37,245 nt of DNA from Candidatus Firestoneibacteriota bacterium (GTDB taxonomy: Bacteria; Oederibacteriota; D2-FULL-39-29; CAIOVX01). Under the pieces are notes generated by a model. That model saw only the letters and a program-made list of their open reading frames with translations, had not been told where the DNA came from and searched no databases. Location of the stretch: contig CAIOVX010000009.1 of assembly GCA_903861835.1 (NCBI GenBank), positions 1 through 37,245 of the forward strand. The letters run 5' to 3'. Of the stretch, positions 1 to 37,245 are shown one piece after another (position 1 is the stretch's first letter; each line of letters opens with the position of its first letter). Both the position numbers and the translations under genes were made by a program.

Positions 1-1
1 A

Positions 2-115
2 TTCGGTTATGTGGAAGGGTACTACAATACGGAGCGCCGGCACTCGTACAACGGGTATAAATCTCCCGAGCAGGCTGAGAAAAACTATTACCAACTTAAC
101 AAAGCGTCCACATAA
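2..115 (+). CDS. IS3-family transposase OrfB, C-terminal fragment (cut by window edge)
   Basis: The first 37 codons are open from the window edge to a TAA at 113-115 and read as the end of an IS3-type DDE transposase. The tract YYNTERRHSYNGYKSPEQAE matches the family signature YN-x-x-R-x-H-x-x-x-G-Y-x-x-P near the end of the integrase core. The catalytic DDE residues and OrfA lie outside the window, so activity cannot be judged. The right end of the element should lie a few tens of bases after the stop; the C+G-rich stretch 116-129 ending in CA is a candidate terminal repeat, but the left end is not available for comparison. The element abuts a receiver-domain gene whose start looks irregular. 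Confidence 0.82.
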   Translation, partial: FGYVEGYYNTERRHSYNGYKSPEQAEKNYYQLNKAST

Positions 116-141
116 TCGGGGGAGATTCACTTCTTGCGACC

Positions 142-585
142 GTGGCAAAAATGGTGGTCTCTCCAAAAACCGCGGCCTCAAAGATGCCGGGAGGGAAAAA
201 TGGCGGCAGGAAGTGCGGTAAAAAACCCCTCGTGCTGATTGTTGAGGATAACCCGGACAATATGCTGACCACAAAGGCCCTGCTGCAGGATACGTGCCTG
301 GTAATTGAAGCGGGCGACGGGGCCCGAGGCGTAGAGCAGGCCGCGACCCACAAGCCGGACCTTATCCTGATGGATATATCTCTGCCGGTTCTTGACGGCA
401 TTGAAGCCTTCAAGAAAATCAGGGAGAAAGAAAGCCTTCGGCACATACCGGTGGTGGCTCTTACCGCGAGCGCGATGAAGGGGCACAGGGAAAAAATTCT
501 TGCCTATGGTTTCAACGGATACATTTCAAAACCGGTTGACGAGGCGCTTCTTAAAAAGGCAATAGAGGATAATCTCAATGTCTGA
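142..585 (+). CDS. Single-domain response regulator (CheY/DivK-like), start probably altered by the adjacent IS
   Basis: A complete receiver domain begins at about residue 29 (PLVLIVEDNPDN), with acidic pocket E/D, phosphoacceptor Asp in LILMDISLP, the conserved Thr in VALTAS and the Lys in ISKPVD. It should accept phosphate from a histidine kinase and act by protein contact, since there is no output domain. The first 28 residues are rich in Lys, Gly, Pro and Ala and look like a linker. The given start is a GTG without a well-spaced ribosome site; ATG at 151 or 184 are alternatives, and the frame stays open upstream into the IS end. This could therefore be the detached C-terminal receiver of a hybrid kinase interrupted by the IS. 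It overlaps the next gene by 8 bases, so the two are co-translated. Confidence 0.8.
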   Translation: MAKMVVSPKTAASKMPGGKNGGRKCGKKPLVLIVEDNPDNMLTTKALLQDTCLVIEAGDGARGVEQAATHKPDLILMDISLPVLDGIEAFKKIREKESLRHIPVVALTASAMKGHREKILAYGFNGYISKPVDEALLKKAIEDNLNV

Positions 586-2635
586 TAAAAAGCTGCGGAT
601 CCTTGCCGTTGACGACAACAAGGACAACCTTACGACTCTCAAAGCGGTTCTCCGGGACGCGTTCCCCGAGACGGAACTTTTTACCGCTATGAGCGGTCCC
701 GAATGCCTTGAACTTGCAAGAACAGTCGAGCCCGATATTATCCTGCTCGATATTATTATGCCCGGAATGGACGGGTTTTCGGTCTGTTCTAAACTCAAGG
801 AAGACGCCCGCCTCAGCAGGATACCGGTAGTCTTCCTGACGGCCCTTCGGACCAGCAGGGAAGACCGCATAAGGGCGCTTGAGACGGGGGCAGAGGGATT
901 TCTTTCAAAACCCGTGGAGCTTGCCGAGCTCACAGCCCAGGTGCGGGCAATGGCAAAGATCCGCTATGCGAACCTGTACGAACAGACCAGGAAAGAGCAG
1001 CTGGAACATATGGTTGCGGAAAGGACAATTTCCCTGCAGAAGGAGCTTGCCGAGCGCAAGGCGGCACAGGAAAAACTTAAGAAGAACGAAGCCAATCTCA
1101 ACGAAGCCCAAAGAATCGCGAGCCTGGGGAACTGGGAATATGATCTTGACTTGAAAAAAATAGAATGGTCCGACGAGGTTTACAGGATATTCGGCCGGGA
1201 AAAAAGAGAAGGCCCTGCCGATAGCGAGGCCCTCGGGAAGCGTCTCTCCCCGGAAGACGATAAAACGCTAAAAGCGCTTATCACGGCGGTAATCAAGACG
1301 GGAAAAGGCTGCGAGGGTGAGGTGGTATTAAATTTTGCGGGCGGCAAGAGCAAGGTGTTAAGAGTGGTGGTTTCCCCCGAGAAGGGGAACAACGGGAAAC
1401 TCAGTTTTCTTAGGGGAATTGTCCAGGATGTAACCAGGAGCAAAGAGTTCGAAAAATACCTGCTGCAGACCAAGAAAATGGAAGCTATCGGAAGTCTTAC
1501 CGGAGGCATAGCGCACGATTTCAACAACCTGCTCGCGGTTATCATCGGCTATTCGGATGTCGCCCTGAAGTTTACTTCAAAAGGAAGCGCGATCGGGGAG
1601 AGCGTCACGGAAATAAAAAAATCGGCCGAGAAAGCCGCGGCTCTTACGTCGCAGCTTCTTGCCTTCAGCCGCAAACAGCCGATTTCGCGCTCTGTTATGT
1701 CGCTTAACGAATCGATAGTAGAGCTCAATAAGATACTCGGGCGCATAATAGGCGAAGATATTGATTTTAAACTGGTTCTGGATCCGGCCCTAAAGAATGT
1801 TTTTGCCGACAGGGGCCAGATAGACCAGATTATTATTAATCTTGTCACAAACTCGCACAGCGCCATGCCGGACGGGGGGAAACTGACGCTCAAGACCGAA
1901 AATGTAGAGCTGGATGCACAGTCCTGCATAAAACTCCCGGAATCAAGGCCCGGCGAATTTGCATGCCTGATAGTCAAGGACACAGGCACCGGTATGAGCA
2001 AAGAAGTCCTGGACCATCTCTTTGAACCGTATTTTACCACCAAGTCCGTCGGCAAGGGCTCGGGGCTCGGCCTTTCCGTCATTTACGGCATTGTAAAGCA
2101 GATGGAAGGCTGGATAAATGTTTCAAGCTCTGCCGGCAAAGGTTCCGAGTTTAAGATATTTTTGCCTGTCGTGGCGCTTGAGCGCGAGTTGGACCTGAAA
2201 AATGATAAATTCAAAGGGGAGTATGATATCGGGAAAGGCCAGAGAATACTGATAGCGGAGGACGAAAAGGTCATAAGGGAGATGGTCTGCCGCCAGCTTG
2301 AAGAAAAACTGTACACCGTTTTTTGCGCGAAAGACGGACTGGAAGCGCTGAAGATGTTCGATAAACAGGACGGAAAGATCGACCTGCTTTTTACCGACTC
2401 GGTAATGCCCGGCCTGAAAGGGCTTGCCCTCGCGAAAAAACTGAAAGCAAAGAATCCGGCGCTCAAGGTTATTGTCAGCAGCGGTTATATGGACGACAAA
2501 TCCAGCATTGAAGAGGCTGAGAAGGAAGGGTATGTCTTCCTGCCGAAACCCTACGAGATACGGGAAATGCTTTCACAGGTTTCGTCTCTTTTGAAGGGCA
2601 TCGCCGGCCCGACCCAAAAAGTTGACGGCAAATAG
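578..2635 (+). CDS. Hybrid sensor histidine kinase: REC-PAS-HisKA-HATPase-REC
   Basis: A 685-residue soluble kinase. The N-terminal receiver (about 5-122) has Asp58, Thr88 and Lys111. A coiled coil follows (about 130-175), then a PAS domain (about 178-290). The dimerisation/phosphoacceptor domain carries His313 in IAHDFNNLL. The ATPase domain (about 410-535) shows the N box, DTGTGM at 468-473, the F box FEPYFTTK and the GKGSGLGLS loop. A second receiver (about 555-675) has Asp607 and Lys657. There is no membrane segment, so the stimulus is cytoplasmic or comes from a partner such as the receiver encoded just upstream. The HDFNNLL form of the H box is that of the NtrB-like hybrid kinases. The input receiver suggests it is itself phospho-regulated. 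The output is not visible here. Confidence 0.93.
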   Translation: MSDKKLRILAVDDNKDNLTTLKAVLRDAFPETELFTAMSGPECLELARTVEPDIILLDIIMPGMDGFSVCSKLKEDARLSRIPVVFLTALRTSREDRIRALETGAEGFLSKPVELAELTAQVRAMAKIRYANLYEQTRKEQLEHMVAERTISLQKELAERKAAQEKLKKNEANLNEAQRIASLGNWEYDLDLKKIEWSDEVYRIFGREKREGPADSEALGKRLSPEDDKTLKALITAVIKTGKGCEGEVVLNFAGGKSKVLRVVVSPEKGNNGKLSFLRGIVQDVTRSKEFEKYLLQTKKMEAIGSLTGGIAHDFNNLLAVIIGYSDVALKFTSKGSAIGESVTEIKKSAEKAAALTSQLLAFSRKQPISRSVMSLNESIVELNKILGRIIGEDIDFKLVLDPALKNVFADRGQIDQIIINLVTNSHSAMPDGGKLTLKTENVELDAQSCIKLPESRPGEFACLIVKDTGTGMSKEVLDHLFEPYFTTKSVGKGSGLGLSVIYGIVKQMEGWINVSSSAGKGSEFKIFLPVVALERELDLKNDKFKGEYDIGKGQRILIAEDEKVIREMVCRQLEEKLYTVFCAKDGLEALKMFDKQDGKIDLLFTDSVMPGLKGLALAKKLKAKNPALKVIVSSGYMDDKSSIEEAEKEGYVFLPKPYEIREMLSQVSSLLKGIAGPTQKVDGK

Positions 2636-2714
2636 TGAAGGCTGCGGCCCTGCTGACGGCAGTTATCTGCGGTTTTGTCAATAATTATCAGGGCAAGAAG
2701 TTATTCTCGAAAGT

Positions 2715-4754
2715 TTGCCGGAGGGTAAAGCTATAAGAAGAGCAGCGCTATTGGCCGTATTTCTTGCGGTGAACATTGGGTTATTTGCGCAAAGTTATAA
2801 TTATGTTTCCCAATGGGGAAGCCTTGGCAGCGGAACCGGCTCTTTTTACAACCCTGCCGGAATAGCGACTGACGCTTTCGGCAACATTTTTGTTTGCGAC
2901 GCGGGCAACGACAGAATCCAGAAATTCACGGCAAGCGCTGTTTTTGTGACTTCCTGGGGCTCGCGAGGAGATCTTCCCGGTCAGTTCAACAATCCGTCTG
3001 GCGTAGCGGTAAACAGCGCCGGCAGCGTATATGCCGCCGATGTAGCGAATGACCGCATTCAAAAGTTTGACTCAAACGGTACCTTCATTACTTCCTGGGG
3101 CAGCACGGGAACACTCGCAGGACAGTTTATCCAGCCTTACGGGGTCGCCTGCGATCCTTCCGGCAATGTGTATGTTTCCGAATACTCCAACCACCGTATC
3201 CAGAAGTTTGATTCCGGCGGAACCTATGTAACCTCCTGGGGAAGTTACGGCACCGGGCCGGGCCAGTTTTTCAGGCCTGCAGGGCTTGTCTCTGACAATT
3301 CCGGGAATATATTTGTTCCGGATTCCGGCAACAACCGCGTCCAGAAATTCGATTCCAATGGAACACTGCTCACACTCTGGGGGAATCTGGGGACGGGTGA
3401 CGGTCAGTTCAATGAACCTTTATGGGCCGCAGCCGATGCTGCCGGCAATGTGTTTATAGCTGATTCCAACAACGGCCGTATCCAGAAATTCACTTCTAAC
3501 GGTGTTTACCTGAAGCAGTGGGGTAGTTACGGCGATAGCAACGGACAGTATAAATATTTAAGAGGGGTTGCCCTTGATTCGGCGGGGAATGTATATGTTG
3601 TAGACTACGCCGGCGCGAGGGTGCAGGTTTCAAATTCTTTCCCCGTAATTTCCGGCCCGACTTCCGCGACCGTGGTGCAGGACGGCAGCTTCAATTACCA
3701 GATTACCGCCACAAATAACCAGACCATCTACGGCGCCACAAACCTTCCGCCGGGGCTAACCGTGAACACGGGCACCGGACTTATCACGGGTTTCCCTTCC
3801 GGTTCCGGCACCACCGACTCCACCATTAGCGCGACCAATGTTGACGGAACCGGCACGGCTGTGCTGACCATCTCAGTTTATCCGGCGAAACCGAAAGTTA
3901 ACTCGTTCTCTCCGGTTACGGGCATGAATTTTTATCCGGTGACACTTACGCTTACAGGGCAGTATTTTTTTGCGGGGACCGGAAGTTCCGGAGTTTCCGG
4001 CGTTAAAGCCGGCGTCTCTTCCGCGGCGGTTCTTTCGGTTGCTTCGGATACTTCTATGCTCGCGGTCATTCCTATGGGCATCCCTGCCGGAACGTATGAT
4101 ATCACAACGCTAACCGCGGGCGGAACCAGCGATACCATAGCGCAGAAATTTGTAATGACCACCTCCGGTCCGAACGGGGCCCCCTCAAAGCCTGATTTCA
4201 CCTGCTCAAACAGCACGGCGGTCATAACGTTCAAATGGACTCTTGGGACCGTGAATGACCCGGTAAACACCGTAACGGGCTACTATTTGCAGGTTGGAAC
4301 GACTCCCGGCGGGTGCGACAAATTTGACGGGGATGTGGGAACCGCGCTGGCTTATGATATCGGCGGCTGCGCCAATGGAGTTAACTATTACGCGAGAGTG
4401 AGGGCCAAGAACAGCCTCGGCTTGTACAGCGCTTTTTCCGACTTAAGCGCCGGAGCGGCGGTCGCGCTCCAATCAGGGATAAAAGTCACGAACAATCTCA
4501 TCAGCCCGTCAAACGGGCGGGCAAGCATCCAGTACACGCTTACGCAGGATTCAATGGTAAACATCACAGTCCACGACGCGAACGGCCACCGGGTGCGCGC
4601 TCTTCTTTCGGAATATAAGGCGGCGGGGTTTTATTCAAATATCGCCTGGGACGGAAAGACCGACGGCGGGGAATCCGCGCCGAGCGGAATGTACATAGTC
4701 TTTATCAACGCGGGAAATTACAAGGACAAAAAGAAAGTCATTATAGTCAGATAG
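2715..4754 (+). CDS. Secreted NHL-repeat beta-propeller protein with Ig-like domains and FlgD-like C-terminal sorting domain
   Basis: The 679-residue product starts with a signal peptide (basic KAIRRA, then a hydrophobic run to about residue 25). Residues 30-312 are six NHL blades of about 47 residues, each with a W-G-x-x-G start, a G-Q-F segment and a R-[IV]-Q-K-F end, enough to close a six-bladed propeller. Then come a putative Ig domain with L-P-P-G-L (about 312-390), an IPT/TIG-like domain (about 393-480), a fibronectin III-like domain (about 487-580) and a C-terminal FlgD-Ig-like domain (585-679) with WDGKTDGG and PSGMY. Such C-terminal domains act as secretion or anchoring signals in type IX-like systems; whether this one does is inference. 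No ATG fits; TTG at 2715 keeps the whole signal peptide. The next gene, seven bases on, encodes a PorV-like protein. The ligand is unknown. Confidence 0.88.
   Translation: MPEGKAIRRAALLAVFLAVNIGLFAQSYNYVSQWGSLGSGTGSFYNPAGIATDAFGNIFVCDAGNDRIQKFTASAVFVTSWGSRGDLPGQFNNPSGVAVNSAGSVYAADVANDRIQKFDSNGTFITSWGSTGTLAGQFIQPYGVACDPSGNVYVSEYSNHRIQKFDSGGTYVTSWGSYGTGPGQFFRPAGLVSDNSGNIFVPDSGNNRVQKFDSNGTLLTLWGNLGTGDGQFNEPLWAAADAAGNVFIADSNNGRIQKFTSNGVYLKQWGSYGDSNGQYKYLRGVALDSAGNVYVVDYAGARVQVSNSFPVISGPTSATVVQDGSFNYQITATNNQTIYGATNLPPGLTVNTGTGLITGFPSGSGTTDSTISATNVDGTGTAVLTISVYPAKPKVNSFSPVTGMNFYPVTLTLTGQYFFAGTGSSGVSGVKAGVSSAAVLSVASDTSMLAVIPMGIPAGTYDITTLTAGGTSDTIAQKFVMTTSGPNGAPSKPDFTCSNSTAVITFKWTLGTVNDPVNTVTGYYLQVGTTPGGCDKFDGDVGTALAYDIGGCANGVNYYARVRAKNSLGLYSAFSDLSAGAAVALQSGIKVTNNLISPSNGRASIQYTLTQDSMVNITVHDANGHRVRALLSEYKAAGFYSNIAWDGKTDGGESAPSGMYIVFINAGNYKDKKKVIIVR
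2802..3650 (+). repeat. Six tandem 141-bp coding repeats (NHL blades)
   Basis: Six consecutive units of about 141 bp inside the preceding gene encode the propeller blades. Blades 2-5 are closest to each other and share TSWGS or a variant at the start and IQKFDSNGT or a variant at the end. Blade 6 has lost the K-F pair and blends into the Ig-like region. Confidence 0.85.
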
Positions 4755-4761
4755 GAGCGGG

Positions 4762-5793
4762 ATGCGGAAAACAGGTTTCATAGCGCTGTCAGCCCTCCTT
4801 TTAATTATTGCGGAGAGCTCCGCGGCGGAGATGAGCGGCGCCAGTTTCCTAAAAGAGGAACCGGGAGCGAGGGCGCTTGCCCTCGGATCCGCGGCGACTG
4901 CGCTTGCCGACGACATTAACAGCCTTGCGGTCAATCCGGGAGGGCTGAACTTCTTTGTCTCTCCGGAAGGTTCCGCGCTGTACACCAAGGGTATGCTCGA
5001 CAGCTATTATAGCTATATCGCCTATGTCCTGCCTTGCGGAAAATCCGGGACCTTTGGGGCGTCATTCCTGCTCTATAACGGCGGAAGCGCTGACATAACG
5101 GGGTCCTCGGGAACCTCAACGGTGAACGCCGAGACGGATATGGTCCTTTCCCTTGCATATGGTATCAACATCACGGATACGCTTGGCTGCGGGGCCGCTG
5201 TCAAGTTTATAACAAGCTCGCTCGCGCAGGATTACCACGCGCTCGCCGCCGCCGCGGACATAGGGCTGCTCTACAGGCCTTTTGACGGAAAATGTTCGTT
5301 CGGGCTGGCGCTTCAAAATATTGGAACAAAATTGGTCTATATCAGCCAGGGTGACGCCCTGCCTTTTACGGTCCGCGGGGGTGCGTCTTTCAAGGTGCGT
5401 GAGAACAGCACAGAGTCGTGGCTTGTGGCGGGAGACCTGGTGTATCTTGACAACTGCCTCCGGTATGACCTCGGGGTGGAGGCGGTGCTGTTTAAGATAT
5501 TGTCGCTTCGCGCGGGATATAAATTCAACAACAACCCGGATGTCTTCACCTTCGGCGCGGGTTTTGAGATATTCCAGGCCCGCATAGATTACGCCTACTG
5601 TCCGACAGGCGAGCTGGATTATACCCAGAGGCTTTCCATCGGGTTCAAGTTTGACGCTCCCTCAGCGTACAGTACAGCCGTAGAATACTGCAAGAAGGGG
5701 TTGAAAGAAAAGGCATTAGACATCCTCAAGGGAATACCAAAAACCAACTCTGAATACTTCCTTGCCCGGGCTTTGATGAAAAAGCTTAATTGA
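4762..5793 (+). CDS. PorV/PorQ-family outer-membrane protein (UPF0164-like)
   Basis: A 343-residue protein with a signal peptide (about 1-22). It then shows the family hallmark GASFLKEEPGARALALGSA and a D-[DI]-N-S-L-A-V-N-P-G-G-L motif near residues 51-61. The rest is alternating amphipathic beta strands typical of an FadL-like barrel. After the barrel a roughly 45-residue helical, Lys-rich tail (from about SAYSTAVEYCKKG) resembles a single TPR-like hairpin, an addition to the basic fold. In type IX secretion PorV receives cargo at the outer membrane; the neighbour upstream is a plausible cargo because it ends in a FlgD-like domain. The start follows GGAGCGGG by a few bases, and the gap to the upstream stop is seven bases, so an operon is very likely. 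Confidence 0.85.
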   Translation: MRKTGFIALSALLLIIAESSAAEMSGASFLKEEPGARALALGSAATALADDINSLAVNPGGLNFFVSPEGSALYTKGMLDSYYSYIAYVLPCGKSGTFGASFLLYNGGSADITGSSGTSTVNAETDMVLSLAYGINITDTLGCGAAVKFITSSLAQDYHALAAAADIGLLYRPFDGKCSFGLALQNIGTKLVYISQGDALPFTVRGGASFKVRENSTESWLVAGDLVYLDNCLRYDLGVEAVLFKILSLRAGYKFNNNPDVFTFGAGFEIFQARIDYAYCPTGELDYTQRLSIGFKFDAPSAYSTAVEYCKKGLKEKALDILKGIPKTNSEYFLARALMKKLN

Positions 5794-5810
5794 AGGGCCG
5801 GACAGCACCG

Positions 5811-5886
5811 TATGGATTAACTCTTTCCGGCGCTCTCCGAAGTATTGCGCGAGGCCTTGGCGGAAGCGTCCCTTGCTTTCGGCTAA
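5811..5886 (+). pseudogene. Decayed 3' end of a receiver-domain gene (left remnant)
   Basis: From 5821 the frame reads LFPALSEVLREALAEASLAFG before a stop at 5884, and an in-frame stop lies just upstream at 5818. Bases 5831-5853 match 11637-11659 at 21 of 23 positions, and the alignment continues upstream through TATGG and AACTCTT with two small deletions. The right copy still reads as the end of a receiver domain (SKPYGIYKLFSTLSEVL), so this is a shorter, frameshifted relic of the same kind. It lies directly after the PorV gene and 180 bp before the signalling block. Confidence 0.55.
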
Positions 5887-5921
5887 AATTCCCTTGTGTT
5901 GTCAAGTAAATCAAGAGCCAA

Positions 5922-5949
5922 TTGAAATTTCTGCGGAAATTGGTATAAT
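5922..5949 (+). promoter_or_regulatory. Sigma70-type promoter for the PAS-LuxR gene
   Basis: TTGAAA at 5922-5927 and TATAAT at 5944-5949 are 16 bp apart, and the -10 box is preceded by TG one base upstream (extended -10). Transcription would start near 5957, leaving a leader of about 110 nt that contains a C+G-rich inverted pair (CCCG..CCGG at about 5973-6001). The spacing and box quality make it one of the strongest promoters in the window. Confidence 0.7.
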
Positions 5950-6065
5950 TCAACAGGGAAACATTACAACTCCCGCCGGATACAGATAGAGCCGGCTCGG
6001 GCTATGAAGGAGTATTTTCTTTAACAATAAAGACAATATCGTTTGGAAAATGGAGTGAGCACAAA

Positions 6066-6878
6066 ATGAAAGACAACGAAAACAGGTTTAAACAATTGGA
6101 TTTGGAATTTAAAGATTATATAGACTCAACTTCTGACGGCGTTATGATAATTGACAAGAATTTAAATGTATTGAGCATTAATAAGGGCGGATTAAAAATA
6201 CTTGAAGCAAGCAGGAGTAGTATTGTCGGCAAAAAGTTAGAGAGTGTGAAGTTTGAAATGGAAAACAGGGATAAAAAATACATTTACAGGAGGATTAAAA
6301 AACCTGAGAAGAACGCTAAGTCAAATATTGCGACCATTAAAACAAAGAGCGGCATAAAGTTCATTGATATTGTCGCATTTGAAGTCAAGAAAGGCTTGGG
6401 TGTAAGCTTAAGAGATGTAACGGAAACCCATAAGTCGGCGGAATTAATTAAGACGCAGAAGAAGGAGCTGGAAAATAAGAATATAACGTTAAGGGAAATT
6501 ATTTCAGAGATTGGAAAAGGTAAAGAAGAAACTATACGCAATATTCAAACAATTCTTGAAAAAGCGATAAAACCGATAGTCGGCAGGATTACAGGTAACT
6601 ATAAAGAAGTTAATATTAAAGACATACTGCTTTTAAAGCAAACAATAGCGCATTTAGAAGATCAGTATTGGAACAAGTCAACGATTATACTGAATAAACT
6701 AAGCGCGCGTGAATACGAGATAGCAAATATGATCAAAAGCGGTTTTAGCAGCAAGGATATTGCGGAAACTCTGACAATATCCCTAGATACGGTCAAAACT
6801 ACCCGTAAGAATATCCGCAAGAAGGTTAATATTTCAAAGAAAGATATTAACCTGTACTCTTTCCTTCAAAACTCCTAG
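6066..6878 (+). CDS. PAS-LuxR transcriptional regulator
   Basis: A 270-residue protein with an N-terminal PAS domain (about 10-118; SDGVMIIDKNLNVLSINKGG). A coiled coil follows (about 122-165; KTQKKELENKNITLREII). The C-terminal LuxR/FixJ-type helix-turn-helix (about 208-265) reads LSAREYEIANMIKSGFSSKD, then IAETLTISLDTVKTTRKNIR. There is no receiver domain, so it probably senses through PAS and binds DNA directly. It lies upstream of a histidine kinase on the same strand, but 138 bases separate them. Base composition is much richer in A+T than in the NHL/PorV genes to the left, which fits the idea that this block was acquired. Target genes are unknown. Confidence 0.88.
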   Translation: MKDNENRFKQLDLEFKDYIDSTSDGVMIIDKNLNVLSINKGGLKILEASRSSIVGKKLESVKFEMENRDKKYIYRRIKKPEKNAKSNIATIKTKSGIKFIDIVAFEVKKGLGVSLRDVTETHKSAELIKTQKKELENKNITLREIISEIGKGKEETIRNIQTILEKAIKPIVGRITGNYKEVNIKDILLLKQTIAHLEDQYWNKSTIILNKLSAREYEIANMIKSGFSSKDIAETLTISLDTVKTTRKNIRKKVNISKKDINLYSFLQNS

Positions 6879-7016
6879 TATACTGCAGGAGTAGCCCCGC
6901 ATACCCATTCTATTACACCTAATTCAACCTGCAAGATTAAAAGCATTCGTATTATCATATATCAGAAGCGGTTTTATTTGCATTTTGAATTGGATTTTAT
7001 CAGGGATGGGATACAA

Positions 7017-8615
7017 ATGAAAACACATATACAAGACAGACAAGACAGACAAGACAGACAAGACAGGTTCATTGCTCTTGTCGGCATAATCACAACTGCA
7101 ATTGCTTTGATTGCCATGTTGGGATTAATAACAGGTTGGACAATCCTTGCCAGTGTTAGATCGGAATATATGCCTATGCCGATGATATCCGCCATAATAT
7201 TTTCTGCATTCGGAATAATCATTCATAGGTTTAATAGAGCAGCTTCCTCTAAATGGGTAAGTATTGCATCAGGGGTTCTGATTCTAATAATGATAACAGG
7301 AGTATTGTTGGTTCTGGACGCGTTCTATGATATTTTTCCAGGGAGCCAGGCGTCGCCATACATTGGATTATTTTTCGCAATATTTTCGCTGCTTTGTCTT
7401 TTGAAGAAGATTCTTCCTCCGGGAAAACTAATAAACAATATTATCAGCATAACAGGCGTGATTCTGTTGTGTTTTGGTTTCACCATTGTTCTCGCGTACT
7501 TAGTAGGCACGCCGTTATTGTACGGTAAAGAACCTGTTCCTATTGCTCTAAATGGTGGCGTATGTGTAATGCTGTTAAGTCTGGGAATAATCAGTGCTTG
7601 CGGCGAGGAAAATGTAGTTCTTCGCTTATTTGCCGGAAATGGTCCAAACGCAAAAATACAAAGAAAAATAGTTCCTTTGGTTTTCGGTTCTATAAGCATG
7701 GGGAGTTTATTCTTCGTCAATTTTCATGATATTAGAGGAGTTAACTATGCAATAATCAGCGCTGGCGGAATAATTCTGGTTTCCCTGGTAAGTGTTATTA
7801 TCGTTCAAAGCAGCGTCGAAACTATATTGAATGATGCCACCAAAAATTACGAGGAAAATAAACTTTATAATTTCAAAATATCGGAACTAAACAATTCGTT
7901 GGAACAAAGAGTTGCTGATAGAACAAAGCAAGCATCTGATCTTAACAGGGAATTGGAGTCTTTTTCATATTCTGTTTCGCATGATCTAAGGTCTCCGCTA
8001 AGGGGCATCGACGGGTGGAGTCTCGCGCTTTTTGAAGATTACTCGGACAAACTTGACGCTAAAGGCGTTGAATATATTAACACAATCCGGAAAGAAACAC
8101 AACGGATGAGCTCTTTGATAGATGATCTTATTAAATTATCACACTTGTCCAGGAGCGAATTGAAATATTCTGTCGTAGACCTTTCTAAGCTTGCTTCGGC
8201 AATAGCAGGGCGTTTGGGCGGAGTTGATCCCGCCCGCAAATTGGAGTTTCTAATAGAACCCGGCCTTGTTGTGACAGGTGATTCAGGGTTGCTTGAAGTT
8301 GTGCTTAGTAATCTCTTTGAAAATTCCTATAAATTCACCGGTACAAGAGCAAAAGCGATAATAGAGTTCGGTCTTGACAAGGAAAAAGAAGGGGAAGTGT
8401 TTTATGTAAAAGACAACGGGGTTGGTTTTGATATGGCTTACGCCGGTAAATTGTTTGGCGCTTTTCAGCGTATGCATAAACACAGCGAATATCCCGGCAC
8501 AGGCATAGGCCTGGCGACAGTTCGCCGTGTTATTACTCTCCTTAACGGAACCATATGGGCTGAAAGCAAAATAGATGAAGGAGCCACCTTTTATTTTAAC
8601 CTAAGGGCGCAGTGA
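7017..8615 (+). CDS. Membrane sensor histidine kinase (eight predicted helices, phytochrome-type kinase core)
   Basis: I start the gene at ATG 7017, seven bases after GGGATGGG; the frame is open 13 codons further upstream but without a good site. The 532-residue protein has a short basic N-terminus with (QDR)4, then about eight hydrophobic segments (roughly residues 18-256) forming a membrane sensor I cannot assign to a named family. A coiled coil follows (about 260-300), then the H box FSYSVSHDLRSPLRG with His322. The ATPase domain has a recognisable N box (SNLFENSYKFT), KDNGVGFD and GTGIGLATV. The core is of the Cph1 or bacteriophytochrome type, but there is no chromophore-binding domain. 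Thirty-one bases downstream lies an Rcp1-like receiver, the usual partner of this kinase class. Confidence 0.9.
   Translation: MKTHIQDRQDRQDRQDRFIALVGIITTAIALIAMLGLITGWTILASVRSEYMPMPMISAIIFSAFGIIIHRFNRAASSKWVSIASGVLILIMITGVLLVLDAFYDIFPGSQASPYIGLFFAIFSLLCLLKKILPPGKLINNIISITGVILLCFGFTIVLAYLVGTPLLYGKEPVPIALNGGVCVMLLSLGIISACGEENVVLRLFAGNGPNAKIQRKIVPLVFGSISMGSLFFVNFHDIRGVNYAIISAGGIILVSLVSVIIVQSSVETILNDATKNYEENKLYNFKISELNNSLEQRVADRTKQASDLNRELESFSYSVSHDLRSPLRGIDGWSLALFEDYSDKLDAKGVEYINTIRKETQRMSSLIDDLIKLSHLSRSELKYSVVDLSKLASAIAGRLGGVDPARKLEFLIEPGLVVTGDSGLLEVVLSNLFENSYKFTGTRAKAIIEFGLDKEKEGEVFYVKDNGVGFDMAYAGKLFGAFQRMHKHSEYPGTGIGLATVRRVITLLNGTIWAESKIDEGATFYFNLRAQ
7032..7067 (+). repeat. In-frame 9-nt tandem repeat, four copies (CAAGACAGR)
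   Basis: CAAGACAGA occurs three times without interruption and a fourth time as CAAGACAGG. It encodes Gln-Asp-Arg four times just before the first membrane helix. The 9-nt period keeps frame whatever the copy number, so the cytoplasmic N-terminus can vary in length between strains. Confidence 0.9.
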
Positions 8616-8646
8616 TAGAGGAAAACTTGAAGGTCAGGAGGGTGCC

Positions 8647-9090
8647 ATGGATAAGAAAATAATTCTTTTGGTTGAGGATAATCCCAGCGATGTTGCGTTG
8701 ACAAGAAGGGCGTTTGAAAAATCCAAAATAGTAAACGAGCTGATTGCCATAGAAGACGGAAAAGAAGCTCTTGAATACCTTCAAGGCGCCGGGAAGTATT
8801 CAGGACGGGATAGAAACATTCTGCCGATAGTTGTACTGCTGGATATTAAATTGCCGCTGATAGACGGAATAACCTTGCTTAAAACAATCAGAAATGATCC
8901 AAGGCTTCGCCGCCTGCCGGTGGTTATGCTTACTTCCTCGAAAGAAGAATCGGATCTTGCGGAGAGTTACGACCATGGCGTAAACGGTTTCATCAGAAAG
9001 CCGGTGTGCTCCAGGGAATTCGAAAAGACGATAGAGACATTCAGCCTCTTCTGGCTGTTGATTAATGAACCACCGCCTGTCGTAAAGTGA
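8647..9090 (+). CDS. Rcp1-type response regulator
   Basis: A 147-residue stand-alone receiver preceded by AGGAGGG. It has the acidic pocket in LLVEDNPSD, a longer loop between beta2 and beta3 (about 47-60) typical of the Rcp1 group, phosphoacceptor Asp66 in VVLLDIKLP, Thr96 in VMLTSS and Lys118 in IRKPV. The C-terminal helix ends with FSLFWLLINEPPP, as in regulators that dimerise through this face. The kinase of the phytochrome class directly upstream is the likely phosphodonor, and the hybrid kinase 28 bases downstream is likely co-transcribed. With no output domain it must act through protein contacts. Confidence 0.92.
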   Translation: MDKKIILLVEDNPSDVALTRRAFEKSKIVNELIAIEDGKEALEYLQGAGKYSGRDRNILPIVVLLDIKLPLIDGITLLKTIRNDPRLRRLPVVMLTSSKEESDLAESYDHGVNGFIRKPVCSREFEKTIETFSLFWLLINEPPPVVK

Positions 9091-9118
9091 TATTTGCGGT
9101 CAATACGGAGAAGGATGT

Positions 9119-11467
9119 ATGAATATACCCCTGAAGGCGCTAATAGTGGAAGACGTCGTGTCAGATGCCGAATTATTGCTTCGACATATTGAAAAAGACG
9201 GCTTTTCCGTTATTTCCCGCCGCGTGGAAACTGAATTGGATTTGGAAGATGCTCTTGCAAAAGAGAATTGGGATGTAATATTTTCTGACTGCAGCCTCCC
9301 TGCTTTTAGCGCCCAAGGTACGTTGAAACTTGTAAAAAAATTACACATAGATATTCCGGTTATCATTATCTCCGGCACTATCGGAGAGGAAAATGCGATA
9401 GAACTGATGCGGGGCGGAGCCAGGGATATAGTATTCAAAAGTAAAATGTTTCGCCTGGGTCAGATTCTCAGGCGTGAACTTGAATATTCGCTGATAAGAA
9501 GGAAAGAAGATAAATACTTTAAGGAGTTAAAGATAAGCGAATCCAAATATAAAGATCTTTTTGAGGCGGCAAGAGACGGAATACTGATGCTTGATGCGGA
9601 GACCGGGAGGATTATCGACGTTAATCCGTATTTCACGGAGGTCCTGGGATACGCCAAAGATGAGTTAATCGGGAAGGAAATATGGGAGATTGGGCCTTTT
9701 AAAGATGTTCTTGCAAGTCAGATATCTTTTAAGGAGCTGCAGTCAAAAGAATATATCCGGTATGACGATTTGCCTCTGGAAACTAAAAACGGCAAGAAGA
9801 AGGAATATGAATTCATAAGTAATGTATACCTGGAGGCGGGGCGAAAAATAATACAGTGCAATATGAGGGATAACTCCGATCGCAAGGCGGCGGAAGTGTT
9901 AAGGGCGAAGCTTCTGCAGCAAGAACAGCAGCAGCTTCTGCAGCAAGAACAGCAATTGAAAGTATTTAATAAGCAGCTGAACAGCATCATAAACGCAATC
10001 GGGGATCCATTCTTTATTAAAGACGAGAACTCAGTGTTTCTTTTTGCCAATGACAGCTTGTGCGATATTCTCGGTATTGACAGGAAGGATATAATAGGGA
10101 AAACGCTCGGCGAAGCATTGCCTGACGATCAGATGCAGGTTTTTCTGGAAAACGACAAAAATGTTATTAAGTCAGGGTTGGAAAATATATCCGAGGAAAA
10201 ACTTACCGGGAAAAATGGAATGATGCTCGACATTGTTACATCAAAGACAAGATATATAAACGATGAAGGAAGCAGGTTCCTGGTGGGAGTGATACACGAT
10301 ATAACGGAACATAAAAAGCTTGTAAACCAGCTGCTGCAATCTCAAAAGATGGAATCTTTAGGCACACTGGCCGGCGGAATCGCGCATGATTTCAATAACT
10401 TGCTTACCGTCATCAAAGGGAACATTTTTTTGGCAAAAAATAAAATGAACGGAGAGAAGAATGCTGCAGTTGAATATGATGAAATTGAAAAAGCGGCTGA
10501 CAGGGCCGCGGAACTGACAAAGGGAATGCTGCTTTTCAGCAGGCAACAACCCGAAAATGTAACAAACTTGGACATCAACGAGATTGTGCTGGATGTTATG
10601 AAAATGGTAAGGCGTATTATCGGTGAAGACATTAAAATAAAAACAGACCTGCAAGCGGGGATCTGGAACATTGTGTCGGATAAAGCAAAGAAAGAACAAG
10701 TGATAATGAACATTGCAATAAATGCCCGGGACGCAATGCGGCAGGGCGGGATTCTTGACATAAAGACCGAAAATGTCACTATAGCGGAATATGTTTTGGA
10801 CAACAAGGATTCATATCCCGGCAGATTCGTGAAATTGTCAATACAGGACAACGGATGCGGAATGTCAAAAGATATCATGGATCACATGTTTGAGCCTTTC
10901 TATACCACAAAGGGTATTGGAAAAGGGACAGGGCTCGGGCTTTCAGTAGTATATGGTATTGTTAAACAAGCTAACGGCTGGATAAGCGTTAATAGCGAGC
11001 AGGGTAAAGGGTCAACATTGAATGTTTATCTGCCGGCCTCTCCGGCAGCAAAAACGGCCCAAAAGGAGAAGGAAATTGAAGTTTTAGACCTTAAAGGGAA
11101 GGGAGAGAGGATCCTTATTGTTGAGGATGAGACTGGCATACGGAAATTGCTGCAAAGCCTCCTGTCCGGCAACGGATATACTGTATTCCCGTCGGGAAGC
11201 GCCTCGGAAGCGCTTGAAGTGTTCAACCGGGAAAAACAGCATTTTGATATTGTCTTTAGCGATATCGTGCTTCCCGGTAGAAACGGCCTTGAGCTTGTTA
11301 AAGAACTGCTCTCTGTAAAACCCGGGTTAAAAGTCATTCTCTCCAGCGGATATATGGATGAAAAATCTCAGTCCGAAATTATACATAACTCAGGTTATGT
11401 GTTTATTCGGAAGCCGTATGAACTGAAGGTTCTATTGTCCGTTGTTAAAAAAGTCCTGAGTAAATAA
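9119..11467 (+). CDS. Hybrid sensor histidine kinase: REC-PAS-PAS-HisKA-HATPase-REC
   Basis: A 782-residue soluble kinase starting after GGAGAAGG. Receiver 1 (about 5-125) has Asp57 but SG where Thr is usual and FKS near the Lys site. PAS 1 spans about 143-255, a Gln-rich linker about 262-280 and PAS 2 about 285-400. His423 is in IAHDFNNLL. The ATPase domain has an N box at about 530-540, QDNGCGM at 576-582, FEPFYTTK and GKGTGLGLS. The terminal receiver (about 663-780) has Asp715 and Lys765 in RKPYE. The domain plan and H box closely resemble the 685-residue kinase near the left end, so the two are probably related by duplication. It is the last intact gene of the signalling block; a decayed receiver end follows in the same frame. 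Confidence 0.93.
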   Translation: MNIPLKALIVEDVVSDAELLLRHIEKDGFSVISRRVETELDLEDALAKENWDVIFSDCSLPAFSAQGTLKLVKKLHIDIPVIIISGTIGEENAIELMRGGARDIVFKSKMFRLGQILRRELEYSLIRRKEDKYFKELKISESKYKDLFEAARDGILMLDAETGRIIDVNPYFTEVLGYAKDELIGKEIWEIGPFKDVLASQISFKELQSKEYIRYDDLPLETKNGKKKEYEFISNVYLEAGRKIIQCNMRDNSDRKAAEVLRAKLLQQEQQQLLQQEQQLKVFNKQLNSIINAIGDPFFIKDENSVFLFANDSLCDILGIDRKDIIGKTLGEALPDDQMQVFLENDKNVIKSGLENISEEKLTGKNGMMLDIVTSKTRYINDEGSRFLVGVIHDITEHKKLVNQLLQSQKMESLGTLAGGIAHDFNNLLTVIKGNIFLAKNKMNGEKNAAVEYDEIEKAADRAAELTKGMLLFSRQQPENVTNLDINEIVLDVMKMVRRIIGEDIKIKTDLQAGIWNIVSDKAKKEQVIMNIAINARDAMRQGGILDIKTENVTIAEYVLDNKDSYPGRFVKLSIQDNGCGMSKDIMDHMFEPFYTTKGIGKGTGLGLSVVYGIVKQANGWISVNSEQGKGSTLNVYLPASPAAKTAQKEKEIEVLDLKGKGERILIVEDETGIRKLLQSLLSGNGYTVFPSGSASEALEVFNREKQHFDIVFSDIVLPGRNGLELVKELLSVKPGLKVILSSGYMDEKSQSEIIHNSGYVFIRKPYELKVLLSVVKKVLSK
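9911..9958 (+). repeat. 24-nt direct duplication coding the Gln-rich linker
   Basis: Two adjacent 24-nt units beginning CTTCTGCAGCAAGAACAGCA differ only in their last bases (GCAG or ATTG). They encode LLQQEQQQ and LLQQEQQL between the two PAS domains, lengthening a helical linker by eight residues. Confidence 0.88.
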
Positions 11468-11665
11468 GGAAGTGTCCGGGAGAAAAAGAGTATTGTCAGC
11501 TATTTAAGTAATCCTCATATCGGGCGAGTATCACCCGCCGAAAAGCGGAAGGAACTAAAACCTAAATCAAGAGTAATCATCAGCAGTGGTTATCACTATT
11601 TGAGCAAGCCCTATGGTATTTATAAACTCTTCTCGACGCTCTCCGAAGTACTGGGCGAGTTTTAG
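11468..11665 (+). pseudogene. Decayed receiver-domain 3' end (right remnant)
   Basis: Directly after the kinase stop the same frame stays open for 65 codons to TAG at 11663. The last half is clearly receiver-like: LKPKSRVIISSGY followed at once by YLSKPYGIYKLFSTLSEVL. Compared with the intact receivers in this window, about 15 residues between SSGY and the KPY motif are missing, so there was a short in-frame deletion. The first half (GSVREKKSIVSYLSNPHI) shows no clear homology. No start codon or ribosome site precedes it. It is best read as the remnant of another hybrid kinase or receiver gene, homologous to the relic at 5811-5886. Confidence 0.7.
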
Positions 11666-11687
11666 CCTGCGCCGCGCCATTTTACCC

Positions 11688-11716
11688 TTAAAAACCAGTG
11701 TTTATTCTGCTATAAT
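11688..11716 (+). promoter_or_regulatory. Probable promoter of tRNA-Ser
   Basis: TATAAT at 11711-11716 is preceded by TGC (extended -10 form); a weak -35 candidate TTAAAA lies at 11688-11693 with 17-bp spacing. The tRNA begins 53 bases after the -10 box. Confidence 0.5.
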
Positions 11717-11727
11717 CCTATTCTGTG

Positions 11728-11760
11728 AATCAGCAATCAGTAATCAGCAATTAGCAATCG
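11728..11760 (+). repeat. Degenerate heptamer array (AATYAGY)
   Basis: Four and a half 7-nt units in a row: AATCAGC, AATCAGT, AATCAGC, AATTAGC, AATCG. It lies between the promoter and the tRNA, in the presumed 5' leader. A related array with the same period occurs on the other strand at 19936-19960. Confidence 0.75.
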
Positions 11761-11769
11761 TTCCACCAC

Positions 11770-11861
11770 GGAGAGATGGCCGAGCCCGGTTGAAGGCGCT
11801 TGACTCGAAATCAAGTGAGCCCGCAAGGGTTCCGCAGGTTCAAATCCTGCTCTCTCCGCCA
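11770..11861 (+). tRNA. tRNA-Ser(CGA)
   Basis: The acceptor stem GGAGAGA pairs with TCTCTCC at 11851-11857, followed by discriminator G and an encoded CCA (11859-11861). The anticodon arm CTTGA-CTCGAAA-TCAAG shows anticodon CGA, reading UCG serine codons. A long variable arm (GAGCCCGCAAGGGTTC region) and the T arm GCAGG-TTCAAAT-CCTGC complete a class II tRNA. The gene stands alone with its own promoter and no integrase nearby. Confidence 0.96.
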
Positions 11862-11929
11862 TTATAATGGCGAGATCTCACCCCAAATAAAACAATCATG
11901 TAATAATCCATATCTCCTAAGGAGTAAAT

Positions 11930-14329
11930 ATGAACGACAGCAGAGTTGCTGAAGGCGAGTTTGGATATTTTGACGGGGAAACCGGCGAATATGTTATAAC
12001 CCGGCCCGACACGCCGCGTCCCTGGTACAATTACCTCATCAACGAAACAACTGTCGGCATGATCTCAAACACTTCCGGCGGAGTCTGCTATGACAAGGAT
12101 CCGACCACGCATCGCCTGCTCCGTTACCGCTACCAGAACATTCCCTGCGACCGCCCGGGCAGATACATATATGTCAGGGACAACGACAGCAAGAAATACT
12201 GGTCGGCCTGCTGGGCGCCTGTTCATACCGATGTAAAGAAATGCCGCTATACCTGCCGCGTTGGTTTCGGCTACAACACGATATCCTTTGAGCATAGCGG
12301 TATCAGGACCGAAGTCACCTATTTTGTTCCGCAGGACAGAGCGATGGAAATCTGGGATCTGAAGATAACTAACGCAGGCAAGGAATCCAGAACCCTCTCA
12401 ACTTTCAGCTACGCGGAGTTTGCGTTCTGGGGCGCGATGAGAGACTTAATGAACATTGACAATGGCCCCAATCTTTCCCGCCAGCATTACAAAAACGGCG
12501 CGATAATACACCATTCATACAATGATCTTGGCACAGGCCTGCACGATATGCATTTTGTCCAGGTCTACGGTTTTCACACGGCAAGCCCCAAAGCGCAGGG
12601 ATATAACGGAGACAGGGATCTCTTTCTCGGGAAGTACAGGGATGAGAAGAATCCTGTGGTAGTCGAAACTGGCAAGTCCACGAACTACTGCGAAAACGGC
12701 GGCTACCCAATAGGCTGTTTTGAACACAAGTTTACGCTTAAGCCCGGCGCGACAAAGCGGATAGTTTATCAGACCGGCGTCGCAAAGAACGAGCGGGATG
12801 TTTTTGTAACCTCAAAAAAATATAAAAACTTCAAGAATGTTGACAGGGCTTTTAAGGAAACAAAGAAATACTGGACAGATAGGATTAGTGCCTTCAAAGT
12901 CACTACGCCTGACAAAGAGTTCAACACGCTGGTGAACGGGTTTGTTCAGTACCAGGCCTCAATGACGCTCCGCCTTTCCAGAAGTATCTCAAGCTACGAG
13001 TGGGGGATAATGCGCGCCGGCTTCGGCTTCCGCGACTCCTGCCAGGACCAGCTCGGCATGCTTCACGCTTTCCCGGAAAAGTCAAAGACGGTCATCGGGC
13101 ACCTGCTGAACGCCGTCTATCCCGACGGCGGAGCCGCGCACAGCCTGCACCCGGCAAAGAACAAGTATGATGTCGGAGGGTTTTACGACGATAATAACTG
13201 GCTCGTTATGGCTGTTTCGCAGTATATAAAGGAAACCGGCGACAAAGGGTTCCTCAAGACAAAAGCCGGCTATATCGGATCAGCAAAGAAAGACAGCGTT
13301 TTGGAACACCTTGTCAAACTAAATGATTTTACCTGGGGAAAGCGCGGCAAGCACGGGCTTATCCAGACGGGAAGCGCAGACTGGAATGATTCCTTAAACC
13401 CGCAGGACAAAAAGACCGAAAGCTGCTTTACCTCGGCGCTTTATTGCGCGTCAACAAAAGAACTGATTGAACTGCTGCTTCTTGCAGGGAAAGAGAGACT
13501 TGCCGGGAAATTAGGGAAGAGATGCGAAAGCATAGCCCGCCTTATGAATTCCTTCGGCTGGGACGGCGGATGGTACAAGCGTCTGATATTTCCCAACGGA
13601 ACGGAACTCGGTGCGAAGAAAAATAAAACGCTCCCCAGCATATTTTTGGAACCGCAACCATGGGCGGTTATCAGCGGCCTGGCTGAAGGAAAACGCGCCG
13701 AAAAGGCGCTGGATTCTACCGAAAAGCTTCTCGGGACTGAGTACGGGCACCGCCTGCTTGACAGGGGTTTCAAAACATTTGATTTAAAGATAGGGTCTGC
13801 CGGTATTTGCACTCCGGGCATAAAAGAGAACGCCTCCGTGTTTAATCACGCTTCCAGCTGGATGATAGTTGCCGAAGCCATCCTCGGACGCGGCGATAAG
13901 GCGATGGAATATTTCAAGCGCATGTGCGGAGCAACAAAGAACAGGATAGCCGCGAAACACGAAGTTGAGCCCTACGTCGCCTGCCAGTTCATCAGCCAGA
14001 AACCTTTCCATATAATAGGAAGGGGAAGGAACGGCTGGCTTACCGGAACCTCCTCGTGGATAGCGGCAGGAACAATGCAGTATATCGCCGGCTGCCGCCC
14101 GGAGTTTGACGGGCTTCGCATTGACCCTTGCATTCCGAAGGAATGGAACGGCTTGACTGTTGAGAGGACTTTCCGCGGCGTGAAATATATTATTGAAGTA
14201 AAGAACCCGGAACATATAAATAAGGGCGTGAGATACCTGTTGGTAAACGGCATGGAAGTGCCGGGAAATCTCATTCCTTTTAAAAAGAGCAAGACCCCTG
14301 TTTATGTTATCGCGGTGATGGGAAAATAA
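11930..14329 (+). CDS. GH94 glycoside phosphorylase (cellobiose phosphorylase-like)
   Basis: The 799-residue product has the length and order of GH94 phosphorylases. The N-terminal beta-sandwich starts FGYFDGETGEYVITRPDTP, and an (alpha/alpha)6 catalytic barrel follows. RAGFGFRDSCQDQLG corresponds to the substrate-contact segment and GSADWNDSLN (Asp484-Trp-Asn-Asp487) to the motif with the general-acid aspartate. EPQPWAV, GIKENASVF and GWLTGTSSW are further family blocks. The enzyme would cleave a beta-linked disaccharide with phosphate to give a sugar 1-phosphate, saving ATP. Similarity to the classical cellobiose enzyme runs the whole length, but replacements around the acceptor site (CQD for NQD) leave laminaribiose or other substrates possible. 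There is no signal peptide. AAGGAG precedes the start by six bases. A GH1 enzyme is encoded 1.4 kb downstream. Confidence 0.9.
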   Translation: MNDSRVAEGEFGYFDGETGEYVITRPDTPRPWYNYLINETTVGMISNTSGGVCYDKDPTTHRLLRYRYQNIPCDRPGRYIYVRDNDSKKYWSACWAPVHTDVKKCRYTCRVGFGYNTISFEHSGIRTEVTYFVPQDRAMEIWDLKITNAGKESRTLSTFSYAEFAFWGAMRDLMNIDNGPNLSRQHYKNGAIIHHSYNDLGTGLHDMHFVQVYGFHTASPKAQGYNGDRDLFLGKYRDEKNPVVVETGKSTNYCENGGYPIGCFEHKFTLKPGATKRIVYQTGVAKNERDVFVTSKKYKNFKNVDRAFKETKKYWTDRISAFKVTTPDKEFNTLVNGFVQYQASMTLRLSRSISSYEWGIMRAGFGFRDSCQDQLGMLHAFPEKSKTVIGHLLNAVYPDGGAAHSLHPAKNKYDVGGFYDDNNWLVMAVSQYIKETGDKGFLKTKAGYIGSAKKDSVLEHLVKLNDFTWGKRGKHGLIQTGSADWNDSLNPQDKKTESCFTSALYCASTKELIELLLLAGKERLAGKLGKRCESIARLMNSFGWDGGWYKRLIFPNGTELGAKKNKTLPSIFLEPQPWAVISGLAEGKRAEKALDSTEKLLGTEYGHRLLDRGFKTFDLKIGSAGICTPGIKENASVFNHASSWMIVAEAILGRGDKAMEYFKRMCGATKNRIAAKHEVEPYVACQFISQKPFHIIGRGRNGWLTGTSSWIAAGTMQYIAGCRPEFDGLRIDPCIPKEWNGLTVERTFRGVKYIIEVKNPEHINKGVRYLLVNGMEVPGNLIPFKKSKTPVYVIAVMGK

Positions 14330-14344
14330 CCAAAGGACGAAAAT

Positions 14345-15055
14345 ATGGATATAGTTATATCGGTGAGAAAACAGTTAAGAGCGGCGGCGGACAAAAAAAC
14401 CGCGGAAATATCCCAGCGATTTTTCAAAGAAAAGGTTAAGCATTATGGCGTAAAAAGCGCAGTGGTCGGAAAGATAGCGGTTCTTGCCTGGCGGGAAGTC
14501 AAACTTCATTCAAAGAATGAGATATTCGCGATGTGTGAGGAGCTTTATAGTTCTGATTACGGTGAAGAGTCCTATATCGCCTCCGACTGGCTTCCGAGGA
14601 TATCACAGGAGTTCGAGAGAGAGGATCTCAAGTTGTTTAAGAAATGGATAGCGGCCTATGTCAATAACTGGGCTAAATGCGATACTTTTTGCAATCACAC
14701 TCTCGGCGAATTCCTTATGCGGTTTCCGGATTCCGCGGCGGAAGTTACGCAGTGGACTGCTTCCAAGAACCGGTGGCTTAAACGCGCGGCTGCCGTTTCC
14801 TTTATACTTCCGGCTAAGAAAGGAATGTTCCTTTCGGAAGCTTTTGAAGTAGCGGACGCTCTTATAGCCGATAAAGATGACCTTGTACAGAAAGGTTATG
14901 GCTGGCTGCTTAAAGAAGAAAGCCGGAGGCACGAGAAGGAAGTATTTGCCTATGTGTTAAGGCATAAACGAGAAATGCCCAGAACCGCCCTTCGCTATGC
15001 CATAGAACTGATGCCTAAAACCCTTAAAAAAGAGGCAATGAAGAAAGGCGCTTAA
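14345..15055 (+). CDS. alkD: AlkD-family DNA alkylation repair glycosylase
   Basis: A 236-residue all-helical HEAT-like protein of the AlkD family, which removes N3- and N7-alkylated purines without flipping the base out. The residues known to matter in Bacillus cereus AlkD occur at essentially the same numbers: Trp109 and Asp113 in NNWAKCDTFCNH, an Arg at 147 in RWLKRAAAV (148 in the reference) and Trp187 in GYGWLLKE. It follows the GH94 gene by 15 bases with AAGGACG as ribosome site, so it is probably in that transcript, though the functions are unrelated. An AAAATGC..GCATTTT inverted pair directly after the stop (15054-15080) might end the transcript. It is intact and of normal length. Confidence 0.9.
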   Translation: MDIVISVRKQLRAAADKKTAEISQRFFKEKVKHYGVKSAVVGKIAVLAWREVKLHSKNEIFAMCEELYSSDYGEESYIASDWLPRISQEFEREDLKLFKKWIAAYVNNWAKCDTFCNHTLGEFLMRFPDSAAEVTQWTASKNRWLKRAAAVSFILPAKKGMFLSEAFEVADALIADKDDLVQKGYGWLLKEESRRHEKEVFAYVLRHKREMPRTALRYAIELMPKTLKKEAMKKGA

Positions 15056-15114
15056 AATGCTATATTGTGCAATGCATTTTGTGGGCGCTTAATGAAAGTA
15101 TTTTGCTATATGTC

Positions 15115-15143
15115 TTGACAAAATATAGGAAAAAGCGTAGAAT
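15115..15143 (+). promoter_or_regulatory. Strong sigma70-type promoter for the cold-shock gene
   Basis: A perfect TTGACA at 15115-15120 is 17 bp from TAGAAT at 15138-15143. The expected start near 15150 gives a leader of about 145 nt before the cold-shock gene, unusually long for the window and containing a terminator-like hairpin. Confidence 0.82.
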
Positions 15144-15192
15144 TGCTACAGGTCAATAAATGCAGTTTAACTCTACATACAAAAAAGAACTT

Positions 15193-15232
15193 AAGCAACA
15201 CGGGTGACGTCGTTTGCCGGTGTTGCTTTTTT
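15193..15232 (+). terminator. Intrinsic-terminator-like hairpin inside the csp leader (candidate attenuator)
   Basis: AAGCAACAC at 15193-15201 pairs with GTGTTGCTT at 15220-15228, further G.C pairs are possible next to the loop, and the run of T continues through 15232. It sits about 45-80 nt after the predicted start and about 65 nt before the cold-shock start codon on the same strand. As nothing ends here except the leader RNA, it probably stops part of the transcripts and needs read-through for csp expression. Confidence 0.62.
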
Positions 15233-15295
15233 ATTAACAAAATCAATTGTCACCAGGAATGGGGACAAAATTCAAAGAAAGGAAGTGAGAAACAA

Positions 15296-15496
15296 ATGGT
15301 AAAAGGTAAAGTGAAATGGTTCAACGACCAGAAGGGTTACGGATTCATTACTCCGGAATCCGGCAAAGATGTATTCGTACACTTCAGCGCAATCACGGGT
15401 GACGGATTCAAGTCTTTGGCGGAAGGCCAGGAAGTGGAATTCGACATCGTGGCTGGCCCGAAGGGTGAACAGGCTGCAAACGTAAGAAAAGCCTAA
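15296..15496 (+). CDS. Cold-shock protein, CspA family
   Basis: A 66-residue cold-shock domain protein that binds single-stranded RNA and DNA. It is complete from [19 protein letters not shown] through RNP1 (KGYGFI) and RNP2 (VFVHF) to the usual end. I choose ATG 15296 because the conserved domain starts there and AAAGGAAGTGAG lies just upstream; the longer open frame from 15143 is leader sequence. It has its own promoter, an attenuator-like hairpin and a strong terminator. Family members melt RNA hairpins and can antiterminate, so the leader hairpin may be its own target. Confidence 0.97.
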
Positions 15497-15510
15497 ACCT
15501 GAAAAAATTG

Positions 15511-15550
15511 ACCGGCTCCCTGGGGAAACCTCGGGAGCCGGTTCTATTTT
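15511..15550 (+). terminator. Intrinsic terminator after csp
   Basis: ACCGGCTCCC at 15511-15520 pairs perfectly with GGGAGCCGGT at 15532-15541; inner bases GGGG..CCTC can extend the stem. TTCTATTTT follows. It is 15 bases after the cold-shock stop codon. Confidence 0.88.
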
Positions 15551-15563
15551 CGGCGTTCAGGTT

Positions 15564-15599
15564 TAATCCGCGTAATCTGTCTTGCTAATCCGCGTAATT
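15564..15599 (+). repeat. Two GATTACGCAGATTA-family units (direct)
   Basis: TAATCCGCGTAATC at 15564-15577 and TAATCCGCGTAATT at 15586-15599, eight bases apart and in the same orientation. They match the units that border the GxxExxY gene at about 22 kb. The gap between csp and the GH1 gene (15551-15727) otherwise holds only the T/G-rich tract below. Confidence 0.75.
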
Positions 15600-15678
15600 A
15601 ATTAACGCATTTTTTTAGGTAAGCACAATTATTCAAGCGCTAAGTTCCGGACAAGAAACAAAAGAAGAGGTAAAACTT

Positions 15679-15720
15679 GGATTTTGTGCTTTGTTTGGTG
15701 TTTGGCGCTATTTTTTTTGG
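15679..15720 (+). repeat. T/G-rich degenerate tract (TTTGTGCTT / TTTGGTGTT)
   Basis: A run of TTTTGTGCTTTGTTTGGTG and TTTGGCGCTA-type words ending in eight T, just before the GH1 ribosome site. The same words occur at 21481-21534 downstream of an ACT gene. Because it happens to be open in frame, it would add 17 spurious residues to the GH1 protein. Confidence 0.55.
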
Positions 15721-15727
15721 AGGGACT

Positions 15728-17131
15728 ATGGATTTTCAGCCCGGCATAATATCCTCGAAAGGTAAATATGTTAAGAGGGGACAAAAGGAAATAAAATATC
15801 CTGAAGGTTTTATTTGGGCCGCAGCCTGCTCGTCCTATCAGTCGGAAGGCGCCTGGAACGAGGACGGAAAGAGCCCGTCAAGCTGGGATGTTTTTTGCAA
15901 AAAGCCGGGTATAGTAAAAGGCGGCTCAGACGCCACTATTGCTATCGACCATTATCACAGGTATAAATCCGACATTAAGATAATGAAGGATATCGGGATA
16001 AAAGCCTACCGCTTCTCAACTTCCTGGCCGAGAATTATTCCAAACGGAACCGGAAAGGTGAACGAGAAGGGGCTGGATCATTACGACAGGTATGTTGATG
16101 AACTACTGAAGAACGGCGTCAGACCCTATCTTAATCTTTATCACTGGGACATGCCAAATGTCCAGGAACTGCGCGGGGGATTCCGCACCAAGGAAACTTC
16201 CAGGGCATTCGCGGACTACGCAATTGCCGTTGTGAAAAGGCTCGGAGACAGGGTTAAAGACTGGATGACTTTTAACGAGATAAAGCATATCTGGGAAGGC
16301 TGCTATAACAGCAACTGGAACGCTCCCGGGCTGCATCTTTCCGAAAAAGTAAATAACCAGGCTTACCACAATGTTAATCTCGCCCATGGGCTCGCGACGA
16401 ATGCAATAAGGGCTTACAGCAAAAGGACCGATGTTGAAATCGGGCTCGTGCACGCTCTTTGGATACGGATGCCGAAAGATGAAAAAAACAGGAAGGATGT
16501 GCTTGCAGCGGAGAAATGTTTCCTGGAAAAGAGCGGGCGGCTGATTGATCCTATCTACAAGGGCGAGTATCCCAAAAACACTTTCAGCCCGGGCGCGGAA
16601 CCTGAAATAACAAGAGAAGAAATGCGAATTATTTCAACGCCCATGGATTTCTTCGGGTTGAATGTTTACGGCGGCTTTGATGTTTTGCACGACGCAAAGG
16701 CAAAAAACGGCTGGAGAGAAATAGAGAGCGACCCGTCGGTGCCGGTAACTTCAATGAATTGGGGCGTAACGCCAAAGGCGATGTACTGGGCCATAAAATA
16801 TGTTTACGACAACTACGATGTTAAGAAAATGTACCTCACCGAGAACGGCGCGGCCTATATTGATACCGTCACACATGACGGCAGAATTCACGACTGGGAC
16901 AGGATAGAATTCCTTTCCAAATACATTTCCGAAATGAAACGGGCTATCTCGGACGGTTATAAGGTAGACGGGTACTTCCTGTGGTCCCTTTTTGACAATT
17001 TCGAGTGGGCGGGAGGTTACACCCAGCGGCTCGGCGCCGTTTATGTTGATTATCCTACACAGAAGAGGATTTACAAAGATTCGGCTTACTGGTATAAAGA
17101 TTTGATACGAAAGAATTCTCTCACAATATAA
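15728..17131 (+). CDS. GH1 beta-glycosidase (beta-glucosidase-like)
   Basis: A 467-residue cytoplasmic retaining beta-glycosidase of normal length. Conserved blocks are FIWAAACSSYQSEGAWNEDG, SWPRI, LYHWDMP, TFNEI with acid/base Glu184, LTENGAAY with nucleophile Glu372, and FLWSLFDNFEWAGGY near the end, which holds the aglycone/glycone-site residues. In most members the acid/base motif is NEP; Ile replaces Pro here. ATG 15728 is chosen because GGAGGG lies four bases before it. It would hydrolyse cellobiose-like or aryl beta-glucosides, complementing the GH94 enzyme upstream. iorA starts nine bases after its stop, so they probably share a transcript despite unrelated roles. Confidence 0.92.
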   Translation: MDFQPGIISSKGKYVKRGQKEIKYPEGFIWAAACSSYQSEGAWNEDGKSPSSWDVFCKKPGIVKGGSDATIAIDHYHRYKSDIKIMKDIGIKAYRFSTSWPRIIPNGTGKVNEKGLDHYDRYVDELLKNGVRPYLNLYHWDMPNVQELRGGFRTKETSRAFADYAIAVVKRLGDRVKDWMTFNEIKHIWEGCYNSNWNAPGLHLSEKVNNQAYHNVNLAHGLATNAIRAYSKRTDVEIGLVHALWIRMPKDEKNRKDVLAAEKCFLEKSGRLIDPIYKGEYPKNTFSPGAEPEITREEMRIISTPMDFFGLNVYGGFDVLHDAKAKNGWREIESDPSVPVTSMNWGVTPKAMYWAIKYVYDNYDVKKMYLTENGAAYIDTVTHDGRIHDWDRIEFLSKYISEMKRAISDGYKVDGYFLWSLFDNFEWAGGYTQRLGAVYVDYPTQKRIYKDSAYWYKDLIRKNSLTI

Positions 17132-17140
17132 GGCGGAACA

Positions 17141-18676
17141 ATGGCAAAGAAAGTATTAATGACAGGCAATGAAGCGATAGCCAGGGGGGCTATGGAGGCC
17201 GGCATATCCTACGCGGGAAGCTATCCGGGAACGCCTGCAACCGAGATACTTCAGTACCTCGCGCAAAATTTCAAGGGAAAAGCCGAGTGGTCCGTGAACG
17301 AAAAAGTTGCTCTGGAGGTTGCCGTCGGAGTTTCCTACACCGGCCGCAGGGCAATCTGCTCAATGAAGCACGTCGGGTTAAATGTCGCGGCTGATCCGCT
17401 TATGACCTCCGCGTATCTGGGCGCGAGAGGCGGGCTGCTTGTGGTCGTGGCGGATGATCCGGGCGCGTATTCTTCCCAGAACGAGCAGGATTCCAGGATC
17501 TTCGCGAGGTTCGCTAAGCTTCCCTGTTTTGAACCCTCTGACGCGGCTGAAGCCAAAGAAATGACTATTGCCGCTTTTGTTCTTTCCGAGAAATTTGAGG
17601 TGCCCGTAGTCTTGAGGAGCCTTACCAGGCTGTCGCATACCGCGTCGCCTGTAGAACCCGGAGAGATACGGCCTGAGAATAAACTGGACTTAAAAAAGGA
17701 TCCTTCCCGGCTGATTGCCGTTCCGAGCAATGTTGTCAGGCTTCACAAGCTCCTCAACGAAAAGCAGGAGAAGCTTAGGGAGTACGGAAATAAATTTAAC
17801 ACTGTAACCAAGGGCAAATCAAATAAAGGAATCATTGCCGCCGGCATTGGCGCGGCTTATGCGAAAGAATACGGCGATGAATACAGCGTTCTAAAGATTA
17901 ATTTTTACCCGGTGGAGGAGAAGGCAATAGAGAAGTTCGTAAGCGGGCTGGAAGAAGTCTGGGTTGTGGAAGAGGGAGAGCCGGTTATTGAAGAGCTCGC
18001 GCGGAAGTATTCAAAGAAGGTCAGGGGCAAACTGTCCGGGGACCTTAACAAAGAAGGGGAATTGGGGCCGGATTGCCTGGCGCCTTATTTTAAAGGGAAA
18101 AAGAGCAAGGCAGTGAAAGAGCTTCCGAAGCGCCCTCCGGTGCTTTGTCCCGGCTGCGGGCACAGGGATTCCTACAAAGCGCTGAATGCGGCAGGGCCTT
18201 CGTTTGTCACCGGAGATATAGGCTGCTATACTCTAGGGTTTGCCGCGCCTTTTTCCGCTCTGGATACCTGCCTTTGCATGGGAGCTTCAATAGGCAAGGC
18301 TATCGGGATTGCTTCTCAAGGCGTGAAAAAAGTAGTTGCGGTCATTGGCGATTCCACATTTATGCATTCAGGCGTAACCGGACTTATCACAGCGGTTTAC
18401 AACAAAGCGGATATAACCGTTATGATATTTGACAACTCTTCCACGGCAATGACCGGGCACCAGCCGACGCCTTTTACGGGAGAAACTGCAAAAGGCGAAG
18501 AGGGCGGGAAGGTTTCTCTGGAAGGCTTGTGCCGCGCCTGCGGCGTTAATTCGGTAGATGTAATTGATCCTGTAAAATCTGAAGAGCTGACCGCGCTTAT
18601 TAAAAAGCGGATGGATGAACCCGGTGTAAAAGTCATTATCCCCAGGAAAGAATGTATTTTTGTAAAAAAGAAGTAG
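17141..18676 (+). CDS. iorA: Indolepyruvate ferredoxin oxidoreductase alpha subunit, form without C-terminal ferredoxin domain
   Basis: The 511-residue subunit converts aryl pyruvates plus CoA to aryl-acetyl-CoA, CO2 and reduced ferredoxin, with IorB. The N-terminal pyrimidine-binding domain shows GNEAIARGAMEAG and SYPGTPATEI. The C-terminal thiamine diphosphate domain shows PPVLCPGCGHR, GDIGCYTLGF and the GDSTFMHSG..N-x-x-D metal site, ending VIIPRKECIF. Known IorA proteins usually run to about 600 residues or more and end with a two-cluster ferredoxin domain; here the protein stops right after the thiamine domain and no Cys-rich frame follows. The cognate iorB is 13 kb away on the other strand. 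It follows GH1 by nine bases and converges on the PH-domain gene six bases after its stop. Confidence 0.93.
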   Translation: MAKKVLMTGNEAIARGAMEAGISYAGSYPGTPATEILQYLAQNFKGKAEWSVNEKVALEVAVGVSYTGRRAICSMKHVGLNVAADPLMTSAYLGARGGLLVVVADDPGAYSSQNEQDSRIFARFAKLPCFEPSDAAEAKEMTIAAFVLSEKFEVPVVLRSLTRLSHTASPVEPGEIRPENKLDLKKDPSRLIAVPSNVVRLHKLLNEKQEKLREYGNKFNTVTKGKSNKGIIAAGIGAAYAKEYGDEYSVLKINFYPVEEKAIEKFVSGLEEVWVVEEGEPVIEELARKYSKKVRGKLSGDLNKEGELGPDCLAPYFKGKKSKAVKELPKRPPVLCPGCGHRDSYKALNAAGPSFVTGDIGCYTLGFAAPFSALDTCLCMGASIGKAIGIASQGVKKVVAVIGDSTFMHSGVTGLITAVYNKADITVMIFDNSSTAMTGHQPTPFTGETAKGEEGGKVSLEGLCRACGVNSVDVIDPVKSEELTALIKKRMDEPGVKVIIPRKECIFVKKK

Positions 18677-18682
18677 CTTGAA

Positions 18683-19312
18683 TTACTTTTTGTCTTCCGG
18701 CGTATATTTCGTTTCGTAACCCGGATTATCTTCGGGCCTGAGCTTGTTGGGATAATTCCAGTCTGTCTTTACATCCTCCGAAACCGTCTTAATCTGCTTG
18801 AAGACCTCGTAAGGGTAAGGGACGCTTACGAAGGTCTTAAAAAGCGCTGTTCCCTTTGAAGTCAGTTCGCCCGTTGAAAATCTGATAGAACCCACTCCCA
18901 TCATATTCTCTATGGGGTTCACCGTTACCCGCATGTCAGTTATCTTGTCATAGTCGATTGATTCAAAATTTATTCCCCAGAATCCGCTGCGGAGCATAAC
19001 GCGCTTATTCGTAATGGCGTAGAATGTATTCTTGTGGACGAGGACAAGCCGGATCATATTCAAGATGCTGCCCCAGAAAGGAAAGAGATGGAGCGCGAAG
19101 AAAGGTATCGCAACGCCGGCCATTTTCATCGGCATATGCCTGATAAACCCGAAATAATCAAAACATCCCCAGCACAAGCCAATAAGAAGGAAAGGGACCC
19201 CGGTGAGCAGAAAGGGAAGAAACGCGGGCTCGCCCACCCACAGAAATTTCTCATCTTTGTCCCTGACTGCCTTGAACGGATCGGGAAGAGTTTCCGGGAG
19301 TATCACGCGCAT
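18683..19312 (-). CDS. Membrane protein with bacterial PH domain
   Basis: A 209-residue protein with two hydrophobic segments (about 31-51 and 66-88) followed by a bacterial PH-like domain (about 92-165). The domain is recognised by the pattern Y-A-I-T-N-K-R-V-M-L-R-S-G, then the I-x-Y-D-K-I-T-D-M block. The topology is that of small YdbT/YdbS-like PH proteins. The function is not known; proteins of this type are linked to membrane stress or lipid-associated roles. AAGGAG precedes the ATG. It is the last gene of the minus-strand paaK-ACT group, 104 bases after the ACT gene, and converges with iorA. Confidence 0.78.
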   Translation of the reverse strand: MRVILPETLPDPFKAVRDKDEKFLWVGEPAFLPFLLTGVPFLLIGLCWGCFDYFGFIRHMPMKMAGVAIPFFALHLFPFWGSILNMIRLVLVHKNTFYAITNKRVMLRSGFWGINFESIDYDKITDMRVTVNPIENMMGVGSIRFSTGELTSKGTALFKTFVSVPYPYEVFKQIKTVSEDVKTDWNYPNKLRPEDNPGYETKYTPEDKK

Positions 19313-19416
19313 AGATTCTCCTTTGTAAGATCGTGCCGAAAATGCCAGACAATACTATTTGTTGCCAAACACGGAACCAAACCCGGTTGAGTGACTGTAT
19401 CATAAAAGCAGTAACC

Positions 19417-19848
19417 TTAAAGACTGTAAATATCTTTCGCCGACAGCATGTGAACATTAGCTTTCTTCAGAACTTTAATCCCTTCGTCTATATCCTCGGT
19501 GCGGAGAACTACAACCGCATCGTTTTCCTGTTTATCGGCGAAAGCGTAGATGTATTCAACATTTATACCGGCATTGCTCAGGGTTGAGAGTACATCCGCC
19601 AGGCCGCCCGGCTGGTCTTTCACGGCTATTGCTATGACATCGTTTTCTTTCACCGTGAAATTGCTCTGCTCCAGCACCAGTTTTGCCTTATCCGGGTCGG
19701 CAACTATAAGCCGGAGTATGCCGAAATCAAGAGTGTCAGCTATGGAGAGGGCCCTGATATTTATTTTTTCTCTGCCGAGCGCTTTGAGGGCCTCGAGCAG
19801 CCTGCCCTTCTTATTCTCAAGAAAAATAGAAATCTGTTTTACGCGCAT
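19417..19848 (-). CDS. Tandem ACT-domain protein (paaK-associated), copy 1
   Basis: A 143-residue protein made of two ACT domains: one from QISIFLENKKGRLLEALKAL and one from IAIAVKDQPGGLADVLSTL with GINVEYIYAF. The Gly-rich turn G-R-L/G-G-L and following helix are the amino-acid-binding part of ACT domains. Stand-alone ACT proteins of this size are typically encoded beside paaK and iorAB and are thought to sense an aromatic or branched amino acid; the ligand here is inference. GGAGG lies six bases before the ATG. It follows paaK copy 1 with a 211-base gap that contains only short repeats. Confidence 0.9.
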   Translation of the reverse strand: MRVKQISIFLENKKGRLLEALKALGREKINIRALSIADTLDFGILRLIVADPDKAKLVLEQSNFTVKENDVIAIAVKDQPGGLADVLSTLSNAGINVEYIYAFADKQENDAVVVLRTEDIDEGIKVLKKANVHMLSAKDIYSL

Positions 19849-19935
19849 ATTTGCCTCCGAAGTTCAGTTCTATCTCAATCTTTCAAACCATACATCCTTC
19901 CGTCCTCTGTCTGCCGGCTCCGCTGCCGCTCCGCG

Positions 19936-19960
19936 GATTACTGACTACTAATTGCTAATG
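19936..19960 (-). repeat. Heptamer array, opposite strand (AATYAGY family)
   Basis: Read on the minus strand: CATTAGC, AATTAGT, AGTCAGT, AATCC, the same 7-nt family as before the tRNA. It lies in the gap between paaK copy 1 and its ACT gene. Confidence 0.6.
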
Positions 19961-20020
19961 TAGAACTAATTGATTAAGCGTCTATGCTGGCCTTTAAGCA
20001 TCTGAGCCTCTAAACATCCA

Positions 20021-20052
20021 ACCTTCCAATCTTCCAACCTTCCAACCTTCCA
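20021..20052. repeat. Octamer array (ACCTTCCA), four units
   Basis: ACCTTCCA, ATCTTCCA, ACCTTCCA, ACCTTCCA without gaps, preceded by a half-unit ACATCCA. It starts eight bases after the stop codon of the minus-strand paaK and would be in the transcript between paaK and the ACT gene. Confidence 0.85.
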
Positions 20053-20059
20053 AGCATCT

Positions 20060-21367
20060 CTACTTGAGTTCTCTTTGATCGAACACCCGCTTTGCCTTGC
20101 CCTCGCTGCGGGGAAGAGTTTTTGGTTCAACCAGCGTTACCTTAAGTTTTAGCCCGACGGATTTCTCTATGTGGTTTTCAATGTTCCTCTTCGTTTCTTC
20201 CATATGCCTTATCTCGTCGGAAAAGAGGCTCTCCGAGGCTTCAACCTGTACTTCTATTTCGTCAAGCTGGTGCGGTCTTGTAATAATTATCTTGTAATGG
20301 GGCTCAAGCCCGTTTATCTCAAGGAGGGCTTTTTCTATTGAAGACGGGAAGACGATTACACCGCGAATCTTTAGCATATCATCCGAGCGGCCGGTTATTC
20401 GGTCCATCTTGATGGTGGTTCTGCCGCATTTGCACTCGCCGCCGCACAGAGAGGTAATGTCTTTAGTGCGGAAACGAATCATCGGCGTGCCTTCACGGGT
20501 AAGCGTGGTCAAGACCAGTTCGCCTTTTTTGCCTTCGGAAAGCACAGAAAGACTCTCGGGAGAGATTATTTCAGGATAGAAGACGTCTTCCTGCAAGTGC
20601 AGGCCTTGCTTGACTTCGCATTCCTGCGCCACCCCCGGGCCGATGATTTCTGTAAGGCCGTAGATGTTGGTGGCTGAAAGATGCAGGCGTTTCTCGATTT
20701 CTTCGCGCATCTTTTCGGTCCACATCTCAGCCCCGAAGACACCGGCCCTAAGTTTCAGGGATTTTAAGTCAATCTTATCTTCTTTTGCGGATTCCGCCAA
20801 AAAGAGCGTGTAGGAGGGAGTGCAGGTAAGAATGGTACTCCCGAAGTCACGTATGATTTCGAGCTGGCGTTTTGTATTGCCTGCTGATATGGGAATTACA
20901 TTAGCACCTATTTTTCTGGCTCCGTAGTGAACTCCCAGTCCCCCGGTAAAAAGCCCGTAACCGTAGGCGTTTTGTACGATGTCTGTCTTGGTGCAGCCTG
21001 CCATGGAAAGCGAACGCGCCATTACCTCACTCCAAAGTTCTATGTCCGCAATCGTGTAGCCCATGACTACCGGCTTGCCGGTAGTCCCGGACGAGGTGTG
21101 TATCTCAACAATATCTTCCATGGGAGCAGCGAACATGCCGTAAGGATAGGCGTCGCGCAATTCCGCCTTGGAAGTAAAAGGAAGTTTCTCAATGTCCTTG
21201 AGGCTGTTTATGTCGGAAGGTTTCACGCCGGATTTATCAAAAGCTTTTTTATAATAGGGGACCCTTTCGTAAGCGTATTTAACAATATGCTGCAATCGTT
21301 CCAGCTGCAGCTGTTCTTTTTCCAGGGGCAGAAGGCACTCTGCCTTTTTGTTCCAGATGAGAGACAT
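20060..21367 (-). CDS. paaK: Phenylacetate-CoA ligase, copy 1
   Basis: A 435-residue adenylate-forming ligase that joins an aryl acetate to CoA with ATP, or works in reverse to conserve energy from aryl-acetyl-CoA. It shows the P-loop TSSGTTGKP at 91-99, the AGxFGAEMW block, [12 protein letters not shown], a four-Cys cluster CGGECKCG and the hinge [13 protein letters not shown]. The ending [13 protein letters not shown] carries the catalytic Lys region. GGAGG lies five bases before the ATG. It is followed by an ACT gene; copy 2 and another ACT gene lie upstream in the same direction. The paaK-ACT arrangement with iorA and iorB in the same window argues for aryl-pyruvate metabolism. Confidence 0.95.
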
Positions 21368-21480
21368 GAATCCTCCGTAAAAGGGAAAAGACGTTTAACC
21401 ACAAATTCCATCACGAAATCGCATTAGTTTAAATCACAAATAAAAATAAAGAAAATAAATCAAAAAACTTTTTGAATTAC

Positions 21481-21534
21481 TTTGTACTTTTGTGTTTTGG
21501 TGTTTGTTTGGTGCTTGTGATTTGGTGCTTTACT
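21481..21534 (-). repeat. T/G-rich degenerate tract (minus strand: AAGCACCAAA words)
   Basis: Words TTTGGTGTT, TTTGGTGCTT and TTTGGTGCTT recur with spacings of 9-14 bases (minus strand AGCACCAAA). It directly follows the stop codon of the minus-strand ACT gene and resembles the tract before the GH1 gene. The rest of the gap to paaK copy 1 (21368-21480) shows nothing else. Confidence 0.6.
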
Positions 21535-21536
21535 CC

Positions 21537-21923
21537 TTATAGCGCTTTCTTTGCCTTTTCCGTGTCTTTAATGTCGCAAATAAGCAACGCGCCCTGGCGG
21601 TCTTTCTCAATTAGAACATAGGCGTTCTCAATGTTCAAGCCGCTTTTCGCGATAAACTGCGCGACATTGTGAAACCCGCCCGGTTTATCTTCCATCTCAA
21701 TTGCAAAGACCTCGTTCATCGATATGGTGAAGCCTGCTTTTTTGAAGGCTTCCAGGGCTTTCTCGGGTTTGTCTACAATAAACCTCATTATCCCGAAGTC
21801 TCCCTGGCTTGCGATATTAAACGCCAGGATATTAATCTTGTTTTCCTCAAAGACTTTGGTTATATGCTCCAGTTTCCCCGGCTTGTTTTCGGCAAAAATT
21901 GACAACTGCTTGATGTTTTTCAT
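21537..21923 (-). CDS. Tandem ACT-domain protein (paaK-associated), copy 2
   Basis: A 128-residue protein with two ACT domains: QLSIFAENKPGKLEHITKV with NKINILAFNIA, and VFAIEMEDKPGGFHNVAQF with GLNIENAYVL. I start at ATG 21923 because AGGAG lies six bases before it; a TTG two codons earlier overlaps the spacing region. It is clearly paralogous to the 143-residue ACT protein but shorter at the C-terminus. It should follow paaK copy 2, as copy 1 is followed by its own ACT gene, but a compact GxxExxY element lies between them. Confidence 0.9.
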   Translation of the reverse strand: MKNIKQLSIFAENKPGKLEHITKVFEENKINILAFNIASQGDFGIMRFIVDKPEKALEAFKKAGFTISMNEVFAIEMEDKPGGFHNVAQFIAKSGLNIENAYVLIEKDRQGALLICDIKDTEKAKKAL

Positions 21924-21946
21924 TTGCAACTCCTGAATCTGGGTTT

Positions 21947-22399
21947 GATTACGCAGATTCCTTATTAAGATTACGCAGATTAGTAATGTGACACTCTTTT
22001 TATTTCACAACTTCTATTGCCAAAGTTGATGATTAGACCTACTCTGAGACCTGAAGCTTTTAAGTATGAAACCATCTGCGATTCAACTATCTTTGGCAAA
22101 TAGCCGGCCACGGATTTCAACTCAACTATTATTTTCTCTTTTATAACCAGATCCAGCCTAAAATTGCCTACTTTGATCCCTTTGAAAACAACATTATAAG
22201 GTTTCTCTTGTTCATATGTGATACTTTCTTGTTTGAGAAGCATGGTCAGGCTATTTTGGTATACTCTCTCCGGGAACCCGGGCCCGATAGCAGAATGCAC
22301 CTTAAAACTAAGCCCTATTATTATTCTGGTTAATTCATTTTCTTCTATTTGATTATCCATCTTTAATCTGTGTAATCTGTTCCCCTAATCTGCGTAATC
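21947..22399. mobile_element. Candidate 453-bp element: GxxExxY gene enclosed by GATTACGCAGATTA inverted repeats
   Basis: Left border: GATTACGCAGATTC (21947-21960) and GATTACGCAGATTA (21969-21982). Right border, inverted: TAATCTGTGTAATC (22364-22377) and TAATCTGCGTAATC (22386-22399). The single gene inside starts three bases from one repeat, and its stop codon is the first three bases of the other. The right border ends two bases before the paaK stop codon. The element thus fills the gap between paaK copy 2 and its ACT gene. The repeat family also occurs at 15564, 25706 and 28514-28597. Mobility is inference. Confidence 0.6.
21980..22360 (-). CDS. GxxExxY protein, PD-(D/E)XK nuclease-like
   Basis: A 126-residue member of the GxxExxY family: the name-giving motif is GFPERVY in HSAIGPGFPERVYQNSL. 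The family is placed in the PD-(D/E)XK nuclease superfamily. Here LDLVIKEKIIVELKSV gives Asp, a nine-residue spacing and Glu-Leu-Lys in the expected strand-turn-strand layout, so the active site looks complete. No biological role has been firmly shown for the family. The gene has no recognisable ribosome site; its ATG lies three bases after a GATTACACAGATTA repeat and its TAA stop is part of another repeat. It is unrelated to the aromatic-acid genes on both sides, which supports insertion. Confidence 0.85.
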   Translation of the reverse strand: MDNQIEENELTRIIIGLSFKVHSAIGPGFPERVYQNSLTMLLKQESITYEQEKPYNVVFKGIKVGNFRLDLVIKEKIIVELKSVAGYLPKIVESQMVSYLKASGLRVGLIINFGNRSCEIKRVSHY

Positions 22400-22401
22400 A
22401 A

Positions 22402-23697
22402 TCAATAGACTTTTCTATTATCGATAACTCGCTTCGACTTGCCTTCGCTCACCGGCAAAGTCCCGGGTTCCGCGAGTTCAACCTTCGGTCTGACAAGTAT
22501 AGCGGCCTTGAGTCTGTCGAGCAGGGTCCCGCGAAGAGTATTTAAATTGTCGAGATTGCCGTCAAAGTAGCCCTTGGCAAACTCCACCTTAATGGTCATA
22601 TCTTCCGAGGATTCCAGGACTATCTGATAGTTCTTCCCGACTCCGTTGACGCTCATAAGCACCTGTTCTATCTGCTGAGGATAGATGTTGACGCCGCGAA
22701 TTATAAACATGTCATCCGCCCTGCCGTGAATGCGTTTAATCCGGACATGCGTTCTGCCGCAGGCGCACCTTACCGGGTCTATCGCTGTAATGTCTCTCGT
22801 CCTGTACCTGATAATCGGCATGCCTTCGCGGTTTATCGTGGTCAAAACCAGTTCGCCGTACTCTCCGTCAGGGAGCTGCTTTCCTGTTGCAGGATCGACA
22901 ATTTCGACAATAAAGTTATCCTCCCAGATGTGCATTCCATTCTTCTCCGTGCACTCAAAGGCGACTCCCGGCCCGTTCATCTCTGTAAGCCCGTAAGAAT
23001 TAAAGACTTCTATCCCCATAGAACTTTCAAGTTTCAGCCGGGTTTCTTCCGTGTAAGGTTCTGCTCCCATGAAAGCCCTTTTAAGTTTAAGGTCCTTCGC
23101 CGGGTTTATCCCTTTGGCCTCAAAGTGAGAGGCGAGATACAGCGCGTAGCTCGGGGTAAGGTGCAGAGTGGTGGTTCCGAAATCCTGCATCAGCATTATC
23201 TGCCTGTCGGTGTTGCCCACGGCGGAAGGGATAATAAGCATACCCAATTTCTCCGCGCCATAGTGCATTACCAGACCGCCGGTAAATAGCCCATAAGACA
23301 TCATGTTCTGCAAAACATCGTGTTTTGTGCAGCCGGTCGCGACCAAACACCTGGCTATCAGGTTCGCCGAGTTGTCGAGGTCGGCCTTGGTGAAGAAAAC
23401 TGCCTTTGGCTTGCCGGTGGTTCCCGAAGAGGTGTGCAGGCGGACGATATCTTCCCTGCCGCAGGCGAGCAGCCCGTCAGGGTAGTTTGCCTGGAGGTCT
23501 TCCCTCGTGGTAAACGGGAATTTCTCTATATCCTTGACTGATTTAAGCGAGACAGGTTTGACTTTGCATCTCGTGAACGCCTTTTGGTAGAAAGGCACAT
23601 TGTCGTACACCCGCTTAAGGGTTTGCTTAAGCCGTTTCAGCTGGAGAGCTTCCAGTTTTGCCCGCTTCAATGTTTCCTGTTCCATTTGCCAGAACAT
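22402..23697 (-). CDS. paaK: Phenylacetate-CoA ligase, copy 2
   Basis: A 431-residue paralogue of the ligase at 20-21 kb, with the same blocks: TSSGTTGKP at 89-97, SYGLTEMNGPG, CACGRTHV, HGRADDMFIIRGV and the end GTLPVSEGKSKRV. The zinc-like Cys cluster is reduced (CACG instead of CGGECKCG). The two enzymes probably differ in aryl-acid preference (for example phenylacetate against indole- or hydroxyphenyl-acetate); the sequence alone does not settle which. AGGAG lies five bases before ATG. It heads the paaK-ACT group; the symporter gene upstream ends 66 bases before it, with a strong hairpin between. Confidence 0.94.
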   Translation of the reverse strand: MFWQMEQETLKRAKLEALQLKRLKQTLKRVYDNVPFYQKAFTRCKVKPVSLKSVKDIEKFPFTTREDLQANYPDGLLACGREDIVRLHTSSGTTGKPKAVFFTKADLDNSANLIARCLVATGCTKHDVLQNMMSYGLFTGGLVMHYGAEKLGMLIIPSAVGNTDRQIMLMQDFGTTTLHLTPSYALYLASHFEAKGINPAKDLKLKRAFMGAEPYTEETRLKLESSMGIEVFNSYGLTEMNGPGVAFECTEKNGMHIWEDNFIVEIVDPATGKQLPDGEYGELVLTTINREGMPIIRYRTRDITAIDPVRCACGRTHVRIKRIHGRADDMFIIRGVNIYPQQIEQVLMSVNGVGKNYQIVLESSEDMTIKVEFAKGYFDGNLDNLNTLRGTLLDRLKAAILVRPKVELAEPGTLPVSEGKSKRVIDNRKVY

Positions 23698-23712
23698 AGT
23701 TACTCCTGTATT

Positions 23713-23737
23713 CTCTCCCCTTTTTATAAGGGGAGAG
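23713..23737. terminator. Symmetric hairpin between symporter and paaK copy 2
   Basis: CTCTCCCCTT (23713-23722) pairs perfectly with AAGGGGAGAG (23728-23737) across a five-base loop, and a further GAGAGGGGAT follows at 23741. On the minus strand it comes after the symporter stop and just before the paaK ribosome site. There is no downstream T run, so it may be a processing or attenuation hairpin rather than a clean terminator. Confidence 0.45.
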
Positions 23738-23763
23738 TTAGAGAGGGGATAAACTTTCTTGAG

Positions 23764-25539
23764 TTACGCCTTCTCAACTCCATTAAAGCATTTATCAATG
23801 TGTTCCTGCGCCGGAGCTTTTGTCAACAGGCTGACTATTATTGTGACTATTATTGAGACAGGAAGCGAAATTATCATCTGGTCAAGATACTGGAGGTTGG
23901 AATTCCCGGCAAGAGAATCAACCCCGAAGATCAATTTGCAGAGCCCAATCGGTTTCGCTTCTTTTACCTGCACGAAGAATAGCCAGAAAAGGCATACTGA
24001 AAGCCCCGCGATAAAGCCGGAGATTGCTCCCTGCTTTGTCGCCCTTTTCCAGAACAGGGCCGAGAAGTACATCGGGGTAAACGCAGTCGCGCAGATTCCG
24101 AAGAAGAGCGCCGTGCCGATGGCAATAATAGCGGAACCCTGATCGAAAAAGAAGGGAAGGGAGTACGCTATGAATAAACTTATCAAAATTGAAACAGTCA
24201 TTCCCGTCCTTGTGATAAGCACGGTATTTCCTTTGCCGCCGAGTCCCTGCTCGTAGACATCCCGGCCTATCGCGGTTCCCATCGTGTGAAACTGAGAGGA
24301 GAGGGTGGACATCGCCGCCGCAAGCAAGGTGACGAGGAATATGGGTATGAACCACGCCGGCATCGCTTTGGTTATAAAGAGCGGTATGATGTTGTCGGTG
24401 ATGGCGCCCCTTGGCTTGATGGATTTTTGAGGCGCAGCAGGCGGCTGTTTCGCGCCCGGCAGAGCCGCAGGGGTTATTTTTGCCGCAGGAGCAGCTGCCG
24501 GTTTAGTTTCGGCAGGCGCCGCGGGAGGAATATAGAGTTTGCCTTCTTTTTTCGCGGCTTCCATCTTTGCGGCTTCTATTGAAATGGTTTTGTATTCGGG
24601 ATTGTTTAAGAAATAGACATTTGAAAGTGAGCCGACCGTGTAGGCCACGCCGACCATCATAAATATAAAGATCCCGCCGATAGGAACAGCCCTATTGATT
24701 TCGCGCCCGCTTTTTACGGTCATAAACCGGACAATCAATTGCGGCTGCGCGAGAACGCCCACGCCGACTCCAAGAGCGAGCTGGGTTATCATTTCAAGCC
24801 ACATTTTAGAGCCGGCAACCGGCATTGAGGTCCAGCCCTGATGTCCCTGAACTTTAAAAGCCTGCGGAACAAGCGAGCCCATATCAGTCAGTTTCTGGTG
24901 GGCTCCGGTAACTCCGGCGCCTATGGCTGAATAAGCAAAATAGAGCAGCAGGCCCATCCCGACCAGCATTAGCGCGCCCTGGAAAGCATCGGTATACATG
25001 ACGCCTTTTAATCCTCCAAAGATAACATATACCGCAGTGATTACCGTAAAGATTAGCAGGGCGGCGCCATAATCAAGACCCAGGTATTGGCTCATAAATT
25101 GCGAGCCTCCGATGAGCACAGAGCCGGCGTAGATAGGCATACCGATAAATATAAGAAGTCCCGCGGCAGTCTGAATGAACTTTGAATCAAATCTTTTGCC
25201 GAGAAGTTCCGGAAAAGTATGTGCGTTAAGGTTGAGTCCGATCTTCCTTGTTCTTTTCCCGAAGAAGACAAAAGCGAGGAAGATGCCGACGAAGATGTTT
25301 AGTCCGGTTAACCACATCAGTCCCATTCCGTAAACGGCCGCCGCCCCGCCAAAACCTATTATAGCGGCTGTGCTGATGAAGGTTGACCCGTAGGAGAGAG
25401 CCATCACGACCGGATGCTGCTTCCTTCCGGCTACAAGATAATCTTCCGCGTTGTTGGTCTGTTTATAGCCAAGCCAGCCGAAAAAAGCTGTTATAGCGAA
25501 GTAGACAACAACTACTATTAAGAGATATAAGCCGCTCAT
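23764..25539 (-). CDS. Sodium:solute symporter (SSS family), copy 1
   Basis: A 591-residue inner-membrane transporter with about 13 helices. SSS blocks are LVAGRKQHPVVMALSYGSTF, FGGLKGVMYTDAFQG and LAQPQLIVRFM. A Na+-site region occurs in LLAAAMSTLSSQFHTMGTA. Residues about 322-378 are an inserted Ala/Pro/Lys-rich loop (PAAAPAAKITPAALPG), uncommon in the family and also present in copy 2. The start is ATG 25539, preceded by AAAGGAG and overlapping the stop of the small gene upstream by four bases (ATGA). The substrate is unknown; monocarboxylates, amino acids or aryl acids are possible given the neighbours. Confidence 0.92.
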   Translation of the reverse strand: MSGLYLLIVVVVYFAITAFFGWLGYKQTNNAEDYLVAGRKQHPVVMALSYGSTFISTAAIIGFGGAAAVYGMGLMWLTGLNIFVGIFLAFVFFGKRTRKIGLNLNAHTFPELLGKRFDSKFIQTAAGLLIFIGMPIYAGSVLIGGSQFMSQYLGLDYGAALLIFTVITAVYVIFGGLKGVMYTDAFQGALMLVGMGLLLYFAYSAIGAGVTGAHQKLTDMGSLVPQAFKVQGHQGWTSMPVAGSKMWLEMITQLALGVGVGVLAQPQLIVRFMTVKSGREINRAVPIGGIFIFMMVGVAYTVGSLSNVYFLNNPEYKTISIEAAKMEAAKKEGKLYIPPAAPAETKPAAAPAAKITPAALPGAKQPPAAPQKSIKPRGAITDNIIPLFITKAMPAWFIPIFLVTLLAAAMSTLSSQFHTMGTAIGRDVYEQGLGGKGNTVLITRTGMTVSILISLFIAYSLPFFFDQGSAIIAIGTALFFGICATAFTPMYFSALFWKRATKQGAISGFIAGLSVCLFWLFFVQVKEAKPIGLCKLIFGVDSLAGNSNLQYLDQMIISLPVSIIVTIIVSLLTKAPAQEHIDKCFNGVEKA

Positions 25540-25667
25540 TTTCCGGTCTCCTTTGTGTCTTCGTCGGTTTCGTTCCATTTCAGGATGCCGTACAGGATGC
25601 AAATAAGGACAGAAAAGATGGTGAATGCATACGCTGACCACACGCCTAAATCTCCGAATCCGAACAT
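25536..25667 (-). CDS. Symporter small accessory protein (one transmembrane helix)
   Basis: A 43-residue peptide (MFGFGDLGVWSAYAFTIFSV...) with one membrane helix at about 8-31 and a short acidic/Lys-rich tail (WNETDEDTKETGK). It matches the pattern of small accessory peptides encoded directly upstream of SSS transporters: G-[FLI]-G-D near the start and Y-G-x-x-[KN]-W-N after the helix. The start at 25667 is set by GGGGGCGCT just upstream and by the position of this motif; the longer frame from 25745 is leader. Its stop overlaps the symporter start by four bases, so translation is coupled and the peptide probably assembles with the transporter. Confidence 0.82.
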   Translation of the reverse strand: MFGFGDLGVWSAYAFTIFSVLICILYGILKWNETDEDTKETGK

Positions 25668-25705
25668 AGCGCCCCCTTCAATAGGTTTGAAGTGATTCTT
25701 TCTCT

Positions 25706-25719
25706 GATTACGCTGATTA
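25706..25719. repeat. Single GATTACGCAGATTA-family unit
   Basis: GATTACGCTGATTA, one mismatch from the consensus, in the leader of the symporter copy 1 operon about 40 bases upstream of the small gene. Confidence 0.7.
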
Positions 25720-25764
25720 AACAAAAGGATTATCTTTGCGACCATTAATAAGTACTAATTATGG

Positions 25765-25793
25765 AGTATATCAGCGGGGCGGAGCGCGGTCAA
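25765..25793 (-). promoter_or_regulatory. Promoter of symporter operon 1
   Basis: On the minus strand TTGACC (25793-25788) is 17 bp from TATACT (25770-25765), with TGA directly before the -10 box (extended -10). The start would be near 25758, giving a leader of about 90 nt. Confidence 0.7.
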
Positions 25794-25859
25794 CCTGTAA
25801 GGAATGAATTGTAAAGTTATTCTGATTTGCAAGTTGACAAACATTTTTAAGGCAGTCGC

Positions 25860-27632
25860 TTAGAAGTTAGCGGAGAGACCTGTGCTAATAGTCCTTCCCG
25901 GCATAGGCAGGCCGAAGACTTCCTGGTAGGGCATATCTCCGAGATTGTCAGCCCTGATATAGACGCTGCAGTTTCCGAGTTTCTTCGTAAGCGTTAGGTT
26001 TGTTATGATATATGAACCCGCCCCGTACCTTTCTTTGTAGGTGGTCTCGGACAAGAGTTCAGTCTCAAGCGGAAGGGGTATGCCGGCCTTAAAGGTTCCC
26101 TGCCTTTTCGGGAACATAAGAGAGTACTTCGCAAAATACGGAAGCTCTTTTTTCATATCGATCAGCGAGAAGTTTAACGAAAGGCGCGCGCCAAGAAGCA
26201 CGGCAGCCGAAGTGAATTCGATTCCGGCTGACTGCGCGTTAGAAGTGTTCAGTGAGGACCAGGGTCCGAAAGGCGAGGCTGAGACCCAGTCTATTCCGTC
26301 CGCTTCGCTTCGCGCGAAGAAAGAAAGTCCTGCCTTGTTTCCGGCTCCGCCGTCAAAGAGAAGAGAGATGTCGCCTGATACCGCAGTTTCCGGGGAAAGA
26401 GAAGCATTTCCGGTGTTTACCGGATCCTTATAATAAAGTTCAGTGAAAGAAGGGTCCCGGAAAGAAGACCCGGCCGAGAGAGCCAGCGTTAATCCGCTCG
26501 CCAGCGGGCTTTTTACCGCCGCGGAGGCGGTCATTCTCGTTCCGCGGTCATTTGAATCAGCTCTGGCGGAAAGAGAGTATTCTCTGCCGGCCGCGTCCTT
26601 TAGCCCGGATTCCGTGAAGAACGCGAGTTCGTAGAGTTGATGTCTGCCTATAGCGCTGCTGTCTATATTTGCAAACTGGAATTCGCTTCCCGCCGATAGA
26701 GGCAGGTTTTTGAAGGCAAAACTCACTTCCGTGTCGAGGTTGTAGGAGATATGTTGCGAAGAAAAATAAGACGGCCGCGACTGATCCAGAATAAACGCAT
26801 CGTCATGCCTTCTTACCGAGGCTTTCCCTGAAATGCCAGCGAAATCTGCCTGCAGAACGCCTTTCAAACCGGCGAAATACGCGGTCGTTCTCTCTCTTGA
26901 AGGAAGGTTGAGACCGGGCGTATAAAAATCATAAGCGCCAAACTGCTTGTCCGTGACGCCAAGAACGACTTCGCTTTCCCCGAGCAAAAGACAGGAAGAA
27001 AAGGAGCTGATGTTGTAATCGGTGTCCGCCCGGAAACCGTCTGAACGGGAATTTGCCGCAGAGAAGCTGAGGGAGCCGCCCGGAAAAACATTGCCGTAAG
27101 AACCTGACAGGCTGAGCGTGTTAAAGGAAGAGTAACAAGCAGCGCCATTTAGTTCTTCGGCTACCGGATGTTTGAGAAGCGCATTGACCGTACCGCCGAA
27201 AGCGCCGGAACCGAAGATGGAGGAGCCCTGACCCGGCGCTATTGCCGCGGCGCCAAGCCCTATGGAAGGGACCGGAAGATCCATATTGTGGTGGGCGGTC
27301 TGCGGGTCAGTAAGTTTAAAGCCGTCAAGCAGCACGAGCACCTGCTGGTAGTTTGCGCCTCTTATACTTATGTCTGAGGTGACGCCTCCCGGCCCTCGGG
27401 ACAACAAGTCAACGCTTCCGGTATTGTTGAATAGTTGCTGGGGGGCAGCAGTTGCATCAATTTCCTCGTTCACATAGAGCGGGCGGGTGGCTTGCGGGTT
27501 AGCCAGCCTGGAGCCTGATATTTTGGCGGGCTGAAGTTCGTAAAAAGGTGTCTCGGCCGAAAGCGCCGCGCCGGAAAGCAGCAATAGCCAGGCCAGTAGT
27601 GAACGCTTTGTATTGTTAACCAATAGTGTCAT
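25860..27632 (-). CDS. TonB-dependent outer-membrane receptor (BtuB-sized)
   Basis: A 590-residue receptor: signal peptide to about residue 26, a plug domain (about 45-155) with DISIRGANYQQVLVLLDGFK and GSSIFGSGAFGGTVNALL, then a beta barrel ending in SANF with the terminal Phe expected for Bam-dependent insertion. At this length it falls with BtuB-like receptors, shorter than SusC-type sugar receptors, so a cofactor, metal chelate or similar small ligand is more likely than a polysaccharide; no substrate can be named. No TonB/ExbBD genes are in the window. There is no ribosome site before ATG, and a promoter -10 box lies ten bases upstream, so the mRNA may be leaderless. Confidence 0.9.
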   Translation of the reverse strand: MTLLVNNTKRSLLAWLLLLSGAALSAETPFYELQPAKISGSRLANPQATRPLYVNEEIDATAAPQQLFNNTGSVDLLSRGPGGVTSDISIRGANYQQVLVLLDGFKLTDPQTAHHNMDLPVPSIGLGAAAIAPGQGSSIFGSGAFGGTVNALLKHPVAEELNGAACYSSFNTLSLSGSYGNVFPGGSLSFSAANSRSDGFRADTDYNISSFSSCLLLGESEVVLGVTDKQFGAYDFYTPGLNLPSRERTTAYFAGLKGVLQADFAGISGKASVRRHDDAFILDQSRPSYFSSQHISYNLDTEVSFAFKNLPLSAGSEFQFANIDSSAIGRHQLYELAFFTESGLKDAAGREYSLSARADSNDRGTRMTASAAVKSPLASGLTLALSAGSSFRDPSFTELYYKDPVNTGNASLSPETAVSGDISLLFDGGAGNKAGLSFFARSEADGIDWVSASPFGPWSSLNTSNAQSAGIEFTSAAVLLGARLSLNFSLIDMKKELPYFAKYSLMFPKRQGTFKAGIPLPLETELLSETTYKERYGAGSYIITNLTLTKKLGNCSVYIRADNLGDMPYQEVFGLPMPGRTISTGLSANF

Positions 27633-27641
27633 ATACGGATA

Positions 27642-27670
27642 ACAATAACAGATTTGCGGAAAAGATTCAA
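27642..27670 (-). promoter_or_regulatory. Promoter of the TonB receptor
   Basis: Minus strand: TTGAAT (27670-27665), 17 bp, TATTGT (27647-27642) with TGT before the -10 box. The predicted start near 27635 is only a few bases from the ATG at 27632. Confidence 0.5.
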
Positions 27671-27680
27671 CAGGGCAAAC

Positions 27681-27709
27681 AAAAAGGGCGGCGGGTTTCC
27701 CCGCCGCCC
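27681..27709 (-). terminator. Intrinsic terminator of the 256-residue barrel gene
   Basis: A perfect 10-bp stem GGGCGGCGGG (27686-27695) with CCCGCCGCCC (27700-27709) and a four-base loop. On the minus strand it is followed by TTTTTGTTT. It lies 15 bases after the stop of the gene at 27724-28494. Confidence 0.92.
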
Positions 27710-27723
27710 CGGAAAAAGCCGGT

Positions 27724-28494
27724 TTAGTACGTCTTGAAGAGGTAAGTCATGGTCAAATAAAAGTTGTGGGCTGAAACATTCGGGATGCCGTTTGCAGCAT
27801 TATTTACACCGGCATTTGCTTTGTAAGTGGTCGAATAAATGTACTGCGAAGTTATCGAGAACTCAGGCGAGATCTTGTACGTAAAACCTGCGTAGATCCT
27901 GTTCTCGTCTAATCCGGAGGGAGAGAATCCCGGTCCGTAGGTGCCCGGATTGTTGGGGTCCGTTATTAAACCTACAAATATCTCGTCTCCCGCAAAAACC
28001 GTAAAACCTGTTGCTGCGGTATAGTTAACGAGCACCATTTCTCGAAGCAAAGTGGACCAGCCGCTGCTATTGTTCATACTGGCATAGAAGGTGTTATGAA
28101 AGATAGACCGGCTGGAGATCATCAGGCTTGGGTTAATTTTATATTCCAGTGTAGGCATTATTTCAAGGTTGTGTGAAAAATTGTACGTCCCTTTGGAAGC
28201 GCTGGGGAACCCCATAAAGTAATACCAGACCGGAAGTTTTACTTTGAAATTGTCAGATAGCTGGAGGGTATATGTCGGTCCTACAAAAAGTTCTTCGAAA
28301 TACGTTCCGACCGGAGTCGCCGCGTCATCTCCGAACTCCCACCTGACACCGGGCATTACCGTAAAAGACAATTCAGGAGAGATAAGAGCCGTGAGATTAT
28401 AGCTTTCCCACATTCTTCCTGCCAGCGTTTCCGCGTCCGCGGTTGTGAAAAAGACGGCGCACAAGAGAGCGATTACAACAAGCAATTTTTTCAT
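27724..28494 (-). CDS. Outer-membrane beta-barrel protein of unknown function
   Basis: A 256-residue protein with a clear signal peptide (MKKLLVVIALLCAVFFTTADA). After it come alternating amphipathic strands rich in Tyr, Phe and Thr, ending FYLTMTYLFKTY with an aromatic C-terminus. The strand count is about 10-12 by eye. It resembles small barrels annotated as hypothetical outer-membrane or porin-like proteins; I do not recognise a specific family. AGGAGG lies seven bases before ATG, and a strong terminator follows, so it is probably a single-gene transcript or the end of the symporter 2 transcript. The position between symporter 2 and the TonB receptor suggests a role in uptake, which is inference. 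Confidence 0.75.
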   Translation of the reverse strand: MKKLLVVIALLCAVFFTTADAETLAGRMWESYNLTALISPELSFTVMPGVRWEFGDDAATPVGTYFEELFVGPTYTLQLSDNFKVKLPVWYYFMGFPSASKGTYNFSHNLEIMPTLEYKINPSLMISSRSIFHNTFYASMNNSSGWSTLLREMVLVNYTAATGFTVFAGDEIFVGLITDPNNPGTYGPGFSPSGLDENRIYAGFTYKISPEFSITSQYIYSTTYKANAGVNNAANGIPNVSAHNFYLTMTYLFKTY

Positions 28495-28513
28495 ACTTTC
28501 CTCCTTTTAATAT

Positions 28514-28597
28514 GATTACGCAGATTAGGTAGAGCGCTTACCCGGATTAGTTCATTTGCTTTAATCTGCGAAATCTCGTTTTGTAATCCGCGTAATC
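28514..28597. mobile_element. Gene-less inverted pair of GATTACGCAGATTA repeats (MITE-like)
   Basis: GATTACGCAGATTA at 28514-28527 and its inverted partner TAATCCGCGTAATC at 28584-28597 (one mismatch) enclose 56 bases, which hold further partial units (CCGGATTAG at 28542, TTAATCTGCGAAATC at 28561). It fills the 106-base gap between symporter 2 and the barrel gene. It has the borders of the GxxExxY element without its gene. Confidence 0.55.
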
Positions 28598-28600
28598 ATT

Positions 28601-30442
28601 TTACACTTTTTCGATGCCGTTAAAACATTTCTTTAAATGTTCCTTATCCATCGGTGAGGTTAATGCCGAGACCAGCAAAGATACAATAATGGACACAGGA
28701 AGCGCCGCGATGAGCGGATCTAAATTCGAGATCCAGGACCTCGGATCAAGCAGTGAAGCCTTTCCGGTAAGTGCCATACAAATGCCGAGAGGGGCCGCTT
28801 CAGCCGAATGGATAAAAGCCATCCAGAGCAGGCTGACTGCTACACCGGCAAGAAACCCGCTTTTTGCCGCAGCCTTGGTGAACCGCTTAGAGTAAAGGGC
28901 GCCGACATACATAGGAATAACCGCGCACGCGCAAAGTCCGAAGAAAATTGCTGTGCCTTTCGCTATTATCGCGGAGCCCGTCTCAAAGAACCTCGGCAGA
29001 TAAATCGCGACGCCGAGACTGAGAATGATAGTGAAGAGCGTACCCATCCTGTTTACCAGCACGGTATTCTTGCTCTTAATCTGCAGTCCTTTCTCGTAGA
29101 CATCCCTTGCCAGGGCTGTACCCATAGTGTGAAACTGCGAGGAGAGAGTTGACATTGCCGCGGCAAGCAGGGTGATGAGGAATATGGGAATGAACCACTT
29201 CGGCATCGCCTCATTGATAAAGAGCGGAATGATTGCGTCCGTCAGCGCTCCTGAAGCTTTTGGTTTAGCCGGCGCAGGTGCCGCTGGCGCCGCAGCTCCG
29301 GTTTTGGGCGCTATGGCCGCAGATTGAACTGCTGCCGCCGGTTTTGCAGGTTCCTTAACCGCCAAAGCCGGATTAAGCAGCGCTGCCGCCGCGTCCGCCT
29401 CGCGCTTCTTAGTCAGTTCAACGGAGACCACCGGCTTATATACTTTTCCTTCTTTCTCGGCCTGCGCCATCTTTACCGCTTCGATGGCCACGGTCTGGTA
29501 TTTCGGGTTGTTCCAGAAATAAACATTGGAGAGGGCGCCGACCGTGAAAGCAACCCCGGTCATAAACAGGATGAAGACTCCGCCGACAAGCACGGCTCTG
29601 TTTATTTCCTTATTGCTCTTGACCGTCATAAACCGCACTATCAACTGGGGCTGCGCGAGAACGCCGATGCCGACTCCCATTACAATTGTAGTAACCAATT
29701 GCATCCACATCGCGGAACCGAAGGCCGGCATTGAGGTCCAGCCCATATGCCCGCCTTTTCCGAAGAGAATCTTCGCTTCGGGCGCGAGTTTTGAAAGAGC
29801 GGTATGGCCGGCCATCACGCCTCCTACGGAAGTGTAGGCGTATATTAGAAGAAGAGCCATGCCGATGAACATCAACACGCCCTGGAAAGCGTCGGTGTAC
29901 ATAACGCCTTTGAGCCCGCCGAAAACCACATAAACTGCGGTTATGATGGTGAAGCCGAGCACTGCGGCGTCATACGAAATGCTAAAGGTCTGGGCGATAA
30001 ATATTGCGCCGCCGATAAGAACCGAACCGGCATAAATGGGCATAAAGAGGAAAATCAAGAGTCCGGTTGCTCCCTGGATAAATCTTGAGTCGAATCTTTT
30101 ACCGAGAAGTTCCGGGAAGGTGTGCGCGTCAAGATTGTGCCCCATCTTTCTGGTGCGCTTTCCGAAGAAGACGAAGGCGATAAAAATGCCGACAAAGATG
30201 TTTAGGAAAGTGAGCCAGAGCAGGCCCATGCCAAAGACTGCAGCCGCGCCTCCGAACCCGACTATGGCCGAGGTGCTGATGAAGGTCGCGCCATAGGAGA
30301 GAGCCATAATGATAGGATGCTGTTTTCTGCCAGCGACGAGAAAATCCGCGGCGTTTGTTGTCTGCTTGAACCCCAGCCATCCGAGATACGCGGTGATGGC
30401 GAGGTAAACAGCTACGACTATTCCGATATATAATGTGTCCAT
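28601..30442 (-). CDS. Sodium:solute symporter (SSS family), copy 2
   Basis: A 613-residue paralogue of the symporter at 24-25 kb, alike over almost the whole length: LVAGRKQHPIIMALSYGATF, FGGLKGVMYTDAFQG, LAQPQLIVRFMTVKS and LLAAAMSTLSSQFHTMGTA. The inserted loop (about 320-398) is longer here, Ala/Pro/Lys-rich (APAAPAPAKPKASG) and clearly diverged while the flanking helices are conserved. GGAGG lies eight bases before ATG. A 59-residue accessory peptide is encoded 24 bases upstream. The duplicate arrangement suggests two substrates or two affinity states. Confidence 0.92.
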   Translation of the reverse strand: MDTLYIGIVVAVYLAITAYLGWLGFKQTTNAADFLVAGRKQHPIIMALSYGATFISTSAIVGFGGAAAVFGMGLLWLTFLNIFVGIFIAFVFFGKRTRKMGHNLDAHTFPELLGKRFDSRFIQGATGLLIFLFMPIYAGSVLIGGAIFIAQTFSISYDAAVLGFTIITAVYVVFGGLKGVMYTDAFQGVLMFIGMALLLIYAYTSVGGVMAGHTALSKLAPEAKILFGKGGHMGWTSMPAFGSAMWMQLVTTIVMGVGIGVLAQPQLIVRFMTVKSNKEINRAVLVGGVFILFMTGVAFTVGALSNVYFWNNPKYQTVAIEAVKMAQAEKEGKVYKPVVSVELTKKREADAAAALLNPALAVKEPAKPAAAVQSAAIAPKTGAAAPAAPAPAKPKASGALTDAIIPLFINEAMPKWFIPIFLITLLAAAMSTLSSQFHTMGTALARDVYEKGLQIKSKNTVLVNRMGTLFTIILSLGVAIYLPRFFETGSAIIAKGTAIFFGLCACAVIPMYVGALYSKRFTKAAAKSGFLAGVAVSLLWMAFIHSAEAAPLGICMALTGKASLLDPRSWISNLDPLIAALPVSIIVSLLVSALTSPMDKEHLKKCFNGIEKV

Positions 30443-30466
30443 TCTGTTTTCCTCCGTAAGGGTTTT

Positions 30467-30646
30467 TTACAGCTTGTCTTGAAATTTTCCGTCCTTCTTT
30501 TCCCACTTGAGTTCTTCCCTGACTTCCTTGCCTTCGTTCTCATCAGATTTATTCCAGTTTATGACGCCGTAAATCACGCAAAGCAGCGCGGCGGCAATGG
30601 TGAGAACGTAGGCAAGAACGACGCCGATTCCTTCGAATCCAAGCAT
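30467..30646 (-). CDS. Symporter small accessory protein, copy 2
   Basis: A 59-residue peptide beginning MLGFEGIGVVLAYVLTIAAA, with one membrane helix (about 7-29), then YGVINWNKSDENEG and a charged tail (EELKWEKKDGKF). It is homologous to the 43-residue peptide before symporter 1: the same G-F-x-x-[LI]-G start, the same position and the same Y-G-x-x-x-W-N motif after the helix. GGGGGTG lies five bases before ATG. The charged tail is 16 residues longer than in copy 1. It begins the symporter 2 operon, 24 bases before the transporter gene. Confidence 0.82.
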   Translation of the reverse strand: MLGFEGIGVVLAYVLTIAAALLCVIYGVINWNKSDENEGKEVREELKWEKKDGKFQDKL

Positions 30647-30734
30647 AATTTCACCCCCTGTCTTTTTACAAACGGTATTTGTTTATGATGGCGGCGCTCG
30701 TCAGCTGCAGGCAAGATAGAGTATGCATTAAAGT

Positions 30735-30764
30735 ATTCTAACAAAATAAAATTCAGATAGTCAA
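30735..30764 (-). promoter_or_regulatory. Promoter of symporter operon 2
   Basis: Minus strand: TTGACT (30764-30759), 18 bp, TAGAAT (30740-30735) with TGT before the -10 box. The predicted start near 30728 gives a leader of about 80 nt. The remainder of the gap to the nucleoside hydrolase (30765-30940) holds no clear gene; a weak TATGAT at about 30883 could serve the plus-strand gene. Confidence 0.62.
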
Positions 30765-30940
30765 TTAAATTGGTAGGCTTTGGTTAACAATTAAAAACAA
30801 TGAGTTTTCCGGGGTTTACCGGTTAAGAGAAGCCCGGGAAATTCCAAAGCCTCCATTGGTTTTCTGCGCAAGCGCCTTAGAAGTATGATATTATGTTGGG
30901 AGAAGAAAACTTTGGCAAATACGCGTTCGGGGAGACTGAA

Positions 30941-31840
30941 ATGAAAAAGATTCCGATAATAATTGACACCGACATAGGGACCGATATTGACGATACCTGG
31001 GCTCTGGCAATGGCCTTAAACTCACCGGAACTTGACATCAAACTTATAACTACTGCCAGGGGCGATACCGTTTACCGGGCAAAACTGGTTGCAAAGTTTC
31101 TTCAAGTCGCCGGCAGGACGGATATCCCGATAGGGATAGGGATACAGTTAGGGTATAATGCAGTCCGCGAGCCGCAGGCTGACTGGCTAAAAGGCTTCAA
31201 TATGAAAAATTACAAAGGAAGGGTTTTTCAGGACGGCGTTGACGCTATTATCAAGACTATCACGGCCTCAAAAGAAAAAGTTACCGTCATAGGCATTGCT
31301 CCGCTCCCAAACATTGCCAGGGCTCTTTCGCTTAAACCTGAAATAGTGAAAAAAGCAAAATTTGTCGGAATGCACGGCTCAATAAATATGCAGCACGAAG
31401 GTAAACGGGGCGCTATCCCGGAATGGAATGTCTGTTCTTATATGCGCGACGCAAATGAAGCCCTCTCGGCGGATTGGGATAAAACAATAACGCCTCTTGA
31501 TACCTGCGGCAACATCCGGCTTTCCGGGGAGAGATACCAAAAATGCTTCAAGAGCGGGTTGCCGGTTATGAAGGCGGTTATGGAAAATTACCGGCACTGG
31601 CTAAAGGGGTGGGGAGGGAAGAAAGGAAAGTACGATTCTTACAGCTCAATACTTTTTGATACGGTAGCAGTTTATCTTGCCTACGACGAATCCTTCCTGA
31701 AGATGAAGAAGACCGGCCTTCGTGTCACAAACGGAGGATTTACCAGAATAGAGAAAGGCGCGCCGAAGGTTAATATCGCGCTGGAGTGGAAAGACAAGGA
31801 AGGCTATCTTGACCATCTGGTTGAAAGGCTTACAGGATGA
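30941..31840 (+). CDS. Nucleoside hydrolase family protein (inosine/uridine-preferring type)
   Basis: The 299-residue protein has the Ca2+-binding signature IIIDTDIGTDIDDTWAL and the later Asp240 in SSILFDTVAV, in the position of Asp242 of the Crithidia enzyme. The catalytic His just before that Asp is Phe239 here. The middle part (VIGIAPLPNIARAL) matches the family block that follows the nucleoside pocket. Members split the N-glycosidic bond to release ribose, but substitutions like this leave the substrate open, and it may act on another glycosylated compound. I prefer ATG 30941, with GGGGAG upstream, to ATG 30893. It stands beside GH and Ior genes without an operon and converges on iorB. 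Confidence 0.82.
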   Translation: MKKIPIIIDTDIGTDIDDTWALAMALNSPELDIKLITTARGDTVYRAKLVAKFLQVAGRTDIPIGIGIQLGYNAVREPQADWLKGFNMKNYKGRVFQDGVDAIIKTITASKEKVTVIGIAPLPNIARALSLKPEIVKKAKFVGMHGSINMQHEGKRGAIPEWNVCSYMRDANEALSADWDKTITPLDTCGNIRLSGERYQKCFKSGLPVMKAVMENYRHWLKGWGGKKGKYDSYSSILFDTVAVYLAYDESFLKMKKTGLRVTNGGFTRIEKGAPKVNIALEWKDKEGYLDHLVERLTG

Positions 31841-31856
31841 ATACGCGAATCAAAAC

Positions 31857-32417
31857 TTAGAGGATACCGAAGGCTTTCAGGTTCATTTCAAGATACTTTT
31901 CCGGAACCGAACTTCTTATTACTTTCTCCCAGGTTTCCTGCTTAAACGGCAGGTGTTTTGCCAGCAGGCCAAGCAGGATGATGTTTTCTATTTTTACGCT
32001 TCCGGTATTCCTTGCCGCGGCGAGCGCGTCAACGGCTTCAACCTTGAATCCGGATTTCTCCATGCTTGACATTATATCCGAAGGATAGGCTTCCGCTGAA
32101 ATGCTTGAAGGAACGATTTTTCGCGTGTTCATTATCACAATCCCGCCTGGTTTTAAGAATCTCTCGTAACGCAGGCTTTCCAGTTCCTCAAGAGAAACCA
32201 GAATGTCCGCTTCGCCTTCAGGGATAAGAGGTGAATGAACTATTTTCCCGAAACGTATATGGGATAAGACCGAACCGCCTCTCTGGGCCATGCCGTGCAA
32301 TTCATTGGCTTTTACATCGAAACCGGACTCAAGCGCAGCCCTCGCAATGATATTTCCGGCAAGGATTATTCCCTGCCCTCCGACCCCGGCAAGGATTATA
32401 TTTATTGGCTTTTCCAT
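31857..32417 (-). CDS. iorB: Indolepyruvate ferredoxin oxidoreductase beta subunit
   Basis: A 186-residue subunit with the gamma-domain fold of 2-oxoacid:ferredoxin oxidoreductases. It shows NIILAGVGGQGIILAGNIIA, then ELHGMAQRGGSVLSHIR, both contacting the thiamine cofactor and CoA region, and the usual end near EKYLEMNLKAF. It pairs with iorA, found 13 kb to the left on the opposite strand; normally the two are adjacent. ATG 32417 is supported by family alignment; there is no ribosome site before it and a TATAAT box lies seven bases upstream, so it may be translated from a leaderless mRNA. It is divergent from the GH4 gene. Confidence 0.93.
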   Translation of the reverse strand: MEKPINIILAGVGGQGIILAGNIIARAALESGFDVKANELHGMAQRGGSVLSHIRFGKIVHSPLIPEGEADILVSLEELESLRYERFLKPGGIVIMNTRKIVPSSISAEAYPSDIMSSMEKSGFKVEAVDALAAARNTGSVKIENIILLGLLAKHLPFKQETWEKVIRSSVPEKYLEMNLKAFGIL

Positions 32418-32423
32418 GGCAAA

Positions 32424-32429
32424 ATTATA
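32424..32429 (-). promoter_or_regulatory. -10 box directly before iorB
   Basis: Minus strand TATAAT ends seven bases before the iorB ATG. A -35 element is not convincing (TTCCTA at 17-bp spacing). If used, the transcript begins at or next to the A of the start codon. Confidence 0.4.
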
Positions 32430-32480
32430 CAGGAAAGGCGGTAAAATAGGAAGTTGAAATTGCCGGAGAGTGAGTATTTT

Positions 32481-32510
32481 TTGTTTTGAATATGTTTTAT
32501 ATAGTATAAT
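32481..32510 (+). promoter_or_regulatory. Promoter of the GH4 gene
   Basis: TATAAT at 32505-32510 with TTGTTT at 32481-32486, 18 bp apart, in a very A+T-rich stretch. It gives a leader of about 27 nt with AGGAGG before ATG 32544. Confidence 0.55.
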
Positions 32511-32543
32511 ACTAAATATTTCAAAAGGCACAGGAGGCCTAAT

Positions 32544-33872
32544 ATGTCAAAGAAGATAGCGTTTATCGGCGCGGGAAGCATGGGATTCACCCGCGGGCTT
32601 GTCAGGGACCTGCTCACATTCCCTGCGTTCGCGGACGCGGAAATATGGCTTATGGATATCAATAAGGAAAGGCTTAAATGGGTGAAGCTGGCTGTAGATA
32701 AGATAATCAAGGCGGGAAATTACCCGGCCAAATCCATCGCCACGCTTTCAAGAAAAGAAGCTCTGAAGGGCGCGGACGGCGTGCTCTGCACCATCCTCTC
32801 GGGAGATGTTGATATATGGAAATACGATATTACGATTCCGGAAAAATACGGCGTTGATATCAATGTCGGAGATACGAGAGGGCCGTCAGGGATATTTCGC
32901 GCGGCCAGGACCATCCCGGTATTGCTTGATATCTGCAAGGACATAGAAAGATACTGCCCGAACGCGATATTCCTCAACTACACTAATCCTATGGCGATGA
33001 ACTGCAAAGCAATGCAGATGATGTTCCCGAAACTGAAGATAACCGGCCTCTGTCATTCTGTCCAGGGCACCGCGCACGAACTGGCAAAGAGAATAAACGC
33101 TCCGGTGGAAGAAATTACATATTTCACTGCCGGAATAAATCACCAGGCCTGGATGCTCAGGTTTGAATGGAACGGAAAGGACGCGTATCCTCTTTACCGT
33201 AAGGCAATCAAAAAGCCGGAAATATGGAAAAAGGATATAGTCAGGAACGAGATGTTCCGCCACCTTGATTATTTTGTGACGGAATCCAGCGGGCACAACT
33301 CCGAGTATGTGGCGTGGTTTCGGAAAAGAAAGGACCTGCTGAAAAAATATTGTTCCGGCGGCACCAGCTGGAATGACGGCGCGCACGCCATGATACTGAA
33401 GGCCTATACAAAGAGAAAACATATTTGGAAGAGAGATATTAAAAAGTGGATTGCCACCGGCAAAGTGGATCTTCCACGCGGGCAGGAGTATGCCTGCTAT
33501 ATCTTTAACGCAATTTTCGGGGACAACACTCCGTTTGAGTTCAACGGGAATGTCATAAATAACGGGAGTATCACCAACTTGCCGAAAGAGACCTGCGTTG
33601 AAATACCTGTTTGGACAAGCAAGCGCGGGTTTGATCCGGTTTTTGTAGGGGATTTGCCGGAACACCTTGCTATTTTGAACAATATAAGCGCCCGCTGCGA
33701 AAATATTGCGGTCGAAGGCGCCATCTCCGGGGATCCGCGGAAGATTTTTCATGCGGTGCTCTTTGATCCGCTCACCTCGGCGGTGCTTTCCATGCAGGAG
33801 ACGCAGGATATGGTCAGCGAAATGTTCCAGGCTTCAAAAAACTACCTGCCGCAGTTCAAGAGCTTTAAGTAA
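32544..33872 (+). CDS. GH4 NAD-dependent glycosidase (alpha-galactosidase MelA-like)
   Basis: A 442-residue GH4 enzyme. The NAD-binding start is FIGAGSMGFTRGLV with Asp38 in WLMDIN for the ribose. The Mn2+ ligands are Cys170 in GLCHSVQGT and His200 in AGINHQAW. NYTNPMAM and DTRGPSGIFRA are further family blocks. GH4 enzymes use an oxidation-elimination mechanism and need NAD+, Mn2+ and often reducing conditions, in keeping with an anaerobe. CHSVQ and GINHQAW place it with the alpha-galactosidase/alpha-glucosidase/galacturonidase branch rather than the phospho-glycosidases (no phosphate-binding signature is seen). AGGAGG precedes ATG; it has its own promoter and terminator. Confidence 0.92.
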   Translation: MSKKIAFIGAGSMGFTRGLVRDLLTFPAFADAEIWLMDINKERLKWVKLAVDKIIKAGNYPAKSIATLSRKEALKGADGVLCTILSGDVDIWKYDITIPEKYGVDINVGDTRGPSGIFRAARTIPVLLDICKDIERYCPNAIFLNYTNPMAMNCKAMQMMFPKLKITGLCHSVQGTAHELAKRINAPVEEITYFTAGINHQAWMLRFEWNGKDAYPLYRKAIKKPEIWKKDIVRNEMFRHLDYFVTESSGHNSEYVAWFRKRKDLLKKYCSGGTSWNDGAHAMILKAYTKRKHIWKRDIKKWIATGKVDLPRGQEYACYIFNAIFGDNTPFEFNGNVINNGSITNLPKETCVEIPVWTSKRGFDPVFVGDLPEHLAILNNISARCENIAVEGAISGDPRKIFHAVLFDPLTSAVLSMQETQDMVSEMFQASKNYLPQFKSFK

Positions 33873-33905
33873 GAGCCTATTTCTGCAAAAGAATGGTTAA
33901 TGCCG

Positions 33906-33936
33906 GGACCCTGCTTTGCGCGGGGTCCTGTTTTTT
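33906..33936 (+). terminator. Intrinsic terminator after the GH4 gene
   Basis: GGACCC at 33906-33911 pairs with GGGTCC at 33923-33928, followed within three bases by TTTTTT (33931-33936). It is 33 bases downstream of the GH4 stop. Confidence 0.82.
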
Positions 33937-33983
33937 GACGTAAGAAGCGTAATTGGCTCTTTTTCCATTGAAAATCCGTTCTT

Positions 33984-34012
33984 TTGACTTTGAAGGCCGT
34001 TTGTGATATAAG
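33984..34012 (+). promoter_or_regulatory. Promoter of hisC
   Basis: TTGACT (33984-33989), 17 bp, TATAAG (34007-34012), with TGA before the -10 box. It gives a leader of about 55 nt to ATG 34076. Confidence 0.72.
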
Positions 34013-34075
34013 AAAATAAGGATAAAAGCGGGTCTTTGAGGGTCTTTCAAGCCCTACATATATGAAGGAGTTGTT

Positions 34076-35161
34076 ATGAAAAAGCTATACAGGGATGCGG
34101 TTGATAAACTTACCCCGTATGTGCCGGGTAAGCCGATTCAGGAAGTCCAGAGGGAACTTGGGCTTGCCGATGTCATAAAGATGGCTTCCAATGAGAATCC
34201 GCTCGGGCCTTCCCCGAGAGCCGTAAACGCCGTTAGAAAAGCGGTGGAAGAGATACATTATTATCCGGAGGGCAGCTGCTTTGAACTCCGCAAGATACTC
34301 GCAAAGAAGCTCGGAGTGGAAGAGAACCAGTTGATATTTGGCAACGGTTCCGATGAGCTTTTGCTTATGATCTCCCAGGCCTTTTTTAATCCCGGCGACG
34401 AGATAATTCAGGGCGATCCCGCTCTAACCTTTGTTGAATACCGGGCTGTGAGCAATATCGCCGGCGCCGAGCCGGTCTTTGTTCCGATGAAGAACTACGG
34501 CTACGACCTTGCTGCTATGGCGGAAAAGATAAACGAGAAGACAAAGCTCGTATTTATAGCGAATCCGAATAATCCGACCGGTTCTATCGTCTCAAAAGAA
34601 GAATTTGCAGCGTTTATGGAAAAGGTTCCGGAAGATGTGATAGTGGTGCTCGACGAAGCTTACTACGAATATGTGGAAACGGCCGATTATCCGGATTCCA
34701 TAGACTATATCAAGAACGGCGCCAATGTTATTGCGCTTCGCACTTTCTCCAAGATATTCGGGCTGGCGGGGCTGCGCGTCGGTTACGGAATCGCGAGGAA
34801 AGAACTGATAGATATTCTTGAACGCGTCAGGCAGCCGTTCAATGTTAATACTCTTGCTCAGGCCGGCGCGGCCGCAGCGCTCTCTGATATCCGCCATGTC
34901 GAGGCGAGCAGGAGAATGAACAAAGAGGGGCGCGAGTACTTCTACGGTTCGTTTGAAGTGATGGGGCTGAAGTTTGTTCAAAGCGAGGCTAATTTTGTGC
35001 TTGTTGATGTAAAGAAGAACGGGAAAGAGGTCGCGAAAAGACTTACGCAGGAAGGCATCATCGTCCGAGCAATCGGAACGGAGACAACAATACGCGTTAC
35101 GGTCGGGACGAAGGAACAGAATGAAAGATTTATTAAGACGCTTAAGAATATACTTAAATAA
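34076..35161 (+). CDS. hisC: Histidinol-phosphate aminotransferase (HisC-type; may serve aromatic amino acids)
   Basis: The 361-residue class I/II PLP enzyme transfers an amino group from glutamate to imidazole acetol phosphate. Motifs: MASNENPLGPSPRA, HYYPEG, FGNGSDELLL for PLP phosphate, NPNNPTGSIV, LDEAYYEY with the Asp for the pyridine nitrogen, and TFSKIFGLAGLRVGYG with the Schiff-base Lys226. AAGGAG lies six bases before ATG. In several lineages this enzyme also aminates aryl pyruvates, and its neighbours (DAHP synthase next, iorAB and paaK in the window) fit that alternative; no other his gene is in the window. Length and motifs are normal. Confidence 0.93.
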   Translation: MKKLYRDAVDKLTPYVPGKPIQEVQRELGLADVIKMASNENPLGPSPRAVNAVRKAVEEIHYYPEGSCFELRKILAKKLGVEENQLIFGNGSDELLLMISQAFFNPGDEIIQGDPALTFVEYRAVSNIAGAEPVFVPMKNYGYDLAAMAEKINEKTKLVFIANPNNPTGSIVSKEEFAAFMEKVPEDVIVVLDEAYYEYVETADYPDSIDYIKNGANVIALRTFSKIFGLAGLRVGYGIARKELIDILERVRQPFNVNTLAQAGAAAALSDIRHVEASRRMNKEGREYFYGSFEVMGLKFVQSEANFVLVDVKKNGKEVAKRLTQEGIIVRAIGTETTIRVTVGTKEQNERFIKTLKNILK

Positions 35162-35171
35162 AACTTGTAGC

Positions 35172-35327
35172 GTTTGTAACGTTCATAATCCGTACTTCGT
35201 GTGTCTTGTTCTGTAAGGAAAGATATTTTTCATGCCAGACTTCGTCTGGCATTGCAGAATAACGTTATTCGCAGAGAGGGGATAGGTTTACGTTATAAAC
35301 GTTACGAACGTTAAGATCGTTATAAAC
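35172..35327. repeat. 9-nt repeat array, copy 1 (hisC-aroF gap), interrupted by a double-hairpin element
   Basis: Left arm: GTTTGTAAC (35172-35180), GTTCATAAT (35181-35189). Right arm: GTTATAAAC (35292), GTTACGAAC (35301), GTTAAGATC (35310) and GTTATAAAC (35319-35327). The arms are inverted with respect to each other. Between them sit the 79-nt element at 35185-35263 and the palindrome GAATAACGTTATTC (35257-35270). Confidence 0.85.
35185..35263 (-). repeat. 79-nt double-hairpin element, inverted copy
   Basis: On the minus strand this stretch matches 37136-37214 at 73 of 79 positions. It contains TGCCAGACTTCGTCTGGCA, a perfect stem with a three-base loop (35232-35250), and a second, decayed stem near 35191-35203 that is intact in the other copy. 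It is placed within the 9-nt array of the hisC-aroF gap and contains no open frame. Confidence 0.85.
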
Positions 35328-35357
35328 TAAAATGTGTTTTATTGATAGGAGAGCCAA

Positions 35358-36371
35358 ATGATTATTGTTCTTAGAACCGATGCTACCGAAAAACAGATAA
35401 TCCGCATCCGCGCAAAGATTGCGGGCGCCGGGCTCACGCCGCATATTTCCAAGGGTGTAGAGCGGACCATTATGATGGTTGTCGGCGACGAGCGCGTGCT
35501 GGACCAGGCGGGAATGGAAACTATGCCGGGCGTTGACCGCGTGATGTCAGTCCTCCCGCCTTATAAACTCGCGAGCCGGGATTTCAAACCTGAAGACACA
35601 ATTATAAAAGTAAGGGGAGTTTCAATCGGCGGCAAGAAACTCTGCGTAATGGCAGGGCCCTGTTCGGTTGAGAGCGAGAAACAGCTTATAAGCGTCGCAA
35701 AAAAAGTCAAGAAGGGCGGGGCCAACATTCTTCGCGGGGGGGCGTTTAAGCCCCGGACCTCGCCTTACGCGTTCCAGGGGATGGGTGAAGACGGCTTGAA
35801 AATACTTGCCGCGGCGAGAGAGGCCACGGGGCTTCCCATCGTTACTGAAGTAATGGACACCAGAACTATCGCGCTTATCTCAAAGTATGCCGATATCCTT
35901 CAAGTCGGAGCGCGCAATATGCAAAACTTCGAACTTTTGAAAGAGATCGGGGAATATAAAATACCCGTGCTTTTGAAGCGGGGGCTCTCCAGCACAATAA
36001 AGGAATGGCTGATGTCGGCAGAATATATTATGTCACGCGGAAATCACCAGGTAATCATGTGTGAAAGAGGCATCCGCACTTTTGAGGATTCCACCAGGAA
36101 CACATTGGACCTTTCCGCTGTCTCTGTGGTAAAGCACTTAAGCCACCTGCCTGTAATCGTGGATCCGTCCCACGGCACGGGAAAATGGCGCTGGGCAATA
36201 CCAATGTCCAAGGCGGCTGTAGCAGGCGGGGCAGACGGGCTGATGCTGGAAGTGCACGAAAAACCCGAAGAAGCCTTATCTGACGGAGATCAGTCACTCT
36301 TGCCCGAAAAATTTGCTAAACTAATAAAGGAACTGAAACCGATAGCGAAGGCGGTGGGTAGGGCAATATAA
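35358..36371 (+). CDS. aroF: 3-deoxy-7-phosphoheptulonate synthase (DAHP synthase, type I-beta, with N-terminal regulatory domain)
   Basis: The 337-residue enzyme condenses phosphoenolpyruvate and erythrose 4-phosphate in the first shikimate step. Residues 1-68 form a ferredoxin-like regulatory domain, as in the Thermotoga maritima enzyme, which is feedback-inhibited by Tyr and Phe. The barrel carries the metal ligands at the same numbers as in that enzyme: Cys102 (AGPCSVES), His272 (DPSHGTG), Glu298 (LEVH) and Asp309 (LSDGDQ). RGGAFKPRTSPYAFQG binds phosphate. AGGAG lies nine bases before ATG. Long repeats lie on both sides, so co-transcription with hisC would have to cross a complex hairpin region. 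Confidence 0.96.
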   Translation: MIIVLRTDATEKQIIRIRAKIAGAGLTPHISKGVERTIMMVVGDERVLDQAGMETMPGVDRVMSVLPPYKLASRDFKPEDTIIKVRGVSIGGKKLCVMAGPCSVESEKQLISVAKKVKKGGANILRGGAFKPRTSPYAFQGMGEDGLKILAAAREATGLPIVTEVMDTRTIALISKYADILQVGARNMQNFELLKEIGEYKIPVLLKRGLSSTIKEWLMSAEYIMSRGNHQVIMCERGIRTFEDSTRNTLDLSAVSVVKHLSHLPVIVDPSHGTGKWRWAIPMSKAAVAGGADGLMLEVHEKPEEALSDGDQSLLPEKFAKLIKELKPIAKAVGRAI

Positions 36372-36375
36372 AAAA

Positions 36376-36483
36376 GTTTATAACGTTTATAAAGTTTGTA
36401 ACGTTTATAACGTAAGTCCAGAGACGGTTTTGGTTTACGTTACAAACGTTAAGAACGTTAGGAACGTTAGGAACGTTATAAAC
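36376..36483. repeat. 9-nt repeat array, copy 2 (aroF-mcsA gap), long inverted arms
   Basis: Left arm: GTTTATAAC, GTTTATAAA, GTTTGTAAC, GTTTATAAC (36376-36411). Right arm: GTTACAAAC, GTTAAGAAC, GTTAGGAAC, GTTAGGAAC, GTTATAAAC (36439-36483). The left unit is the reverse complement of GTTATAAAC in the right arm, so the whole can fold into a stem of about 40 bp around the non-repetitive centre 36417-36434. It ends 18 bases before the next start codon. Confidence 0.9.
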
Positions 36484-36501
36484 GGATTTTTTGGAGAAAA
36501 A

Positions 36502-37068
36502 ATGACCTGTGAGAATTGCGGTGAAAATGACGCTTCTGTCCACTACCAGCAGGTAGTGAACGGCAAGATGTCCGAGATGCACCTGTGCGGAAAATGCGCG
36601 AGCGAGAAGGGAATGGTTTCTTTCGGCTCGGCGAATCAATCCCCTTTCGGGAACCTGATAGCGGGTTTCATGGACGAAGAGGAGATGTTTTCAGGCAAGG
36701 GCAAAAAGTTAAAACTTAAATGCAAGTGCGGCTGGACCGGCGAGAACCTCAAAAAAACAGGTTACCTCGGTTGTCCCGTTTGCTATAAGACTTTTAGCAA
36801 GGCGCTTTCTCCTTTGCTTCGGAGAATTCACGGGAATAACAAACACATAGGCAAGAAGCCGTCTAAGATTTCCTTTACCGAGCATATCATAGTCGACCAG
36901 CAGCCGCCGGAAGAAACTTACACGGAGATTCCCGCACAGAGACTTTCAGGTAAGCTTGATGAACTTGTAAGTCTTAAGGCTCAGCTTGACGCAGCCGTTA
37001 AAGAAGAGCGTTATGAAGACGCGGCGAAGTTTAGGGATAGGATAAAGGGGTTGGAAATAGAAAAGTAA
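36502..37068 (+). CDS. mcsA: McsA-like protein: zinc-binding CxxC protein with UVR motif
   Basis: The 188-residue protein has four zinc-binding Cys pairs: CENC (3-6), CGKC, KCKCGW and CPVCY. Its C-terminal UVR motif (about 151-185) reads LVSLKAQLDAAVKEERYEDA, then AKFRDRIK. This is the plan of McsA, activator of the protein-arginine kinase McsB in Clp-dependent protein quality control; the partner mcsB may lie beyond the window edge but is not visible. ATG 36502 has GGAGAAA upstream; the longer open frame from 36430 is translated repeat (NVKNVRNVRNV) and is not real. A role as an UvrBC-like accessory is less likely because no UvrB or UvrC catalytic domain is present. Confidence 0.88.
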   Translation: MTCENCGENDASVHYQQVVNGKMSEMHLCGKCASEKGMVSFGSANQSPFGNLIAGFMDEEEMFSGKGKKLKLKCKCGWTGENLKKTGYLGCPVCYKTFSKALSPLLRRIHGNNKHIGKKPSKISFTEHIIVDQQPPEETYTEIPAQRLSGKLDELVSLKAQLDAAVKEERYEDAAKFRDRIKGLEIEK

Positions 37069-37077
37069 GTAAAAAAA

Positions 37078-37104
37078 GTTTATAACGTTCATAAGGTTTG
37101 TAAT
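37078..37104 (+). repeat. 9-nt repeat array, copy 3 (after mcsA), left arm
   Basis: GTTTATAAC (37078), GTTCATAAG (37087), GTTTGTAAT (37096-37104), then GTAAG as in copy 2. The opposite arm is reduced to TTTACTTTGTGAATGTTAT-like bases before the double-hairpin element. Confidence 0.8.
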
Positions 37105-37135
37105 GTAAGAGCAAAACAGGTTTTACTTTGTGAAT

Positions 37136-37245
37136 GTTATTCTGCTATGCCAGACGAAGTCTGGCATGAAAGAAATCTTTCCTTACAGAACAAGACGCAC
37201 GAAGTGCGGCTTATACTGCTATGCCAGACGAAGTCTGGCATGAAA
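37136..37245 (+). repeat. Double-hairpin element, tandem with 74-nt period, running off the window
   Basis: Unit 1 is 37136-37214; unit 2 begins at about 37211 and its first 30 bases (37216-37245) are identical to 37142-37171. Each unit holds TGCCAGACGAAGTCTGGCA (8-bp stem, GAA loop), and unit 1 also shows CGCACGAAGTGCG (5-bp stem, GAA loop). Unit 1 is the inverted counterpart of 35185-35263. More units may follow outside the window. Confidence 0.88.

Follow-up and report, generated by a model that had tools for sequence, protein, structure and literature searches.

A GxxExxY nuclease-like gene framed by inverted repeat arrays as a candidate mobile cassette with a dispersed repeat family

The window, i.e. 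the whole stretch of 37,245 bp that was analyzed, stems from the genome of a Candidatus Firestonebacteria MAG (G000) and carries a small GxxExxY gene that is enclosed by inverted repeats and located between a paaK-like and an ACT-domain gene (Table 1). Inspection at base level confirmed the GATTACGCAGATTA units described in the initial annotation, with two units on either side of the gene in inverted orientation and a spacing of 22 bp inside each arm; the outer 15 bp of the element form a perfect inversion (21945-21959/22387-22401). The tight fit reported for gene and borders was also found as described: the start codon (22358-22360) is three bases off the right arm, the stop codon (21980-21982) lies inside the left arm, and the right arm ends two bases short of the paaK stop codon (22402-22404). 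Allowing up to three mismatches, the window contains 12 matches to the repeat versus 3.15 expected, and none of 100 shuffles reached this number. Repeats had been claimed at four other sites of the window, but only three of these were found (15564-15599, 25706-25719 and 28514-28597); the fourth showed a match at chance level only, and weaker matches at 35638 and elsewhere in the window were likewise at chance level. Neither a target duplication nor an outer TIR was detected at the element, and an Rfam scan of the window returned one tRNA and nothing else.

Table 1 Features of the window around the GxxExxY gene and its repeats
Feature	Position	Strand	Details
Whole gene-bearing element	21945..22401	-	perfectly inverted 15-bp ends TTGATTACGCAGATT / AATCTGCGTAATCAA
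Left arm, outer repeat unit GATTACGCAGATTC	21947..21960	+	one mismatch
Left arm, inner repeat unit GATTACGCAGATTA	21969..21982	+	exact; last 3 bases are the stop codon of the GxxExxY gene
Right arm, inner repeat unit GATTACACAGATTA	22364..22377	-	one mismatch
Right arm, outer repeat unit GATTACGCAGATTA	22386..22399	-	exact
GxxExxY gene, 126 aa, TIGR04256 / PF13366 PDDEXK_3	21980..22360	-	E31, D70, E80-x-K82, Q95-x3-Y99 intact
paaK-like gene, adjoins element upstream	22402..23697	-	phenylacetate-CoA ligase-like; named from sequence and initial annotation
ACT-domain gene	21537..21929	-	downstream of element, same operon
G000/G002 tract, ~98% identical	21925..22455	.	element plus flanking host DNA, ~20 bp on the left and ~55 bp on the right; ends approximate
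Gene-less 84-bp palindromic element, same arms	28514..28597	.	units 28514+, 28536+, 28562-, 28584-
Half element (two units at 22-bp spacing)	15564..15599	-	one unit fewer in G002
Single unit GATTACGCTGATTA	25706..25719	+	missing in G001

GxxExxY proteins appear in the annotation of several phyla and, to our knowledge, have no assigned function. The nuclease-like identity proposed for the protein of the window held, as it matched TIGR04256 with 124.1 bits (cut-off 35 bits) and PF13366 with 115.3 bits (cut-off 22 bits), and these were its sole HMM family matches. Across 43 sequences, the residues G26, G28, E31, Y34, D70, E80, K82, Q95, Y99, N112, F113 and R122 are invariant, and the conserved set corresponds to the D, ExK and QxxxY motifs of RecB/Cas4-type nucleases. 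The AlphaFold model of the protein reached a pLDDT of 96, and its top Foldseek match in the PDB was Cas4 SSO0001 (4ic1; E 1.5e-4, probability 1.00, TM only about 0.58), followed by phage-type exonucleases and the nuclease domains of AddAB/AdnAB. Based on motifs and modelled fold, the GxxExxY protein is a predicted Cas4/RecB-like PD-(D/E)XK nuclease. An assignment to Cas4 proper was rejected, because the 126 aa contain one cysteine, whereas four are needed for the iron-sulphur cluster. Thus, motifs and fold are shared with Cas4 and RecB-family nucleases, but the GxxExxY protein differs by its size of ~126 aa and its single cysteine without an iron-sulphur cluster, and there is no CRISPR context here.

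The G000 genome contains one GxxExxY gene versus 173 copies of GATTACGCNGATTA (at most one mismatch, whole genome), and the reversed control pattern gave no matches. Among 41 of these sites that were read, the commonest full form, without a gene, measures ~82 bp and consists of two units, a loop of ~10 bp and two inverted units; in the gene-bearing element, the 36-bp arms are the same and the loop is replaced by the gene. In sequence with a coding share of 84%, 90% of the elements are intergenic, in most cases between co-directional genes. Most gene-less elements recur at the orthologous sites in every species of the genus, with differences of whole 22-bp units, as also seen for the palindromic element of the window, which is one such unit shorter in the congeners G001-G003. 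The gene-less elements examined in G000 are mostly old, and at 17 paired elements neither target duplications (0/17 at k ≥ 4) nor an outer TIR were found. G001 and G003 have ~100 repeats, with the GxxExxY gene undetected in these 87% complete MAGs.

Each arm is built from GATTA cores spaced 9, 13 and 9 bp apart, and these cores are near-invariant within the arms, while the spacers vary freely. Compensatory changes at one orthologous site hinted at selection for a hairpin, an idea that was dropped after comparison across elements, where arm complementarity amounted to 0.753 within versus 0.784 between elements. Predicted folding varies among the elements, and some of them fold strongly. As the arms are not kept complementary and the GATTA cores are conserved, selection seems to act on the sequence read in duplex DNA rather than on hairpin pairing.

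The orthologous paaK|ACT gap spans 469 bp in G000 versus 68 bp in G001 and G003, where no trace of the element is left. In G002 (AM-2014-D7_bin-270), a close relative, the element occupies the same site; the ~98% identical tract shared with G000 is bounded by flanks of 72-92% identity, and the contigs of G002 break inside the element. The dS between both genomes was 0.025 for the GxxExxY gene, compared to 0.89 for paaK2 and 0.51 for the ACT gene (Fisher p 7e-19). The similarity of the tract and the low dS of the gene next to diverged neighbors indicate that the element was recently exchanged between the two species together with short flanks. A putative spread to an allelic site with co-converted flanks is represented by this one case, in MAG data. 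Comparison of sister genera revealed another GxxExxY cassette, with GATGACACAGATG repeats, between paaK1 and the ACT gene; this paralogous gap is filled in G004, G005 and G007 and empty in G006. The second cassette is old, its dS being saturated in G004/G005 like that of the flanks. Both gaps provide the filled/empty pairs that the initial annotation had suggested looking for (G001/G003; G006), and as both empty sites are without a repeat, insertion of the gene into a pre-existing gene-less repeat was rejected.

Short periodic repeats around GxxExxY genes are a familiar and unexplained sight. The 40 nearest genomes and a set of named MAGs served as sources of GxxExxY loci (a single-sequence scan of genome contigs yielded 9 loci only), and an inverted repeat across the gene was counted at a local score of at least 20. 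It was present at 36 of 44 GxxExxY genes versus 4/133 ORFs of G000 and 6/83 other ORFs in the same loci, in total 36/44 vs 10/216 controls (OR 93, p 3e-27). The border repeats are lineage-specific (CACAGAGG, CGCAGAGACGC, CGCAAAGTCG, CACGAAGTT, CACAGATGAATGGGATG, GATTACNNNGATTA), and many of them have an internal step near 9 bp, with modest aggregate peaks at 9 and 22. The expectation that relatives would carry border repeats was therefore borne out, but GATTACGC-type borders are not a general rule, since each lineage has its own repeat. Inverted borders also occur on named plasmid records of Bacteroides, Bernardetia and Treponema, and direct border repeats on those of Fusobacteria and Persicobacter. 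In 36/38 loci, the upstream gene is co-directional, which suggests expression of the GxxExxY gene by read-through. On a plasmid of Sphingomonas parapaucimobilis (NZ_CP155749.1), the GxxExxY gene is located between fabD and fabG with gaps of 34 bp and 2 bp, and a CGCGAAGGCGCGAGGACGCGAAG repeat was seen on the upstream side only. Relatives in viral contigs numbered zero by single-sequence scan and two by profile scan, and there were none in phage records; a viral origin was rejected on these counts.

Across genomes, the similarity of the borders rises with protein identity (rho 0.35 below 60% identity, 0/2000 permutations), and for the same pairs the correlation was 0.15 at a distance of 0.5 kb versus 0.38 at the borders. 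Paralogues within a genome have borders that are no more similar than those of cross-genome proteins of equal identity. Judged from these comparisons, each family has a repeat sequence of its own, which varies with the protein rather than with the genome, a co-variation that supports a putative recognition of the repeats by the GxxExxY protein. Dispersed copies of the CACAGATG motif were limited to 6/40 genomes; each of the six has GxxExxY genes, and in most of them an EKVY-type GxxExxY gene is bordered by this motif. Similarly, Desantisbacteria combine 223 GATTAC-type copies with a GATTAC-bordered GxxExxY gene. Exceptions are G012, with 127 GATTACGC copies and GATTAC borders at none of its inspected GxxExxY genes, and Syntrophaceae, where arrays occur at the gene only, with no genome-wide copies, and the gene is under purifying selection (w 0.05). 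Arrays kept without genome-wide copies fit autoregulation equally well.

In the genome G119, a burst of transposition became visible, with at least five copies of one GxxExxY element, 98-100% identical, at unrelated places. The ends of this element consist of the 12-bp TIR GTAACTRTTCAG, which occurs in 95 copies (control 0), and 8-bp target duplications were perfect in 10/28 and had at least seven matching positions in 13/28 cases, with 0.5 expected. Besides internally deleted derivatives, G119 contains a second cargo type under the same ends, with GGTTCACGG repeats. Both the length of the duplications, 8 bp, and the GTAA at the ends are reminiscent of IS66 (PMC11946415). In the G119 stretches read, no transposase gene for these ends was found; since a separate TIR and 8-bp duplications are common to another cargo, strand joining in G119 is probably performed by a third party, i.e. 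an unrelated transposase. The G119 GxxExxY elements are similar to IS66-type MITEs in that they have 8-bp duplications, ends with GTAA and copies with internal deletions. The window element and the related elements of G000 have neither such ends nor such duplications. A third interior, CATGACAGGCGAGACGCCTGTCC, was observed in G119 within a 121-bp element with GTAACTATTCAG ends and the 8-bp duplication AAATTATG (L279:288-408, L280:77-197).

Taken together, gene and arms come and go as a pair, arms lacking the gene are found across the genome, and the relatedness of the proteins is mirrored in that of their arms. The proposal of a minimal mobile element was upheld as far as gene and arms as one mobile unit are concerned, by the empty sites, the recent exchange, the filled/empty pairs and the burst in G119; "minimal" and autonomous stay candidate attributes. 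On balance, we favor the explanation that the element is a mobile cassette, in which a gene for a predicted nuclease stands between two inverted arrays of the sequence that this nuclease would recognize and which represents the gene-bearing member of the ~82-bp family. The GxxExxY protein would bind its own arms as duplex DNA and, once bound, may nick or trim the DNA there, which in turn could help the spread of the element and of its gene-less relatives. Strand joining might be left to host recombination, as the short co-converted flanks suggest at the window site, or alternatively to a transposase supplied in trans, with G119 as the example, and the gene would probably be expressed by read-through from the upstream gene. 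More tentatively, it is conceivable that each GxxExxY protein recognizes and propagates its own dispersed repeat lineage (GATTACGC, CACAGAGG, CGCAGAGACG, CACAGATGAATGGGATG and others) as a counterpart of RAYT/REPIN with an unrelated enzyme, and that TIGR02436 represents a second such system.

A different and rather unlikely explanation treats the nuclease as cargo of non-autonomous elements that are moved in trans by an ordinary transposase, its product having another job such as autoregulation or protection or maintenance of the element. G119 argues for this with its GTAACTRTTCAG TIR in 95 copies, the 8-bp duplications, two main cargo types, deleted derivatives and the IS66-like 8-bp repeats and GTAA ends (PMC11946415), and an outer 20-bp TIR lies outside the repeats at locus L033; however, neither the window element nor the 17 paired G000 elements have an outer TIR or duplication, and passenger status alone does not explain a repeat sequence that follows the protein sequence. 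An improbable explanation is homing, i.e. cleavage by the nuclease of gene-less repeats or of alleles without the element, into which recombination would then copy the cassette. It agrees with the 98% identical tract, in which two species with a dS of 0.5-0.9 share the element and ~20-55 bp of adjoining host sequence at one site, but insertion into pre-existing repeats is not supported, as the empty sites examined in G001/G003 and G006 have no gene-less repeat.

We assign a very low probability to repeats that are REP-like, regulatory or transcript-stabilizing and have the gene as a neighbor by chance. The intergenic position of the elements, mostly between co-directional genes, and the strong folding of some would suit such a role, but the empty/filled sites and the arms that are not kept complementary argue against it, and the association (36/44 vs 10/216) and the protein/repeat co-variation already largely refute it. 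Similarly remote is the idea of operators for autoregulation that are kept with the gene and dispersed as a by-product of another repeat-amplifying process. It is consistent with several genomes of Syntrophaceae in which the arrays are kept at a conserved locus while genome-wide copies are absent, and with the purifying selection on the gene there (w 0.05), whereas arrays on both sides, inverted and also around the 3' end, and the full two-arm layout kept by gene-less copies are difficult to reconcile with it.

Among known systems, RAYT (TnpA_REP) and REPINs are similar in that a gene present once per genome is flanked by two inverted copies of an intergenic repeat that is also dispersed elsewhere; most of these repeats occur as inverted doublets, they evolve in concert with the gene, and where a genome has several paralogues, the repeats differ between them (PMC2817692, PMC3116915). 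In contrast, the RAYT enzyme is an HUH Y1 transposase instead of a predicted PD-(D/E)XK Cas4/RecB-like nuclease, the GxxExxY repeats are spaced-core arrays without a REP head, REPs preserve their hairpins whereas the GxxExxY arms show no selection for complementarity, and the GxxExxY system is spread over many phyla. The 23S rRNA intervening sequence (IVS) also places a small ORF, S23p, in a loop between inverted repeats and is regarded as selfish DNA (PMC4990558); the window element, however, is located between paaK and ACT genes and not in rRNA, its protein is not TIGR02436, and there was no evidence for RNA excision at this element. TIGR02436, the S23p/IVS-type four-helix bundle, was found in 27/40 genomes, and 11 of 19 examined loci, outside rRNA, have inverted periodic repeats at a score of at least 20, which points to a second gene family with the same architecture. 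In L178-L207, from relatives of G000, the TIGR02436 border repeats have other sequences, e.g. GAACATAGAACATAG at L187 and AAGTTTATAAAGTTTGTAAGG at L183.

In the open-access literature, to which the search was confined, we found no description of these repeats and no paper that connects GxxExxY with repeats. The association observed here provides a testable function for the protein and a candidate agent for the repeats, and it is an instance of enzyme and repeat evolving together outside the HUH transposases. The suggestion of IVS/S23 as a mobile element gains a wider frame from the TIGR02436 genes with the same layout described here. Overall, our results suggest that GxxExxY elements are mobile DNA of a kind that has attracted little notice, with the enzyme and its repeat forming a pair.

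Each gap of the paaK/ACT operon is occupied by a dispersed repeat family of its own. Positions 21425-21530 of the window, in the paaK1|ACT gap, comprise an AT-rich palindromic repeat (AAATCACAAATAAA ... TTTGGTGCTTGTGATTT) for which congeners have many dispersed matches, and a AACCTTCC-type repeat with an 8-bp period, also dispersed in congeners, is found at 19899-20060. In the same genus, an element of ~120 bp (L092:10405-10529) has many copies in G001-G003 that are 96-100% identical, an identity suggesting recent activity, and a second dispersed family of ~94 bp was observed nearby at L092:10640-10733.
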